64,000 bases of DNA, taken from Melioribacteraceae bacterium (GTDB lineage Bacteria > Bacteroidota > Ignavibacteria > Ignavibacteriales > Melioribacteraceae). A model generated the notes under the pieces. It was not told the DNA's origin. It saw only the letters and a program-made list of their open reading frames with translations, and did no database searches. Position numbers and translations under genes: made by a program. The stretch covers positions 186,001 to 250,000 of the forward strand of contig JAEINS010000003.1 in NCBI GenBank assembly GCA_016342755.1, given 5' to 3'. Positions 1 through 64,000 of the stretch are shown here, piece after piece. The first letter of the stretch is position 1. Every line of letters starts with the position of its first letter.

Positions 1-171
1 ATAGAAAATTGCGCACATCCTGATTATAAAGAGCAATTATGGGATTATGTTAAGATTGGCGGCGAAAAACACACTCCGCAAACTCTTGCTGCCGCATTTG
101 GAATGCACAATAAGTTTGCTAAAACTAAAGATATGAAAAATGTTGACTGGAGAGAATATCTTCACGATTAA
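1..171 (+). CDS. Acetyl-CoA hydrolase/CoA-transferase, C-terminal fragment
   Basis: Frame 1 is open from the window edge to TAA at 169-171 and encodes 56 residues. The peptide carries ENCAHPDYKEQLWDYV, which resembles the extreme C-terminus of the acetyl-CoA hydrolase/succinyl-CoA:acetate CoA-transferase family (ACH1/Cat1 type). These enzymes move CoA between acetate or propionate and succinate in the cytoplasm. Only the tail is visible, so the exact acyl specificity cannot be read. A terminator-like hairpin follows 21 bases after the stop, so this is the last gene of its transcript. The catalytic glutamate lies outside the window. Confidence 0.8.
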   Translation: MENCAHPDYKEQLWDYVKIGGEKHTPQTLAAAFGMHNKFAKTKDMKNVDWREYLHD

Positions 172-192
172 TCTCTAAATTATATAAAACTC

Positions 193-221
193 AAAAAACC
201 CGTCTTTTGGCGGGTTTTTTT
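193..221 (+). terminator. Rho-independent terminator after the acetyl-CoA hydrolase gene
   Basis: AAAAAACCCG at 193-202 pairs with CGGGTTTTTT at 211-220 around an 8-base loop and runs into a T-tract. The position just after the stop at 171 fits. From 222 to 376 I see no further gene or clear signal. Confidence 0.85.
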
Positions 222-376
222 GTGCTTCTTAATAAATCAACTCATTCTGCAGTGTAACCCCGAACGGTTTTTGGTGAGGGATATATTCAAATATTATAAC
301 AAACAAATTTTTTTAATAATATATTTTGTCACTTACATTCTTCGCTGCATACGCTTCACAAAATTACTCAGATTGA

Positions 377-1261
377 CTACTTAACATTCAAACTCTTTAC
401 TTCCCTGTCAGCCGCTTCTTTGCTGAGTAAAAAATCACCGATTCTATTTTTAGCCAGACTTGTTAACTCATTTAATTCTAACCATTTAGACTCATCTACC
501 GGAGGGTATTTTGCTATTTTTGCCAGATCATTATTTCTTATAACCTTAAAAACCGGCACATCGTTTTCTTTTGCAATATGCTCCCGTAATTCATAAAAAT
601 GTTTCAAATAAACGGTGGCTCTTCTATTTAATTTTTGAGATCTCTTAATTGATAAATGCGGATGCTTCACTTCAGCAAATCTTACGTTTTCAATTGATTT
701 ATTCGTTTTTATAAGATTTTTCATAAACCCGTTATTTTCTAATTCCGGGAGCATTCTATTTTTTAGATCAAAAAGAAAATAAACATCCGCTGCGGCATAT
801 TCCAGCAAAGATAATCTTAGCGGTCTTAAACTCCAGTTTGACTGCTGTTTTTTCTTACTCTTAGGAACCTGAATATCTATAAAAGTTTCAAGAGCATTTT
901 TAAGTGACAGCTTTTCAAGACCCAAAAGTTTAGCAGCCATTTGTAAATCAAATAAACCCTTTAATTCAATCTTGTGTGTAAAAAAGAGTAATTTCACATC
1001 AAATTCCGCAGCATACATCATCTTTTGTATCGATTCGTCTTCAAATATTCTTTTAACCCCGGAAAGATCATCAATTGCCAAAGGATCAATTAAATAACAA
1101 TCAATACAGGTTTTTATTTGAATTAGGCAAAGATGAAATCCATATCTGTGGAGATTTGATTCCCCTTCTAAATCGACAGCTATTTCTTTGCAATTTGAAC
1201 TATATATTTCTTCTATAACTTTGTCCAAATCAGACTGGTTCTCAATTAGGGAGTATTTCAA
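377..1261 (-). CDS. rnd: Ribonuclease D (DEDDy exonuclease with HRDC domain)
   Basis: This 294-residue cytoplasmic protein is a 3'-5' exoribonuclease of the RNase D family, which trims tRNA and other stable RNA 3' ends. The DEDDy catalytic set is visible: D30 and E32 in VDLEGES (Exo I), D88 in YAAEFDVKLL (Exo II), and Y155 with D159 in YAAADVYFL (Exo III). A C-terminal HRDC-like helical region covers about residues 215-285. It is shorter than the E. coli enzyme (about 375 residues) and has room for only one HRDC domain. The start codon is TTG at 1261, preceded by AAGGA at a proper distance, with no better ATG near the N-terminus. It is transcribed alone; the 166 bases upstream hold no recognisable gene. 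Confidence 0.9.
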   Translation of the reverse strand: MKYSLIENQSDLDKVIEEIYSSNCKEIAVDLEGESNLHRYGFHLCLIQIKTCIDCYLIDPLAIDDLSGVKRIFEDESIQKMMYAAEFDVKLLFFTHKIELKGLFDLQMAAKLLGLEKLSLKNALETFIDIQVPKSKKKQQSNWSLRPLRLSLLEYAAADVYFLFDLKNRMLPELENNGFMKNLIKTNKSIENVRFAEVKHPHLSIKRSQKLNRRATVYLKHFYELREHIAKENDVPVFKVIRNNDLAKIAKYPPVDESKWLELNELTSLAKNRIGDFLLSKEAADREVKSLNVK

Positions 1262-1427
1262 AAGTTTTCCTTTTTATATGAAGGCAGCTAAGTGTTTGTT
1301 TTAACAATATTTAAGGTTATTCTGAATATTCAGCATTTTTACTTTCATTCCGGTTTTCATAGAAATATTTAAACCTATGAATTAGAAACCGGCAAGGCAC
1401 TAAGAACATTTCAAAATAACTTTACTT

Positions 1428-2195
1428 CTAAATCCTGATATTTAATGCTCCCACATATCTGTCATTTAAATATTCGGACCATATATCAATACTTTCATTG
1501 TTTTGATTATCTTTATTATTAGGGTATTTTGAAGGCATTCCCTGATGTTTTAAACTGATTTTCATTCTATTCCACAATTCGTCCACAGCTTTCTCTTTAT
1601 CAATAATCTTCCAGCTTTCCGGATTTAAAGGTTTACTGAAAAATAACAATTTATCAGCTTTTAACTTGTATTCCCCTTTTTCGTCTCCGGTAAAAAGAAA
1701 ATATTCAATAAGTTTGCTTAAATGCTCCTTAGATCCTTTAAATGGCGAATTTTCACTATTATTCTCAATTTCTTCACCAATAGATCCATTTTCCCTTAAA
1801 TTCCAATATTTATCTATATATTTATCAATTGCCAGAATATCAGCATCCACCTTGGAGCACAGTAATTCAATTTTATCTCTGGTAATATTTTTTACAATTG
1901 GAATACTAGGCAGCTTAACATTTATCAACTTAAATCTGCAATCATTAATAATAATATCCGCGCTCGATCTATAAATGGAATTTTTTATTCCAGTTTCGTC
2001 ACAGATATCTTCAATCTCGTCATTGTTCATTGTTGATAGTTCTAAACTGTTAAACCCGGCTGGTAATAGATTATACTCTTTTTTCTCTCCGACTTTAACT
2101 ATCTCATTAAACGGACCAATTTGTTTGTATGAACGATCACGAGCCTCGCATAACTGTAATTTGACTAAATACTTACCTATTTCCTCTTTTCTCAT
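1428..2195 (-). CDS. Unrecognised protein; possible orphan PD-(D/E)xK restriction endonuclease
   Basis: I do not recognise this 255-residue soluble protein with certainty. It has no signal peptide or membrane segment. A core segment reads ADIIINDCRF...LINVK, in which D80, N92 and K94 could form a D...N-x-K nuclease active site. MspI is known to use Asn in place of the acidic residue of the PD-(D/E)xK motif. A conserved-looking block RDKIELLC follows, then a charged helical region and a C-terminal NDRYVGALNIRI. No DNA methyltransferase lies in the window, so if it is a restriction enzyme it is orphaned or its partner is elsewhere. It ends 166 bases from rnd and starts at ATG 2195 with only a weak Shine-Dalgarno. 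A plain hypothetical protein remains equally likely. Confidence 0.4.
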   Translation of the reverse strand: MRKEEIGKYLVKLQLCEARDRSYKQIGPFNEIVKVGEKKEYNLLPAGFNSLELSTMNNDEIEDICDETGIKNSIYRSSADIIINDCRFKLINVKLPSIPIVKNITRDKIELLCSKVDADILAIDKYIDKYWNLRENGSIGEEIENNSENSPFKGSKEHLSKLIEYFLFTGDEKGEYKLKADKLLFFSKPLNPESWKIIDKEKAVDELWNRMKISLKHQGMPSKYPNNKDNQNNESIDIWSEYLNDRYVGALNIRI

Positions 2196-2339
2196 TCTAA
2201 ACCACTCAAATGATTAATAATTACTAACGTTAATCTAAATTATAATATAAACCAATTTCTAAGTATTAACAAAAGTAAAAACACGTAATTAGCCTATAAT
2301 TTAAGGATTCATTAATAAACCTTGTTTTTGGAATAAATT

Positions 2340-2550
2340 CAAAGTATTTGTCACTTAGCTAACAATGTGTTTTAACAGCTAAGCACTAGCCAAGCCTCAG
2401 CTTATTCCAACCCGACTCAGCTTTTTCTTGGCTTGTTTTCAGCTTAGCTTAGCTAAAACGTGGTTTTATATAAAAAAAGCTAAGCCGTATATTTCAACAA
2501 CTTAGCTTCTTTTATTTAGCTTATTAACTTCATTATTCAGCTAAAAAACC
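2340..2550. repeat. Cluster of AGCTAA/TTAGCT motifs downstream of the AlbA_2 gene
   Basis: The 354-base gap between 2218 and 2571 holds no gene. Between about 2354 and 2546 it contains roughly nine copies or near-copies of AGCTAA/TTAGCT, often extended to AGCTAAGC or CTTAGC. Examples lie at 2354, 2377, 2440-2457 (back-to-back copies), 2467, 2500, 2514 and 2537. Spacing is irregular and orientation mixed, so this is not a CRISPR or a simple tandem repeat. Similar motifs recur on the other side of the neighbouring gene at 4425-4490. Confidence 0.6.
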
Positions 2551-2571
2551 AGACTATTTTAACAGATCTAT

Positions 2572-4155
2572 TTACTTTAATAAACACCAAACCGGCTTTG
2601 TAGCCGAGCCTTTATTAGTTATTGTAATATCTTTCTTCGACATGGTAAATAATAGGTTTTTGATCTTTGTTCTACGCTTCTTCTCTTCCAGTTCTTTCGG
2701 ATATTTATCCAGCAAAAGGCTGTCAATTTCTTGTCTGCTTACTTCACTTTTCTTTTCCATTAGATTAATAACCAATTGTTTTAATTCATCGGTAGAATAG
2801 ACTTTCTTTTCAACAAACTGTGGTTTCTCCCCTACTGAAGCGGAAAATTTAGAAGCAACTGTTATATCAGGATATCTTCCATTCACAAGCTTTTGATCGC
2901 GGAGCAGACGATATTCTTCTTCTGAAACTATTATCTTCTTCTGAACCTTATCCAGCAGAATAATCGTATCCAGATCCAAATCCTTCCTGGCAATCAGTTT
3001 TTCTGTATAATTCTTGTTTATAACTTTCCCGTAAATCTTTACTTTGAAATGATTTGGAGTTGTCTGATCAACATCCGGCATTGGAAAATTCTTATATCTT
3101 TGCGACATATATATTTTCTTTATTCCGCTTCCTATTGCGTCAATCAGATTTAGATTTACCATTATATTTACTAAATGCTGATTTCTGTAATGCAACCCCG
3201 GAGCATCTTCAAATAATACATTATTTAGATTAGTTTCAAACATTTCGCCAAGATTTGAAATTGTTAAATCTTCCGGCTTTTCGATGATTGTAATCTTGCC
3301 GCCAAGTTTATAATTCTGATGAGCAATTGCATTCAGCAGCAATTCCCTAAGATCTGTTTCCTGATACTTAGTTGTTTCAACCGGAGCAAAAGATGTATCA
3401 GTTGAATAATCATACTTTAAATTTCTTATCTTCCCAAGAATAGGCTCTATTTGGCTTATTACCGGCAATCCAAAATGCTGATATCCCCTTTCTGTGTTTT
3501 TATCGTCTTTTACAATCCATGTAATTTGTCCGGCACCTTGCGATAATAAATGTTCGCTATCTTCTTTGCCAAGTAATAAAATGGAAGCGTTTGTTAATGC
3601 TCCTCTAATTGCAAGTCTCGATTTATTCAGTAATTTAATATCATCCCAGGAATCAATTTCCTTACTAAGATGCTGAAATTTGATCTTAAAGCCTTCTCTC
3701 GCCTTTTTTAGAGCTATTTGATCAAGATCATCAATTGTGGCATTTTTACAAATCTGTGCCGACCAGTCTTCGTTAGTTTTCTCATTTCTGATCTTCTCTA
3801 ATTTAGCCAGCGATAGAGGAACAACTTCTTCCCCGTTCAAGCCAAAGAAGAATCCTTCACATTCAACCGGAATTCCTCTGGGAGCAGCCGATATTTTAAG
3901 AATTACTGAATCCCGGTATTTCAAGTCATCAGTGCTAACTTCTTTAATTTCAACATATTTAGAGAATTCTTTAAATTGACTTTTCTCTACTTTACTCGAA
4001 ATTATAACTAATCCAAAATCATCGTTAGATAAATTAACTTCATTGCTTAGAGCTGAAATAGCTTCTCCTATTTTAACAGAATCAGCCAGTTTCACTGAAA
4101 CTCCTCTAAATTCATCAATTTCTCGGCTTAAAACTTTTTCTTCATTTTTAGTCAT
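2572..4155 (-). CDS. AlbA_2/Schlafen-type regulator with RecG-like HATPase_c_4 domain
   Basis: This 527-residue protein belongs to the family annotated as putative transcriptional regulator or RecG-like helicase: an AlbA_2 (Schlafen) DNA-binding region, a HATPase_c_4 domain and a C-terminal winged-helix part. Family landmarks are AAPRGIPVE (about residue 112), EDWSAQI, WDDIKLLNKSRLAI, the ATPase helix LRELLLNAIAHQNY (about 268), the RNQHLVNIMVNLNLIDAIGSGIKK block (about 325-350), and NFPMPDVD. The segment before AAPRGIPVE is about 110 residues and lacks a clear EFK/AFANT-GG AlbA signature, so the N-terminal domain looks short or divergent. Start ATG 4155 has GGGG upstream. Function in most hosts is unknown; some members sit near defence genes. 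AGCTAA motif clusters lie on both sides. Confidence 0.75.
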   Translation of the reverse strand: MTKNEEKVLSREIDEFRGVSVKLADSVKIGEAISALSNEVNLSNDDFGLVIISSKVEKSQFKEFSKYVEIKEVSTDDLKYRDSVILKISAAPRGIPVECEGFFFGLNGEEVVPLSLAKLEKIRNEKTNEDWSAQICKNATIDDLDQIALKKAREGFKIKFQHLSKEIDSWDDIKLLNKSRLAIRGALTNASILLLGKEDSEHLLSQGAGQITWIVKDDKNTERGYQHFGLPVISQIEPILGKIRNLKYDYSTDTSFAPVETTKYQETDLRELLLNAIAHQNYKLGGKITIIEKPEDLTISNLGEMFETNLNNVLFEDAPGLHYRNQHLVNIMVNLNLIDAIGSGIKKIYMSQRYKNFPMPDVDQTTPNHFKVKIYGKVINKNYTEKLIARKDLDLDTIILLDKVQKKIIVSEEEYRLLRDQKLVNGRYPDITVASKFSASVGEKPQFVEKKVYSTDELKQLVINLMEKKSEVSRQEIDSLLLDKYPKELEEKKRRTKIKNLLFTMSKKDITITNKGSATKPVWCLLK

Positions 4156-4199
4156 TTATTCCCCTATTTTTTGGGAGCATGTATTTTTAATCAAAACAA

Positions 4200-4270
4200 A
4201 GATTTCTCACTATAAAACTGTTCGAGATGACAAGACAGGTCATTTCGAAGGAGGAACAACTGAGAAATCT
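4200..4270. repeat. REP-like inverted repeat (TCATTTCGAA family), copy 1
   Basis: AGATTTCTC at 4200-4208 is mirrored by GAGAAATCT at 4262-4270. Inside, TTCGAGATGAC is mirrored by GTCATTTCGAA. The element is intergenic, upstream of the AlbA_2 gene start, and can fold into a long hairpin. The same consensus recurs at 4564-4652, 5314-5422, 52881-52970 and 60656-61152. Confidence 0.8.
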
Positions 4271-4283
4271 TAATTTTTATCAG

Positions 4284-4335
4284 AATGTCACACTGAGTTT
4301 GTTCGACTAACTCGAACATTATCGAAGTGTAGAAA
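4284..4335. repeat. Second intergenic repeat type (TGTCACACTGAG...TCGAAGTGTAGAAA)
   Basis: This segment begins TGTCACACTGAG, contains the inner dyad GTTCGA...TCGAAC, and ends TCGAAGTGTAGAAA. ACACT near the start pairs with AGTGT near the end. It abuts repeat copy 1 and has the look of a dispersed palindromic element of a different subfamily. A further fragment that may be related lies near 61033-61072. Confidence 0.5.
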
Positions 4336-4420
4336 ACTTTCTTTTCAGAAAGATGACATCTTTAAGTTTCCTAATCTAATATTTAAAGGAATCAATTTCT
4401 AAGAGATTTGAATTTTAAAA

Positions 4421-4490
4421 TGAAGAGCTATCTTAGCTTAATAATACAAATGCTTTATTTTATTAAACTTAGCTATATTCAGCTAACTAA
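4421..4490. repeat. AGCTAA/TTAGCT motif cluster upstream of the AlbA_2 gene
   Basis: Four copies lie within 70 bases: GAGCTA at 4425, TTAGCTTA at 4433, TTAGCTA at 4469 and CAGCTAACTA at 4480. They match the motif of the 2340-2550 cluster on the far side of the AlbA_2 gene. The rest of the 518-base gap 4156-4673 is filled by the repeats listed separately; no gene is visible in it. Confidence 0.5.
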
Positions 4491-4563
4491 AAAAATTATT
4501 GTGTTTTAAGTTAGAATATTAGATTTAGAAATCTAATATTTGAAAAATTATACACTAAATTAA

Positions 4564-4652
4564 TTTGTCATTTCGAACCGAGCAAAGCAAGTGTGAGAAA
4601 TCTAAAACAAAAAAAATAGACTTCTCAGTTGTTCCTCCTTCGAAATGACAAA
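4564..4652. repeat. REP-like inverted repeat, copy 2 (perfect 14-bp outer arms)
   Basis: TTTGTCATTTCGAA at 4564-4577 is exactly complementary to TTCGAAATGACAAA at 4639-4652. Inner arms GAGAAATCT and AGACTTCTC also pair with one mismatch. The element sits between the msrA stop and the AlbA_2 promoter region. It is the best preserved copy in the window. Confidence 0.9.
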
Positions 4653-4673
4653 TTTAACCTCGGGAGCATTCCC

Positions 4674-5279
4674 CTATTTAAGTTTATCTTCAAAAACTTT
4701 GCGAAGCTTTTCAATTTTAGGCGTGATTGTAAATGCACAATAAGGCTGATTTTTATTTTGCGAGTAATAATCCTGATGATAATCTTCAGCTGAATAGAAT
4801 TTTGAAAGTGGAGAAATTTCTGTTATTATCGGATCATCAAATGCTCCCGAGTCATTTAACTTAGTCTTATAATGCTCCGCTTTTTCTTTCTGCTCCGGAT
4901 TATGATAAAATATCACAGAACGATATTGTGTTCCGGCATCTGCTCCCTGTCGGTTCAAAGTTGTAGGATCATGTGTTTTCCAGAAAACTTCTAAAAGTTC
5001 ATCAAATGAAATTATATCTGGATCAAACGTAATTTGTGCAACTTCTGCATGATTTGTTGTTCCGCTGCAAATTTCCTTGTAAGTCGGATTTTCTGTATCT
5101 CCCCCACTGTATCCGCTTACAACTTTTTCAACACCTTTAAGTTCCTGAAAAACTGCTTCAACACACCAAAAACATCCGGCGCCAAAAGTTGCAGTTTCAA
5201 ATTTATGTTCTGAATTCATACTTTGTCCTTGAATTGAGTTTATTAAAATTAGCATTATCATAAATATTGTCGACTTCAT
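4674..5279 (-). CDS. msrA: Peptide methionine sulfoxide reductase MsrA, exported form
   Basis: MsrA reduces the S epimer of methionine sulfoxide in oxidised proteins. The catalytic motif GCFWC (C36 is nucleophilic) opens the domain, followed by VEAVFQELKGVEKVVSGYSGG, the HDPTTLNRQGADAGTQYRS block, and C-terminal QPYCAFTITPK carrying a likely resolving cysteine. From the chosen start the product is 201 residues with an N-terminal signal peptide, MKSTIFMIMLILINSIQG, so it should act in the periplasm. An in-frame ATG at 5339 would add 20 residues, but it lies inside a REP-like repeat. ATG 5279 has a strong AAAGGAG seven bases upstream and gives a clean signal peptide. It is transcribed alone. 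Confidence 0.93.
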   Translation of the reverse strand: MKSTIFMIMLILINSIQGQSMNSEHKFETATFGAGCFWCVEAVFQELKGVEKVVSGYSGGDTENPTYKEICSGTTNHAEVAQITFDPDIISFDELLEVFWKTHDPTTLNRQGADAGTQYRSVIFYHNPEQKEKAEHYKTKLNDSGAFDDPIITEISPLSKFYSAEDYHQDYYSQNKNQPYCAFTITPKIEKLRKVFEDKLK

Positions 5280-5313
5280 GTTTTCTCCTTTACGTTCGAT
5301 TCTTTCAAATAAT

Positions 5314-5422
5314 TTTGTCATTTCGAACCGCTGTTTCATCGTGGTGAGAAATCTAGCTCATTAAAACTTGATAAAACTGTTTTAGTGAGATCCCTCATAG
5401 TAATAATGTTCGGGATGACAAA
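5314..5422. repeat. REP-like inverted repeat, copy 3, in the msrA upstream region
   Basis: TTTGTCATTTCGAA at 5314-5327 pairs imperfectly with TTCGGGATGACAAA near 5409-5422. GAGAAATCT and GAGATCCCT lie inside. The copy begins 35 bases upstream of the msrA start and so may sit in its promoter or leader. A fragment TAGTCGAGAACTGAC at 5460-5476 has a relative near 60791-60802. Confidence 0.8.
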
Positions 5423-5564
5423 TCAGAAAGTCATGTATTACATTTCGTTTCACATCAAGTTAGTCGAGAACTGACATAAAAAACATTTGGTTTTTAATAC
5501 CTAATATCTTATTAAAAAGTTCCGAGAAGAGCAAGAAAAGAATTAAATTTGAGAGAAATAAAAA

Positions 5565-5595
5565 TATTCCCGCAATTTTTAAAATTGTGGGGATA
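5565..5595 (-). terminator. Terminator hairpin after the SNase-like gene
   Basis: CCCGCAATTTT at 5569-5579 pairs with AAAATTGTGGG at 5581-5591, with one G-U wobble. On the minus strand the stem is followed by ATATTTTTATTT. It lies 10 bases past the stop at 5605. A related hairpin occurs at 7873-7901. Confidence 0.75.
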
Positions 5596-5604
5596 TGGGA
5601 AAGG

Positions 5605-7125
5605 TTAAAATTTTATTCTTAAAACGTTCATTTCAAATAGTTTACTGCTGTTGTAGATGTCTTGGTGTGTAAGATTAAATTTTTCAAATTTATCTCGTTT
5701 TAATCCTATATTCAAATTTTCAGTCGGCTGCTCTGCAATTACTTCTGTATAAAAAATCGCTCCAACTGCTGGTAAAATAAGTCCGACATAGGCAAACTCT
5801 TCTGAATCCAGCGAATGACCAAGTCCGATAGTAGCTAAACCTCCAGCAACGGAGAAAACCAAAGTTTCTCCAAAGTTTACATTAGGATTATATTTTTTAG
5901 CTGTAACATAAACACCAAGAGCTTCACCAATAATTATTCCGGCACTGCCACCCAAAACAACATGCGCTAATTCGGAAAACCCGCCTCGTTCATTACCAGC
6001 CTTAGCTATTCCGACTCCAATAAGACCTCCGGCTATTCCTCCAAGGGCACCGCCGACTGCACCGGATAATAATTCATTTACTACTAAAAATTTTGGTTTA
6101 GTGAGAATTACATCTGATTGAAATTCACCCGGAGTTTCTCTAACTAATATATCCTCTTCAGAATAATCATCATCCAGATTCTTCAAATAATTTATTCCCT
6201 TTACACTCCAAATGCCTATTGCGTCTTTAAAAGCCTCTTGTTCTGCTTCTTTATAATCCTTAACCAAAGCAGTATCCAGATCAGAATTTATTCTGGCAAA
6301 TCCCCTTTTGATATATTCAACTTGATAATCTTTTTTATTCAAAGGAAAATTTTTTATTAGATATGTTCCGGGATATTTATCTTGTGCAGAAGAAATCAAG
6401 TCTGCTTCAATGGAAAAGTTTCTTAAAACAATTTTTGCATAAGAAACTGCTTTTTTAGCTACAGATCTCAAAGCATCATTATCATCAGCAATACTGGGAA
6501 CATCTATCCCGGCCATTTTAATTTGAACGCCATTATTTAATTCAAATAAATTTGCATCAATAATTCTTTCAATCTTTAATTTGCTAACCGATTCTGCTTT
6601 TTGCTCTTCAATTTTCAGTTTAAGATTACTAATTTCATTTTCTGTTAAAAATATTAGTTTATTATAATCCCGGTCTAAAATGAGTTTCCAATATCCTTTT
6701 CGCTCTATTTTTGCACTATTATGAGATAAGTTGTACAGAGGTAAATGTTCTTCGTCAATATTTTTTTCAAGTAACCCAAATCCCTTTTCTAAAAACCGGC
6801 TATTAACATTCTCCAATTTTTCTGCATTTATCCGTTTATATAAATGAACAGAATTGGTTTTCCCAAAACGTCTGCTTTCGCTATCAACTTCTATTCTGAA
6901 ATATTTCCCAACTAAATGATGTTTCATGCTGTCAGATACATTTTTTGCAAATTTCCCAATCAATGTATCAGGATGATGAATATTTGGGAATCTTATTCCG
7001 GCAAGCTTTACTTTTTCTCCGTTTTTAAGGAGAAGTGAATAATCATCTAAAACTCCATATATTTTTTCCGGCTGCCCAAATATGGAACTAAAACTTAAAA
7101 AGAGTAATACTACAATGTGTTTCAT
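5605..7125 (-). CDS. Secreted protein with two degenerate SNase-like domains and a glycine-zipper tail
   Basis: This 506-residue protein starts with a signal peptide (MKHIVVLLFLSFSSIFG). Two staphylococcal-nuclease-like folds follow, at about residues 20-150 and 185-310; each shows the VxLAGI/IKMAGI strand and a YxxxGxG/EYIKRGFA end motif. The residues that act in active SNases (Arg35, Glu43, Arg87 by nuclease numbering) appear replaced: VKLAGIRFPN and IKMAGIDVPS lack the Arg and Glu, and the later Arg is not in place. Both domains are therefore probably not nucleases. Residues about 355-460 are rich in Gly (GGALGGIAGGLIGVGIAKAG, and a second stretch), resembling glycine-zipper or small-residue membrane helices. 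It may bind a surface ligand or anchor in a membrane. Start ATG 7125 has GGGC upstream. It is transcribed alone and followed by a terminator. Confidence 0.65.
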   Translation of the reverse strand: MKHIVVLLFLSFSSIFGQPEKIYGVLDDYSLLLKNGEKVKLAGIRFPNIHHPDTLIGKFAKNVSDSMKHHLVGKYFRIEVDSESRRFGKTNSVHLYKRINAEKLENVNSRFLEKGFGLLEKNIDEEHLPLYNLSHNSAKIERKGYWKLILDRDYNKLIFLTENEISNLKLKIEEQKAESVSKLKIERIIDANLFELNNGVQIKMAGIDVPSIADDNDALRSVAKKAVSYAKIVLRNFSIEADLISSAQDKYPGTYLIKNFPLNKKDYQVEYIKRGFARINSDLDTALVKDYKEAEQEAFKDAIGIWSVKGINYLKNLDDDYSEEDILVRETPGEFQSDVILTKPKFLVVNELLSGAVGGALGGIAGGLIGVGIAKAGNERGGFSELAHVVLGGSAGIIIGEALGVYVTAKKYNPNVNFGETLVFSVAGGLATIGLGHSLDSEEFAYVGLILPAVGAIFYTEVIAEQPTENLNIGLKRDKFEKFNLTHQDIYNSSKLFEMNVLRIKF

Positions 7126-7270
7126 CTATTGCCCTTAGCATGAATTAATATTATTAAATTAATATTATTTTATCTTGTTTACAAGGTGAACATTCTATTT
7201 TGCGAACAAAAATTTTGCGTCCATTTTTTTTGGGGGTTTATTAAAAAAAATATATTGAAAAAAGGAATCA

Positions 7271-7304
7271 TTGACATTGTATATACAAAGAGTTATGTTG
7301 AATT
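7271..7304 (+). promoter_or_regulatory. Promoter with embedded palindromic operator, near-leaderless
   Basis: TTGACA at 7271-7276 and TATGTT at 7294-7299 are separated by exactly 17 bases. The spacer holds a perfect 12-base palindrome, TTGTATATACAA, at 7277-7288. Transcription would begin about 7306, essentially at the toxin ATG (7305), and no Shine-Dalgarno is present. The arrangement suggests repression by the antitoxin or toxin-antitoxin complex bound to the palindrome; that binding is inferred. Confidence 0.65.
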
Positions 7305-7577
7305 ATGGATATAATCTGGGACAGAGACAAAAATAATTGGCTGATTCTAAATCGTGGTATTTCATTTCAAGAAATAACCGATGCCATTTTGAATGATAAA
7401 ATACTTACTGTCCTTGAAAATCCAGGAAGAGAAAATCAACAGTATTTTATTTTGGATTTTAAAAGTTATACTTGGGTTGTTTCTTTTTTAATAAATGAAA
7501 AGGATCAGATTGTTCTAAAAACAGCATTTCCTAGTAGGAAGTTTCATAATAAGTATGGTAAAAATGATGAAAGATAA
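7305..7577 (+). CDS. BrnT-like toxin of a type II toxin-antitoxin pair
   Basis: This 90-residue protein has the BrnT layout: an N-terminal W-D-x-x-K-N motif (IIWDRDKNNW), GISFQEI, a central strand region, and a C-terminal LKTAFPSRKFHNKY. BrnT proteins have a RelE-like ribonuclease fold and inhibit translation by cutting RNA. The toxin gene comes first and overlaps the antitoxin gene, as in known brnT-brnA operons. The promoter just upstream contains a palindrome and appears to yield a transcript with almost no leader. The pair is isolated between convergent chromosomal genes, compatible with horizontal acquisition, though base composition is not visibly different. Activity is not proven by sequence. 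Confidence 0.7.
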   Translation: MDIIWDRDKNNWLILNRGISFQEITDAILNDKILTVLENPGRENQQYFILDFKSYTWVVSFLINEKDQIVLKTAFPSRKFHNKYGKNDER

Positions 7578-7860
7578 ATTAACAAATGAAGAAAAACTCA
7601 TAGAAGATAACATTGAAAATTTCACCACGATATCTTCTGATAAATTAAATAAGATTAATTCGATTCTTACAAAAGCAAAAAAGAATAAATCAATAAGCTT
7701 GAGAATTTCTAGTTATGATCTAGAAAGATTGAAAGAAAAAGCTGAAAAAAGTGGAATACCATATCAAACGCTTATAAATTCTGTTTTGCACAAGTATGTA
7801 ACAAATCAACTGTTAGAAGAAGAAGAATTTTTAAAATACTATAAAGCTAATTTTAAGTGA
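7555..7860 (+). CDS. BrnA/CopG-like antitoxin
   Basis: The product is up to 101 residues. The C-terminal half, ISLRISSYDLERLKEKAEKS followed by GIPYQTLINSVLHKYV, is a ribbon-helix-helix DNA-binding domain of the kind found in BrnA and CopG-like antitoxins. The N-terminal part is acidic and charged and would be the toxin-neutralising region. It overlaps the toxin gene by 23 bases if ATG 7555 is used; ATG 7564 or 7567 are equally possible, as none has a good Shine-Dalgarno. Translational coupling to the toxin is likely. It probably binds the 7277-7288 palindrome to repress its own operon. Confidence 0.72.
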   Translation: MVKMMKDKLTNEEKLIEDNIENFTTISSDKLNKINSILTKAKKNKSISLRISSYDLERLKEKAEKSGIPYQTLINSVLHKYVTNQLLEEEEFLKYYKANFK

Positions 7861-7872
7861 TCCAAAACAATA

Positions 7873-7901
7873 ATCCCCACAACTATAAAAATTATGGGGA
7901 T
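7873..7901. terminator. Bidirectional terminator-like hairpin between antitoxin and purL
   Basis: ATCCCCA at 7873-7879 pairs with TGGGGAT at 7895-7901. It sits between the convergent ends of the antitoxin gene (7860) and purL (7939). T-tracts are modest on both sides. The sequence resembles the 5565-5595 hairpin. Confidence 0.5.
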
Positions 7902-7938
7902 CTGTAACTTTTAATAATCTGATTATTTTAGATAATTC

Positions 7939-10900
7939 TTACTTAAAATAATTTACACCGGCTTCAAAAAGCTTAATTTCTTTATTTCCCGGAATATTTT
8001 TCCCGACAAAGCTTCCTAAACGCTCGTTGTGGCCCATTTTACCGAAGACTCTACCATCTGGGCTGGTAATTCCTTCAATTGCCATATAAGAGCTATTTGG
8101 ATTAAAAAACACATCCATCGAGGGATTTCCTTCAAAATCGACATATTGTGTAGCAATCTGACCATTTTCTTTTAACTTTGTAATCCATTCATCATTAGCT
8201 ACAAACCTTCCCTCTCCGTGAGAAACCGGAATTGCCTGAACTGTTCCTAAATCAACATTTGCTAACCAAGGCGATAGATTTGATACAGTTTTGGTATAAA
8301 TTATCTTAGAAATGTGTCGTCCAATTTTATTGAACGTTAATGTAGGAGTATCTTCTTTTATATCTGTAATTTCGCCGTACGGAACTAATCCCAGCTTAAT
8401 TAAAGCCTGGAATCCGTTACAAATACCAATCATTAAACCATCACGGTTTTTAAGAAGATTATTAACCGCATCGCTAACTAAAGGATTTCTAAAAATTGCT
8501 GAAATAAACTTGCCTGATCCTTCCGGTTCATCACCGGCACTAAATCCGCCCGGAATAAATACAATCTGCGAGTTTCTAATTTTATCAGCCAACTCATGAA
8601 CAGTTTCATCAATCATTTTTGCTGTTAAATTTCTAACCGGAACAATTTCAGAAACACCGCCAGCCTGATTAAAAGCTTTCAGCGAATCATATTCACTGTT
8701 AGTTCCCGGAAAAGCTGGAATTAAAATACGCGGTTTTGCAAACTTTTCGGTTGATGTAACAATTGTTGGAGCTTCGAATTTATAATCATTGCCAACGGTT
8801 CGTTCAATATTCACTTTTGTTGGAAAAATATCCTCTAAAGGTTCAGTCCATGTTTTAATTGCTTCTTCCAGATTAATCTCAACATTACCAAACTTAATAG
8901 AATTGCTATCTTTTGTTGAACCAACAATTTTATGCTTGATTCCAGCAAGATCTTTTTCAAGATTTATTTTATCATTAAACTCAATTACTAATCCGCCAAA
9001 CTCAGGTGTAAACAGATTTGTTTTTTTAAAACCAGAATCAAATTCAAAACCAATTTTATTACCGAAAGACATTTTGGAAATTACTTCAGCAATACCTTTT
9101 CTTCTAACAGTATGAACAGCATTTATCTTTCTGGCTTTATTAAGTTCAATAACCTTCTCATAAACATTTTTAAGTGAATCAAAATTTGGTAATTGATCTT
9201 TATCTTTTAATACCGGGAAGAATACAACTTTTGAATTTACCGATTTGAACTCGGGTGAAATTGATAAACTTAAATCAAATGTATCCACAGCAAACGAAAC
9301 CAAAGTTGGTGGAACATCCATATCTTTGAACGATCCGGACATACTGTCTTTTCCGCCGATTGCAACACGCTCAAACCGTTGCTGTGCGTAAAAAGCTCCT
9401 AATAATGCCGCCAAAGGTTTTCCCCATCTCGTCGGTTCATCATTTAATCTTTCAAAATACTCTTGGAAACTGAACCAAATATTTTTGTGATCGCCACCGG
9501 CTGCAACTATTTTTGAAACTGATTCAACAACCGCGTAAACAGCTCCGTGATAAGGACTCCAACTTGATAATATCGGATCGTAACCGTAACTCATTATTGT
9601 TCCGGTTGTAGTTTCCTCATCAATTGTAGGAATTTTTCCAATCATGCTTTCAGTCGGTGTTAACTGGTATTTTCCGCCAAACGGATAATTTACAGTTCCG
9701 GCTCCAACACAATTATCAAATCTCTCAACAAGCCCTTTTTTACTGGCTACATTTAAGTCGGCAAGCATTTCCATCCATTCAGACTTAACATCCGAAGGTA
9801 TTTCCGTTTTAAAAGTTGATTCTGTTTTAGGTTCAGTAACTTTTATTTTTGTCGATTTTGTAGCACCATTGCTATCAAGGAATTCACGGGCAATATCAAC
9901 AATAGTTTTTTCTCGCCAGAACATTTTAACTCTGGGATCTTCTTTAACAACAGCCACTGTAGAAGCTTCCAGATTCTCTTTTGCGACAGCATTTTTAAAT
10001 GCTTCTTCATTTTCCTTAGCTATAACACAAGCCATTCTCTCTTGCGATTCAGAAATTGCTAATTCAGTTCCGTCCAATCCTTCATATTTTTTTGGAACAA
10101 GATCAAGATTTATCTCTAATCCATCAGCTAATTCACCTATCGCAACAGAAACACCGCCGGCACCAAAGTCGTTACAGCGTTTTATCATTCTGGTAACTTT
10201 AGCATCACGGAACAACCTTTGTATTTTGCGTTCTTCCGGCGCGTTTCCTTTCTGAACCTCGGCTCCGCAAGCTATAATTGATTCTTCATCATGCGCCTTA
10301 GATGAACCAGTTGCACCGCCGCATCCGTCGCGACCAGTTTTTCCGCCAAGTAATACAACAACATCGCCCGGTTCTGGTCTTTCACGCACTACATTATATT
10401 TTGGAACGGCAGCTATAACAGCACCAATTTCCATTCTTTTCGCAACATAACCTGGATGATAGATTTCATCAACTAATCCGGTACTTAAACCAATTTGGTT
10501 ACCATAAGAACTATATCCATGAGCAGCTTCTGTTGAAATTTTTCTCTGTGGAAGTTTTCCTTCGATTGTTTCTTCAATAGGAACTCTAGGATCACCGGCA
10601 CCTGTTACACGCATGGCCTGATAAACATAAGAACGCCCTGATAACGGATCACGAATTGCGCCGCCTAAACAGGTTGCCGCTCCGCCAAATGGTTCAATTT
10701 CAGTCGGGTGATTGTGAGTTTCATTTTTGAACATAACTAACCAGTCCTCATCTTCCCCGTTTATATCAACCTTAACCTGAATGCTGCATGCATTAATTTC
10801 TTCTGATTCATCTAATCCCGGTAGTTTGCCTTTTTTCTTTAATTCTTTAACAGCCAGAGTTGCAATATCCATAAGACAAATATCTTTTTGCGCTAATCTT

Positions 10901-11697
10901 TTGCCATAAACAAATTCACGGCTCTTAAGATATTCATCATAAGTTTCTTTTATTTTATTTGAAATTGAACCTTCTTCAAACTGAACATCAATTATTTTTG
11001 TAAGAAAAGTTGTATGGCGGCAATGATCTGACCAATAAGTATCAAGAATTCTCATTTCAGTCATTGTGGGATTACGTTTTTCAGTATCTCTAAAATAGTT
11101 TTGGCAGAATTTTATATCTTCTAAATCCATTGCTAATCCAAGTGATCTTAGAAGCCCGGATAACTCATTTTCATTATGATCAATAAAGCCTTCAATCGAT
11201 TTTACATCCTCTGGTACTATCTGTTGGTCTTTCAATGTTTTGGGCTTTTCAAAAGAAGCTTCTCTGGAATCAACCGGATTGATTATATATCTTTTAATTT
11301 TAGAAAATTCTGTCTCCGAAATTTCACCTTTTAGAAGAATCATTTTTGCGTATTTAACTTCCGGTCTTTCGCCCTGTGTTAAAATCTGAATACACTGAGA
11401 CGCTGAATCTGCTCTCTGATCGTACTGTCCCGGTAAATATTCCACAGCAAATGCTTTATAACCTGATATATCTAATGTTTCATCATATACAGTATCAACG
11501 GGAGCTTCAGAAAAAATTGTTGATTTAGCCTCAGAAAAAACTTCAGCCGAAATTGCTTCAACATCATATCTGTATAAAACACGTACCCTGTCCAGTTTCC
11601 CGAGTGAAAGATTTTCTCTCAATTCATTTAATAAACCAACGGCTTCAATATTAAAGCCTTGTTTTTTTTCTACAAAAATCCTTCTAATATTACTCAT
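7939..11697 (-). CDS. purL: Phosphoribosylformylglycinamidine synthase, large single-chain type
   Basis: At 1252 residues this is the long single-chain FGAM synthase, which converts FGAR, ATP and glutamine to FGAM in purine synthesis. The synthetase half carries TYWSDHCRHTTFLTKI (near residue 225), ETHNHPTEIEPFGGAATCLG (near 330), and the second-half motif AIGGKDSMSGSF. A class I glutamine amidotransferase domain occupies the C-terminal 270 residues: FPGTNSEYD, FIPGGFSAGDEPEGSGK, the nucleophile Cys in GICNGFQAL, and the His in PVSHGEGRF. The layout matches the clostridial/Bacteroides-type subfamily rather than the proteobacterial one. GGAGC precedes ATG 11697. It follows the nucleotidase gene by 48 bases and is probably cotranscribed. 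No other pur genes are in the window. Confidence 0.95.
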   Translation of the reverse strand: MSNIRRIFVEKKQGFNIEAVGLLNELRENLSLGKLDRVRVLYRYDVEAISAEVFSEAKSTIFSEAPVDTVYDETLDISGYKAFAVEYLPGQYDQRADSASQCIQILTQGERPEVKYAKMILLKGEISETEFSKIKRYIINPVDSREASFEKPKTLKDQQIVPEDVKSIEGFIDHNENELSGLLRSLGLAMDLEDIKFCQNYFRDTEKRNPTMTEMRILDTYWSDHCRHTTFLTKIIDVQFEEGSISNKIKETYDEYLKSREFVYGKRLAQKDICLMDIATLAVKELKKKGKLPGLDESEEINACSIQVKVDINGEDEDWLVMFKNETHNHPTEIEPFGGAATCLGGAIRDPLSGRSYVYQAMRVTGAGDPRVPIEETIEGKLPQRKISTEAAHGYSSYGNQIGLSTGLVDEIYHPGYVAKRMEIGAVIAAVPKYNVVRERPEPGDVVVLLGGKTGRDGCGGATGSSKAHDEESIIACGAEVQKGNAPEERKIQRLFRDAKVTRMIKRCNDFGAGGVSVAIGELADGLEINLDLVPKKYEGLDGTELAISESQERMACVIAKENEEAFKNAVAKENLEASTVAVVKEDPRVKMFWREKTIVDIAREFLDSNGATKSTKIKVTEPKTESTFKTEIPSDVKSEWMEMLADLNVASKKGLVERFDNCVGAGTVNYPFGGKYQLTPTESMIGKIPTIDEETTTGTIMSYGYDPILSSWSPYHGAVYAVVESVSKIVAAGGDHKNIWFSFQEYFERLNDEPTRWGKPLAALLGAFYAQQRFERVAIGGKDSMSGSFKDMDVPPTLVSFAVDTFDLSLSISPEFKSVNSKVVFFPVLKDKDQLPNFDSLKNVYEKVIELNKARKINAVHTVRRKGIAEVISKMSFGNKIGFEFDSGFKKTNLFTPEFGGLVIEFNDKINLEKDLAGIKHKIVGSTKDSNSIKFGNVEINLEEAIKTWTEPLEDIFPTKVNIERTVGNDYKFEAPTIVTSTEKFAKPRILIPAFPGTNSEYDSLKAFNQAGGVSEIVPVRNLTAKMIDETVHELADKIRNSQIVFIPGGFSAGDEPEGSGKFISAIFRNPLVSDAVNNLLKNRDGLMIGICNGFQALIKLGLVPYGEITDIKEDTPTLTFNKIGRHISKIIYTKTVSNLSPWLANVDLGTVQAIPVSHGEGRFVANDEWITKLKENGQIATQYVDFEGNPSMDVFFNPNSSYMAIEGITSPDGRVFGKMGHNERLGSFVGKNIPGNKEIKLFEAGVNYFK

Positions 11698-11745
11698 CTA
11701 TTGCTCCGGTTAATAGATTTATTTATATACTATTTTAATTATCAC

Positions 11746-12435
11746 TTATAAAATATTTTTTAATTCTGCTAAATCTTTAATTTCAAAAGTCGGATTTACT
11801 CCGTTAGAATTAACTTTATTTAGCGGATTAAACCAGACTGTATCAATACCGAAGTTCTCTCCGCCTTTAATATCCGAGGTTAAACTATCACCAATTATAA
11901 CAGCCGAGTTTTTATCGGAATGTTCCGCAAGTTCAAATGATTTTTCAAATATGCCGGTTTCCGGTTTTGGAGATCCAACTTCCTCAGAAATAATTACATA
12001 AGGAAAATACTTTTCAATTTCCGAACCTTTTAATCTGCTTCGCTGAACTTTTTTAAGTCCGTTAGTAATTAACAGAAGTTTGTAATTGTTATTAAGATAA
12101 TCCAGTATTTCCAAAGCTCCGGGGAGAAGAAATCTGCATTGCGAAAGCGCGTCTAAGTAAGCTTCACTAAAATTAGTAGGATCAGCGCAAAAGCCCAGAT
12201 CAATGAATAATTTGCGAAACCTTTCAACCTTTAAACTATCAGCATCTATCTGTTTATCTTCAAACATTTTCCAAACCTGAGAGTTAAAATGTCTATATTT
12301 AGGAAGATGAATATCTACATAATAGTTGAATCTAAATTTTTCAAAAGTAGTTTTTAACGCGTGTGCTTCCCCTTTATCGTAATCGAATAATGTTCCATCG
12401 GCATCAAACAGAAGCAGTTTGTATTCTTTTTTCAT
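11746..12435 (-). CDS. HAD-superfamily pyrimidine 5'-nucleotidase, YjjG type
   Basis: This 229-residue cytoplasmic HAD hydrolase has motif I FDADGTLFDYDKGEAHAL, motif II LLITNGL, a motif III lysine near SPKPETGIFEKSF, and motif IV IIGDSLTSDIKGG. The sequence FDADGTLFDYDKxEA is characteristic of the YjjG/YfnB family, which dephosphorylates non-canonical pyrimidine monophosphates and cleans the nucleotide pool. The gene lies 48 bases upstream of purL in the same direction, so both act in nucleotide metabolism and may share a promoter in the gap 12436-12641. In that gap, which separates divergent transcripts, I see no confident promoter. Confidence 0.85.
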   Translation of the reverse strand: MKKEYKLLLFDADGTLFDYDKGEAHALKTTFEKFRFNYYVDIHLPKYRHFNSQVWKMFEDKQIDADSLKVERFRKLFIDLGFCADPTNFSEAYLDALSQCRFLLPGALEILDYLNNNYKLLLITNGLKKVQRSRLKGSEIEKYFPYVIISEEVGSPKPETGIFEKSFELAEHSDKNSAVIIGDSLTSDIKGGENFGIDTVWFNPLNKVNSNGVNPTFEIKDLAELKNIL

Positions 12436-12641
12436 GAATTTTGTATTATTTATTGAACAGAAATAGATTTTTTTTTAGACTGACAAAGTTAACATTTTTA
12501 ACTATTATATCATAAATTGATCTTGAACATTAATCCAGATTCTTTAATAAATTGGAAAATATTCCGGCAATTTATGCTTAATAAGGAGCAGTAATTATTT
12601 AATTTTATTTTTATTTACAGATAATATAAATAGAGTTGAAA

Positions 12642-13508
12642 ATGAAAAAAGTTACGTTGAAAATAGTATTATTATTATTTTTTTCCAGCTTTATTCTGGC
12701 AGACAATCCTCAAGAATTTAAAATTCTCATAATAAATTCATATCATCAAAATTCTCCATGGACTTCTGAAATACTAAATGGTCTGATGGAAAATCTTGAG
12801 CCGGAATTCCCGGGTTCAGAGATATATATAGAAAATCTGGATACAAAAAGGTTTTTTTCTGAAGAGTACATAAATAATTATGATCAATTACTTACACAAA
12901 AATATAAGTCAGTTGATTTAGATATTATTATTATTTCGGATAATAACGCGCTTGATTATCTTCTCAAAAAGTCATCTTTTGATATTGAAAATATTCCAAA
13001 AGTTTTTTGCGGAATAAATCATTTTGATGATAAAATCTTAGCTGAATACAAACTTATCTACGGTGTTCCTGAAAAACTGGCTATTGAAGAGAATATTGAG
13101 CTAATAAAAAAATTAAATCCGGATTTGCGTGAGCTTACTTTAGTAACTGATATAACCGTTACCGGCAAAGCAATTAAAAAAGATTTTATGCAGGCTATAG
13201 AAAATTACGATTTATCAATTAAATATTTAGACAGCCTTAGACTTAAAGATCTTATTAAAAATTTAGAATCAAAGAGTGATAAAGATGTTGTTATCTATTC
13301 AGTTTTCAATAAAGATATTGATCAAAAATACTATGTAACAAATGTTTTACTCGATTTTTTAAAACTGAAAACAACTGCGCAGTTTTTTTCTTTTAACGAT
13401 TTCAATTTCGGTCATGGAATTATAGGCGGTAAGCTTCTTTATGGATACGGGCAGGGAAAAGCCGCGGCAGAAATTGCCAAAAGGATACTTACCAATAAAA
13501 CAGTATAA
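12642..13508 (+). CDS. Periplasmic ABC_sub_bind sensor domain; 5' half of a frameshifted sensor kinase gene
   Basis: The 288-residue product has a signal peptide (MKKVTLKIVLLLFFSSFILA) and a periplasmic-binding-protein fold of the ABC_sub_bind type: ILIINSYHQNSPWTSEILNG at the start and GKLLYGYGQGKAAAEIAKRI at the end. In related proteins this domain continues into a transmembrane helix and a kinase. Here frame 0 stops at TAA 13506-13508, while the next frame upstream of 13544 reads [20 protein letters not shown], the expected continuation. A one-base deletion near 13498-13508 therefore appears to have split one gene. ATG 12642 is preferred over TTG 12636. As it stands the domain would be released into the periplasm without its kinase. 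Confidence 0.8.
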   Translation: MKKVTLKIVLLLFFSSFILADNPQEFKILIINSYHQNSPWTSEILNGLMENLEPEFPGSEIYIENLDTKRFFSEEYINNYDQLLTQKYKSVDLDIIIISDNNALDYLLKKSSFDIENIPKVFCGINHFDDKILAEYKLIYGVPEKLAIEENIELIKKLNPDLRELTLVTDITVTGKAIKKDFMQAIENYDLSIKYLDSLRLKDLIKNLESKSDKDVVIYSVFNKDIDQKYYVTNVLLDFLKLKTTAQFFSFNDFNFGHGIIGGKLLYGYGQGKAAAEIAKRILTNKTV

Positions 13509-13543
13509 TCCCAAATTATGTTGTTAAAAGTCCCAACAAATAT

Positions 13544-15874
13544 ATGTTTGATTACAGGGAACTTAAAAGACATGATAAACTAAATTATGAGTTGCCGGAT
13601 AATTCAGATATTCAGTTCATCCCGGAATCATTTTGGAATAGATCAAGATTAACCTCATTAATTATCTTTCTTGGGATTGTAATAATATTATTATTAATTA
13701 TAATTCTTGTAAGGAATAAAAACCTCCGTAAAATAAATAAAGAATTAAATATTAAATTTGATGAAAATCTGATTTATAACGAACAGTTAAGAAAGTTTTC
13801 CAGTGCACTTGATCAAAGTGACAATATAATTATAATTACCGATCTGAATGCCCACATAGAATATGCAAATAAAAAATTTGAAACAGTAACAGGTTATGCA
13901 ATTGAAGATGTACTGGGCAAAAATCCCAGATTCTTGAGAGCGGAGAATGCTGATAGAAATATAATTAAAGAACTTTGGCAAAAACTTGGTGAAGGTAAAA
14001 CATGGAGCGGAGAGTTTAAAAATGTAAAAAAAGACGGAACTATTTTTTGGGAATACGCAACTATTTCGCCTATTAGAAATATATCCGGAGATATTACCAG
14101 TTATATTGCTATAAAAGAAGATATAACAGAAAAAAAACAAAAAGAAGAACGATTAAGTCAGTTAAATAGATTATTAGAGTTAAAAGTTAAATGTAATTTA
14201 GCACTTTTACTTTCGGGCAACGAAGAACAATTATGCGAAGAACATTGTAATATTTTTCTGGAAACCGGTGCTTATGAATTAGCTGTAATACAATATTTAG
14301 ATAATGGTAAATTAATTAACACTAAACCTGAATATTCAGCATCTAAATTTGATGTAGAATTAGACATGCTTATGCACAAGTGCCTAAACTGCGGACTATG
14401 TGAAATAGCAAGTGTAATAGAAGATAATTCAACCAGGTATTATCATGCCGAAGACGAGATTCCTAACAAAGACTGTGTACTTAATCTTTATAATCTTAAA
14501 TCCGTAATCTCATTACCAATAATTCATAATGAAAAAACATTTGGCATTTTAACACTTTATACCCGAATCCCAAATAGATTTGACGAAGAAGAAATTCAGG
14601 CAATATATGATATTATTTACATACTAAGTTATGGAATAAACACATTTAGAGAGCAAAAAAGAAAAGAAGAAATTGAAATTGAATTAGCACAGGAAAAAGA
14701 AGAATTATCAATTACTTTAAGTTCTTTAAGCGAAGGAGTTGCTACAATAAGTAATGACGGTTTTATAACACTTTCAAATAAAGCCGCGATAGAAATTTTT
14801 GGCGGCAATTCAAGTTTACTTGGGAAAAATATTTTTGAGGTGCTTAAGTTTGAAAATATAGAAACAGAGTTGGAATTTAAAGAAAAAATTCAAGATGTAA
14901 TAAATGGGAAAGCACCATCGTTTATGCTTAAACATATAAATTTATCGGCCACAAACGGAATTAAAATATTATCAATAAATGGAACTACAATTAGCAAATC
15001 AGGAAGTTCACATCAGGGTCTTGTTCTTATCTTTAGAGATATAACGGAACTTACACGTGCCGAAACTCAATCAGCATTATCGCAAAAACTAGAATCAATT
15101 GGCAGTCTGGCTTCCGGTATTGCCCATGAAATAAATACGCCTTTGCAGTTTGTAAATGATAACACTTCATTTTTGAATGATAGTTTCAAAAACATAATTG
15201 ATATGGTAAATAAAATCAGTTCAAAAGAAGAGGTTCAAGAATTAAAAAATGAGTTGTTTGAACAATATGATTATGAATTTTTATCCGAAGAAATACCACT
15301 GGCAATTTCCCAGTCTCAGGAAGGTTTAACCAGAGTTAGCCAGATTGTTAAAGCAATGAAAGATTTTGCCCATACAAACAATACTCAAAAAAAATTGTGC
15401 GATCTTAACCAGGGAATTGAAGTAACTACAATTATTTCTAGAAATGAGTGGAAATATATAGCTGATTTGGAGCTTAATTTGGGAGAAAATCTTCCAAAAG
15501 TTTATTGCAGTCCGGAAGAAATAAACCAGGTAATTCTTAATATGATTGTTAACTCGGCTCATGCAATTGAAGAAAAAATGGGATCTGATTCAGATGAAAA
15601 AGGTAAAATACAAATTTCAACTTATACAGACGAAACTAATTTTATAATTGAAATTAAGGATAATGGTATTGGAATTGAGAAAGATAAAATTTCAAAAATA
15701 TTTGATCCGTTTTTTACAACAAAAGAAGTTGGCAAAGGAACAGGGCAAGGGTTAGCAATTACTCACGAGATAATAATAAATAAGCATTCAGGTGAGCTTT
15801 TAGTCGATTCTACTTATGGACAAGGAACAACAATTAAAATAATAATACCTATAGGTCATCATGAAGAAAGTTAA
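13544..15874 (+). CDS. PAS-GAF-PAS histidine kinase; 3' part of the split sensor gene
   Basis: The 776-residue product has one membrane helix (about 36-59), a PAS/PAC domain (about 80-200, with [19 protein letters not shown]), a GAF-like domain with a [11 protein letters not shown] cysteine cluster (about 205-365), a second PAS (about 390-505), then HisKA and HATPase_c. The phospho-acceptor is H528 in [13 protein letters not shown]-binding boxes are [21 protein letters not shown] and [11 protein letters not shown] 13544 has no Shine-Dalgarno and lies inside the continuous family homology, so it is probably not an original start. Without repair the protein lacks its periplasmic sensor. Its stop overlaps the start of the REC-HDOD gene by 14 bases, so the two form one operon and one pathway. 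Confidence 0.85.
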
Positions 15875-17039
15875 AATTTTATTCGTAGATGATGATGCCA
15901 ATATTATAAACGGGCTCAAAAGGATGTTATTCCCAATGAGAAAAGAATGGGGACAATATTTTTGTACTAGCGGTGAAGAGGCATTAAAAATAGTTGAAAA
16001 TGAAAATGTTGATATTATTGTTACTGATATGAGAATGCCTAAAATGAACGGAGTACAATTATTAGAAAAGGTTAGAGAAAAATTCCCCAATGTAATAAGG
16101 ATAATATTATCCGGACAAGCGGATGATGAAATGGCACTAAAATCTATTTCCGTAGCACATCAGTTTATCAGCAAACCATGTGTCCCGGAAGAACTGAAAG
16201 AAGTAATAAAAAATTCCTCAGACTTAAAAAGTCATCTTCACGATAATAAAAATATTCAAAGTCTGGTAGCAGGTGTTGATCAGCTGCCGGTTCTGCCCGA
16301 TATTTATTTAGAAATTGAAAAAGAGTTTAATAAAGAGGAAAGATCATTAAATAAGATTGGAGCAATAGTATCAAAAAATCCCTCGCTTACCGCTAAAATA
16401 TTGAAGATCGTTAACTCAGCCTTTTTTGGTTTACCTAAAAATATTTCAAATCCCATAGAGGCGGTTAATTATTTGGGTTTAGGAATTATTAAATCGCTTG
16501 TATTATATATACCCTTATTTGAAGGAGTTGACGCAGCCAGCAATGTTAGAGCTTCTATGACTGATTTACTTAACCATTGTCTTCATACAGCAAACTATTC
16601 TCTTGATCTGCATAAAAAGCTGGAGCTGCCAAATAACATGAAAGACGATCTCTATATTGCCTCACTGCTGCACGATGTTGGAAAACTTGTAATAATGAAA
16701 AATAAAGAAGTTTATGAGCAGATTGAGACAGTTATTAAAAAAGAAAAATTAAAATACCATGATGTTGAAAATGAATTACTTGGAACCTCGCATGCCGAAA
16801 TCGGGGCCTATTTACTTGGGATATGGGGTATTCCAAATAAAATAATAGAAGTAATAATGAATCATCACAAACTGGAAAAACAAACTGATAACAGTTTTGA
16901 TTTGAGCAATTTAGTTTATATTTCTAATTTTTCTCAATATTTATCCCCTCAATTGAGAACCGAATTGGAAAATTATTTATATTCGAATAAAGATGAAATT
17001 TCTCTAAAAACAAAAATTGGAGAACTGCAAAATGGATAA
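15861..17039 (+). CDS. Response regulator with HDOD output domain
   Basis: The 392-residue protein has an N-terminal receiver (DDD acid pocket, phospho-Asp in VDIIVTDMRMP, Lys in ISKPC) and an HDOD domain from about residue 135. The HDOD part shows LPVLPDIYLEIE, SLTAKILKIVNSAFFGLP, ASLLHDVGKLVIM and MNHHKLE. HDOD domains are HD-fold relatives used in signalling scaffolds, usually without a proven enzymatic role. This architecture is common in regulators of motility and cyclic-di-GMP responses. Start and stop overlap both neighbours (14 bases with the kinase, 8 with the next gene), which supports translational coupling. Confidence 0.9.
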   Translation: MKKVKILFVDDDANIINGLKRMLFPMRKEWGQYFCTSGEEALKIVENENVDIIVTDMRMPKMNGVQLLEKVREKFPNVIRIILSGQADDEMALKSISVAHQFISKPCVPEELKEVIKNSSDLKSHLHDNKNIQSLVAGVDQLPVLPDIYLEIEKEFNKEERSLNKIGAIVSKNPSLTAKILKIVNSAFFGLPKNISNPIEAVNYLGLGIIKSLVLYIPLFEGVDAASNVRASMTDLLNHCLHTANYSLDLHKKLELPNNMKDDLYIASLLHDVGKLVIMKNKEVYEQIETVIKKEKLKYHDVENELLGTSHAEIGAYLLGIWGIPNKIIEVIMNHHKLEKQTDNSFDLSNLVYISNFSQYLSPQLRTELENYLYSNKDEISLKTKIGELQNG

Positions 17040-18180
17040 AGTTCTATTTGTAGATGATGACCAGAATATTTTGAATGCATACCGAAGAAATCTTCGTGGA
17101 AATTTTGATCTTACTGTAGCATTAGGTCCGATTGAGGCTTTAAAAATCGTGAGAGAAAAAGGTCCATTTGCAGTAGTTATTTCAGATTTTAAAATGCCTG
17201 TAATGAATGGAATAGAATTATTAAGTAAAATAAAAAATATTAATCCCGATACGGTAAGAATAATTTTAACAGGTCATGCAAATCTGGAAACCGCAATTTC
17301 AGCCGTAAACGAGGGAAATATATTCCGGTTTTTAACTAAGCCATGTCAGAAAGAACAGCTTTTAAAAGTCCTTTACGATGGTACAAGACAATACCAGTTA
17401 ATAAATAATGAAAAAGAATTACTGGACAAAACCCTAAAAGGAACAATAAAAGTACTTCTGGATATATTATCAATAGTAAACCCGTCAGCATTCAGTAAAG
17501 CGGCAAGAATTAGAAATCTTGCTGTACAGATTGGTAAAAGGATGAAACTAAAGGAACAATGGATAATAGAAATTTCGGCTCTTCTATCGCAAATAGGCTG
17601 TATTGGTGTTCCGGGTGAGATAATTGAAAAAATAAATCAGGGGCACAAACTTACGGAAAATGAAAAAGAGATCTTTTATTCACATCCTAATATTGGCATA
17701 AAACTACTCGAAAAAATACCCAGATTAGATGAAGTAAAAAAAGCTATTGAATTCCAAAACATTAGATATGACGGTTCCGGAGGAAAAGAAAAAGACTATA
17801 TTTCCGGGGATTCAATTCCATTGATGGCTAGAATGTTAAAAGTAATTAATGATTATGACATTTATTCCAGATACTCGAAAGAAAATGCCCGTATCCTGGA
17901 AATAATGAACAAAGACGTAGGTGCATATGACACGGAAATACTGCTTTCTTTAGAAGCTGTTGCTAATGGTCTGGCCGATGAATTAGAACTAAAATCAGTT
18001 TTTGTTACTGAATTAAAAGTAGGAATGATGGCAGCCGAAAATATTAAAGATGAGAGCGGTAAATTATTAATTTCAAAAGATACAGAAATATCATCAGCTA
18101 TTATTTTCAGGTTAAACAATTATTCAAAGATAAATAAAATTGTAGAACCAATAAAAGTATTAAGCTTAAAGGATAAATAA
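17032..18180 (+). CDS. Response regulator with degenerate HD-GYP domain
   Basis: The 382-residue protein has a receiver domain (VLFVDDDQNIL; phospho-Asp in VVISDFKMPVMNG; LTKPC) and an HD-GYP-like domain from about residue 140. The active sites are altered: the usual LLHDIGKIGIP reads LLSQIGCIGVP, so the metal-binding His-Asp pair is Ser-Gln, and the HH...GxGYP region reads EFQNIRYDGSGG. Cyclic-di-GMP phosphodiesterase activity is therefore unlikely; a binding or scaffold role is more plausible. The C-terminus has an extra about 60 residues ending in a small beta domain. ATG 17032 is chosen over upstream codons because MDKVLFVDDDQ begins the receiver and overlaps the previous stop as ATGGATAA. 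Confidence 0.88.
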   Translation: MDKVLFVDDDQNILNAYRRNLRGNFDLTVALGPIEALKIVREKGPFAVVISDFKMPVMNGIELLSKIKNINPDTVRIILTGHANLETAISAVNEGNIFRFLTKPCQKEQLLKVLYDGTRQYQLINNEKELLDKTLKGTIKVLLDILSIVNPSAFSKAARIRNLAVQIGKRMKLKEQWIIEISALLSQIGCIGVPGEIIEKINQGHKLTENEKEIFYSHPNIGIKLLEKIPRLDEVKKAIEFQNIRYDGSGGKEKDYISGDSIPLMARMLKVINDYDIYSRYSKENARILEIMNKDVGAYDTEILLSLEAVANGLADELELKSVFVTELKVGMMAAENIKDESGKLLISKDTEISSAIIFRLNNYSKINKIVEPIKVLSLKDK

Positions 18181-18627
18181 TTATCCTCTGGCTTTATCGA
18201 GCAGATCGTTAAGCTGTTTAACCTCGGATTTGGTAAGATTAAAAATATTTGTCACATCATCTTCATATTTATCCATTTCGGTTAATAATTCCAGCCCTTT
18301 TTGGGTAATCTTCAAATTTGCGCGTCTCCGGTCTTCTGAACATATTTCTCTTTCTAACAAATTTTTTTTCCGTAAACGTTCAACTATTCGCGATACATCG
18401 GGCATTTTATCAATCATTCTGGATTTAACATCATTCACGTTTATACATTTCGGATATTGCCCGCGTAAGATCCTAAGAATATTATACTGCTGTGTTGACA
18501 TATCATATTTTTTAAAAAATGACTGCTGAATAGAATTAAGCCAGCCATAAGTATACGGAATATTTATGGCCAGCTTTTGAAACTCGTTTTTAAACTTTTT
18601 TTGATGTATTTGAGTTTCCAATTTCAT
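18181..18627 (-). CDS. MarR-family transcriptional regulator
   Basis: This 148-residue winged-helix protein has the MarR pattern: a dimerisation helix, MSTQQYNILRILRGQYPKC, a recognition helix in SRMIDKMPDVSRIVERLRKK, and the wing CSEDRRRANLKITQKGLELL. MarR proteins bind small palindromes as dimers and usually repress neighbouring genes until a ligand or oxidation releases them. The gene begins directly after the yceI stop with no gap, so the two are cotranscribed. Two tandem ATGTT-N2-AACAT dyads upstream of yceI are the likely operator. Its 3' end abuts the convergent REC-HD gene. Confidence 0.9.
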   Translation of the reverse strand: MKLETQIHQKKFKNEFQKLAINIPYTYGWLNSIQQSFFKKYDMSTQQYNILRILRGQYPKCINVNDVKSRMIDKMPDVSRIVERLRKKNLLEREICSEDRRRANLKITQKGLELLTEMDKYEDDVTNIFNLTKSEVKQLNDLLDKARG

Positions 18628-19212
18628 TTACTTTTTATCCAGCTCAACATTTGCGTTAATTTCTATTGTTCTTCCAACTACAGCACCGCCTGTTTCTAAC
18701 AGTTTATTCCATTTTAAGTCATAATCAAATCTGTCTAACTCACCGCTCAACTTAAAACCTGCTTTAGTTGTTCCCCATGCAACTGCTGAACCATTATATT
18801 TTACATCAAGTTCAATTTCATTTGTAACACCTTTCATTGTAAAATCACCAACAAGTTTGTATTTGTTTTCGCTAATTTTTTTCATCGATTTACTTACAAA
18901 TGTTATTTTAGGAAATTCCGCGGTATTAAAGAAATCCGCAGCTCTTAAGTGTTCGTCTCTCTTTTCGTTTTCTGTATTAATGCTATTTACATCAATGCTA
19001 AAATTTATTTTTGCATCTGTAAAATCGTCATCAGTAACCGATTCAACCGAACCATCAAATATTTTGAAGCTTCCTTCAACATCTGTAATTACTAAATGGG
19101 AAACTGAAAATTTTACATTTGTATGCGAGACATCAAATTTCCAATTAGTTTGGGCAAATGATATTGTTGATAATAAAACTAGAAGTGTAATTATTGATTT
19201 TATATTTTTCAT
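18628..19212 (-). CDS. YceI-family periplasmic lipid-binding protein
   Basis: The 194-residue product has a signal peptide (MKNIKSIITLLVLLSTISFAQ) and the YceI lipocalin-like beta barrel: WKFDVSHTNVKFSVSHLVIT, RDEHLRAADFFNTAEFPKITF, and KLVGDFTMKGVTNEIELDV. YceI proteins bind polyisoprenoid or other amphiphilic lipids in the periplasm and are often induced by stress. AAGGAT precedes ATG 19212. The gene leads a two-gene operon with marR. The promoter region holds two operator-like dyads, suggesting control by the MarR protein. Confidence 0.93.
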   Translation of the reverse strand: MKNIKSIITLLVLLSTISFAQTNWKFDVSHTNVKFSVSHLVITDVEGSFKIFDGSVESVTDDDFTDAKINFSIDVNSINTENEKRDEHLRAADFFNTAEFPKITFVSKSMKKISENKYKLVGDFTMKGVTNEIELDVKYNGSAVAWGTTKAGFKLSGELDRFDYDLKWNKLLETGGAVVGRTIEINANVELDKK

Positions 19213-19258
19213 TATTTTATCCTTTCGGGTAGTTTATAAAAATGTTCACTGCAAATAT

Positions 19259-19285
19259 ATGTTCAAACATTATATGTTGCAACAT
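19259..19285. promoter_or_regulatory. Tandem ATGTT-N2-AACAT operator candidates upstream of yceI
   Basis: ATGTTCAAACAT at 19259-19270 and ATGTTGCAACAT at 19274-19285 share the same five-base arms; the second is a perfect 12-base palindrome. Their centres are 15 bases apart. They lie 47-73 bases upstream of the yceI ATG, in the expected promoter zone. The MarR protein encoded in the same operon is the natural candidate ligand; this is inferred. Confidence 0.65.
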
Positions 19286-19355
19286 TTAATTTTATAAAAA
19301 AATAGTTCTGTGATATTACTCACAAAACTATTACATAACTTAAGAACTTATTCTT

Positions 19356-19706
19356 TTAATCGTGAGGAACGGCAAAACTATCTATCGCGTCTTTTAGAGA
19401 TTTATAAACCTTTAACACATGCGATAATTTTGTAATCTCACAAATAATAAATTCAATACGTTCATTACAAACCAGTTTAAGATCAGCCCCAACACAATCC
19501 AGTTTCTTAAAACAGACAACCAATGTACCCAAAAAAGTGGAATCGATATAATGAGATTCAGTAAAGTCAACTATAAACTTATCATGTTCATCATCAATTG
19601 CGGCAATTAAAAACTCTCTAAAACTATCGGCATTTGCAAATGTTGCTTTTTTAAGATGAACTGTAATTACGGTAATACCGTCACGCATTTCTTTTTCAAA
19701 TATCAT
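19356..19706 (-). CDS. STAS-domain protein (anti-sigma-factor antagonist type)
   Basis: The 116-residue protein consists of one STAS domain, ITVITVHLKKATFANADSF, then IVDFTESHYIDSTFLGTLV, where the Ser of IDST matches the phosphorylated Ser of SpoIIAA/RsbV-type antagonists. Such proteins bind switch kinases only when unphosphorylated. ATG 19706 is preferred over TTG 19718 because GGGGG lies at 19712-19716. It is last in an operon with a second STAS protein and a SpoIIE-type phosphatase, whose substrate it may be. No RsbW-like kinase or sigma factor is in the window. Confidence 0.85.
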   Translation of the reverse strand: MIFEKEMRDGITVITVHLKKATFANADSFREFLIAAIDDEHDKFIVDFTESHYIDSTFLGTLVVCFKKLDCVGADLKLVCNERIEFIICEITKLSHVLKVYKSLKDAIDSFAVPHD

Positions 19707-19719
19707 TTCTACCCCCAAA

Positions 19720-20229
19720 CTAGTTTCCTAAATTAGATTTCTTTTCCACACTCATTTCCAATGCCTTAACTACATCAATAAAAGTATCACGGTTTTTTTC
19801 ATTTAACTCCATCAATTTACGATGGGCTTCCAATAATGTTTTGCCCATTTCAGTTGAGTTAACCAGACTTTCATTTGGGATATCTTCAAAATTCTCGTCA
19901 ATTGAATATTGTTTAACAATCTGAAAAACCATATCAAAACCAATGCTCTGAAGTAATTCTGTAATATTATTATTAGTAGAAACAATTACTGGTTTTGTAT
20001 TATGATTTTCTATTATAAACTCAGCATTTTTTGCAATCAGACCAAGGTTGGTACTATCTATATTTTCAGTATCAGAAAGATCAAAAAGAATATTTTCGAA
20101 CATATCTTTACTCATTATTCTATCAAGAAACTTTTTAAAGCCGCCGCAGTTTGTATATCTTATATCGCCGCTCATTTTAATAAAACAATGATTTTCGCTG
20201 TATGCACAATAATATTTTCCCTGACTCAT
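19720..20229 (-). CDS. STAS-domain protein with C-terminal helical extension
   Basis: The first about 105 of 169 residues form a STAS domain with the phospho-site motif LFDLSDTENIDSTNLGLIA. The remaining 65 residues are a charged helical tail (TLLEAHRKLMELNEKNRDTF) without a known domain; it may dimerise or contact a partner. The gene starts one base after the phosphatase gene and is followed after 13 bases by the other STAS gene, so all three are surely cotranscribed. The pair may be two outputs, or one antagonist and one regulator, of the same phosphatase. Confidence 0.82.
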   Translation of the reverse strand: MSQGKYYCAYSENHCFIKMSGDIRYTNCGGFKKFLDRIMSKDMFENILFDLSDTENIDSTNLGLIAKNAEFIIENHNTKPVIVSTNNNITELLQSIGFDMVFQIVKQYSIDENFEDIPNESLVNSTEMGKTLLEAHRKLMELNEKNRDTFIDVVKALEMSVEKKSNLGN

Positions 20230-20230
20230 A

Positions 20231-21562
20231 TTACTTCACTTTATAAATTTTCATTATAGTTATATCATCGGGGAAATCAGCATTTTCTTTAAGTTCTAAT
20301 TCACTAATTAATGAATTTATATCAGATTTGCCCGAGATTAATAATTCTTTAAGAAACTTTTGTTTATCCCTTAAATCTTCCTGTGGTAAAATCTCCAAAA
20401 CTCCGTCAGAAAAGAAGTATATAGATAAATCACCGCATAAATCAAGTTCAGAATCTTCATATTTAGAAAACTTAAATAATCCGACCGGAGTTGAACTTTT
20501 TTCTAAAACTCTGCATTCTTTACCGCAACTGCAATATGGATATGGAAATTGTCCGCCATTTGAATAAATTAATTTATCTTCTTTACTATCAATTACACCA
20601 AAAAACATAGTAGTATATTTTTCCAGATTTATTTCCAGAAGTTCTTTATTTAAGGATATTAGAACTGATGCGGGACTTAAAACCGTTCTGTCATTCTCTA
20701 AATGGAACTTCTCACAAAAATCATCAATAAACCTTTTAATTAGTACAGTTACAAAAGCGGATGAAGCTCCGTGCCCCGATACATCAGCAAAATAAAATCC
20801 GGTATATCTATTATCGATTCTAAAATAATCCACAAAATCGCCGCTTAATATTAAAGACGGATACAAAGCATGTTCAAAGTTATAGCCGTTTATTACTATG
20901 TTATTCTTAGGTAAAAATTTAGTCTGGATTTTTCTTCCCGCTTCTAAATCTTTTTCAATTTTATCCATCGATTCATTCAGACTATCATTAGCCTTAATTA
21001 ATTCTTTTGTTCTTTCTTCAACTTTTTTCTCAAGAGTACGGTTAAGCACGGATATTGTTATAATATCGTTGTATGATCTTAAAGCGGATATAACAGCGGT
21101 TAAAAGTTTTTGAGAAGACAGTTCGGTTTTTTCTTTATAATCGTTTATGTCATAATCAATTATAATCTGTTTTTCCGGTGCCTGACCGGGATAACCGGTT
21201 CTTAAAATAATACGGATATCTTTATCGTTAAGTTCATCTCTAATATATTTTACAAGCTCAAGTCCGCTGCTTTCAGTTTCCATTACAACATCTAACAGAA
21301 TTAACGCAATATTATTATTATGCAGTAATATTTCTCTGGCTTCACTACCGCTATACGCGCTTATAAAATCAAATTTTTTGTTTTGAAAAACAACATCATC
21401 TAAAACCAATTTGGTAACCGTGTGAACGTCTTTTTCGTCGTCTACAATCAAAATCTTCCACGATTGTTCATGCTCATAAGAATCTGCTGCCAATTGATCT
21501 TCTTCAGCAAAAATTAACTCGTCCTCAGAACCTGAACCAGCAAATATGTTTTCTTCACCCAT
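20231..21562 (-). CDS. Response regulator with SpoIIE/RsbU-type PP2C phosphatase output
   Basis: The 443-residue protein has an acidic N-terminal tail, a receiver domain (ILIVDDEKDVHTV; phospho-Asp in ALILLDVVM; ILRTGYPGQAPEK), a coiled-coil linker (about 185-215) and a SpoIIE PP2C domain. Metal-binding aspartates are seen in LSGDFVDYF, YFADVSGHGASSAF, YFFSDGVLE and DFPDDITIM. Such enzymes dephosphorylate STAS antagonists, so the two STAS genes directly downstream are the obvious substrates. The hybrid kinase 59 bases upstream is the likely phosphodonor. The receiver's TGYPGQAPEK/DYDINDYKEKTEL signature is typical of a subgroup often joined to other output domains. Confidence 0.9.
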   Translation of the reverse strand: MGEENIFAGSGSEDELIFAEEDQLAADSYEHEQSWKILIVDDEKDVHTVTKLVLDDVVFQNKKFDFISAYSGSEAREILLHNNNIALILLDVVMETESSGLELVKYIRDELNDKDIRIILRTGYPGQAPEKQIIIDYDINDYKEKTELSSQKLLTAVISALRSYNDIITISVLNRTLEKKVEERTKELIKANDSLNESMDKIEKDLEAGRKIQTKFLPKNNIVINGYNFEHALYPSLILSGDFVDYFRIDNRYTGFYFADVSGHGASSAFVTVLIKRFIDDFCEKFHLENDRTVLSPASVLISLNKELLEINLEKYTTMFFGVIDSKEDKLIYSNGGQFPYPYCSCGKECRVLEKSSTPVGLFKFSKYEDSELDLCGDLSIYFFSDGVLEILPQEDLRDKQKFLKELLISGKSDINSLISELELKENADFPDDITIMKIYKVK

Positions 21563-21621
21563 CTTAAAGTCTCAATTTTGTCATAAGATAACATTATGTA
21601 AATAATAATACAACATCAGAT

Positions 21622-24039
21622 TTAATCATTCAATTTTTCCGTTCTAAATCTGATAATAAATTTAACGCCTTTATTAATTTCGCTTTCTACCTCAACATCT
21701 CCCTTTAGTTTATCGCGGACAATATCAGAAAGGATATGAAGCCCCAAACCGCTTCCACCCTTGTCTCTTTTTGTTGTATAAAAGGGTTCAAATATTTTTT
21801 GCAAATTAACTTCTCCAATTCCCTTCCCGTCATCGGTATAAACAAACATAAGTTCGTTTCCTAAATGAGAAAACTGCATGCTAATTTTCCCTTTCTCAAT
21901 TTCTTCAAATCCGTGAACCAAAGAATTTATTATTAAATTATTGATTATATGCGATAAAGCACCCGGATAACTTTTAATTTCCAGACTCTCTGAACAGTCA
22001 ATATTAATCTCATGTTTAGTCTTCTTAAGCTTGGGTCTAAGACTTAAAAGTATATTATCAACATATTCTCTTAATTTAAATACCCTTAGTTCTTCACTTG
22101 TCTGATCAACCGCAACCTGTTTAAAACTGCTTATAAGGTTTGCAGCCCTGCCAAGATTTGGTAAAATTGAATCAGATACGGAAGATGCCATTTTTATATA
22201 GTCATCAAGAGACGATTTTTTTAGCTTATCCAATTCGAACAATTCTTTTAATTCGTTTGTCTTTTCCTCAAGATGTGAAGCAGCTGTAACCGCAATACCA
22301 ATGGGAGTATTTATTTCATGAGCTACGCCGGCAACCAATTCACCAAGTGCGGCCATTTTTTCAGTCTGCAAAAGTTGAGACTGAGCAAGCCTTAATTCCA
22401 TTTCAGCTTCCTTTTTCTCAGTTATATCCCTAACAACAGCTTCTATAACTATTTTGCCGCCCAATATCATTTCAGTCAGCCATACTTCTGCATAAAACGG
22501 AGTTCTGTCAAAATAACAGTGAACCCATTCAAACTTTGCACTCCCTTTTTCTAAGGCAATTTTTTTATACCGTTCAAAAAGCTCCATGGAGTTTTGGTTA
22601 TCAGGCTGGCGGACAGGAGAAAATTTAGCTATTTTGTTTCCCAATAAATCGTCTTGTGTCCGGCATCTAAAAACCTTTACAGCGGCAACATTACAGTCAT
22701 AAACTCCTTCATCGCTTAAAAGCATTATAGCATCGGAGTTTGCCTCAAAAAGAGTTCTAAACTTTTCTTCTGAATCATGAACAACTTTATGCATCTCCAA
22801 TATTTCTTTTGTTCTTTCATCAACTCTTTTCTCAAGCTCTTCATTCATTTTTTTTATTTGTTCTTCGGCCTTTTTTCGTTCACTTATATCCTGCTTTACT
22901 GAAACAAAATAAGTTATTTTATCTTCCTTGTTAAATACCGGAGTAATTGTCTGTTCTTCTATGTAAACATCACCATTTTTTTTCTGATTAATTATCTCGC
23001 CATACCAGACCTTCCCGGATAAAATTGTTTCCCAAAGATTATCATAGAACAATTTATTATGCTTATTGGAATGAAGAATGGACATATTTTTATACATTAT
23101 TTCTTTTCTTTCGTACCCGGTTAACTTAGTAAAAGCACTGTTGTTCCATACAATATCACCTCTAATATTTGAGATTACAATTGCGTTGGCAGCTGCTTCT
23201 AATGCGGCACTTTGTAAATTTAGAAACTCTTCAGTTTGTTTTTTCTCAGTTATATCTGTAATCAGATTCGCCAGATATATTGGTTCCTCATTTTCATCTT
23301 TTATTAAAAACACATTTTGCTGACAAGGTATAACTCCGCCGCTTCTTGGATTAACCGAAATTTCGCCCATCCATTTCCCGGTTTCAATAACTGTATTAAT
23401 AATTTTTTTTATAATTAGTTCACGTTCATCTTTAGGATAAAAATTAAGAAGACGTTTATTAATTAGATCTTTTTCAGATTTTACACCTAACAGTTTACAA
23501 AGCGCAGGATTTACATAAGTAATTATTCCATTCAATTCCGAAAGACAGAATCCCTGTCCCGATGTATCGGCAAAGGATCTAAAAATCGCGATTTCTTCAA
23601 CCCTCTCTTGTAAAGCCTCTTCAGCAGCTTCAAGCTTTATTTTCCGGTTTAACTCGTTTACTGCCTTCTCAATTACCGCAGGCATAATTTCAATAAAATT
23701 AGTATCTTTAATTAAATAATCGCGTGCACCAAGTTTCATCATTTCCACAGCAATAGATACATCGCCATAACCGGTTATTACTATAAATGTAATATCATCT
23801 TTTTCTTTTTGAAGTATTTTAATTAATTCTTTTCCGGTAATACCAGGAAGATTGTAATCCAGTATTAAAAGAACATTATCGTTATGCTTAATAAAACTCT
23901 TAATAAAACTAACATCGGTAGACAGTTGTACAGTATAATTAAGTCTTTTTAGTGTTTTCTGAATTAAGCGGGATAATCCTTCATCGTCCTCGACAATTAA
24001 AATTTTAATTTTTGAAAGATTATTATCCAGACTATTCAT
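21622..24039 (-). CDS. Soluble hybrid histidine kinase: REC-PAS-PAS-PAS-HisKA-HATPase
   Basis: The 805-residue protein has no membrane segment. An N-terminal receiver (ILIVEDDEGLSRLI; phospho-Asp in LLILDYNLPG) is followed by three PAS/PAC units at about 150-270, 275-395 and 425-545, each ending in a DITEKK or DISERKK linker. The HisKA acceptor is in ELVAGVAHEINTPIG, and ATP boxes are HIINNLIINSLVHG, DDGKGI and GGSGLGLHI. It lies 59 bases upstream of the REC-SpoIIE gene, so it probably phosphorylates that receiver and thus controls STAS dephosphorylation. An N-terminal receiver suggests an upstream input from another kinase. Confidence 0.9.
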   Translation of the reverse strand: MNSLDNNLSKIKILIVEDDEGLSRLIQKTLKRLNYTVQLSTDVSFIKSFIKHNDNVLLILDYNLPGITGKELIKILQKEKDDITFIVITGYGDVSIAVEMMKLGARDYLIKDTNFIEIMPAVIEKAVNELNRKIKLEAAEEALQERVEEIAIFRSFADTSGQGFCLSELNGIITYVNPALCKLLGVKSEKDLINKRLLNFYPKDERELIIKKIINTVIETGKWMGEISVNPRSGGVIPCQQNVFLIKDENEEPIYLANLITDITEKKQTEEFLNLQSAALEAAANAIVISNIRGDIVWNNSAFTKLTGYERKEIMYKNMSILHSNKHNKLFYDNLWETILSGKVWYGEIINQKKNGDVYIEEQTITPVFNKEDKITYFVSVKQDISERKKAEEQIKKMNEELEKRVDERTKEILEMHKVVHDSEEKFRTLFEANSDAIMLLSDEGVYDCNVAAVKVFRCRTQDDLLGNKIAKFSPVRQPDNQNSMELFERYKKIALEKGSAKFEWVHCYFDRTPFYAEVWLTEMILGGKIVIEAVVRDITEKKEAEMELRLAQSQLLQTEKMAALGELVAGVAHEINTPIGIAVTAASHLEEKTNELKELFELDKLKKSSLDDYIKMASSVSDSILPNLGRAANLISSFKQVAVDQTSEELRVFKLREYVDNILLSLRPKLKKTKHEINIDCSESLEIKSYPGALSHIINNLIINSLVHGFEEIEKGKISMQFSHLGNELMFVYTDDGKGIGEVNLQKIFEPFYTTKRDKGGSGLGLHILSDIVRDKLKGDVEVESEINKGVKFIIRFRTEKLND

Positions 24040-24069
24040 TTTAGAATCTCAATTGATATAAATTATTCA

Positions 24070-24699
24070 CTAATCGAAAGTTGCTAATCTATTTGAATCT
24101 AAAAGATGAAGTTTTATTTCATCCAAATGTTTTCTGTTAGTTCTATTCTCCGATAGCGGAGGTAAATCATTGAAAGCAAAAAAGCCAGCATCCATAGTTT
24201 CATTACTGGTTTTAGCTTCACCGCCAATCAAATCACACAGAAATATAATTTTAAAGGCATGAAAAAATTCCATGGGTCTGCCGTTTCTATTTGCGTCAAA
24301 TACAGCCACCAGTTTTTTTGCTTTAACTATATAGCCGCTTTCCTCAATTGTTTCTCTTTCCGCAACTTCCGAAGGTTTGTCGCCAACATCAGCCCATCCT
24401 CCCGGCATTGCCCAGCGTTCATCGGTTCTTTCCTGCACAAGTAATAGCTCACCTTTATCATTTACTACAGCGGCTCTAACATCAATTTTAGGTGTTGCGT
24501 ATCCGGGATGTGATAAAAATATTTCCTTCAAAACTTCGGCATCATAATTAGAATAATTGGCTGTAATTTCAGAAGCAATTTCTGTAAGCCGGTTATATCT
24601 TTCTGTATCGTAATTATCATTACTGAACGCAAGTCCGGTTTGCGCTAAAGCCTGTAATTCTCTTGCTATTTCCAGCCAGTTAAAATCTTTTTTATTCAT
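24070..24699 (-). CDS. Nudix hydrolase with N-terminal NUDIX_N domain
   Basis: The 209-residue protein begins with a helical NUDIX_N region (WLEIARELQALAQTGLAFS, about 5-65) and carries the Nudix box GGWADVGDKPSEVAERETIEESGY in the middle, quoted in parts: GGWADVGD then RETIEESGY. The first Glu of the GX5E pattern is Asp here, a change I believe is common in this subgroup. Members hydrolyse ADP-ribose or nucleoside-diphosphate-linked compounds; the substrate is not readable. The gene is 6 bases from the yceH homologue and 30 bases upstream of the hybrid kinase, on the same strand. Confidence 0.87.
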   Translation of the reverse strand: MNKKDFNWLEIARELQALAQTGLAFSNDNYDTERYNRLTEIASEITANYSNYDAEVLKEIFLSHPGYATPKIDVRAAVVNDKGELLLVQERTDERWAMPGGWADVGDKPSEVAERETIEESGYIVKAKKLVAVFDANRNGRPMEFFHAFKIIFLCDLIGGEAKTSNETMDAGFFAFNDLPPLSENRTNRKHLDEIKLHLLDSNRLATFD

Positions 24700-24705
24700 A
24701 CGTTT

Positions 24706-25353
24706 TCAAAATTGATTTTTAAATTTTTCAAATTCATTCCTAAGCTCATTTAATCCGTTCTTTAAGCTTTCTATTTCTTCTTTTAGCTCAACTATTTCAG
24801 AACTTTTTTCAACCGGTTTTGTACTTTCTTTTTCAATTCCCAGTGTATTGATAAATTCTTCGCCATGGAAAAGATGAAAATATCTATTCTCTTTTCTGCC
24901 AACTTCTTTTTCCAACTTTATTATAAAAGGACCATTTTCAGCAGTTGCCAGATCGTTTAATATTTTTTGAACTTCACCCAGGTTTTCGAATTGATGTAAT
25001 CTTGCAGAGCGGGAACGGATTTCGCCCGCTGTCTGAGGTCCGCGTAAGAAAAGTACAGTTATAACCGCAGTTTTTGCAGATTTGAAATCCATTTCTTGTG
25101 TAAATCTTTCTCTGTACTTAACCACTCTGCCACTTCCAAATACTTCAGTAATAAACCCCTTTTCAATAAGACCCTGTAAAGTTTCCTCAACATCTTCCTC
25201 ATCATACCCAACAACCGGTTCTCTATTCGATTTCTGATTGCAGGCAGTAGTAAGTGAATTTATTGAAAGCGGATAATATTCAGGTGTCGTTATTTTTTTT
25301 TCAATTAAACACCCAATTACTCTTACTTCCATTTCGTTTAACTTTATATCCAA
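24706..25353 (-). CDS. YceH family (DUF480) winged-helix protein
   Basis: The 215-residue protein has the DUF480/YceH hallmark region: LNEMEVRVIGCLIEKKITTP, YPLSINSLTTACNQKSNREP, and LRGPQTAGEIRSRSARLHQF. These correspond to two winged-helix units. The C-terminal 45 residues form a charged coiled coil (about 170-213). Function in this family is unknown; the fold suggests nucleic acid binding. The start appears to be TTG 25353 with GGGGAAG upstream; the next ATG (25332) has no Shine-Dalgarno. It is followed 6 bases later by the Nudix gene. Confidence 0.88.
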   Translation of the reverse strand: MDIKLNEMEVRVIGCLIEKKITTPEYYPLSINSLTTACNQKSNREPVVGYDEEDVEETLQGLIEKGFITEVFGSGRVVKYRERFTQEMDFKSAKTAVITVLFLRGPQTAGEIRSRSARLHQFENLGEVQKILNDLATAENGPFIIKLEKEVGRKENRYFHLFHGEEFINTLGIEKESTKPVEKSSEIVELKEEIESLKNGLNELRNEFEKFKNQF

Positions 25354-25527
25354 AATTATCTTCCCCGCAAATATTTAATTTTTCAATTATTCTGATTTCA
25401 ATATTAAAGAATTAGGCAAGTATAATAAGAATTGTAAAAGAAAGATACAATAGAAAGGATAATATTGATACTGTAACCAATGGATAAAACCATAATTACC
25501 GGGGAACTTTAGTCACCGCACTTTGTA

Positions 25528-25570
25528 AAAAAGCTGTTATGCCGATAAAAAATTTGCCGGCATAACAGTT
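25528..25570 (-). terminator. Strong terminator after dapD
   Basis: CTGTTATGCCG at 25534-25544 pairs exactly with CGGCATAACAG at 25558-25568 around a 13-base loop. On the minus strand the stem is followed by CTTTTTTAC. It lies 13 bases past the dapD stop and ends the lysine operon. Confidence 0.92.
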
Positions 25571-25582
25571 AATAATTTTGAT

Positions 25583-26332
25583 TTAACGCAGGTAATCTTC
25601 TAATTCTAACGAAGTATTACTTTGCGCGTCGCGATACTTAATAATAATAGGACAGCTAACCTGAAGACCATTATCATTTGCCCATTTACGTTTTTCGCCT
25701 ATCGGACGGCTGCCTGGAACAACAACCGCATTAGCCGGGATTGGTTCTCCACGATCTAGTATTCTTTCGTTTACAGCGTCATAAACCGGCACACCAGCAG
25801 ATAAAATTACACCAGGCGCAATAACTGCTTTCTCTTTCACCTGAACACCTTCAACAATTACAGCTCCGGCTCCAATAAACGCATCATCTTCAATAACAAC
25901 AGGTGCCATTCCTATTGGCTCTAATACTCCGCCAATCTGAACCGCTGCCGATAAATGAACCCGTTTCCCAATCTGGGCACAGGAGCCAACTAAAGCGTGG
26001 CTGTCAACCATAGAACCTTCATCAACATAAGCACCAATGTTTATATAAGCCGGCGGCATAATTATTACACCTTTGGCAACGTAGCATCCTTTTCTAATTG
26101 ATGTTCCGCCCGGCACAATTCTTATACCGTCTTCAACTTTAAAATTTCGCGGTAAGATGTTATGTTTATCAATAAATTCATTATGCTGAACATTTTTACC
26201 ATCTTTAAAAGCAGCTAATATAGCTTCTTTAACTTCTCTATTTGCTTCCCAAATTCCTTTTTCATTTTTGATAGCGGCTCTTATAGTACCAGCTTCAAGC
26301 TGTTCAAGTATTTCCTGATAATTTTTCATCAT
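25583..26332 (-). CDS. dapD: 2,3,4,5-tetrahydropyridine-2,6-dicarboxylate N-succinyltransferase
   Basis: DapD transfers succinyl from succinyl-CoA to tetrahydrodipicolinate in the succinylase route to diaminopimelate and lysine. The 249-residue sequence has an N-terminal helical region and a left-handed beta-helix of hexapeptide repeats: IRIVPGGTSIRKGCYVAKGV, AYINIGAYVDEGSMVDSHAL, and HLSAAVQIGGVLEP. These blocks are diagnostic of DapD. AGGAAA precedes ATG 26332. It is the last gene of the lysC-dapB-dapA-dapD operon, 7 bases after dapA. Its presence shows the organism uses the succinylase branch, although dapC and dapE are not in the window. Confidence 0.95.
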   Translation of the reverse strand: MMKNYQEILEQLEAGTIRAAIKNEKGIWEANREVKEAILAAFKDGKNVQHNEFIDKHNILPRNFKVEDGIRIVPGGTSIRKGCYVAKGVIIMPPAYINIGAYVDEGSMVDSHALVGSCAQIGKRVHLSAAVQIGGVLEPIGMAPVVIEDDAFIGAGAVIVEGVQVKEKAVIAPGVILSAGVPVYDAVNERILDRGEPIPANAVVVPGSRPIGEKRKWANDNGLQVSCPIIIKYRDAQSNTSLELEDYLR

Positions 26333-26339
26333 GTTTTCC

Positions 26340-27224
26340 TTAATTAACTTTATTCCATTCTGTTATTTTTTTATCAATCTGCATCAGGTAACTATTATCT
26401 TCCAGTTCCCTCACTGTCAAAGGTAATCGTAATGCCGGACTTTTAATAACACCTTTTTCATGCAATAATATTTTTGCCGGAATTGGATTACTAACTATGA
26501 ATAGCGCATCAGCCGCTTCTTTCCAAAGTTTAATATGTTTATTGATTTTATTCTCTTTACATAATTCAACATATTTTTTAGTTTCTTCAGGCCATACATT
26601 AGCTATAACAGAAACAAGTCCCGATGCACCGTTTAATGTATAATATGGAAGCATTGCATCATCACCGCTGAAAATATTTGTAGAAGGCGAATCGGAACGA
26701 TAGTTTGCAAATTCCCCAATAGAACCGCTTGCTTCTTTAATAGCCCAAAAATTTGGATGATTTTTTAACTCTCTTACCATAACATGACTCAGCTCTTTTC
26801 CCGTTCTGGAAGGGACATTATAAAGCATACAGGGTTTTTCCGCTTTATTTAACAATATCCTAAACCATTCTGTCTGTCCGACAGCTCCGGGTTTAGTGTA
26901 TAAGGGAGTTACAAGTAAGTATGCGCTTAAATCATTTGTGTTCAAATACTCAATCCAGTTCTTGCTTTCGTTAAAGTTTGATCCGCCAACACCACACATA
27001 ACTGGAACATTCAGATTTTGATTAAGTGTAAACTCAACAATGTTTTTTTTTTCTTCCAGACTTAGAGATAAATTTTCGCCTGTACTACCCAAAATTAAAA
27101 TCCCGTTTCCAGCCTTTTCCTGTCGCTTTAATAATACTTCAAAACTTTCAAAATCAATTGAGGAATCTTCATTAAAAGATGTTATAGTCGCTGTCCATAA
27201 AGGATATTCATTTAAACTGTTCAT
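26340..27224 (-). CDS. dapA: 4-hydroxy-tetrahydrodipicolinate synthase
   Basis: DapA condenses pyruvate with aspartate semialdehyde. The 294-residue TIM-barrel protein has GILILGSTGENLSLSLEEK (catalytic Thr region), PVMCGVGGSN, the Tyr in CMLYNVPSRTG, and the Schiff-base Lys in FWAIKEASGSI. The first residues before the barrel are of usual length. Its ATG overlaps the dapB stop as ATGA, showing tight coupling. Feedback control would act at this enzyme or at LysC, in addition to the riboswitch at the head of the operon. Confidence 0.95.
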   Translation of the reverse strand: MNSLNEYPLWTATITSFNEDSSIDFESFEVLLKRQEKAGNGILILGSTGENLSLSLEEKKNIVEFTLNQNLNVPVMCGVGGSNFNESKNWIEYLNTNDLSAYLLVTPLYTKPGAVGQTEWFRILLNKAEKPCMLYNVPSRTGKELSHVMVRELKNHPNFWAIKEASGSIGEFANYRSDSPSTNIFSGDDAMLPYYTLNGASGLVSVIANVWPEETKKYVELCKENKINKHIKLWKEAADALFIVSNPIPAKILLHEKGVIKSPALRLPLTVRELEDNSYLMQIDKKITEWNKVN

Positions 27225-27901
27225 AAGTATTTCCTAATAATTTCTTTTGTGAAATCTTCGAAAGAAATAAGTCCGTTTAAATTCGAACCTTCTTTCGTTA
27301 CTTGTTTCGCAGCCCAAATGGCACCTTGCGCAAAAATACTTCTGTCTAAGGCTTTGTGTTCAAGGTATATCTCTTCTGTATCAGTTGCTATCTTTAATTG
27401 ATGAGTCCCCACAACATCACCAACTCTTTCGCTTGTAACTTCAACTTCATTATTTATTATATTTTTCCAGACTAATGCCGTACCGCTCGGAGCGTCTATT
27501 TTTTTTGTATGATGAATTTCGTTTATAGAAATTTTGGGATCAGAAAGAACATCGAGCCCGCCTCTTAAAACTCTTAAAACATCACGTATTATATTCATAC
27601 CCAATGAAAAATTAGCACTATAAATCCAGGGCACAGATCCGGCATTAATTCTTTGTTTAATGTCTTCCGGTATTTCATATCCGGTAACGCCCCATATAAC
27701 TGGTCTTCCGGAATCAATTAACAATTCGGACAATGATTCGAGATTTTTATTTGGGACAAAAACGATAATTATATCTGCCCCGCTTAGTACTTTTTCATCA
27801 GGCAGATTTCTACTGTTGTAAGCTCCAAAAATTTCTGATTCATCTAAAAGTTCAACAACCTTGCTTCCGGTTTTCCCAATTCCAATTACAGCCGCTTTCA
27901 T
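27221..27901 (-). CDS. dapB: 4-hydroxy-tetrahydrodipicolinate reductase, short form
   Basis: DapB reduces the DapA product with NAD(P)H. An N-terminal Rossmann motif (AVIGIGKTGSKVVELL) and the diagnostic substrate block INEIHHTKKIDAPSGTAL (about residues 130-147) are present. At 226 residues it is shorter than the E. coli enzyme (273), mainly in the nucleotide-binding half, where the canonical GxxGRMG is reduced to GIGKTG. Four-base overlaps join it to lysC upstream and dapA downstream. Identity is secure from the HH...DAPSGTA motif. Confidence 0.93.
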   Translation of the reverse strand: MKAAVIGIGKTGSKVVELLDESEIFGAYNSRNLPDEKVLSGADIIIVFVPNKNLESLSELLIDSGRPVIWGVTGYEIPEDIKQRINAGSVPWIYSANFSLGMNIIRDVLRVLRGGLDVLSDPKISINEIHHTKKIDAPSGTALVWKNIINNEVEVTSERVGDVVGTHQLKIATDTEEIYLEHKALDRSIFAQGAIWAAKQVTKEGSNLNGLISFEDFTKEIIRKYL

Positions 27902-29253
27902 TCTGCCTCCAAAAAAACTTTATGTAATTTTTTTACTATGGTCTCTCCATCTTTATCGTCAACTAAGAACCCAAAGTTATGTCTGCTGGCACCGTAACAT
28001 ATCATTCGGATGTTATTTCCATTTATTGATGAAAATGTTTTAGCCGCAATCCCCGGAGTGGTAAGAATTCCGTTTCCAACAATTGTAACTAACGACAAAC
28101 TATTTTCTACAGTTACATCGGCATATTTTTCTAAATCCTCAATTGCCTCATCAGTTAATAATTCAGGTTCATCAATTGTTACAGAAATGCTTGCCTCACT
28201 GGTTGTAATTAAATCGATGCTCAATTTATGCGATGAAAACACCCTAAATATATTTTCCAAAAATCCATAAGCATCAATCATTTTAATACTGCTTATTGTA
28301 AGTATCATTTGATTTCTTTTCAACGCAATAGCTCTGATTAATGGTTTTTTATCAGCATCACCTTTTATCCAGGTTCCACTGTCAGTAGGATTAAAACTGT
28401 TCCCGACAAAGACAGGTATTGCATTTCTGATTGCCGGTATTAGTGTTTGCGGATGCAGTACTTTCGCGCCGCTATTAGCCAGTTCCGCGGCTTCTGAATA
28501 ACTAATCTCATTTATCCATCTGGCATTTTCAACAAATCGGGGATCAGAACTTGCAACTCCCGAAACATCAGTCCATATTTGCACTTCGCTGGCTTCCACT
28601 GCTTCCGCTAATAATGTTGCGCTATAATCACTGCCTCCTCTTCCAAGAACTGTATTTTCGCCTTTTTTAGTTCTCCCGACAAAACCCTGTGTTACAACAA
28701 TATTTTCTTCGATTATAGGAAGAAGCAATTCATCTGCCTTGGCTTTAATACTACTAATATCCGGCTCAGCAGAACCAAACTTGTTGTTTGTAATCATTAC
28801 ATCACGTGCATCAAAAACCTTTACATTTTTTTTCTCAGAAATCTGATTTAGCACTTCTGAAAATAAGATTGAAGATAATATCTCTCCTGTTCCCAGTAAA
28901 CTATCATAGGCTTTTGGCGAAATTTCTTTCAGGTAATACATGCCTTTAGCCAATGTTCTTATCTCTTCAAAAACAGAAATTAGCTTTTCATTTACTGATT
29001 TCTTATAACCAATATTTTCATGAATCTTATTATGATTACCTATTAGACTTTGTATTAACTCATCTGTAGTTTCCCAATCATTGTTTAAGGCACTTTGAGA
29101 AATTCGAATTAATAAATTTGTAGTCCCGGATGTTGCACTTACAACAACTATTTTAACTTCCGGTCTACTCAAAACAATATCCGCACAAGTCGACATTGTT
29201 TTCATGTTACTCATGCTAGTACCGCCAAACTTGGCTACAGCAAGCTGGTTCAA
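27898..29253 (-). CDS. lysC: Aspartate kinase
   Basis: This 451-residue monofunctional aspartokinase phosphorylates aspartate, the first step of the lysine, threonine and methionine pathway. Visible motifs are VAKFGGTSM at the N-terminus, VVVSATSGTTNLL, TQGFVGRTKKGENTVLGRGG with SDYSA after it, and WTDVSGVASSDPRFVENA. C-terminal ACT domains start about residue 310, with DLITTSEASISVT. The start is TTG at 29253 with GGAGG five bases upstream. It heads the operon lysC-dapB-dapA-dapD and lies downstream of a lysine riboswitch, so end-product control operates on its expression. Allosteric inhibition by lysine is likely but not proven. Confidence 0.95.
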   Translation of the reverse strand: MNQLAVAKFGGTSMSNMKTMSTCADIVLSRPEVKIVVVSATSGTTNLLIRISQSALNNDWETTDELIQSLIGNHNKIHENIGYKKSVNEKLISVFEEIRTLAKGMYYLKEISPKAYDSLLGTGEILSSILFSEVLNQISEKKNVKVFDARDVMITNNKFGSAEPDISSIKAKADELLLPIIEENIVVTQGFVGRTKKGENTVLGRGGSDYSATLLAEAVEASEVQIWTDVSGVASSDPRFVENARWINEISYSEAAELANSGAKVLHPQTLIPAIRNAIPVFVGNSFNPTDSGTWIKGDADKKPLIRAIALKRNQMILTISSIKMIDAYGFLENIFRVFSSHKLSIDLITTSEASISVTIDEPELLTDEAIEDLEKYADVTVENSLSLVTIVGNGILTTPGIAAKTFSSINGNNIRMICYGASRHNFGFLVDDKDGETIVKKLHKVFLEAE

Positions 29254-29343
29254 AATAACCTCCGGTTATAGTATTTCCGAAATCACATACAATAATTGCA
29301 CGTAAATTCTTAAAAGTAATTTTGTTTGGCAGTAAGCTTAGGA

Positions 29344-29368
29344 AAGCAATTTGAAAGGTTTATTGCTT
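29344..29368 (-). terminator. Hairpin between lysine riboswitch and lysC, possible expression platform
   Basis: AAGCAAT and ATTGCTT (29344-29350 and 29362-29368) form a seven-base stem just after the aptamer. Only a short T-run follows on the minus strand, so it is weak as an intrinsic terminator. It may be the switching hairpin. Confidence 0.45.
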
Positions 29369-29369
29369 G

Positions 29370-29545
29370 ACTTTAAGCGCTCCACGCTGTTACACGTGAC
29401 AGTCCGCAGGATTCAACCTGCGCAACCAACAAATAGATGCTTATGTTTCTATCTGCTTCGGCATTAATCCCCGTTTCTAATTTTCATAGGAATATAAGCT
29501 TCCTCCAACTAGATATCTGGTTAATGCGCCTCTTACGGCCTTTAA
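29370..29545 (-). ncRNA. Lysine riboswitch (L box) upstream of lysC
   Basis: Read on the minus strand, the 422-base gap upstream of lysC holds the conserved lysine-aptamer blocks in order: AGAGGCGC, GGAGGAAGC, GGGGATTAATGCCGAAGC, GGACTGTCACG, and GTGGAGCGC. Several helices are evident, such as GCAGATAGAAAC paired region near 29440-29460 and CGCAGGTTGAATCCTGCG at 29405-29422. It would sense lysine and lower expression of the lysC-dapBAD operon. Boundaries are approximate, and the P1 stem is weakly defined by eye. Confidence 0.9.
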
Positions 29546-29675
29546 GGGTGCAAAAATATGTATTAATTTCTTGTTAGTCAAGAAATTAATTTATTTCAAC
29601 TATCAGGTAATTGAAATTATTCAATATAAATCATTATCTTATTCCTCTAATATTAAAATGAACTGATTAGATTTT

Positions 29676-30398
29676 ATGCTTGAAATTAAAAACCTATCCA
29701 AAAGTTTTGGAAATCTTAAGGCTGTTGATAAACTTAATCTGACAGTTGAGCAAGGCGAATTGTTTGGATTCCTTGGTCCAAATGGTGCCGGGAAAACTAC
29801 TACAATTAAAATATTAACTGGTCTACTGGCTCCTACTAATGGAAATATTAACTTCAATAAAGTTGATATTATAAAAGAGCCCATTAAATCGAAATATAAA
29901 CTGGGTTACATTCCGGATCAGCCTTTTTTATATGATAAATTAACTGGTCATGAGTTTCTGCAATTCTGCGGAGGTTTATATAATCTTTCAAATAAATCAT
30001 TAGAAGAAAGAATAGAATACGTTGAAGATTTACTCAAGATAGAAAGCTGGATACATAAAAAGACAGAAGATTATTCGCAGGGTATGAAACAGCGAGTGGC
30101 AATTGCTTCTGCATTTTTGCATGATCCCGATTTAATTGTTATTGATGAACCGATGGTTGGACTTGATCCGCAAACTGCCCAGCTTGTAAAAAAAATTTTG
30201 AGTGATGCCGCAGAGAACGGTAAAACTGTTTTTATGTCGACACACAGTTTAAATGTGGTTGAAGAAATATGCACCAGAGTTGGGATTATAAATTCGGGCA
30301 AATTGATTTTTGACTTGGATATGGATTCACTTCAAAATCTAAAAAAAGAAAAAAACAATAATTTTGAAGAGCTTTTTATCGAACTGACAAACGAATGA
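29676..30398 (+). CDS. ABC transporter ATP-binding protein
   Basis: The 240-residue ATPase has Walker A GPNGAGKTTTIK (about 33-44), Q-loop LGYIPDQPFLY, signature YSQGMKQRVAI, Walker B LIVIDEPMVGLDP and switch His in FMSTHSLNV. The family is the ABC-2/CcmA-like exporter class. Its stop overlaps the permease start as ATGA, so they form one transporter. It shares an intergenic region with the divergent lysine operon; whether its promoter is separate cannot be read. The substrate is unknown. Confidence 0.92.
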   Translation: MLEIKNLSKSFGNLKAVDKLNLTVEQGELFGFLGPNGAGKTTTIKILTGLLAPTNGNINFNKVDIIKEPIKSKYKLGYIPDQPFLYDKLTGHEFLQFCGGLYNLSNKSLEERIEYVEDLLKIESWIHKKTEDYSQGMKQRVAIASAFLHDPDLIVIDEPMVGLDPQTAQLVKKILSDAAENGKTVFMSTHSLNVVEEICTRVGIINSGKLIFDLDMDSLQNLKKEKNNNFEELFIELTNE

Positions 30399-32071
30399 AC
30401 CAGTTTTTTCACATATTAAAATTTAAATCGAAAGCCTATATACGGCAGAATTCTGAATTGAATTTTGCCACAATCATTAAGAGTGTTGGAAGCCTTATTA
30501 TATATGGCGGATTTGCTGTCGGAGTTTTCTTCCTTACAAAAAGCCTTATGGAATTTATGCTTGAAGAAGTTAAACTTGGAAGTTTCCTGCTGCACGAATT
30601 TCTTTCAATCGTTTTCTTTATTTTTTTCTTGTCGATAAACGCTGGTAATATTATTGTCTCCTATTCCACGTTGTATAAGTCGGAAGAAATTAATTTTCTA
30701 ATGCAAAAACCAATAAAAAAAGAGAATATTTTTCTGCTAAAGTTTCTGGATAATTTTTTCTATAGTTCATCAACAATGCTTCTGATGCTGTTTTCAGCCT
30801 TAAGTGCATATTTTTTGTACTATGACTACTCAATTCCGGGTGTTTTAGCTATAACAATTTTTGCCTTTCTTCCCTTTTTAATTTCCGCCGGATCGTTAGG
30901 TGTAATAATTCTGCTAATTATTATAAAACTAATTTCACGCTTTGGAGCTAAATTAATAATCGGTCTGCTTTTAGGATCCTATCTTACATCAATGTTTATC
31001 TTTTTCAAAACACTTTCACCCGTCTATTTGGTAAACAGTGTAATGGAAAACTATCCAAACGTTGATGAATACTATGGTGATCTAATTCCAAAGTTTGCGT
31101 CATACTTGCCAAGTCAGTGGCTCTCCGATACACTTTACTGGATTACTCAAAATAATTTAATGCAAATATTAACATATATTATTTACATCAATATTTTTGC
31201 GGTAATATTTTTTTTAATAGCTCTGTTTTTAGGGAAGAAATATTATTTTAGAACCTGGCTGATAATTCAGGACAGATCGTCGAATGAAGTGAGAACCAAT
31301 AATAGCAGACTATTATTGAGTTTTCGCGGATCAAAATGGTTAGACGGATTTAGCAATTCCATATTAAAAAGGGATCTAATAAATTTTTTCAGAGAACCAA
31401 GTCAGACTTTGCATTTTATTGTACTCATGATATTAATGATTATTTTTATGGTAAGTTTATCAGGTGTATCAAAAGTACTAAGTAATAGTGTACAGCTAAA
31501 ACTCATTGTATACATGACAATTTTTATGTTTAATCAATTTCTAATTATTACTTTAGCCCTGAGATTTGTATTTCCGTTAATGAGTTTAGAAGGAAATACT
31601 ATCTGGAAAATGAAATCGGCTCCTATTAGTTTTAAAAAATTATTATGGCTTAAACAACTTCCCTTTTTAGTTTTAATTATTATACTGGGACAATTTCTAA
31701 GTTTATTTTCAAATAGAATTTTTTCATACGACCTGGTTATTTTTTCGGGACTCCTTTCTTTTTTTTCATCAGTAGCTATAACACAAGTTAACTTTGGAAT
31801 GGGCGCTTTATTTAAAAATCTAAATGAGAAAAATCCAATAAGACTTGCGTCATCACAAGGAGCTTCATTAACCTTTTTATTATCAATTATACTACTGGTT
31901 ATACTTGCCGGACTAGTAATTATACCCTTATATAGCTACTTTGAAGTGACTAGAAAAAACCTTTCTTTTGATTACAATCAATTTTACCTGGTAATTATTT
32001 CATGGAGTATTTTTGCATCCATTGTATCTTTCATATTTAATAAGATTGCAAATAAAACGGCATTCTCTTAA
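30395..32071 (+). CDS. ABC transporter permease (multi-spanning, exporter type)
   Basis: This 558-residue protein is strongly hydrophobic, with about 12 predicted transmembrane stretches by eye (for example SVGSLIIYGGFAVGVFFLT, ITIFAFLPFLISAGSLGVII, LIIGLLLGSYLTSMFIFF, and a C-terminal LSIILLVILAGLVIIP). It has the size of a permease with two six-helix halves, such as the YthQ/ecsB-like group. There is no signal peptide. It overlaps the ATPase gene by four bases. Two copies of the ATPase and one permease would make a full exporter. Specificity is not readable. It ends 30 bases from the convergent NtrC-type gene. Confidence 0.85.
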   Translation: MNQFFHILKFKSKAYIRQNSELNFATIIKSVGSLIIYGGFAVGVFFLTKSLMEFMLEEVKLGSFLLHEFLSIVFFIFFLSINAGNIIVSYSTLYKSEEINFLMQKPIKKENIFLLKFLDNFFYSSSTMLLMLFSALSAYFLYYDYSIPGVLAITIFAFLPFLISAGSLGVIILLIIIKLISRFGAKLIIGLLLGSYLTSMFIFFKTLSPVYLVNSVMENYPNVDEYYGDLIPKFASYLPSQWLSDTLYWITQNNLMQILTYIIYINIFAVIFFLIALFLGKKYYFRTWLIIQDRSSNEVRTNNSRLLLSFRGSKWLDGFSNSILKRDLINFFREPSQTLHFIVLMILMIIFMVSLSGVSKVLSNSVQLKLIVYMTIFMFNQFLIITLALRFVFPLMSLEGNTIWKMKSAPISFKKLLWLKQLPFLVLIIILGQFLSLFSNRIFSYDLVIFSGLLSFFSSVAITQVNFGMGALFKNLNEKNPIRLASSQGASLTFLLSIILLVILAGLVIIPLYSYFEVTRKNLSFDYNQFYLVIISWSIFASIVSFIFNKIANKTAFS

Positions 32072-32101
32072 AAAAGAACAGCACTCGTACATTTAGTAAT
32101 C

Positions 32102-33475
32102 TTATCTTAATTCATCAATCTTTATTTCGTAATCAGCAATTTTTTTATGAAGACTAACCCGTGAAAGCCCGATTCGTTCCGTTGTCCTGCTAATATTACC
32201 GTTGTTCTGAAATAAATGAAATTTGATATACTCTTTTTCAAACTCCGCACATGCCTGTTTTGTAGCTTGATGAAAATCTTTTTTCATTAATGATAAACTG
32301 TTTTGATTATTGAACTTTTTGCTTTCGAGTAGTAATTCTTCTGGAAGATCATATTCTTCAACTATATCTTTTGGGCAAATCAATATTAATTTTCTAATAG
32401 TATTTTCTAATTCCCTAATATTACCCGGCCAATTATATTGCTGCATAATATCCAATGTTGCCGATGAAAACGATAGATTTCTTGATGAATATTTATTTAC
32501 AAAATGAGAAATAAATAATGGAATGTCTTCTGGTCTTTCTCTTAGAGGAGGCACTTTTATTTCAATAATGTTAAGGCGATAAAAAAGATCTTCTCTAAAT
32601 TTATTTTCGTTCACAAGTTTATCAAGCCTTTTATTACTAGCGCAGATAACCCTGGTATTAACTTCAATTTCTGTATCACTCCCAATTTGCTTTATCTTTT
32701 TTTCTTGTAGAATACGCAGCAGTTTTGCCTGCATGTTTAACGGCAATTCACTCACTTCATCCAGGAATAACGTACTATTATTAGCTTCCAGAAATACTCC
32801 GTTTCTATTTTCATAAGCATTTGTGAACGATCCCTTTTTATGCCCAAAAAATTCACTCTCCACTAATTCCGGTGCTATAGCTGCACAATTTATACTTACC
32901 AAGGAATTACCATTTCTACTACTGTTATTATGAATATGTTTTACTATAATCTCTTTTCCGGTTCCGCTTTCACCTGTAATCAAAACAGAAATATCATCAT
33001 CTTTCTCAAGCTGTTTTAATATGGTTCTTACTGCAGTAATCTTTTTACTTTCACCTATTATAGTACCATTTTGGGATCTTTTAATAATAGCCTTTAGTTT
33101 TTTATTCTCATCCATAATTTTATTTTTATGCAGAACTTTATCAATACGAATACGAAGTTCAAATAAATTAAGAGGTTTTGTTAAATAGTCATCAGCACCT
33201 AACTTCATCGCTTCAACCGCATTTTCTACCGATCCAAATGCAGTTATAACTATGAATGAAATATTTTTTTTACTTTTTATTTTTTTTAGAATTTCAATCC
33301 CGGTTAAATGAGGCAAATGAATGTCACTTATTATTAAGTCAATTTCTTCTGTTTCAGCAAGTAAAAGTCCCGTTTCCCCATTATCAGCAGTTAAAACCTC
33401 AAAACCATTTTTGCTTAAATATGTTTCTATTCCTCTTTGTATTGACTGATCATCTTCGATTAATAATATTTTCAT
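32102..33475 (-). CDS. NtrC-type sigma-54-dependent response regulator
   Basis: The 457-residue regulator has a receiver (ILLIEDDQSIQRGIETYL; phospho-Asp in LIISDIHLPHLTG; LTKPLNLFEL), an AAA+ domain with Walker A GESGTGKEIIVKHIH, and a Fis-type HTH near the C-terminus (GNISRTTERIGLSRVSLHKK). The loop contacting sigma-54 is normally GAFTGA but reads GSFTNA here; the Phe and Thr are kept. Walker B reads STLFLDEVSEL. It is coupled to the kinase 16 bases upstream and the binding lipoprotein before it, and probably activates sigma-54 promoters elsewhere. No -24/-12 site was identified nearby. Confidence 0.93.
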   Translation of the reverse strand: MKILLIEDDQSIQRGIETYLSKNGFEVLTADNGETGLLLAETEEIDLIISDIHLPHLTGIEILKKIKSKKNISFIVITAFGSVENAVEAMKLGADDYLTKPLNLFELRIRIDKVLHKNKIMDENKKLKAIIKRSQNGTIIGESKKITAVRTILKQLEKDDDISVLITGESGTGKEIIVKHIHNNSSRNGNSLVSINCAAIAPELVESEFFGHKKGSFTNAYENRNGVFLEANNSTLFLDEVSELPLNMQAKLLRILQEKKIKQIGSDTEIEVNTRVICASNKRLDKLVNENKFREDLFYRLNIIEIKVPPLRERPEDIPLFISHFVNKYSSRNLSFSSATLDIMQQYNWPGNIRELENTIRKLILICPKDIVEEYDLPEELLLESKKFNNQNSLSLMKKDFHQATKQACAEFEKEYIKFHLFQNNGNISRTTERIGLSRVSLHKKIADYEIKIDELR

Positions 33476-33491
33476 TAGACACCATTAATTA

Positions 33492-35261
33492 TTAAAGTTC
33501 AATTCTAACAATTGTTCCGTTGGGTTTATTATTTGAAATAACAATTTTTCCATTGTGGGCATCTACAATATTCTTAACTATAGCTAACCCAAGACCGCTT
33601 CCGCTCGATTTTGTTGTATAAAAAGGCTGAAATATCTTACTCAGACTTGCCTTATCAATTCCCAAACCCTGATCCATAATTTCAAAAATCAGCTTATTTG
33701 TTTTTTTAAGTGTAATTGTAATTTCAGAATTCTTTGGAGCAAAGTATATCGCGTTAATAAGCAGGTTACTAAATAATTCTTCAATAAGATTCTGATCACA
33801 ATCATAGTGTATAGAATCTTCAATTAAATTTTTTATAAAAATATTTTTCTCTTCAACTGAAATTTTGTTTTCAAATAAAACTCTATTTAATAATTTTGAT
33901 AAATCAGCCGTAGCTATTTCCAAAGAAGGTTTTCTATAAAACCGTTTGAAATTTAGAAGAAGCTTATCTAATGAGTTTACTGCAAGTTTCATTTCCATGA
34001 GATATAGCTTAGAAGTATCATTTAAGTCCTCAAGAGATTCCATATTCTGTATCCAGATATGTATGCCTCCAATTTTATTTTGCAGTTCGTGTGTTACCTT
34101 TGCAACAGTCTCCCCAATTAAAGCAAGTCGCTGAGCTTCCGAAAGAGCCGATTGAGCTTTGAGCAAATCTGTTATCTTTTTTTGAAGTTCACTATTAACA
34201 TCACTAAGCTGATTATAGCTTTGATCAAGGTTAAAAACCATGTCATTAAATGTGTTAATTAAAAGTCCAAGTTCATCATGCCTTTTTAAATCTATTTTTT
34301 GAGAAAAATCTCCTTGCGAAACGTACCCGGCAACTTTTGTAACTTTTTTAAGATTACCTATAAACTGATTTGTTAAGTATAGAATTACCAAAACAAATAT
34401 ACTATAAATTAAGAATGTATAGATTAGAGTATTTATTGCAAATGAATCAAGCTTTAACATCGACCCATTAAAATCGATAGATACTTTTATAAAAACTTTA
34501 ATTGAGCTTAAATACCACCACTTTAAAACTTTATTACCAGGCAGTACTTCGGAATACTGTTCTAACTTTTTAGCTGATTTAAATTCCTCTTTGTTAGAAA
34601 TATCCTTGTTTATTAAGGATTTATCTGTGGCATTTAATATTACCCCATTCCAATTAACAAATAGCAGTTCATCTAGTTCTAATTCGGGAATTTGCGCTAA
34701 TATTTTCCCTAAATAATCTGAAGTATTTATTATTCCCAAAAGCCCAATTTCAGTATCTTTGCTGAAAGCAGCATAATTAATTTCCCTCCCAGTGGTATCT
34801 ATTTGCATTCTTATCTTTTTTTGATTAGGATTTTTATTATCACAAAAAGCAGATAAATATTTTTCTTTGGGTTCAACATTTTTTTCATTAAATATTTCAC
34901 CGTTAAATGCCCTTTGTTTACTGAAGATAATCACTGAATCAGATTTTGCTTCACAAAAACCGATCTTTGAATAATGCGCTGGATATGCTAAAAGAAAATC
35001 AGAGATTATCTTAGAATAATTTTCACTATCCTGATTAACCAGATTATAAAGCCCTAATATTTCATTTTCGTAATTGTATAATTCACTTTCATTTTTTTTG
35101 TTAATTATCCCGGAGTAATAATCAATCCTTTCAAAAGCATTTTTTCTTAAGTACGATTTACCTTCAAAATATATAAACAGAATAAGAACTAATATTGTTA
35201 CAAGAACAAATGTGGAGAAAAAAAATACAATCTTAGCTCCCAATTTCTTTTTTAGCAACAT
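33492..35261 (-). CDS. Membrane sensor histidine kinase with HAMP domain
   Basis: The 589-residue kinase has a membrane helix at about 9-29, a periplasmic region of about 240 residues consistent with a Cache-like sensor (not proven), a second helix at about 273-295, HAMP (VAGYVSQGDFSQKIDLKRHD), a HisKA-like helix with His in KVTHELQNKIGGIHIW, and HATPase_c (NLLINAIYFAP, DQGLGI, SGSGLGLAIV). Its start lies inside the end of the binding-protein gene (29-base overlap) and it is 16 bases ahead of the NtrC-type regulator. The three genes appear to form one sensory unit. Confidence 0.92.
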   Translation of the reverse strand: MLLKKKLGAKIVFFFSTFVLVTILVLILFIYFEGKSYLRKNAFERIDYYSGIINKKNESELYNYENEILGLYNLVNQDSENYSKIISDFLLAYPAHYSKIGFCEAKSDSVIIFSKQRAFNGEIFNEKNVEPKEKYLSAFCDNKNPNQKKIRMQIDTTGREINYAAFSKDTEIGLLGIINTSDYLGKILAQIPELELDELLFVNWNGVILNATDKSLINKDISNKEEFKSAKKLEQYSEVLPGNKVLKWWYLSSIKVFIKVSIDFNGSMLKLDSFAINTLIYTFLIYSIFVLVILYLTNQFIGNLKKVTKVAGYVSQGDFSQKIDLKRHDELGLLINTFNDMVFNLDQSYNQLSDVNSELQKKITDLLKAQSALSEAQRLALIGETVAKVTHELQNKIGGIHIWIQNMESLEDLNDTSKLYLMEMKLAVNSLDKLLLNFKRFYRKPSLEIATADLSKLLNRVLFENKISVEEKNIFIKNLIEDSIHYDCDQNLIEELFSNLLINAIYFAPKNSEITITLKKTNKLIFEIMDQGLGIDKASLSKIFQPFYTTKSSGSGLGLAIVKNIVDAHNGKIVISNNKPNGTIVRIEL

Positions 35262-36867
35262 AATTATCGTCTATCCATATTGTTCTAAAATCGGGGATAT
35301 TATATTTCATTTTAAAATCTTTCACATATTTTGGAAAAACATAAATATTCTGAGTCGAATATGAAATCGGAATAAAGGCACCTTCATTTTTTAATATTTT
35401 TTCTAATTCAAGACAAAGCTCATTTCGTTTAGCTACATTATTTTCCAGCATCACGAGTCTAAATATTTTATCATATTTATTGTTCTTAAAATTACAAAGG
35501 TTTACATATTTATCGCTGCCAGAATAAAAGAGCGAATAATATTCCTCAACGTCCGGGAACGACGGTGTCATCGATACTCTAAATATTTCAGGTTTATTAT
35601 TAACAATATGATGATAATATTTTGACGCAAGAATATTTCCGTTAACTGTAATATTTCTTGATTTTAATTTTGAAACTAAACTGTCATAACTGATTGTCCT
35701 TATTGATGAACAAACTTCAACATCGCCAGTTATATTCTCACTTATCATTGATTCAGCATAAACATTATCCATATCAGAATCCAAATTATTTAACAAATAT
35801 TTTGGAACCAGCGATTTAGACGGTGTAAAATTTTGCAATGAGTTTTCATCAAAAACAACGGGATCATAATCAGCCGCAATTGCCCTTCGTAAATTTTTAT
35901 GTTCATAAAGTGAAGAGTTTTTATCGAAAGAAAACTCCCAAAATCTAATATGCGGGAAACCATTATTTTTTCTCGTTTCAAATTTATTATCAAAATCTTT
36001 GTTTGTTTTTAATTCGGATAAAATTGACAAGTTGGTTAAATACAGATCATTATTGCCTTTTAACAGTTCAGGCAATAGCTTTGAACTGTTTAATACCAGC
36101 GTAAACTTTATATTTTTTAGTAATGGAAATCTCACACCGTTTTTTGATTTACACCAATATTTTCTGTTTGCTGACAAATGGATTTCATCTAGATGATTCC
36201 AGATTGACAATCTAAATGGGCCAGTTCCTACGGGGTTTTTATAAAACTGATCTCCATAATATTTAACCGCTTCCTTAGGAATTATAAATGCTGAAGGCGT
36301 TGCCAGCAACTTTAAAAAAGTTGAGTATGAATCTGTCAGCACAATTTCAATTTCATTTTCCGATATTCTTCGCAGCCCGGAAATATGTTCTCTTTCAGAA
36401 TTATAGTATTCTCTTTGCCCAATTATTTTACCATTAAATATTCCTCCAAATACATTCCCGGAACTTTTCTTCAACATTCTGTTAAACGAATAGATTACAT
36501 CATCTATATCTAACAACCGCCCTTTCCCATTGGGGAAACAAGGGTTATCATGAAAATATATACTGTCTCTTATCTTAAACGTAAATCTTTTTCCATTATC
36601 AAATACTTGCCAGCTTTCAGCTATTAGTGCTTCTAAAGAATCATGATCTTCGGTGTACCCTACTAATCCTTCATAAATAGCGGATACAACCTGCCAGTCA
36701 TTTCTATAAAGAATTTTTACAGGATCCAGCGTCTCAACCGGATCATTAATACTAATATTTAAACTACCTGACGGGTAATTGTTCTTTTGCGGTATTTTGT
36801 TTGGTTGGTTACACGCACTGATAATAAAAATGATTGTACATGAAAATAATAAAAACCTATGTTTCAT
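35233..36867 (-). CDS. SBP_bac_5 (oligopeptide-binding type) lipoprotein
   Basis: The 544-residue protein is a lipoprotein: MKHRFLLFSCTIIFIISAC with lipobox ISAC. Family 5 solute-binding motifs follow: DPVETLDPVKILYRNDWQVV, EGLVGYTEDHDSLEALIAES, FTFKIRDSIYFHD, and VGTGPFRLSIW. Such proteins bind peptides or other ligands for ABC importers. No permease or ATPase genes of the Opp/Dpp type are present, and instead it overlaps a sensor kinase gene by 29 bases. It may therefore act as a ligand-recognising partner of the kinase, or be an orphan importer component. Start ATG 36867; the gap of 189 bases upstream holds the lipA terminator. Confidence 0.9.
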   Translation of the reverse strand: MKHRFLLFSCTIIFIISACNQPNKIPQKNNYPSGSLNISINDPVETLDPVKILYRNDWQVVSAIYEGLVGYTEDHDSLEALIAESWQVFDNGKRFTFKIRDSIYFHDNPCFPNGKGRLLDIDDVIYSFNRMLKKSSGNVFGGIFNGKIIGQREYYNSEREHISGLRRISENEIEIVLTDSYSTFLKLLATPSAFIIPKEAVKYYGDQFYKNPVGTGPFRLSIWNHLDEIHLSANRKYWCKSKNGVRFPLLKNIKFTLVLNSSKLLPELLKGNNDLYLTNLSILSELKTNKDFDNKFETRKNNGFPHIRFWEFSFDKNSSLYEHKNLRRAIAADYDPVVFDENSLQNFTPSKSLVPKYLLNNLDSDMDNVYAESMISENITGDVEVCSSIRTISYDSLVSKLKSRNITVNGNILASKYYHHIVNNKPEIFRVSMTPSFPDVEEYYSLFYSGSDKYVNLCNFKNNKYDKIFRLVMLENNVAKRNELCLELEKILKNEGAFIPISYSTQNIYVFPKYVKDFKMKYNIPDFRTIWIDDNYVAKKEIGS

Positions 36868-36984
36868 TATTCTACCCTATAACTTATTATTTTTATTAAT
36901 AGCGCCTTGAAAGTAAAACAAATAATAAGGACTTAAAAAATAAAATTCAATTAAAATGGATATTTTGTGATGATTATATGCAGA

Positions 36985-37033
36985 AAAACCTCCATGATTT
37001 TTACTTTTTTATTGAAGTTTATATCATGGAGAT
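36985..37033 (-). terminator. Terminator after lipA
   Basis: CTCCATGAT at 36990-36998 pairs with ATCATGGAG at 37023-37031 around a T-rich loop. On the minus strand the stem runs into GGTTTTTCTG. It lies 25 bases past the lipA stop and closes the E1-E2-lipA transcript. Confidence 0.82.
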
Positions 37034-37056
37034 TTTATTAAATTTTAGAAGATATT

Positions 37057-37956
37057 CTACAATCTGGCGTGTTTATCGGCATGATAAGAACTTCTTACAA
37101 GCGGAGAAGATTCTACCGCTAAAAATCCCATCTCAGTACCTTTTTTACTAAACATCTCAAATTCCTCGAGAGTTACATATCTATCAAGAGGTAAATGATT
37201 CTGAGTCGGCTGCAAATACTGCCCGATTGTCATTATATCACAACCATAATCTTTAAGATCCTGCATAACTTCAAAAACTTCTGAGTTCTTTTCACCAATA
37301 CCAACCATTATTCCGCTTTTAGTCCTTAGTCCTTTATTCTTAAACCACTTTATTAGATCAAGACTTCTCTGATATTTTGCCTGCGGTCTAACAGCATGAT
37401 AAATCCGGGGAACTGTTTCTAAGTTATGATTAAGTATATCTGGCGGATTTTCCATTATCTTCTCAAATGCAGCTTCGTTACCAAGAAAATCCGGGATTAG
37501 AATTTCAATTGTACAATCTGGCGAAGTTTCATTTATCAATCTAATTGTTTCAGAAAAAATTGAAGCACCGCCATCTTTTAATTCATCTCTATTAACCGAT
37601 GTAATAACAGCATGACGAAGGTTCAGTTTCTCAACTGCTTCCGCAACTCTTCTCGGTTCATCTTTATCTAATAAAGGAGGTTTGCCGGTTTTAACATTAC
37701 AAAACCCACAAGTACGTGTGCAAATCTCTCCAAGTATCATAAATGTTGCTGTTCTTGCATTCCAGCATTCACCCATATTAGGACATCGTGCTTCTTCACA
37801 AACTGTGTTTAAGTTTGCATCCCTCATTAATTTATGAACATCTTTATAATTTTTTCCGCTTGGTAATCTTACTCTCAACCAATCCGGTTTTTTTCCTAAA
37901 TTTCCTCTTTCAGCTTCTATGCTTTCCTTAAATTCCTGCTGATGTTTATTTATCAA
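37057..37956 (-). CDS. lipA: Lipoyl synthase
   Basis: LipA is a radical SAM enzyme that inserts two sulfurs into the octanoyl group of lipoyl domains. It has two [4Fe-4S] sites: the auxiliary cluster Cys53, Cys58 and Cys64 in CEEARCPNMGEC and the radical SAM Cys79, Cys83 and Cys86 in CTRTCGFC. The C-terminal RSSYHAD, carrying the Ser ligand, is present. The length of 299 residues is normal. The start is TTG 37956 with GGAG eight bases upstream; no ATG occurs before residue 44. It is 59 bases after the E2 gene, whose lipoyl domain is its substrate. Confidence 0.95.
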   Translation of the reverse strand: MINKHQQEFKESIEAERGNLGKKPDWLRVRLPSGKNYKDVHKLMRDANLNTVCEEARCPNMGECWNARTATFMILGEICTRTCGFCNVKTGKPPLLDKDEPRRVAEAVEKLNLRHAVITSVNRDELKDGGASIFSETIRLINETSPDCTIEILIPDFLGNEAAFEKIMENPPDILNHNLETVPRIYHAVRPQAKYQRSLDLIKWFKNKGLRTKSGIMVGIGEKNSEVFEVMQDLKDYGCDIMTIGQYLQPTQNHLPLDRYVTLEEFEMFSKKGTEMGFLAVESSPLVRSSYHADKHARL

Positions 37957-38015
37957 TTCTTAACTCCAAATTCATAAAGTTCAAAAAAAACGTAATATAA
38001 CTGATCAAAATTAGC

Positions 38016-39251
38016 CTAAATAAAACTTAAATCAAAATCTTCCAAAGTATCCTTAACACTTTTTAAGAATTTGCTTCCCATCATTCCATCAACTAAACGA
38101 TGATCGTGACTTATAGAAATGTACATCATCGATCTGATTGCGATTGTATCCGATCCGTCTGCTTCTAATACAACTGGTTTCTTTACAACCGCACCAATTC
38201 CTAAGATTGCAACTTCCGGCTGATTTATAATCGGGGTTCCAATTAAAGTCCCAAATACACCATAGTTAGTAAGTGTGAACGTTCCGTTGGATATATCGTC
38301 CGGTTTAAGATTATTTGTACGGGCGCTGTCCGATAGTTTTATAATCTCTTTTGCTAAACCCTTTACTGATTTTTCATCTGCATTTTTGATATTAGGAACA
38401 ATTAAACCATTTGGTTCTACCGCAACCGCAAATCCAAGATTTATATATTTTTTCTGAATAATATTATCGCCATCCAGAGATGCATTTATTAATGGATATT
38501 GCTTAAGTGATTTTATAACTGCGGCAGAGATAAATGGAAGATATGTAAGTTTAACATTTTCTCCTTTTAGAATTCTATCTTTATTCTTTTTAATATATTC
38601 CGCAATATTAGTCACATCAACTTCTGTAACACCGGTTACATGAACAGAAGTATCTCTGCTATTAAGCATATGTTTCGATATCTTCTTTCGTAGTTTATCC
38701 ATCGGGATTATTTCAGTTACACCACTGGGAATTGAATTAGTACCAGTCTTTGAAACATCCTTAATATCTTTTTGCTCATTAATAAAATTTAGAAGATCAT
38801 TTTTTGTTAATCTCCCTTTCAGTCCGGTACCCTTAATTCTATCTAGTACTTTACCTGATATATTTTCCCTTTCAGCAATACTTCTTACTAAAGGCGAAAG
38901 AAATCTATCTGTCTCAATAATTGTGTTTTCTACTGACTCGCTGTTTTGCATCACTTCTATAATTGACTCAGCTTCTTTCTCAGTTTCATTTTCCCGTTCT
39001 GGAACTTCCTCTCCGGCACTTTCAATTCTTGCAACAATAGTTCCAACCTCAACGGTTTCATTTTCACCAAATATAATTTCACTTAAAATACCTTCTACCG
39101 GCGAAGGTATTTCAGAATCAACTTTATCGGTTTCAATTTCAAAAATAATCTCATCAACTTTTATAAAATCATTAACCTTTTTATGCCATTTAACAATGGT
39201 ACCTTCCATAATGGATTCACCCATTTTAGGCATTATAACATCAATTTTCAT
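38016..39251 (-). CDS. Dihydrolipoamide acyltransferase, E2 of a 2-oxoacid dehydrogenase complex
   Basis: The 411-residue E2 has an N-terminal lipoyl domain with K43 in EIETDKVDSEI, a linker, an E3/E1-binding domain at about 118-155 (LSPLVRSIAERENISG), and a C-terminal catalytic domain with His384 in the HDHRLVDG motif. The acyl group handled (acetyl, branched-chain or succinyl) is not certain from motifs; the linked fused E1 suggests branched-chain or pyruvate substrate. The gene is 14 bases after the E1 gene and followed by lipA. GGAG lies upstream of ATG 39251. Confidence 0.92.
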   Translation of the reverse strand: MKIDVIMPKMGESIMEGTIVKWHKKVNDFIKVDEIIFEIETDKVDSEIPSPVEGILSEIIFGENETVEVGTIVARIESAGEEVPERENETEKEAESIIEVMQNSESVENTIIETDRFLSPLVRSIAERENISGKVLDRIKGTGLKGRLTKNDLLNFINEQKDIKDVSKTGTNSIPSGVTEIIPMDKLRKKISKHMLNSRDTSVHVTGVTEVDVTNIAEYIKKNKDRILKGENVKLTYLPFISAAVIKSLKQYPLINASLDGDNIIQKKYINLGFAVAVEPNGLIVPNIKNADEKSVKGLAKEIIKLSDSARTNNLKPDDISNGTFTLTNYGVFGTLIGTPIINQPEVAILGIGAVVKKPVVLEADGSDTIAIRSMMYISISHDHRLVDGMMGSKFLKSVKDTLEDFDLSFI

Positions 39252-39265
39252 TATTGGGATTCTCC

Positions 39266-41335
39266 TTAATAACTTAAAAGCTCTTTTATCGATTCATAAA
39301 TTTTATCTCTATTTGGTAAAACCACTTTTTCAAGATTTGGATGATAAGGAATAAATGTATCTTTTCCTGCTACTCTTTTTACCGGACCATCCAAATTTTC
39401 AAAACAGTTATCCGAGATTTGCGCTGCTATTTCTGCTCCAAACCCGGATGTGATTGTATCTTCATGAACTACAATAGCTTTATTCGTTTTTCTAACCGAA
39501 TTAAAAATTGTAGTTTTATCAAGAGGAAAAATTGTCCGAATATCTACTACTTCAATGGAATATCCTTCTTCTTCGAGTCGGCGTACTGCAAAATTTGTTT
39601 CATGAACCATTGCTCCGTAAGTAATTACGGATAAATCCGTTCCCTCTTTTACAACATTAGCTTTTCCAAATGGAAGAAGATAATTTTCATCAGGTTCCGG
39701 AGCAGTTGCATAACTTTGCCTATATAATCCTTTATGCTCTAAAAACAGTACTGGATCATTAAGTCTACATGCTGTCTTCAACAAACCCTTTGCATCAGCA
39801 GCGTTTGAAGGATACGCAATTAACAACCCCGGAACATGGCTAAAAATCCCCTCGATATTCTGACTATGAAATAATCCTCCGTGAATAAAACCGCCAACCG
39901 GAACACGAATAACAATTGGAGCTGAGAACTTATTATTTGATCTGTATCTTAAAGTTACTAGTTCATCTCGTAACTGCATAAATGCCGTCCAAATGTAATC
40001 ACCAAATTGTATTTCAACAACCGGTTTTAATCCGCTTAGTGCCATACCAATCGCAGAGCCAATTATACTTGCTTCTGCTAATGGCGAATTAAATACACGG
40101 TCTTGTCCAAACTTTGTAGAAAGATTTTTTGTTGCGGTAAAAACTCCGCCTTTCCCATCAGCAATATCTTGTCCATATATGTACATATTACTATTAAATT
40201 CCATTTCCTCATGAAGCGCATGATTGACAGCATCAACCATAACAACTTTTTCTCCATGCGGAATTGAAGATTCGTAATTAAGATTATCACTGTGGCCGCT
40301 TTCATCAAGAATATATCTTTCTGCTGTTTGCGGATCAGGATCTTCCTGCTTCAGTGCAAATTTTGCTGCATTGTCAATCTCACTAATAATCTCAGATCTA
40401 ATCAATTCTAAATCATCTCTGTTAATAAATGATTCATTAATTAATTTATTAGATAGTTTTTCAATTGGGTCATTTTTTAGATCAGTTTTTAAATTCTCTT
40501 TTGTTCTATATTTTCTCTGATCATCAGAAGATGAATGCGAGTTTAGCCTTACTACATCGGCCTCAATTAGAGCAGGCCCTTTTCCTCCTCTTACATAATC
40601 GAATGCTATTTGGGAAGCAATTACAGACTCATTATAATCGGTACCATCAACTCTCAATCTAAGAAGATTTTCGTAACCTAAAGTCATTTCAGAAATTGAG
40701 GAATCTTTACCGCCAGACTGACTACTTACCGGAACTGATATTGCCCATTTATTGTTCTCGATAACAAAGACAACCGGAAGTTTATCCCTTGAAGCCCAAT
40801 TAACAGCTTCATGAAATTCACCCTGACTGGTAGTACCCTCGCCGCTGCTTACATAAACAACTGCATCCAAATTTTTCTTTCTCTGAGCCAACGCACATCC
40901 AACAGCCTGCAAATACTGCATTCCGGTGGTACTTGTCTGCGAAGGAATATTAAGTTCGTTAGAAGCCCAGTGACAAGGCATTTGTCTGCCGCCTGACATC
41001 GGATCATCTTTCTTTCCCAGCATATGAAGAAAGATATCTTTTATACTTACTCCCAGACCTAAAACAAATGCCAGATCGCGATAATATGGATACGCCCAGT
41101 CTGTACCAATATTCATAGACTTTGCGGCGGCAATTTGGATTGCTTCATGTCCAGAACCAGGAATATGAAAAAAGGATTTTCCCTGCTTTATTAATTTAAA
41201 AACTTTATTATCTATCTCTCTAGAAAGAATCATAAATTTAAGCGCTTCCAACAAATCCTTCCTATCAAGCACTTTTCCAGTTGAGTTTTCCGAGAGGTTT
41301 ACATCATTCAAAATAAGGTCTCCGTCTCTACTCAT
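39266..41335 (-). CDS. 2-oxoacid dehydrogenase E1, fused alpha and beta subunits
   Basis: The 689-residue protein joins an E1-alpha-like half (about 1-340) and an E1-beta half (about 365-689) on one chain. The thiamine diphosphate motif is GEGTTSQGEFHEAVNWA...IENN, with Glu where GDG is classic; the Bacteroidota fused E1 family seems to share this. SGHEAIQIAAA and YYRDLAF lie in the alpha half; QDIADGKGGVF and YPSNAADAKGLLKTA in the beta half. Fused E1 proteins are usual in this group, acting on branched-chain 2-oxoacids or pyruvate. ATG 41335 is chosen over 41341 because GGAG sits directly against the first ATG but seven bases before the second. It leads the E1-E2-lipA operon. Confidence 0.93.
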   Translation of the reverse strand: MSRDGDLILNDVNLSENSTGKVLDRKDLLEALKFMILSREIDNKVFKLIKQGKSFFHIPGSGHEAIQIAAAKSMNIGTDWAYPYYRDLAFVLGLGVSIKDIFLHMLGKKDDPMSGGRQMPCHWASNELNIPSQTSTTGMQYLQAVGCALAQRKKNLDAVVYVSSGEGTTSQGEFHEAVNWASRDKLPVVFVIENNKWAISVPVSSQSGGKDSSISEMTLGYENLLRLRVDGTDYNESVIASQIAFDYVRGGKGPALIEADVVRLNSHSSSDDQRKYRTKENLKTDLKNDPIEKLSNKLINESFINRDDLELIRSEIISEIDNAAKFALKQEDPDPQTAERYILDESGHSDNLNYESSIPHGEKVVMVDAVNHALHEEMEFNSNMYIYGQDIADGKGGVFTATKNLSTKFGQDRVFNSPLAEASIIGSAIGMALSGLKPVVEIQFGDYIWTAFMQLRDELVTLRYRSNNKFSAPIVIRVPVGGFIHGGLFHSQNIEGIFSHVPGLLIAYPSNAADAKGLLKTACRLNDPVLFLEHKGLYRQSYATAPEPDENYLLPFGKANVVKEGTDLSVITYGAMVHETNFAVRRLEEEGYSIEVVDIRTIFPLDKTTIFNSVRKTNKAIVVHEDTITSGFGAEIAAQISDNCFENLDGPVKRVAGKDTFIPYHPNLEKVVLPNRDKIYESIKELLSY

Positions 41336-41341
41336 TTTCAT

Positions 41342-41635
41342 CTCCTTAATTTAAGATATAATATCCTTTAATATAAAAAAAATTGTATTGCTTGTAAATC
41401 ATGATTTTCAATCTGAGAATCAGTTACAAATTTTATATATTGAATTTTATTTTTAATACTATCTTATTATAACTACTCTTTTTTTATTTTTTGCTATATA
41501 GATATTTTATTTCTTCATATATATTTATTTTTAACTTTATTTAAATGGCTTTTCTTTAGTTTTATTTAAATTTTTCTTTGTTTTATAATTTTTTTCTTAT
41601 ATATTTTCTTTATATTTATTAAAAAACTTACATCT
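41342..41635. other. Very AT-rich, T-biased intergenic region
   Basis: These 294 bases separate the divergent E1 gene and the helical protein gene. From about 41430 the plus strand is dominated by T runs, with scarcely a G or C. No hairpin, riboswitch or ORF stands out. It may hold both promoters. Confidence 0.6.
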
Positions 41636-42292
41636 ATGTTAAATATTAATATAAAAGAAAATATTTTATTTAATAATTTTATGCTATCTCTTTCATATGT
41701 AAAAAAGAATAATATATTTTTTTCTCATATCAAAGAATATGGCTATACTGATAAAGTTTTAATCTCTGCAAATTCTCTTTTAAATAACAGTAAAGAAATA
41801 AATTCTTATCAGACTGAAAAGTTGAAGAAAAAAAGTGAAGCTGTTGCAGAATTAGCCAGGAAAAAATCAGCGGCAAAAAAAATATATATGCGGCATTTAA
41901 AAATTGCACGGATATTATTTGAAAATAATCCGCTTATAATAAAGGCTCTTGAACTTAACGGGAAACGCGCTGCAAAGACAAACGAATTTATAATTCAGGT
42001 TAAAGGGTTTTATGAGAATGCTCTTGAGTCTGATAATGTTAAAACGGGATTTAAGCAGCACGGTATTACAAAACTTTCGCTAAATGAAGGACTCGATCTT
42101 ATAAACGACGTGAGTCAATTTTTAAGAGTTGTTGAGAGAGTAAAAGGAGAAGCCATTAAGGCTACTCTGGAAAAAAAGGAAAATCTGAGAGAAGTTTACG
42201 CATGGTATTCAAAGTTTGTAAAGATTTCTAAAATTGCACTTGAGGACGATCCCAAAGAATTAAAAAAGTTTACTGAAATGATAAAAGGTTAA
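41636..42292 (+). CDS. Uncharacterised all-helical protein
   Basis: I do not recognise this 218-residue protein. It is highly charged and Lys-rich, with no signal peptide or membrane helix, and looks wholly alpha-helical, with long amphipathic helices (KLKKKSEAVAELARKKSAAK and EAIKATLEKKENLREVYAWY). No cysteine or metal motif is visible. The first about 30 residues are AT-rich in codon use and could be non-coding; ATG 41681 (residue 16) is an alternative start, and neither has a clear Shine-Dalgarno. It stands alone on the plus strand between lipoate-related operons of the opposite strand and has its own terminator. A nucleoid-associated or structural role is possible, but only a guess. Confidence 0.7.
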   Translation: MLNINIKENILFNNFMLSLSYVKKNNIFFSHIKEYGYTDKVLISANSLLNNSKEINSYQTEKLKKKSEAVAELARKKSAAKKIYMRHLKIARILFENNPLIIKALELNGKRAAKTNEFIIQVKGFYENALESDNVKTGFKQHGITKLSLNEGLDLINDVSQFLRVVERVKGEAIKATLEKKENLREVYAWYSKFVKISKIALEDDPKELKKFTEMIKG

Positions 42293-42335
42293 TTAAGGTT
42301 TCCACAACAAGGTTATTTAATTGAACCTTAATCCG

Positions 42336-42380
42336 AACCCGGAGAAGATTCCCTGCCCCTCCTAGCTCTCCGGGTTTTCT
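42336..42380 (+). terminator. Strong terminator after the helical protein gene
   Basis: AACCCGGAGA at 42336-42345 pairs exactly with TCTCCGGGTT at 42367-42376, followed by TTCTATTTTTC. A second, weaker dyad, ATTAAGGTT...AACCTTAAT, lies just upstream at 42291-42332. The GC content of the stem stands out in this AT-rich stretch. Confidence 0.9.
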
Positions 42381-42389
42381 ATTTTTCTA

Positions 42390-43085
42390 CTACAAATATT
42401 TATCCAGCTTTTGCTCATGAAAATTTTCATAATCAAACACTTTTTTGAAATTGTTAAGAAGTTTTCCTTTTACTTCAGATAATGGTATCTCTCTGCCCAG
42501 CTCTTTTGAAAGGCTTGTTACAGCCTTATCAGTTATTCCGCATGGAACAATTCCTCCAAAAAGACTAAGATCAGGATTTATATTAAATGCAAATCCATGC
42601 ATAGTTACCCATTTGCTTATCTTAATACCAATCGCTGCAATTTTACGTTCACCAAGCCAGACACCGGTGAATTCTTCCTTACGACCAGTTTCAAGTCCAT
42701 ATTCTGCGCAAGTCATAATAATAATCTCTTCAAGATTCCTCAGATATAAATGGGTATCTTTTTTCCAGTCAGTTAAACTAATTATTGGATAACCAACAAT
42801 CTGTCCGGGTCCATGGTAAGTTATATCACCGCCTCTGTCAATATCAAAGACAGAAACACCCTTCTGCTTTAGGAATTCTTCTGTCCCAATCAGATTAGCT
42901 CTGTTAGCTGTTTTGCCAAGAGTATAAGTATGAGGGTGTTCCAATAAAAATAAGGTATCCTTAATTTCACTCTTAACTCGTTTACTAAAAATATCTTTCT
43001 GTAAATCCCAGCATTTGTCATAAGCTATTAAACCAAGATCACAGTAATCAAATTCTCTAGATGTGTATTGCTTCTCCATTTGCAT
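42390..43085 (-). CDS. lipB: Octanoyl-[acyl carrier protein]:protein octanoyltransferase
   Basis: LipB moves octanoyl from acyl carrier protein to lipoyl-domain lysines, making the substrate of LipA. The 231-residue protein has TYTLGK, the diagnostic RGGDITYHGPGQIVGYPI, the Lys in RKIAAIGIKI, and the catalytic Cys in FGGIVPCGI. The start ATG 43085 lies inside the end of lpd (29-base overlap); ATG 43079 is an alternative. Translation is probably coupled to lpd. With lipA 5 kb away, the window encodes the full endogenous lipoylation route. Confidence 0.95.
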   Translation of the reverse strand: MQMEKQYTSREFDYCDLGLIAYDKCWDLQKDIFSKRVKSEIKDTLFLLEHPHTYTLGKTANRANLIGTEEFLKQKGVSVFDIDRGGDITYHGPGQIVGYPIISLTDWKKDTHLYLRNLEEIIIMTCAEYGLETGRKEEFTGVWLGERKIAAIGIKISKWVTMHGFAFNINPDLSLFGGIVPCGITDKAVTSLSKELGREIPLSEVKGKLLNNFKKVFDYENFHEQKLDKYL

Positions 43086-44460
43086 CGGCCGCCGCTTCCA
43101 TTATTGTTTCTGATAAAGTTGGGTGCGCATGCACCGTTTTAATTATTGATTCATACGTTGCTTCATGTGTTTTTGCCAAACCAAGTTCAGCTATAAGTTC
43201 AGTTGCTTCACTTCCAATTATATGTGCTCCTAAAAGCCCGCCATATTTTGCATCGAATACTAATTTAACAAATCCGTCCCGTTCTCCAATTGCAGCCGAT
43301 TTCCCACTCGCCGAAAATGGAAATCTTCCAATCTTAACTTCATATCCTGCTTCAATTGCGTTTGCTTCTGTATAACCAACGCTGGCAACCTGCGGCTGGC
43401 AATAAGTACACCCCGGAATTGAATTATAATCAATTGGTTTAACATCTAATCCCTTAATAGTTTCAACACAATGTATAGCTTCTGCTGAAGCAACATGAGC
43501 TAACCAGGGAGGTCCCGCAACATCACCAATCGCGTAGATCCCTTCTATACTTGTCTGATATGTGTTCCTATCAACTTTGATACTATTTTTGTAAATCTCA
43601 ACTCCTAATTCTTCAAGTCCAATTCCTTCAACGTTCCCAGTCACACCAATTGAGTTAAGAACCTTATCAGCAACAAGCTCCTGCTTCTCACCATCTTTGA
43701 TTACTGCAACATGGACTTTACCATCCTTTACAACCGCGGTTTCAACGGTAGTGGAAGTCAGGATATTTATCTTTTGTTTTTTTAGAATTTTCTCCAGCTC
43801 CGCGGATATTTCACTATCTTCAACCGGAAGGACATTCGGAAGCATTTCAACTACAGTTACTTTAGTCCCGATTGTATTGTAGAAATACGCAAACTCAACT
43901 CCAATTGCACCGGCACCAATTACAATAATCTCTTCAGGCTGTTCAGGTAAATTCATGGCTTCTTTACTTGTGATAATAAACTCTCTATCGACAGGTATAT
44001 TAGGAACTTCTTTTGGTCTGGCTCCAGTGGCAATTATTATCCTATCTGTAGTAATGTTTTTTGTTACAGTTCCATTTTCATCAATTATATCTATCTGATT
44101 CTTAGATACAAGTTTTCCGAATCCTTTTATACGATCAATCTTATTCTTCTTCATAAGATATTCAACACCGGCAACAATCTTTCTGGAAACATTTCTGGAA
44201 CGTTTAATAATCTTAGAAAAATCTTTATCAACATTTTCTGTAATTATTCCAAAATCTTTTGCGTGATTTTTAACCGTGTTATAAACTTCGGCACTTTTAA
44301 GAAGCGCTTTTGTAGGAATACAACCCCAATTAAGGCAGACACCCCCAAGATTATCTTTATCAATTACAGCTACTTTATAACCCAATTGTGATGCTCTAAT
44401 TGCGGCCACATAACCGCCCGGACCGCCGCCTAGAACGGCTATATCATACTTTTCACTCAT
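43057..44460 (-). CDS. lpd: Dihydrolipoamide dehydrogenase (E3)
   Basis: This 467-residue flavoprotein reoxidises the dihydrolipoyl arm of E2 with NAD+. Visible are the FAD Rossmann motif IAVLGGGPGGYVAAIRA, the redox-active disulfide in GGVCLNWGCIPTKALL, the NAD motif IIVIGAGAIGVEFAYF, the FAD motif IYAIGDVAGPPWLAHVA, and the C-terminal catalytic His-Glu in HAHPTLSETIMEA. AAAGGTGA precedes ATG 44460. It is transcribed with lipB, and presumably serves the E1-E2 complex encoded just beyond. Length and motifs are normal. Confidence 0.97.
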   Translation of the reverse strand: MSEKYDIAVLGGGPGGYVAAIRASQLGYKVAVIDKDNLGGVCLNWGCIPTKALLKSAEVYNTVKNHAKDFGIITENVDKDFSKIIKRSRNVSRKIVAGVEYLMKKNKIDRIKGFGKLVSKNQIDIIDENGTVTKNITTDRIIIATGARPKEVPNIPVDREFIITSKEAMNLPEQPEEIIVIGAGAIGVEFAYFYNTIGTKVTVVEMLPNVLPVEDSEISAELEKILKKQKINILTSTTVETAVVKDGKVHVAVIKDGEKQELVADKVLNSIGVTGNVEGIGLEELGVEIYKNSIKVDRNTYQTSIEGIYAIGDVAGPPWLAHVASAEAIHCVETIKGLDVKPIDYNSIPGCTYCQPQVASVGYTEANAIEAGYEVKIGRFPFSASGKSAAIGERDGFVKLVFDAKYGGLLGAHIIGSEATELIAELGLAKTHEATYESIIKTVHAHPTLSETIMEAAADANGEAIHI

Positions 44461-44545
44461 AAATCACCTTTGCAGATTAGTATAAATTCAAAATTTTATC
44501 GTGATAATATAAATAAAGGATAAATAAATAAAAATTTCAGATGCA

Positions 44546-45277
44546 TTAATTTAATAACCGGACATTATCCAAAAGCATAAAATCTCTTTCTGCTGAAACA
44601 GTTTTATTTTCCAAATTCTTTTCTTCAAACAGACATTCTTTTTCAACCGGACATACTCCGCAGCTTGGATTTCTTGGTGTACAAACTTCCCTTCCCAGGC
44701 GAATTAAATTTGTATGAAAAGTATGGGCAATATCTTTTGGAAATGATTCATTGAGAATAAAATATGTTTTATCTCTCGATTTTTCTGAGACAATTCCAAG
44801 TCTGTTAACAGTACGGAAAACGTGAGTATCAACCGGACAAACATTTCTATCCAACGCAAATAAAAGTAGACAACTTGCAGTTTTAACTCCAATTCCATCG
44901 TATTTAGTTAGTTCCTCAATAGCATTTAAATCACTAAGTTCCGTAATATGAGATAATGAAAAACCTTCGTCCCGTGAATTCAAATCATCTAATAAATTTT
45001 TAATCGCATTTGCTTTTTGTTTACCAAGTCCGGCAACCCTAACCAAATTTTCTATAGTCGATTCTTTTGCACTTAACGCTTCTTCCCATGCAGGATATTT
45101 TCTTTTCAAATTCTGAAATGCTTTGTAAGAATTTTTATCGTTTGTATTTTGAGATAATATAGTTGCAATAAGCATATCAAGCGGTGCTGGAAGATTTTCA
45201 TGCCGGTAAGGATATCCAAATTTATCAACTAATATTTTTGTAACACGCTTTATTTTATTTTGTGTTTTTCTTTCCAT
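44546..45277 (-). CDS. nth: Endonuclease III-like DNA glycosylase/AP lyase
   Basis: The 243-residue HhH-GPD protein starts repair of oxidised pyrimidines. The helix-hairpin-helix reads KYDGIGVKTASCLLLFAL, with the catalytic Lys in GVKTA and the Asp in VCPVDTHVFRTV. A [4Fe-4S] loop of C-x6-C-x2-C-x5-C form is present (CTPRNPSCGVCPVEKEC). Features match Nth rather than MutY: no C-terminal Nudix-like part exists. The gene sits 85 bases upstream of lpd and may be cotranscribed, although the functions are unrelated. Confidence 0.92.
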   Translation of the reverse strand: MERKTQNKIKRVTKILVDKFGYPYRHENLPAPLDMLIATILSQNTNDKNSYKAFQNLKRKYPAWEEALSAKESTIENLVRVAGLGKQKANAIKNLLDDLNSRDEGFSLSHITELSDLNAIEELTKYDGIGVKTASCLLLFALDRNVCPVDTHVFRTVNRLGIVSEKSRDKTYFILNESFPKDIAHTFHTNLIRLGREVCTPRNPSCGVCPVEKECLFEEKNLENKTVSAERDFMLLDNVRLLN

Positions 45278-45314
45278 TAGAATCTAATCCTCAGATTTGT
45301 ATTCTAAATATAAT

Positions 45315-45350
45315 AAAAAAGCCTTTCCCAATTACTCAGGAAAGGCTTTA
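45315..45350 (-). terminator. Strong terminator closing receptor cassette B
   Basis: AAAGCCTTTCC at 45318-45328 pairs exactly with GGAAAGGCTTT at 45339-45349 around a 10-base loop. On the minus strand the stem runs into a six-T tract. It lies 22 bases past the PorV-like stop at 45372. Confidence 0.95.
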
Positions 45351-45371
45351 TAAAAATTATAATAGATTTTA

Positions 45372-46388
45372 TCAGAATTTTACACCTACTGTGATGTAAT
45401 GAATTTCTTTAAGTCTGCCAAAATCTTCATAAGCATAATCAACTTTCACAACCATTGAACCGGCTAATCTATAGTTTATACCGGCACCAAATGTTAATCC
45501 TTGCTCAGATTCTGTTTCAAATAATGATTTATAACCGGCTCTTAACATTACTATTTCATTCCAGGTTACTTCTGTACCGCAGTTAACATATTCAGTATGA
45601 TCATTTGGATGAACAGCATCAATTGCGGCAGTAAGCCTATATTCTTCTTCTTTTAACAGATCAGCAGCTACGCCAACCCTGAATAATAATGGAAGATCAA
45701 ATTCATCCATTTCAATATGGGTGTTTATTAAATTACCACCACCTGGTCCCTGCTGAGTTATAATCAATATATCTCTACCTGATAACTGCATTTTTGTTCC
45801 AAAGTTAGAAATGTTTGCGGCAAGTCTGAATTCATTTAAGATCGGAATTTTATACATCACACCAGCGTCTAACGCAAATCCGCTTGATGACATATGCCAT
45901 AAATCTTCTTGAACATATTTGATATTAAACCCGATGGAAAATTTATCTGTTAGATTTCTGGCAATACTTAATCCCATAGAAATTCCCTGCATGGTAAAAT
46001 TTTCACCAGTTCCTTCCGGATTTTGTTCAGTACGTACCAGCATATCTCCCATTGACATTAGGTTAAAAAATGCGCCGATAGTTCCAACCCCGTCTAAGTA
46101 TGTAGTAAAGCCGGCAAAGTCATATTTAACATCGGCTATCCAGTCGGTATGATTGAAAATAGCTTCACTGGAATTTATACTTGCTAACCCAGCCGGATTC
46201 CAGTATATAGAAGAAGCATCATCGCTTATAGCTGTAAAAGCTCCTCCCATACCTATTGCGCGGGCACCAACATCAATTTTCAAAAACTGTCCGGCAGTAG
46301 TTCCCGATTTAGAAATATTCTGAGCATTGATAATAGAAACGCAAAACACTACTAACAATACTACTTTTATATAAGTTGCAGATTTCAT
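45372..46388 (-). CDS. PorV/PorQ-like outer-membrane protein, cassette B
   Basis: From ATG 46388 the product is 338 residues with a signal peptide (MKSATYIKVVLLVVFCVSIINAQ). The motif FLKIDVGARAIGMGGAFTAI then ISDDASSIYWNPAGLAS, and a C-terminal strand LKEIHYITVGVKF, mark the UPF0164/PorV-PorQ family of FadL-like 14-stranded barrels. In type IX secretion, PorV shuttles substrates to the attachment complex. ATG 46388 is preferred to 46421, since GGAGAG sits in front of it and the peptide becomes a clean signal. It is 45 bases after the large secreted protein and is a paralogue of the protein at 52989-54032. Confidence 0.88.
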   Translation of the reverse strand: MKSATYIKVVLLVVFCVSIINAQNISKSGTTAGQFLKIDVGARAIGMGGAFTAISDDASSIYWNPAGLASINSSEAIFNHTDWIADVKYDFAGFTTYLDGVGTIGAFFNLMSMGDMLVRTEQNPEGTGENFTMQGISMGLSIARNLTDKFSIGFNIKYVQEDLWHMSSSGFALDAGVMYKIPILNEFRLAANISNFGTKMQLSGRDILIITQQGPGGGNLINTHIEMDEFDLPLLFRVGVAADLLKEEEYRLTAAIDAVHPNDHTEYVNCGTEVTWNEIVMLRAGYKSLFETESEQGLTFGAGINYRLAGSMVVKVDYAYEDFGRLKEIHYITVGVKF

Positions 46389-46433
46389 TAATCTCTCCAA
46401 TATACTTTTGCATGTTTTCATATTATCAAATCT

Positions 46434-49400
46434 CTATTTTATAATTGCAAATTTAACTATCTTCTCGCCTATACCTGGTGCGTTTATATGAGCGAAGTAA
46501 ACACCATAGGCAATACTGAAGCCGTCTTCATTAAGTAGATTCCAATATTCTCTGCCATGTTCTAAACCGGAATCATGCTCTATTTTTGTAACAAAATTAC
46601 CTGCCAGAGAATAGATCCTAATCGTACACTGACTTGGCAAATTTTCAAAATAGATACGTCTTTCACCACGACTTTCACTAGCTATTTTATTGGTAGGTTC
46701 TATTTCACTAAAGCCTACATAAGGATTTGGAACTACGTAAACATCATCTAAGTCAGATTCACCTAAACCGTCTTTAATTTTTCCGGCAACAGTTTTAAAT
46801 GAATACCTGTCATTAGCTTTAAATGGGCGTTTAGTTACTACCTTCAAAACATCACCATCTGTAGGAGGCATTGCTACAACTGTAGAATCTTTGGGAGGAG
46901 AAATTATAACTCCCCAGGTAACTGTATCGGAAATTTCACCTTTTGTTCCGGGCCAGAAAAGAACTATCTCTTCGCCGGGTGTCCATGCTTCATCCGTAGT
47001 TTCCGGTTTTTCAAAAAGGAATGTAACCACTTTTTGGGGAACTCCTTCGGTAACTTCTTTAACAGAATACTTAACCGGAATACTGCTTAAACCAGTCGGG
47101 GTAATAACCATTGCTGAATCAATATAATCACTTGAAAATTTGATCTCATAATCACCGGGATATAATTCTTTGAATTGTCCAATTCCAGCAAGCTGGGCTT
47201 TTACACCAAAATTAGAATTACCCTCAATCCAGCTGGTCTGAGTACTATCAAATTCTAGTTTAGTTTCATTTTTTACAAATAATTGTATTCCGTCAAAAAC
47301 TTCATTTGTTTCTTCACCATACATTGCCATGCTTTGGTAAAGCGGATAATATCTATACGTAACTTCATACTTCTGATCGTTATTCATACTTCCGGCAGCA
47401 ATTTTTCTTATTTTACCAACTGAATAATTGATCTTATAATCGATATCTTTTTTATACTCAACTCCGTCTTCACCAACAACTTTTAAATATTCGTCATCGG
47501 CAATACCTGTGTTCGATAAATTTGCAAAATTGGTATCAAACAATTCAACTTCATCAGTAATTTCATCAAGTGACAATACAGAAAAATTCAGTTTGCCAAC
47601 TTCCTGTTTATTACTTAAATACTTATCCGAGAAAATAATTTTATATTTCGCGTTATCCTTAACTTTTAGATCATCAACAATTTTGAAATCAATAATACTT
47701 GTTGATGTACCTTCGTCATGAGATACACTTGTTTGATCAACATAAGGATCTTCGTACCCCACTGCACGTGGACCGGGAACCACCATTACTGTATTTTTAT
47801 CAAATTGTAATTGATTTGTTATTGGGTCAAGAGTAATCTTCTTGGTAGTTTCTGTCGGAGGCGTATCATCTATAGTACCACGATCATAAGCTACTACTGC
47901 ATAATAATAGGTTTGCCCATTTACAACATTGTTCGAATCCACAAATGAATGTACCAAACCGGAGTTATCACCTAAATAATAATGAATTCCTCTTTTATTA
48001 AAAGCAACCGGGTGATAACCTTCCCACTCATCTTCAAGATTAGAAGTCCAAATTCCGTTTTTATCCAAATCCTTATAAGTTTCACCTTTATCATAAAACC
48101 CATTCCTATTTGCATCTTCATAAGGTTCTTCAACATAAGCAACATCCCATTTGGCATCATATCCATCAATGTCTTTTAAAGGATCATTTAAGAAACTGGA
48201 ACCCCGTCCATCAGTGATTGTCTGAATATCATTAAAGTTATGATCAGTACTGCGGTAAATAACATAACCCTGAAAATCCTTGCCAGAAATGGGATCAATA
48301 CTTGATTCCGCAATATCATCCCAGTATAAGGTAACTTTTTTGTCACCAGGAACTGCTTTAACTGTAGGTGTATACGGCGGCTTATAGAACTGGTAATTCT
48401 GGTTATATATTTTCTGAACTGTTTCAGCACTTACTAAAAGATCTCTAATATCTTCACCGCATATAAGCGCCATCGATATTCTTTTTGTTTCCCCTTTTTT
48501 AAGAGATATATATCCTGAACCAAAAATGAATACTATGTCTGTATTTTGCTGGATATCACTGAAGTTATCAGGGATTGATCTGTTCCACATGGATTCGTCA
48601 TTTCTAATCTGGTCATTATTCCAAGTCCAGCTATTGAAACTTGTTAATCCAATCTGATCAGCTTCATCAAGATCAGTTAGTTCAAAATTTGGTTCACCAG
48701 GAAACAGCGGATCTAAAGAACCGTCTGCCAACTGTACCCCGGCTGTTGGGATTCCGTCACCTTCACCCTGATCCTCGGTACCGGCAACACCATCAATACC
48801 AACATCATGAATTGAAACAAGCCAGTCATTATCATTATCTATTCCGTCTTCCTGACTTTCGTCAATCATACCGTCACTATCATTATCAATACCGTCAATT
48901 GCGTTACCGGGACTTTCTAAAAACTTACATCCCAAATATCCAAGAGGTAAACCTTTATCTCCTTTTTTATCATCATCATAAAAATAAACCATACTTCTTG
49001 AATAAAGCGGATAATTATCAACATTTACTCCGCCGGCAGATTTAGCAGGAATAAAAAATCCTTTATCATCTTTGTTTTCGGGTGTTCCTCCGCCAATATC
49101 AGGATCGCCATAAATTCCAAAAAATACTTTGTCTAAATCCTTATCACTTGTATTAGTAATTGTGTAGACAAAAAATATTGTATTCTCCGCTAATGCGTTA
49201 CTCCACTGAAACGCACGTCCATCAACTTGAATTCCAAGACCACGTCTTGTAGTATCATTTTCAAATGGATAATATGGGAACTCATCATTCTCTCTGTCAT
49301 CCATAGACCAGAAAGCTTCCATATCGGCACTAGTAGCATTTTGAGAAAGATAACCAGGCCATACATATTGCCCTAAAGATGGGTTGTACCATGAACGCGG

Positions 49401-49976
49401 CCAGCTATCCGGTTTACCATCTTCATCAGCATCAATGGTTGGGTTAGCTGCCATTTTATCCTGGTCAGGATCGGCATAATTTGGAAGCGGCTGCCATTGC
49501 CATACTTTATCACCTTCGGGACTAACTTCTCTAATATTAGGATAATCCCAAACTCCATCTGAAATAATATGGATTGTGTTGCCATCCTTATCTTCAACTT
49601 CTGCACCTACAATCGGTGAAAAAGTAAATATATATGAAAGATCTTTCCAGACAAAATTATTTACTCCTCTAATTAAACCGTGTCCGGGACCAATGCCGCC
49701 GTAATTATATAATTCAACACCAATTTTATTTCCGTTCATAAAAACAGATTTTCTATCTTCATGAGCGGTTGATTTAGCAAGTGACGAAAAATCTTTTGTA
49801 TATTTATCTTTTTTAATTTCTTCCTGATCAGCCACCGGGGAATTATTTACCCCGTTTATTATTGCTCTTTCAATTTCCGAATGTATCGGATTTTCGGATT
49901 GAGCTTTAACAACAAAAGCATCAAATCCGGGCAATAATATAAATAACATAATAAAGACTGCAATAAATCTATTCAT
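46434..49976 (-). CDS. Large secreted multidomain protein, cassette B
   Basis: The 1180-residue protein has a signal peptide (MNRFIAVFIMLFILLPGFDA) and clear paralogy to the 1200-residue protein at 54104-57706. Shared blocks include LAENTIFFVYTITNTSDKDL, GIYGDPDIGGG, the Ca-type Asp-rich loops IDNDSDGMIDESQEDGIDND, an FN3-like domain (KVTLYWDDIAESSIDPISG), YYYAVVAYDRG, and a C-terminal beta domain with DVYVVPNPYVGF and a final strand IVKFAIIK. That tail resembles a type IX secretion sorting domain. No enzyme motif is visible. It lies 23 bases downstream of a TonB-dependent receptor. It probably acts at the cell surface or is released; a role as ligand-capturing partner of the receptor is conjecture. 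Confidence 0.8.
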   Translation of the reverse strand: MNRFIAVFIMLFILLPGFDAFVVKAQSENPIHSEIERAIINGVNNSPVADQEEIKKDKYTKDFSSLAKSTAHEDRKSVFMNGNKIGVELYNYGGIGPGHGLIRGVNNFVWKDLSYIFTFSPIVGAEVEDKDGNTIHIISDGVWDYPNIREVSPEGDKVWQWQPLPNYADPDQDKMAANPTIDADEDGKPDSWPRSWYNPSLGQYVWPGYLSQNATSADMEAFWSMDDRENDEFPYYPFENDTTRRGLGIQVDGRAFQWSNALAENTIFFVYTITNTSDKDLDKVFFGIYGDPDIGGGTPENKDDKGFFIPAKSAGGVNVDNYPLYSRSMVYFYDDDKKGDKGLPLGYLGCKFLESPGNAIDGIDNDSDGMIDESQEDGIDNDNDWLVSIHDVGIDGVAGTEDQGEGDGIPTAGVQLADGSLDPLFPGEPNFELTDLDEADQIGLTSFNSWTWNNDQIRNDESMWNRSIPDNFSDIQQNTDIVFIFGSGYISLKKGETKRISMALICGEDIRDLLVSAETVQKIYNQNYQFYKPPYTPTVKAVPGDKKVTLYWDDIAESSIDPISGKDFQGYVIYRSTDHNFNDIQTITDGRGSSFLNDPLKDIDGYDAKWDVAYVEEPYEDANRNGFYDKGETYKDLDKNGIWTSNLEDEWEGYHPVAFNKRGIHYYLGDNSGLVHSFVDSNNVVNGQTYYYAVVAYDRGTIDDTPPTETTKKITLDPITNQLQFDKNTVMVVPGPRAVGYEDPYVDQTSVSHDEGTSTSIIDFKIVDDLKVKDNAKYKIIFSDKYLSNKQEVGKLNFSVLSLDEITDEVELFDTNFANLSNTGIADDEYLKVVGEDGVEYKKDIDYKINYSVGKIRKIAAGSMNNDQKYEVTYRYYPLYQSMAMYGEETNEVFDGIQLFVKNETKLEFDSTQTSWIEGNSNFGVKAQLAGIGQFKELYPGDYEIKFSSDYIDSAMVITPTGLSSIPVKYSVKEVTEGVPQKVVTFLFEKPETTDEAWTPGEEIVLFWPGTKGEISDTVTWGVIISPPKDSTVVAMPPTDGDVLKVVTKRPFKANDRYSFKTVAGKIKDGLGESDLDDVYVVPNPYVGFSEIEPTNKIASESRGERRIYFENLPSQCTIRIYSLAGNFVTKIEHDSGLEHGREYWNLLNEDGFSIAYGVYFAHINAPGIGEKIVKFAIIK

Positions 49977-49999
49977 TTAAAAACTCCTATAAATTCAAT

Positions 50000-52723
50000 C
50001 TAAAAATCTAAAGACATTCCAATTTTAATATCTCTCGGAGGTGAATAATAAGATTGATTATTAAAATATTCGCTAATAGGATGAATTCCATCAACAGTTT
50101 CAGCTAATTTATCAGTATACTGCGCGTCACCTTTAAGTGCGTCTAAGGAATAAGTTGCACGACCTGTATTACTATAAACCAGTGTTTCATTAAGTGTATC
50201 AAACAGATTGTAAACTTTTACAAAAAAGGTTACATCAGTTCCTAAAAGTTCAATCGATTTTTCAGCTAATAGATCAACAGTAAATTTAGAAGGTTTTCTT
50301 CCGCTGTTAGTTCTAACAAATACTTCTTTGCCGGTTACTAAAGGTGTATAAGGCAAACCTGAACCAAACTTACCAACTATACTAAGATTCCAGTCACCAG
50401 GGTCACTTAAAGAGATTCTGGTATTAATTGTATGAGCCTGATCCCAGCCAAGCGCGACCGGAACTTTTTCTGCCTGACGGCCGGAAGAAAGATCTAAGAA
50501 AAACGCGTCTGCATCTGTTTCATTTCCTTCAACAACCTGGAAAGTATAATCGATACTTGCACTAAGCATTTCTCCGGCACCACGTCTTTTTGTAAGCGAA
50601 AAAGTGATCCCTTTTGTATTGCTATAATCTTTATTAACATATTTAATATAAGTTTCATCACCGCTTATTCTAATTCTCTGCGAAGCTAAAAGATCACGCA
50701 CGTCACGATAGAATCCGGTTAAATTGAACGCAAGATTTTCGTTTAGTTCCTGCTGTAAACCTAATTCATAAGTAACTGTTTTCTGGGGTTCTAGATTCGC
50801 GTTTCCAAATGTCTGCTCACCTGTTGCATAATTATATTTGAAATCGGGATTAGAGTACAAATAACTAAACGGAGGCATCTGATAAAAATGTCCGTAAGAA
50901 AAGTGAATCATTCCCTTATCTGTAATTGGGAAAGACACACCAAGCCTCGGACTTAAAACATACTTAGCGTCCGCGTCAATTAGATTGGATGAAGGTTTGA
51001 AAATATCCGGCGCATATTTAGATTTCGAATCAAAATAATCGTATCTAAGTCCAACATTAAGAACTATACTCTGGAACTCCATTTTATCCTGAATATATGC
51101 GGAAAACTCAACAGGTTCCTTTGTGTATTTATCATGATTAGGTGTATAAATACTTAGGATAGTTGGAGTTAAATATGTAAGTGAGTCTCTCAATATCGAA
51201 AAGTTTTCATAATCCATTGTATGTGTCTTAAACTGTGCGCCAAATTTAACTTCATGATTATTATTAATTTGCGAAGTTAGATCGAACTTGGCACCAATTG
51301 TCTGTGCTCTTTGATAGTAATGACCATTTGATGTACCGCCCGAACTAAAGGTATAACTTGCCGGTCTGTTATCTTTATGAGCCGGCTGATATCTTGGATC
51401 AGCATGATAATCATCTGTACTCATACCGGCATGATAATCAACTTCGTTCCCGCTTGCGTCAAGCAAAGGGTATAAATAGCTTTTGTAATTATTATAATTG
51501 TGCGAAAATTTTAATGTATAAAAAGTTCTGTTGCTTAAAGCATGACTAACATCAATAGCGTTTAATAATCCGGTTGAATAGGATGTTCCCAATGCATCAG
51601 GATTATATTGATAAGTATGACTATAAGATTTTGACTCTGAGTCTGAATATATTAAATCATAGTTTATCTTTAGGGTACTTATGGGTTTGAAAGTCAATTT
51701 AAAGGTTGTATTTAAACCTTCATAAGGATTCATCGGTATAATCTTGTCGTCACCATTACTAGAGATTTTAATATCCTTAGAATTCTTAGGATTTATCCAA
51801 ACTGAATCGGAAGGAAGCTGTTCCCTTCTACCGTTTCTCCAGCCTTTCTCTTTAGAATATCTGCCAGAAACAAAAAATGTTAGTTTATCTTTCAGGTAAG
51901 GAACAGGACCGCCATAAGTCATTTCACCTACATAATCATTTAGTATATCGAATTTATCGATGTCTCTAAATATATCGTCTCTTGTACTTAATTTATCTCC
52001 GGTATAAGCAGATATAAAACCGCTGTAATCGCTGCCGCCTTCTTTGGTTACAGTATTTACAACACCCGAAAGAGCATTACCATACTCAGCATTAAAAGTA
52101 CCGCTTACAACCGATAATTCTTGCACAGCATTTGTCGCGATAGAAACCATTTTACTATTACTAAACGGATTGCCAATTGAAACGCCGTTTACCGTGTAGG
52201 CTATTTCGTTTGAGCGTCCGCCTCTAATGTGTAATGCACCGTCAGAGCCTTGTACAATACCGGCCTGCAGAGTTAATATTCCGCTAATACTTTCTACCGG
52301 TAAAGACTTAATTTCTTCTGATGTAACATTTGCCTGTGATGATGTAAGGTCTTTCCTAACAAGCTTTTGTTTAGCCTGAACAACAATTACATCCATTTCA
52401 ACAGCTTCGGAAGCCATTTGGAAATCAACGTTTGTTGTGAAATCGATATTTACCTGTACTTGTTCAATTCTTCTTTTCTTATAACCAATACCAGATGAAA
52501 TTAAATTATACTTACCAGGCTTAAGGTTCATAATAATATACTCGCCATTAACATCGGTCGCAGCTCCAATAGTTGTACCTTCAACTAAAATGTTAATGCC
52601 TATTAGGGGTTCGCCCGACTGATAATCAGTAACAAAACCAGATATTTTACCGGTTGTACCGCCGAAAATTAAAATTGGTAAGAAAAAAGAAATGATACAG
52701 GACAAGATGATTTTTCTGTTCAT
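50000..52723 (-). CDS. TonB-dependent receptor with carboxypeptidase-regulatory-like domain, cassette B
   Basis: The 907-residue protein has a signal peptide, a CarboxypepD_reg-like domain (GKISGFVTDYQSGEPLIGIN and YNLISSGIGYKKRR, about 25-110), a plug domain (about 120-235) with HIRGGRSNEIAYTVNGVSIG and GTFNAEYGNALSGVVNTVTK, and a C-terminal 22-strand barrel ending GMSLDF. These are SusC-like outer-membrane transporters driven by TonB. The substrate is unknown; no SusD-type lipoprotein is adjacent. It is paralogous to 57733-60588. It begins its transcript after a 265-base gap with a REP-like repeat. Confidence 0.93.
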   Translation of the reverse strand: MNRKIILSCIISFFLPILIFGGTTGKISGFVTDYQSGEPLIGINILVEGTTIGAATDVNGEYIIMNLKPGKYNLISSGIGYKKRRIEQVQVNIDFTTNVDFQMASEAVEMDVIVVQAKQKLVRKDLTSSQANVTSEEIKSLPVESISGILTLQAGIVQGSDGALHIRGGRSNEIAYTVNGVSIGNPFSNSKMVSIATNAVQELSVVSGTFNAEYGNALSGVVNTVTKEGGSDYSGFISAYTGDKLSTRDDIFRDIDKFDILNDYVGEMTYGGPVPYLKDKLTFFVSGRYSKEKGWRNGRREQLPSDSVWINPKNSKDIKISSNGDDKIIPMNPYEGLNTTFKLTFKPISTLKINYDLIYSDSESKSYSHTYQYNPDALGTSYSTGLLNAIDVSHALSNRTFYTLKFSHNYNNYKSYLYPLLDASGNEVDYHAGMSTDDYHADPRYQPAHKDNRPASYTFSSGGTSNGHYYQRAQTIGAKFDLTSQINNNHEVKFGAQFKTHTMDYENFSILRDSLTYLTPTILSIYTPNHDKYTKEPVEFSAYIQDKMEFQSIVLNVGLRYDYFDSKSKYAPDIFKPSSNLIDADAKYVLSPRLGVSFPITDKGMIHFSYGHFYQMPPFSYLYSNPDFKYNYATGEQTFGNANLEPQKTVTYELGLQQELNENLAFNLTGFYRDVRDLLASQRIRISGDETYIKYVNKDYSNTKGITFSLTKRRGAGEMLSASIDYTFQVVEGNETDADAFFLDLSSGRQAEKVPVALGWDQAHTINTRISLSDPGDWNLSIVGKFGSGLPYTPLVTGKEVFVRTNSGRKPSKFTVDLLAEKSIELLGTDVTFFVKVYNLFDTLNETLVYSNTGRATYSLDALKGDAQYTDKLAETVDGIHPISEYFNNQSYYSPPRDIKIGMSLDF

Positions 52724-52880
52724 ACAATAGATCCCATAATGTTTTATAATAAAAATTATTTATAAACTTATTAAAAAATTAATTGTGATAATTAGAGTAT
52801 ATTGTCTTTAACTATTATATAGGTCTGTATTCCTGGTTATGTATTTATAAAGAATATTTCTGCTGAACTATTAATATATA

Positions 52881-52970
52881 AATTGTCATCCCGAATAGAG
52901 CAAAGCAAGTATAAGAGATCTTTTATTTTCTAAGATTTCTCTTAACTGAGTCCGGTCCGGAATGACAATT
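52881..52970. repeat. REP-like inverted repeat, copy 4, between the two cassettes
   Basis: AATTGTCATCCCG at 52881-52893 pairs with CCGGAATGACAATT ending at 52970, with one mismatch. AGAGATC and AAGATTTCTC lie inside. It fills the 265-base gap between the cassette A porV-like gene and the cassette B receptor gene and could stop or attenuate read-through. Around it I see no promoter with confidence. Confidence 0.85.
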
Positions 52971-52988
52971 TTAATTTCTCATTGAAAC

Positions 52989-54032
52989 TTAAAAACCTAA
53001 AGCTATATCCAAAAAATGAATTTCTTCTAAATCGCCATAATCAGCATAAGCATAATTAAACTTAATATTCATTCCTGAATCCATCTGATAACTAATACCC
53101 GCGCCAAATGTTAAGCCGTTTTCACCATTCTCGGCATCCCATAATATTTTTTGAAAACCGCCTCTTAAGAAAAACATATCCATAAAACCAAACTCAGTTC
53201 CGGCATTAATATATTCATCGTTATCATTTGGATGAACAGCATCAAGCGCACATTTAACGCTCATGTATCTTGTTTCTAAAACCTTCATAGATAAACCAAC
53301 TCTAAACGTTAACGGCAGCTCATGATTATCCATTTTATACTGTCCGGGAACATTGTTAGGACCAGTATCCGGATCGTCATTTGGATCAAGATTTACCTGA
53401 ATATCTCTACCGTCTAACTGCATTTTAGAACCAAAGTTAGTTACACTAGCGCCAATAACAAGATCGTTAAAAGGTGTTACATAATATGTACCTATATCTA
53501 AAGCAAATCCGGTTGCGGAAGTATTCCAAATTGATTCCTGAATAAATTTAGCCTGTAAGCCAATTGAAAATCTATCAGTTAATCTTCTTGAAAAACCAAG
53601 TCCAATTGATAATGAAGTCGCGTCCCAATAACGTCCGTCGCCTTCCGGGAAATCATTTGTTCTTACTTTTTCCTTTGGAACCTGCATAGTGCTTAAAGTA
53701 ATAAACATACTTCCAAGACCTTCTAAGTTTATAGAACCGGCCGCATAATCATAAGTAATATCGGCTAACCATTCCGCATGATTAAAAGCCACTTCGCCAG
53801 AGCCATTAACAAGCGCAACACCAGCAGGGTTATAATAACTTGCATAAATATCATCACTAACAGCGGTATAAGCCCCGCCCATAGAAATTGCTCTTGCACC
53901 TGCTCCAAATTTCAAAAACTGAGCTGCTGTAGTACCTACTTTTGAAACACCCACATCACTTTGTGCATTCGCGGAAATGCCCAGAAATAGAAGCAGCGTT
54001 AAAGTGAAAAGTGTTATCGTTATTTTTTTCAT
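52989..54032 (-). CDS. PorV/PorQ-like outer-membrane protein, cassette A
   Basis: From ATG 54032 the product is 347 residues with a signal peptide (MKKITITLFTLTLLLFLGIS). It contains FLKFGAGARAISMGGAYTAV, SYYNPAGVALVNG, HAEWLADITYDYAAG and the C-terminal strand LEEIHFLDIALGF, matching the cassette B paralogue closely. GGAG lies seven bases before ATG 54032, and the TTG at 54044 is rejected as a start because it sits within that same signal. The gene is 71 bases after the large secreted protein of cassette A. A shuttle role for type IX substrates, or a hydrophobic-ligand pore, is plausible. Confidence 0.88.
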   Translation of the reverse strand: MKKITITLFTLTLLLFLGISANAQSDVGVSKVGTTAAQFLKFGAGARAISMGGAYTAVSDDIYASYYNPAGVALVNGSGEVAFNHAEWLADITYDYAAGSINLEGLGSMFITLSTMQVPKEKVRTNDFPEGDGRYWDATSLSIGLGFSRRLTDRFSIGLQAKFIQESIWNTSATGFALDIGTYYVTPFNDLVIGASVTNFGSKMQLDGRDIQVNLDPNDDPDTGPNNVPGQYKMDNHELPLTFRVGLSMKVLETRYMSVKCALDAVHPNDNDEYINAGTEFGFMDMFFLRGGFQKILWDAENGENGLTFGAGISYQMDSGMNIKFNYAYADYGDLEEIHFLDIALGF

Positions 54033-54103
54033 TTTTATCTCCAAATCTTAAATTCAATCTTAGAGTAATTAAATATGGCGAACTTTAAATCCGCCACTTA
54101 TAA

Positions 54104-57100
54104 TTATTTAATTACAGCAAATCTTCCTATTTTTTCCTTACCATCTTCTGATTTAACATGGAATATATAAACACCGTAAGCTATTCTCATACCTTCTTTA
54201 CTTAACAAATTCCATGAAGCCATACTTGTATTATCATCTTTCTCGATAGTATCCACAAGTTCACCGGTTATTGTATAAATTCTGATTTTACACTGTTGAG
54301 GCAGATTTCTAAACTGAAGTTCTCTATCGCCTCTTTTAGTTAGTGTTCTTCCAGGATTTTCGGACTCACTGTATCCTACATATGGATTTGGTACTACATA
54401 AACATCGTTTAACGATTCTGCCACGCTTTCTTTTTCAAGCACTACACTTTTCGAATCAAAAGTATATTCATCATTATTAAAAGGTTTATTTGTTTTTAGT
54501 AAATAAACATCGCCTTGTTTAGGAAGCACAACTTCACTTGCAGTTGAATCAATTGATAAATTTAACTGATAAGAAGTTGTTGCGTCAGTTGCTCCAAACG
54601 GCTGGAATATAATAGCTTCACCCCAGTCCCATTGTTTATTTGGATTTGTTTCTTCCCAGACTACAAATGTTGCTTCTTCTTCTGTAGCCGGATTTACAAT
54701 TGTAAACGGACAATTAAACTCGCCTAATAAAGTTGTAATAGTATTTGCATGAAGCCATTTACCATCAGCGTCTTTATCCAGATTATTCCATCTAATTTCA
54801 AAGTCGTTACGTAATTTCACTTTATTAGTAACAAAAATACCCGGATAAAATAATCTGCCGTTAACAGTAGGCTCACCTACAATAAATTTAGAATCCTCTT
54901 TATTAATACTTAAGCGGTCATTTGTAATAAAAACTCTCATACCGTCAAAAGCATTATTTCCATCATTTTCTACAAACTCTAGAATTTCGTCTGTATTGGG
55001 ATCATAAGTTACATCGTTGAATTTTTCGCTTTTGTAAACCGGATAATATCTATACTTAATTGTAAAAACTTCACCTTCCGGTAAACTTCCGTTCGAAGAA
55101 CCGGCTATTCTTCCTCTTAAAGTATTAACCGCATATTTACTTGCTGCAATTTTATTATCACCGGCATCAAAAACTTCAATACTGCTAGCTACAATATTTA
55201 GATGTCTCAAAGCTACTAATACTGTATCTTTAGAAACAAATGTATAACTAACACCTGTTGAATCTAATACACTAAAGTTTGATACTTCATCAACAGTTTC
55301 AAATTTAATTTTATATGTTTTGTTGTCTACCGCTAAATCTTCTAAAACTTCTATTTTAATACTTCCGGTTGCATCACCTTTTGTGTGCAGCGGTTCACCA
55401 TCAATACCAGCCTGAGCATTAGATAATCCTTTTGCAATTGGTCCGGGAGTAATAGTTAAAGTATTAACATCATAAATAAGCTCACCTGTTAAAGGATCTT
55501 TTTGAATTACAGCCTGAGTTTCAGTTGGAGGCAGTTCAGGAGAACCTCTATCGTAGGCAACTACAGCATAATAATAATTTACACCGTTTGTAACAGATGA
55601 ATCAACATACTGGTGAACAAGACCGGTATTATTACCTAATTCGTAACGTATACCTCTGCCGTCGTATTCTCTTTCAGCTAATCCGGCATATTCATTATCT
55701 AAATCGAATTGTGCGGCTGCACCGGTTTGAGGATCAACTAAAGCCTGACCTAAGAAAGGAACACCGTTTGCATCCGTAATTTTATAAACATCAGAGAAAT
55801 TAAAATCCCTGCTTCTATATATTTTGTATCCTTCAAAATCTTCTTCACCGGTTAAAGGATCAATTGATTTTTCAGATTTAGCATCCCAATAAAGAGTTAC
55901 TTTTCCATCACCAGAAGCTGCTGTTACCATCGGCTTCGAAGGAGGCTGTGCAAATCTGTAATCCGCTTCAAGAATTCTAACAGATGTAATAGCGTTTAAA
56001 CGAAGATCTAAAATATCTTCACCCATAATAATTGCCATAGAAAAACGCTGCGACTCACCACGCGCTAAAGCCAAAGGACCAGTAGAGAAACAGAAAACGT
56101 TATCGCCTTTACCTTTTAATAACGGCTGTTCCGGATCAATTGGTTCTTCAGGTGTTCTTTCTTCGTGTTTAACAAACCATCCCCAAAGCAATTCATCATT
56201 TTTAGGAATATTAGGACTTCCAAACTGAGCGGCTGTAAATCCGGTTAAACCTAACTGATCAGATTCAGAAACATCTCTAAATCCAAAGTTTGGCTCAGAA
56301 CCAGCCCACTTAAGACCGTTCGACCATTCTTCAGTTAAACTTCCACTTTCTTCACTATCAAACTGCCCGTTGCCATTATCATCGTTAAACCAGGCCTGGG
56401 TCGGGAATCCGTCACCTTCGCCATAATCTTTACCCGGATAGTTTACAGATTCCGGTCCAATACCGTCTATACCAACATCATGCTTTTCTATATCCCAGTC
56501 GCCGTCTTCATCACCGGACCAGCGAGGCTGCGGTTTTCCATAAACTTCTGTGTATTTTTCAATATCTTCTGCGGCTATACCAGTATTAATATCAACTATT
56601 TCGCCATCAATAAATTGTCCTTTACTATTAAAAGGAGTTTCATCAATAATACCGTCATCATCATTATCAAATATGTCATCAGCAATAGAAGGTGATTCTA
56701 AAAATTTCCATCCAAAGTAACCAGGTCTTTTACCGCCGTGTCCTTTAAAATCATCATCCCATGCGTAAACCATACTTCTGGCACGCTGATCGTAACTTTC
56801 AGCCAAGTCCCCTTTTGGAGGAATAAAGAAAGCTTTATCATCACTGTAATCACTTCCGCCGCCAACATGAGGATCACCAAACATACCCATATATAATTTA
56901 TCTAAATTCTTTTCACTTGTGTTGGTCATCTGATAAATCATGAAAATAATATCTTCAGCAAGAGGATTATTAAACTGTAAAATACGTACTAAAGATTGCA
57001 AACCTAATCCGCCTTTTTCTAAATCAGATGGGAACGGATCGTATCTGCCCTGGAATTCGTAGTTTGTATAATCATCAATTCCGTAATAAACTTCTTCATC

Positions 57101-57706
57101 AGGAGCAGTAGACATATCGCCCAAAAACGCAGGCCACAAATATTTACCGGCACCTGCTGAGTACCATTCGTCTGGCCATGAATCAGGTTTTCCGTCACCA
57201 TCAGAATCTTCCGCGTTTAACGAAGCAACTCTGTTTTGAAACGGGTCAGAAAATCCCGGTCTTGGCAGCCATCCCCATTTTAATGTTCCGTCACTGTTAT
57301 AATCGCCTTCCGAAGATCTAATGTGCGAATCACTAATAATATGTAATGGATTACCGTCCGCGTCAATAACTTCAGCACCGGCTAATGTACCAAACTCATA
57401 ACCATAACCCAGTCCTTCCCAGACAAGATCATCAACATCGTTTAATACACTTGGCGCACAAACTGACCCGTGATTATAAAGGATTGTGGCAATCTTATTC
57501 CCTTTTATTCTAATATCTTTTAACTCAGATTCCAGACCATTAGGCTTTTGAAATTTCTTTCCGCTAAGAGGACCAAAAATTCTTAAAGCATCCTGATAGG
57601 ATAATTCTTTGTAGTTTATAAACTCTTCTGATTCCTGCTGCGCAAAAGTTGTTCCGCAATAAATTGAAAGAACAAGTGCCAGCATGAATAATTTTATTAT
57701 CTTCAT
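54104..57706 (-). CDS. Large secreted multidomain protein, cassette A
   Basis: From ATG 57706 the product is 1200 residues with a signal peptide (MKIIKLFMLALVLSIYCGTTFAQ); no lipobox fits. It shares block order with the cassette B protein: PLAEDIIFMIYQMTNTSEKN, GMFGDPHVGGG, DNDDDGIIDETPF-type calcium loops, an FN3-like domain (KVTLYWDAKSEKSIDPLTG), YYYAVVAYDRG, and the tail DVYVVPNPYVGYSE...GRFAVIK. The tail resembles a type IX sorting domain. ATG 57706 is preferred to 57733, since GAGG lies 9 bases ahead of it. It lies 26 bases after the TonB-dependent receptor stop. No enzymatic motif is visible; it is probably surface-attached or released. Confidence 0.8.
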   Translation of the reverse strand: MKIIKLFMLALVLSIYCGTTFAQQESEEFINYKELSYQDALRIFGPLSGKKFQKPNGLESELKDIRIKGNKIATILYNHGSVCAPSVLNDVDDLVWEGLGYGYEFGTLAGAEVIDADGNPLHIISDSHIRSSEGDYNSDGTLKWGWLPRPGFSDPFQNRVASLNAEDSDGDGKPDSWPDEWYSAGAGKYLWPAFLGDMSTAPDEEVYYGIDDYTNYEFQGRYDPFPSDLEKGGLGLQSLVRILQFNNPLAEDIIFMIYQMTNTSEKNLDKLYMGMFGDPHVGGGSDYSDDKAFFIPPKGDLAESYDQRARSMVYAWDDDFKGHGGKRPGYFGWKFLESPSIADDIFDNDDDGIIDETPFNSKGQFIDGEIVDINTGIAAEDIEKYTEVYGKPQPRWSGDEDGDWDIEKHDVGIDGIGPESVNYPGKDYGEGDGFPTQAWFNDDNGNGQFDSEESGSLTEEWSNGLKWAGSEPNFGFRDVSESDQLGLTGFTAAQFGSPNIPKNDELLWGWFVKHEERTPEEPIDPEQPLLKGKGDNVFCFSTGPLALARGESQRFSMAIIMGEDILDLRLNAITSVRILEADYRFAQPPSKPMVTAASGDGKVTLYWDAKSEKSIDPLTGEEDFEGYKIYRSRDFNFSDVYKITDANGVPFLGQALVDPQTGAAAQFDLDNEYAGLAEREYDGRGIRYELGNNTGLVHQYVDSSVTNGVNYYYAVVAYDRGSPELPPTETQAVIQKDPLTGELIYDVNTLTITPGPIAKGLSNAQAGIDGEPLHTKGDATGSIKIEVLEDLAVDNKTYKIKFETVDEVSNFSVLDSTGVSYTFVSKDTVLVALRHLNIVASSIEVFDAGDNKIAASKYAVNTLRGRIAGSSNGSLPEGEVFTIKYRYYPVYKSEKFNDVTYDPNTDEILEFVENDGNNAFDGMRVFITNDRLSINKEDSKFIVGEPTVNGRLFYPGIFVTNKVKLRNDFEIRWNNLDKDADGKWLHANTITTLLGEFNCPFTIVNPATEEEATFVVWEETNPNKQWDWGEAIIFQPFGATDATTSYQLNLSIDSTASEVVLPKQGDVYLLKTNKPFNNDEYTFDSKSVVLEKESVAESLNDVYVVPNPYVGYSESENPGRTLTKRGDRELQFRNLPQQCKIRIYTITGELVDTIEKDDNTSMASWNLLSKEGMRIAYGVYIFHVKSEDGKEKIGRFAVIK

Positions 57707-57732
57707 TATATAATTCCTCAATATCTTTTTCA

Positions 57733-60588
57733 TTATTTAAATACTATTGAAAAACCTAATCTGATTTCTCTTGGGCTACTTACCCTTTCAGCTCTTTTAT
57801 AATAATTATCTAATACATCCGTACCAAGCATTCCGCCGTCTTTACGTTCAATTCTAGTTCTTAAATCATCAAACTGAACAGCGTTAAGAGTTTGCTCAAC
57901 ACTAGAAAGAGCTTCGCCCGAACTAGCATAAACAGATTTTTCATTTTCAGTATCAAACAGATTATCTATTTGAAGGAATACTGAAAGATCTAAACCGCCA
58001 ACTTCAAAGAATTTTTCGAACTTGAAATCAACATTCCACTGCATCGATTTATTAGCTGAATTTTGTTCATAAGTAATTGTTGAAAGTGTTGGAGGTAATT
58101 CTGGATAATAAGGAGTACCAGTCTGAATATTATATACAAAACCGGCAGTCCAGTTTTTTGGATCTGATATTTGAATAGTACCATTAATAAGGTGCGATCT
58201 GTCAAAACTTAAAGGAACTAAATAAGTTTCAGTTTGCTTACCAGACGCCTCACTAAAAAATAAATCTTCAGTCGGCTCAGTTCTGTTACCTTCGGCAATC
58301 TGGAAAGTATAATCTAAACTTGCCGCAAACATACTGCCGGGCGATCTTCTTTTAATGAACGAAAGAGTTACACCTTTTACATTTGAATAAGCAAGATTTG
58401 TTAAGGTTCTATACTGTCTGCCTTCGGGTGTATAAACATTCTGAGTATAAATATAATCTCTTACGTCTTTATTAAACGCTGTTAAATCAAACTTAAAATC
58501 GTCTGTTAACTGCTGCTGTAAACCCATTTCATATTGAACTGATCTTTGCGGTTCAACATTTGGATTACCAAATCTTGGAGTAGAACCCAGGTTTGTAACA
58601 AAATACTGATTGTTAGTATATAAACTTGATAACTGTCCAATCTGATAAAAATGTCCGTAAGAGAATCTAATAACACCGCGTTCGGTAATTGGATACGAAA
58701 CACTTAATCTTGGAGAGATCATATGTTTAGGATCAACTTTTTTATTCCCGGCAATTAAATAACCGCTTCCTTCATCTGTAAGCTCCTGAGAAATAGAAGG
58801 ATTATATTCCGCACCCGGATCAAAATATTCGTATCTGACACCGGCATTTAAAATAAGAGTTTTTGCAAGCTCAATTTTATCCTGCATATATGCAGCAAAG
58901 TTGGTTGGTTTTAAGTGATACGATGACGGATCGAGAGTTTTACCTCGTACTATTGGTAAATCAGTTCCATAAATAGCATCAGTATAATTTAATGGGAAAT
59001 AATATTTTTGACCGTTAAAATCATACTCTTTCTCGAAAGTTATTGTATAACCATCTCTTCTAACATCATGTTTTCTATATTCAACACCAGCTTTTACTTC
59101 ATGAATACCAAATAACTGGGCAACTACATCAGCTTTAATACCGCGTGTAATTGTTTTACGCTCCGAACGGTAATTAACTGTTCCGCCGGTGTAGTATAAA
59201 GTGTTACCCCATGTCTGCGAATAAAAACCAGGAAGATATCTTGGATCATTTTCATCTTCATATAAGTAATAATCAACGGCTTTTTCAGAATACGATCCCT
59301 TTATAGTATAGAATATTCTATCGTTTATTGTATGTGTTAAATCTAATGCATGTACAATTCCCTTATCGTAATAAGTCGCGTTTCCATCAGGATTGTATCT
59401 GTAAGTTCTTAAACCGTCCCCATCCTTGTATTCAGAATAATCAGAAACCAATTCATATTTAAGTTTAATTAATGAACTGAAATTATGCGAAATATTACCC
59501 TGAATATTATAACTGTGAGAAGGGTTTAGAGCTACAATAGCTCCGTCGCCTGTTGGCAGACCATTACTGTCCGCAGGTGAATGGTAGGGATTAAAAAAAT
59601 ATGGATCAGTTGCCGATCCGGTTCTTGAATCTGAAGAAGCAAAGTTATCCGGAGTTAAATAAGAATCAGTTGTGTTATAGATTCTCTGACCGTAATACGA
59701 ACCTTTGAAGTCGCTATAAATACCAGATACAAAAAACTTAGTATTGTTTGAAAAAGGAATCGGTCCGCCAAAAGTACCTTCTAATCTTGATCTATTTAAA
59801 ACATCTATATCATCAATATTGTTAAAAAGTTCATCACGTGAAGAAACATAATCACCTGCATAACCTCTTAAACTGAATGAATATTTGTTCCCGCCTTCTT
59901 TAGTAACATAGTTAACAACACCAGAAAGAGCATTACCAAATTCAGCACTAAATGTTCCGGTAGAAACAGAAACTTCCTGAACCGCGTTAGTTGCTACTCC
60001 AACCGATTTACTATTACCAAACGGATCGTTTACAGAAAGACCATTTAACTGAAACGAAATTTCATCACTTCTACCGCCTCTAACATGTAATGTACCATCA
60101 TCACCCTGAACTACACCGGCCTGAAGTTTAATAACATCAGTAATGTTATCAACCGGAAGCGCATCGATAGTTTCAGAAGTAATTGCCACAGTAGGGTTTG
60201 TTAAATCCTGTCTGATAAGCGGATTTCTTTCACCCTGAACTATAATAGCATCCAGTTCAATATCACCCGAAGATAGTTCGAATTCAAGGTTAGTTGTAAA
60301 ACCAACGTTTATTCTAACATCCGATATAGTAAGCTTTTGGTAACCAACGTAAGACGCGGTTACAGAATATACTCCCGGAGGAATATTTAATATTACAAAG
60401 TTACCATCAATATCTGAAGCTGTACCAATTGTAGTTCCATTAACCAGAACATTGGCAAATGGAATTCCTTCATCAAGTCCTAAATCTTTAATAACGCCCA
60501 TAATTTTACCCGTTGACTGGGAATATATCTGGGAGGCAGATATTAAACTTAGAAGGAAAATAAAAATCAGAAGTTTCGTTTTCTTCAT
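57733..60588 (-). CDS. TonB-dependent receptor with carboxypeptidase-regulatory-like domain, cassette A
   Basis: The 951-residue receptor has a signal peptide (MKKTKLLIFIFLLSLISASQ), a CarboxypepD_reg-like domain (GKIMGVIKDLGLDEGIPFAN and YSVTASYVGYQKL), a plug domain (HVRGGRSDEISFQLNGLSVN, GTFSAEFGNALSGVVNYVTK) and a barrel ending LGFSIVFK. It resembles the 907-residue receptor at 50000-52723 over its whole length. GAGG precedes ATG 60588. It leads the cassette A transcript, and the repeat-rich 60589-61448 spacer lies upstream. The substrate cannot be read from sequence. Confidence 0.93.
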   Translation of the reverse strand: MKKTKLLIFIFLLSLISASQIYSQSTGKIMGVIKDLGLDEGIPFANVLVNGTTIGTASDIDGNFVILNIPPGVYSVTASYVGYQKLTISDVRINVGFTTNLEFELSSGDIELDAIIVQGERNPLIRQDLTNPTVAITSETIDALPVDNITDVIKLQAGVVQGDDGTLHVRGGRSDEISFQLNGLSVNDPFGNSKSVGVATNAVQEVSVSTGTFSAEFGNALSGVVNYVTKEGGNKYSFSLRGYAGDYVSSRDELFNNIDDIDVLNRSRLEGTFGGPIPFSNNTKFFVSGIYSDFKGSYYGQRIYNTTDSYLTPDNFASSDSRTGSATDPYFFNPYHSPADSNGLPTGDGAIVALNPSHSYNIQGNISHNFSSLIKLKYELVSDYSEYKDGDGLRTYRYNPDGNATYYDKGIVHALDLTHTINDRIFYTIKGSYSEKAVDYYLYEDENDPRYLPGFYSQTWGNTLYYTGGTVNYRSERKTITRGIKADVVAQLFGIHEVKAGVEYRKHDVRRDGYTITFEKEYDFNGQKYYFPLNYTDAIYGTDLPIVRGKTLDPSSYHLKPTNFAAYMQDKIELAKTLILNAGVRYEYFDPGAEYNPSISQELTDEGSGYLIAGNKKVDPKHMISPRLSVSYPITERGVIRFSYGHFYQIGQLSSLYTNNQYFVTNLGSTPRFGNPNVEPQRSVQYEMGLQQQLTDDFKFDLTAFNKDVRDYIYTQNVYTPEGRQYRTLTNLAYSNVKGVTLSFIKRRSPGSMFAASLDYTFQIAEGNRTEPTEDLFFSEASGKQTETYLVPLSFDRSHLINGTIQISDPKNWTAGFVYNIQTGTPYYPELPPTLSTITYEQNSANKSMQWNVDFKFEKFFEVGGLDLSVFLQIDNLFDTENEKSVYASSGEALSSVEQTLNAVQFDDLRTRIERKDGGMLGTDVLDNYYKRAERVSSPREIRLGFSIVFK

Positions 60589-60655
60589 AATTACCTCAAA
60601 AAAAATAAATTTAATTAATTTGTATTTATATAATTTTAATAATGTTTATCAATAA

Positions 60656-61152
60656 TAGATTTCTCAGTCGCTTTGCTTCTTCGAAATTACAATTCACTCT
60701 TTACGTCATGTCGGTCTTCTTTTAGCCGGCATCCAAACTAGATTTCTCACACTCACTTATGTTCGGTTCGAAATGACAATTCAATCATCTGTCTTGTCGA
60801 GAACTCAACTTGCACTAGATTCTAGCATTCATTCTATCTGTCATTCCGAACAGTTTTATAGTGAGGAATCTTTTTTTAGATTTCTCAGTTGTTTACTCCT
60901 TCGAAATAACAACTTTAGTGCTTAATCTAAATTAAAATATCTGAAACACTATTTTATAATATTTTAGATATCTCAAGCTTTCAAATTTTTAAGTGCAAAT
61001 TTATGTAAGATGAAAATATAGAGCACAAACATTTTTTAGACTTCGATACGCTTCGCTACTCAGTCTGACATTTGTTTCAAATCTAATGCCGGTTCGCTTT
61101 TAGCTATCATCTAAACTAGATTTCTCAGACGCCTTCTTCTTAAAAATGACAA
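60656..61152. repeat. Repeat-rich spacer: several partial REP-like elements
   Basis: The 860-base gap 60589-61448 holds no convincing gene. It carries at least five partial copies of the GTCATTTCGAA/AGATTTCTC family: 60656-60694, 60739-60780, 60839-60913 (a full inverted pair), and 61115-61152; a fragment of another type lies at 61037-61072 (CTTCGATACGCTTCGC...CAGTCTGACA). Most are decayed single arms, consistent with repeated insertion and loss in a permissive site. Confidence 0.8.
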
Positions 61153-61206
61153 TGTAAGCTGACTATTTTAATCTTCAAAATTTGTAAGAACTGAATAATA
61201 TTATAT

Positions 61207-61239
61207 AAAGATGACATCTTTTGCAGAGATGTCATCTTT
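61207..61239. terminator. Perfect 13-bp hairpin in the repeat-rich spacer
   Basis: AAAGATGACATCT at 61207-61219 is complementary to AGATGTCATCTTT at 61227-61239 around a seven-base loop. T-tracts are short, so termination is uncertain. It overlaps an unsupported ORF. Confidence 0.5.
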
Positions 61240-61402
61240 ACTAACTAAAATCATATTATCTGTATAGGAAAAAAGGTTATTGATAAATGAATAGTTTATA
61301 CAGTTTCTTGCAATAAAAAATTGTACAAATCTATAATTCCATTCAATAAGTTGAATTGTATAGACATCATTTAATAATCTCAAACTTTTCCCCATGAATA
61401 AT

Positions 61403-61436
61403 AAAGATGCTGAACATTTAAATGAACAGCATCTTT
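61403..61436 (-). terminator. Terminator hairpin after the FG-GAP gene
   Basis: AAAGATGCTG at 61403-61412 pairs with CAGCATCTTT at 61427-61436; the loop is itself partly palindromic. It lies 13 bases past the stop at 61449. Confidence 0.8.
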
Positions 61437-61448
61437 TTAAGTTCTAAA

Positions 61449-63437
61449 CTATTTAAGTAATGTCATCTTTATTTGTTTAGAGAAATTACCATATGTAAAT
61501 CTTGCTATATAATGTCCACTTGCAACTTTTTGTCCGGCATTATTAGTACCGTTCCAAGCCATTGAATGTACACCTTTTTTATAATCTTGTGCATCAACTA
61601 AAGATCTAACTTCTCTGCCAAGCATATCATAAACTTTTAGAGAAACTTTTTTATCTAAAGGTAATGTAAAAGAAATATTTGTAGTCGGGTTAAACGGATT
61701 AGGATAATTTTGCTCTAATCTATAATCATCCGGAGTAACTACTCCTAATAATTGTTCGCTGAAACCAGTTGTACCGTCATATTCAAATAATCTGACAGAT
61801 ATTCTGTATTCATTAAAAGTTTTATAACTGTTTGGTTCATCATATTCCCATGTATTTAGAGAATCTACCCAGTTATAAAATTTAACAGTAATCGAATCAT
61901 AAACTGATTGTTCAGAAATAACTATTTCACGTTTTCCGTCACCATCCAAATCAACATCATCGGCGTAAATATAAGCTGTAAAAGGAGTTTCAGATTTAGT
62001 AGTATCAATTATAGAAGGATCAAAAGCATAAGTAGTATCTATTGTACTCACTGTATCGGCTACAAAAGTAGTATCAAAAGTTGTAGTAGATTTACCATTA
62101 TAAATTTCATAAACAGCATAAACATCACCGGCATCACCAGCATAAACTACATTTGCTTCATAACTTTCTTTATCAATAAGACTTCCTTCGCCTTTATATT
62201 GAAGAGAAACAATGTTTAATCCCTGAGGACCGCCAGTATAAATTTCGTCTTTTCCATCCTGATTAACATCACCTTTTACACATGCCCAGAATCCGGCTGC
62301 TGTTCTTCCGGCAAGAGCTGCTAATTCAGTGTTAGGACCTATAATTCCAAAGTTTTGAGTTTGTGAAGTACTATCCCAGTAATAAACTCCTTTATCTTCT
62401 GTACCAAAACTATGACAGGTTAAATCCCAGCCATTAGTATAAGCTGTACCAAAAATTTCGTCTCTTCCATCACCGTTAACATCCGCAGCAGTAATACCAA
62501 AATAACTACAAGCATCAGTAGGAAGATATTCCCAATAAGTACCATTCGATTTTGCTTCCGCATTATCAGCAGCTACCGGATATGTATACGAATCTGGTCC
62601 GTTTACATCAATAGACCACATTCCATAATATAACCAAACGTGATTTATTAATTCAGTTGTACCGTCACCATCTATATCAGCAGGAATTGTATTCCAGTAA
62701 GAGTTACCAGCACCAAAATCACCGCCATTTGTGCTATTATCCGGTTTTCCACCTTCAATAACTATACTAGCGAAACCTGGAAAACTGTTTGCTACACCAA
62801 GAATTAAAACGTCTTGTCTTGGAGCTGCTCCATGAGGTATAATTTCTGTTCTTCCGTCACCATCATAATCGCCAACTGCTAAATACTCTCTGGTAAAACG
62901 TAAACCTTCACGTCCGCCGGCAGCTTCTAACATTGTTGGAGTAATATAAAACGCCGGTGCTGTTCCCCAGTCTGTTCCGTTCCACTCATAAAGAGAAATA
63001 CGGCCAACACTACCATCAGGATTAACAACTCCGTTTCTTTCAAAAATAATTTCTTGATTTCCGTCACCGTCACAGTCACCAACTCTAGGATAACGTGGTG
63101 TTGAACCTGAACTAGTTGTATCAACAGGTGAAGACCAAACAACTTCTAATACACCTTCGTCTGCATTATACTCCATAACATGAACACGACCGCCATTAGA
63201 ATAATCAGTAGAAATAACTTCCTGAACACCATCATTATCAGGATCTGCTACGATTACCCTGCGCACACCAAGATCGTCTGCATAAGGTAAATGTGACGCT
63301 GCTAATGAATCTAACCCTTCGGGTGAAGGAACTGTAAATGTTGCCATTGTATTGGCAGTGATTGGATCTGTTGTTTGAGCGTTAGTAGTAACTGCAATAA
63401 ACATCAGAAGTGTTAAAGCTAGTAAAGTTTTTTTCAT
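61449..63437 (-). CDS. Secreted FG-GAP/VCBS repeat protein with type IX sorting domain
   Basis: From ATG 63437 the 662-residue product has a signal peptide (MKKTLLALTLLMFIAVTTNAQ), then a beta-propeller-like region with seven D-x-D-G-D-type repeats: DNDGVQE, DCDGDGNQE, DYDGDGRTE, DIDGDGTTE, DVNGDGRDE, DVNQDGKDE and DVDLDGDGKRE. The C-terminal about 90 residues are a canonical type A sorting domain: LEQNYPNPFNPTTNISFTLP, LKVYDMLGREVRSLV, and a final KMTLLK. Such proteins are exported by type IX secretion and often bind calcium and surface ligands. GGGGAAAG supports ATG 63437 over 63449. It is transcribed alone and ends at a terminator. Confidence 0.92.
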   Translation of the reverse strand: MKKTLLALTLLMFIAVTTNAQTTDPITANTMATFTVPSPEGLDSLAASHLPYADDLGVRRVIVADPDNDGVQEVISTDYSNGGRVHVMEYNADEGVLEVVWSSPVDTTSSGSTPRYPRVGDCDGDGNQEIIFERNGVVNPDGSVGRISLYEWNGTDWGTAPAFYITPTMLEAAGGREGLRFTREYLAVGDYDGDGRTEIIPHGAAPRQDVLILGVANSFPGFASIVIEGGKPDNSTNGGDFGAGNSYWNTIPADIDGDGTTELINHVWLYYGMWSIDVNGPDSYTYPVAADNAEAKSNGTYWEYLPTDACSYFGITAADVNGDGRDEIFGTAYTNGWDLTCHSFGTEDKGVYYWDSTSQTQNFGIIGPNTELAALAGRTAAGFWACVKGDVNQDGKDEIYTGGPQGLNIVSLQYKGEGSLIDKESYEANVVYAGDAGDVYAVYEIYNGKSTTTFDTTFVADTVSTIDTTYAFDPSIIDTTKSETPFTAYIYADDVDLDGDGKREIVISEQSVYDSITVKFYNWVDSLNTWEYDEPNSYKTFNEYRISVRLFEYDGTTGFSEQLLGVVTPDDYRLEQNYPNPFNPTTNISFTLPLDKKVSLKVYDMLGREVRSLVDAQDYKKGVHSMAWNGTNNAGQKVASGHYIARFTYGNFSKQIKMTLLK

Positions 63438-63685
63438 AACTTTCCCCATATTTTAATTATTGAATAATTAATTGCTTTATCTATTAGTGATAAGTTGATA
63501 AGAACGTCTTTTAGTAATTTCAACAGTTGAAAAAACTAAGTGTTTAAAATAGCATAGTTACAATCTTAAATCAACTTTATAAATAAAATATTTTTACCAT
63601 TTGAATACTATTGAATGATAAGTAATATTTATTCATTTGACTCATATAAAAAATAATATCTCCCGTTTTACTTTATAAAGACACC

Positions 63686-63736
63686 AATATCGCCCTCAAA
63701 TAGTTTAATTATTAAGGCATGGAGCAGGGTGATATT
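63686..63736. other. Hairpin in the intergenic region ahead of the phosphohexomutase gene
   Basis: The 465-base AT-rich gap 63438-63902 separates divergent genes. AATATCGCCCT at 63686-63696 pairs with AGGGTGATATT at 63726-63736 with one mismatch around a 29-base loop. Its role is unknown; no gene upstream on the plus strand would need a terminator here. No convincing promoter is visible. Confidence 0.35.
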
Positions 63737-63902
63737 TCTTTATTTTTGTGTACATATTTATCCTAAATAAAGATAGGATTGGTCAAATAATGAAATAATT
63801 AAGATGTTTTTATCCACATTTCATAAATAATCACGTATAATTCCAAGATTTAGTATATTTGAAAGCTTAATTTTTTTTGATGTTCAAACAAATGGAGGAG
63901 CA

Positions 63903-64000
63903 ATGCCTACCTTAATGGTTAGTGTTTCTGGAATTAGAGGAATTGTAGGAGATGGATTAGATCCGCATACAATTGTTAAATATACTTCTGCATATTCTGA
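63903..64000 (+). CDS. Phosphoglucosamine mutase/phosphomannomutase family, N-terminal fragment
   Basis: GGAGGAGCA precedes ATG 63903. The first 32 residues read MPTLMVSVSGIRGIVGDGLD, then PHTIVKYTSAYS, which is the start of the alpha-D-phosphohexomutase fold: SGIRGIVG is its hallmark. Members interconvert sugar 1- and 6-phosphates for cell-wall or sugar metabolism. The catalytic Ser and metal sites lie past the edge, so glmM versus manB cannot be decided. Confidence 0.88.
   Translation, partial: MPTLMVSVSGIRGIVGDGLDPHTIVKYTSAYS

Follow-up and report, generated by a model that had tools for sequence, protein, structure and literature searches.

Genes and reading frames at the break

We analysed a window of 64,000 nt, i.e. 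positions 186,001-250,000 on the forward strand of contig JAEINS010000003.1, from the assembly GCA_016342755.1 of a Melioribacteraceae bacterium. Within this window, two open reading frames in different registers encode the parts of a sensor histidine kinase and are followed by genes for two response regulators (Table 1). The HDOD response regulator gene starts 14 nt inside the end of the kinase frame, and the gene of the HD-GYP-type response regulator, the ORF of which is listed from TTG 17017, overlaps the HDOD response regulator gene.

Table 1. Features of the split sensor kinase locus and of the adjacent response regulator genes (positions in the window).
Feature	Position	Strand	Evidence
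5' fragment: signal peptide and ABC_sub_bind-like sensor domain, 288 aa	12642..13508	+	ORF; Pfam PF04392; paralogue identity
Break: spacer of 7 codons shortened by about 4 nt (most likely), no slippery heptamer	13490..13510	+	Frame table, spacer counts
Out-of-frame sensor-domain end joined to the kinase frame	13508..13660	+	BLASTP to paralogue tail; profile 310-349
3' fragment: membrane helix, PAS, GAF, PAS, histidine kinase, 776 aa	13544..15874	+	ORF; Pfam
Response regulator with HDOD domain	15861..17039	+	Pfam Response_reg E 7e-22, HDOD E 1.4e-48
Response regulator with HD-GYP-type (HD_5) domain	17029..18180	+	Pfam Response_reg E 3e-19, HD_5 E 1.9e-31

According to the frame table, the frame-0 ORF opening with ATG 12642 is terminated by TAA at 13506-13508, its C-terminal residues being GKAAAEIAKRILTNKTV. 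A sequence-only reading of this DNA had located the stop correctly but had placed it right after GKAAAEIAKRIL, whereas five residues, TNKTV, intervene. The -1 frame carries a TAA at 13496-13498 and is open from 13499 to 15874 across the 0-frame stop, in agreement with the claim of the same reading that it runs without a stop into a kinase of 776 residues. Continuing as ATC (13508) CCA AAT TAT GTT GTT AAA AGT CCC AAC AAA TAT ATG (13544), it encodes the C-terminal part that the frame-0 sensor domain lacks, then a single membrane helix, followed by PAS, GAF and PAS domains and the histidine kinase ATPase. Near the break, the only start codons (ATG, GTG or TTG) in the kinase frame are ATG 13544, which is the first, and TTG 13592, and the longest homopolymer is a run of four A.

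The sensor fragment matches the Pfam family ABC_sub_bind (PF04392) with an E-value of 2.8e-05, just under the curated cut-off, and shows 32-35% identity to fused paralogues of the same genome which do pass this cut-off, so that an ABC_sub_bind-like N-terminal periplasmic domain is present. In the kinase fragment we found matches to PAS_9 (E 7e-25), HATPase_c (E 3e-21) and GAF; a kinase core of PAS, H-box and HATPase_c is thus present, with H-box and HATPase_c both intact. Pfam reports no HisKA match in this fragment, the H-box nonetheless being found in the sequence, and the HisKA scores of the closest relatives are also weak. Sensor and kinase do not lie together in one open reading frame due to TAA 13506 and the -1 shift, which identifies the window gene as a disrupted copy rather than an intact member of the family.

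Fused homologues and the size of the lesion

The genome itself encodes two fused single-frame paralogues of 767 aa (G000:C48) and 654 aa (G000:C3), and the fused copies of related genomes are open over 747, 609, 806, 634 and 650 aa. The match of the window gene to a profile built from five intact copies is divided between both frames, with profile positions 13-312 found in frame 0 and positions 310-349 in that of the kinase, showing that the continuation in the second frame exceeds chance. In BLASTP, the beginning of the -1 frame matches the sensor tail of a paralogue with 40% identity over 42 residues (E 7e-8). Searching genome contigs with the paralogue alignment resulted in 271 matches, the best 80 of which were kept, corresponding to 79 loci from Desulfobacterota, Bacteroidota, Spirochaetes, Nitrospirae, Campylobacterota, Firmicutes, Fermentibacteria and others; the same kind of search with the window sensor alone as a single-protein query found no relative. 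The sensor tail stays in frame through the junction in all 78 readable loci, the 79th being masked there, and neither these nor the fused relatives include a homologue split at the break point of the window gene. Aligning homologues that keep both parts in one protein was the check proposed by the sequence-only reading; both parts share a frame in them and separate-gene homologues at this point were not found. Its view of one ancestral gene having been disrupted is well supported by the fusions present within this genome, among its relatives and in several phyla.

The homologues also differ from each other in what follows the sensor. Two of them (L102, L108) have GGDEF domains downstream of the sensor, with the sensor tail still in frame. 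Four short homologues of 470-513 aa from Spirochaetales and Desulfobacula (L056, L059, L067, L080), the sensor tail again being in frame, have no kinase; sensor and membrane helix are followed by a segment resembling a coiled coil and by a Cys-rich tail that is conserved among them (IPICSHCK...GYW...VEQYI...SHGICPDC). Frame breaks at other sites occur in two of the 79 homologues. In a Desulfobacteraceae MAG (L101, around 4540-4593), the break is located just upstream of the kinase H-box, AGGIAHDLNN lying in another frame, and in the ABC_sub_bind sensor kinase of Marinifilum fragile JCM 15579 (L111, 1241-1313) it directly follows the membrane helix, the kinase being carried on in a different frame.

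The homologues allow the size of the lesion to be estimated. Between the residues IL at the end of the long helix and IP at the start of the last strand, the spacer is 7 codons long in 76 of the 78 homologues (71 counted by script and five by eye from printed sequences) and 8 codons long in the other two, both from Propionispira, while a 6-codon spacer occurs in 0 of 78. The window gene has 17 nt between the same landmarks. Compared with the 7-codon norm, this makes a net loss of 4 nt most likely as the simplest account of the aligned sequences, and the single-base deletion proposed earlier is not borne out. A loss of 1 nt is possible if the ancestral spacer in the lineage of the window gene differed, having the 6 codons that we did not observe among the relatives searched, which include no congener.

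Consequences for the sensor fold and the kinase

The frame-0 stop lies within the sensor fold, leaving the last approximately 45 residues, including the final strand and helix, out of frame. When the intact paralogue L002 is modelled by AlphaFold (pLDDT 92), a strand (318-322) and a helix (323-328) lie beyond the break point, their high pLDDT of 97-98 showing that both are part of the folded domain. The solved relatives 6hni, 3lft and 3lkv have the same fold as the sensor domain, and for 6hni the alignment extends through the sensor tail. The earlier suggestion that the lesion leaves a periplasmic sensor thus holds for the presence of the sensor part, but not for its completeness, as the last strand and helix are cut off, and the fragment is not a complete free-standing binding protein as needed for a two-gene sensor. 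With the end of its fold missing, the frame-0 product is probably unstable or inactive, as judged from the modelled paralogue.

For the kinase, ATG 13544 is located 36 nt downstream of the frame-0 stop and lacks a Shine-Dalgarno sequence, as had been stated before. This carries little weight since only 13 of 36 window genes have a recognisable one, compared with 10% of random positions. The kinase fragment retains the membrane helix, the H-box and the ATPase domain. In relatives, the same kinase core is followed by an HDOD gene and often by further response regulator genes, but it is joined to other inputs or has no periplasmic domain; two sensor-less kinases share the HDOD partner, one of 578 aa with a GAF-like region, PAS and kinase (L014) and one of 479 aa with membrane helix, PAS and kinase (L015). 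A histidine kinase gene followed by that of an HDOD response regulator, and often by one more response regulator gene, recurs as a conserved cassette, at 13544-18180 in the window and in G006, G007, G008, G011, G016 and G037, the kinase inputs varying among the cassette-bearing relatives. The sensor-less relatives with the same core show that the cassette can exist without the ABC_sub_bind sensor. By analogy to these, a kinase product made by reinitiation may still signal. The earlier description of the kinase as uncoupled is plausible.

Origin of the split and relation to known systems

We conclude, with a probability of roughly 0.77, that 12642-15874 is one sensor histidine kinase gene broken by a small, recent and lineage-specific deletion, most likely of net 4 nt. 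In this reading, the ancestral product began with an ABC_sub_bind-type domain for ligand binding in the periplasm, followed by a membrane helix, a PAS-GAF-PAS region and the kinase core, the deletion having occurred in the loop separating the last long helix of the sensor domain from its last strand. Translation from ATG 12642 would halt at 13506, and the resulting sensor would lack its C-terminal strand and helix, while reinitiation at ATG 13544 may still allow translation of the kinase as well as of the overlapping response regulator genes (HDOD and HD-GYP). The outcome would be a membrane-anchored kinase without periplasmic input, a layout that appears to be natural in relatives.

An assembly or sequencing error, the gene being intact in the organism, is an unlikely explanation, although both halves look undamaged, including the 12 out-of-frame codons between the stop and ATG 13544. 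The absence of decay in these codons is compatible with a recent mutation as well as with an assembly error. Against an error speak the net change of 4 nt at a site where no nearby homopolymer exceeds A4, the lack of any other evident frame break in those window ORFs that match a Pfam family (four ORFs match none) and the absence of internal stops among the own-genome matches listed. A real recent mutation is the likelier of the two.

It is very improbable that the split is a functional two-gene arrangement in which a secreted sensor acts in trans with a separate membrane kinase. The same genome does have a free-standing ABC_sub_bind protein beside a kinase, and relatives have the sensor-less kinases with the same HDOD partner described above, but the fold of the sensor fragment is missing its end, which the free-standing protein and the PDB relatives retain, the N-terminus of the kinase begins in the middle of the sensor domain and no homologue is divided at this point. 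The free-standing protein (L004, 279-2418 in C40) is complete with 321 aa and encoded directly 3' of a histidine kinase gene, thus representing a natural two-gene layout. A conserved split was rejected, since homologues are undivided here and the broken copies L101 and L111 break elsewhere. Most of the strand and helix that the sensor has lost is present in the N-terminal residues of the kinase fragment, and one might imagine a retained and functional split by fragment complementation, in which the truncated secreted sensor would reassociate with these residues to form a two-chain receptor via reinitiation at ATG 13544; we regard this as a highly speculative scenario with only a slim chance of being correct. 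Programmed -1 frameshifting yielding a full-length protein would be permitted by the -1 frame being open across the 0-frame stop, but judged from the codons at the break it appears excluded for practical purposes, as the preceding -1-frame stop leaves just AAA ACA GTA for a slip, none of which re-pairs at -1, a slippery heptamer is absent from this interval and homologues require no shift. Polymerase slippage was rejected, there being no run beyond four bases.

A recent deletion within a single ancestral gene, if real, adds one more recently broken sensor kinase and suggests that the kinase/HDOD/HD-GYP cassette could be cut off from its ligand input by a single event and still retain its output. 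Small indels splitting genes are common in bacteria, and the window gene represents an ordinary frameshift, probably a recent one, in a known sensor-kinase family and no new kind of system; the split gene leaves the knowledge of the ABC_sub_bind and sensor-kinase families unchanged. For annotation, the ORF of 776 aa should not be taken for a naturally sensor-less kinase.

Our literature search found no paper pairing ABC_sub_bind with a histidine kinase. The window gene resembles the ABC_sub_bind (PF04392) sensor histidine kinases among its homologues in domain order, membrane helix, PAS and kinase, and shares with them the sensor motifs SYHQ, SDNNAL, VFCGIN and SPN-YMFDY; unlike in these, its frame is broken within the sensor domain. 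In XylFII-LytS (PDB 5xsj, a fold match to the sensor), a binding-protein fold and a kinase are separate products as in the window, but binding proteins of this type are complete whereas the window sensor is truncated. Another region of the window, 33492-36867 on the - strand, encodes a HAMP histidine kinase whose gene overlaps at its start with that of an SBP_bac_5 binding protein; a sigma-54 response regulator comes next. The lesion itself has a close parallel in the interrupted coding sequences (ICDS) of bacterial genomes, in which, as in the window gene, a small indel results in two ORFs, only host and gene being different; for M. tuberculosis and M. bovis, their share of all coding sequences is about 2% (PMC2277376).
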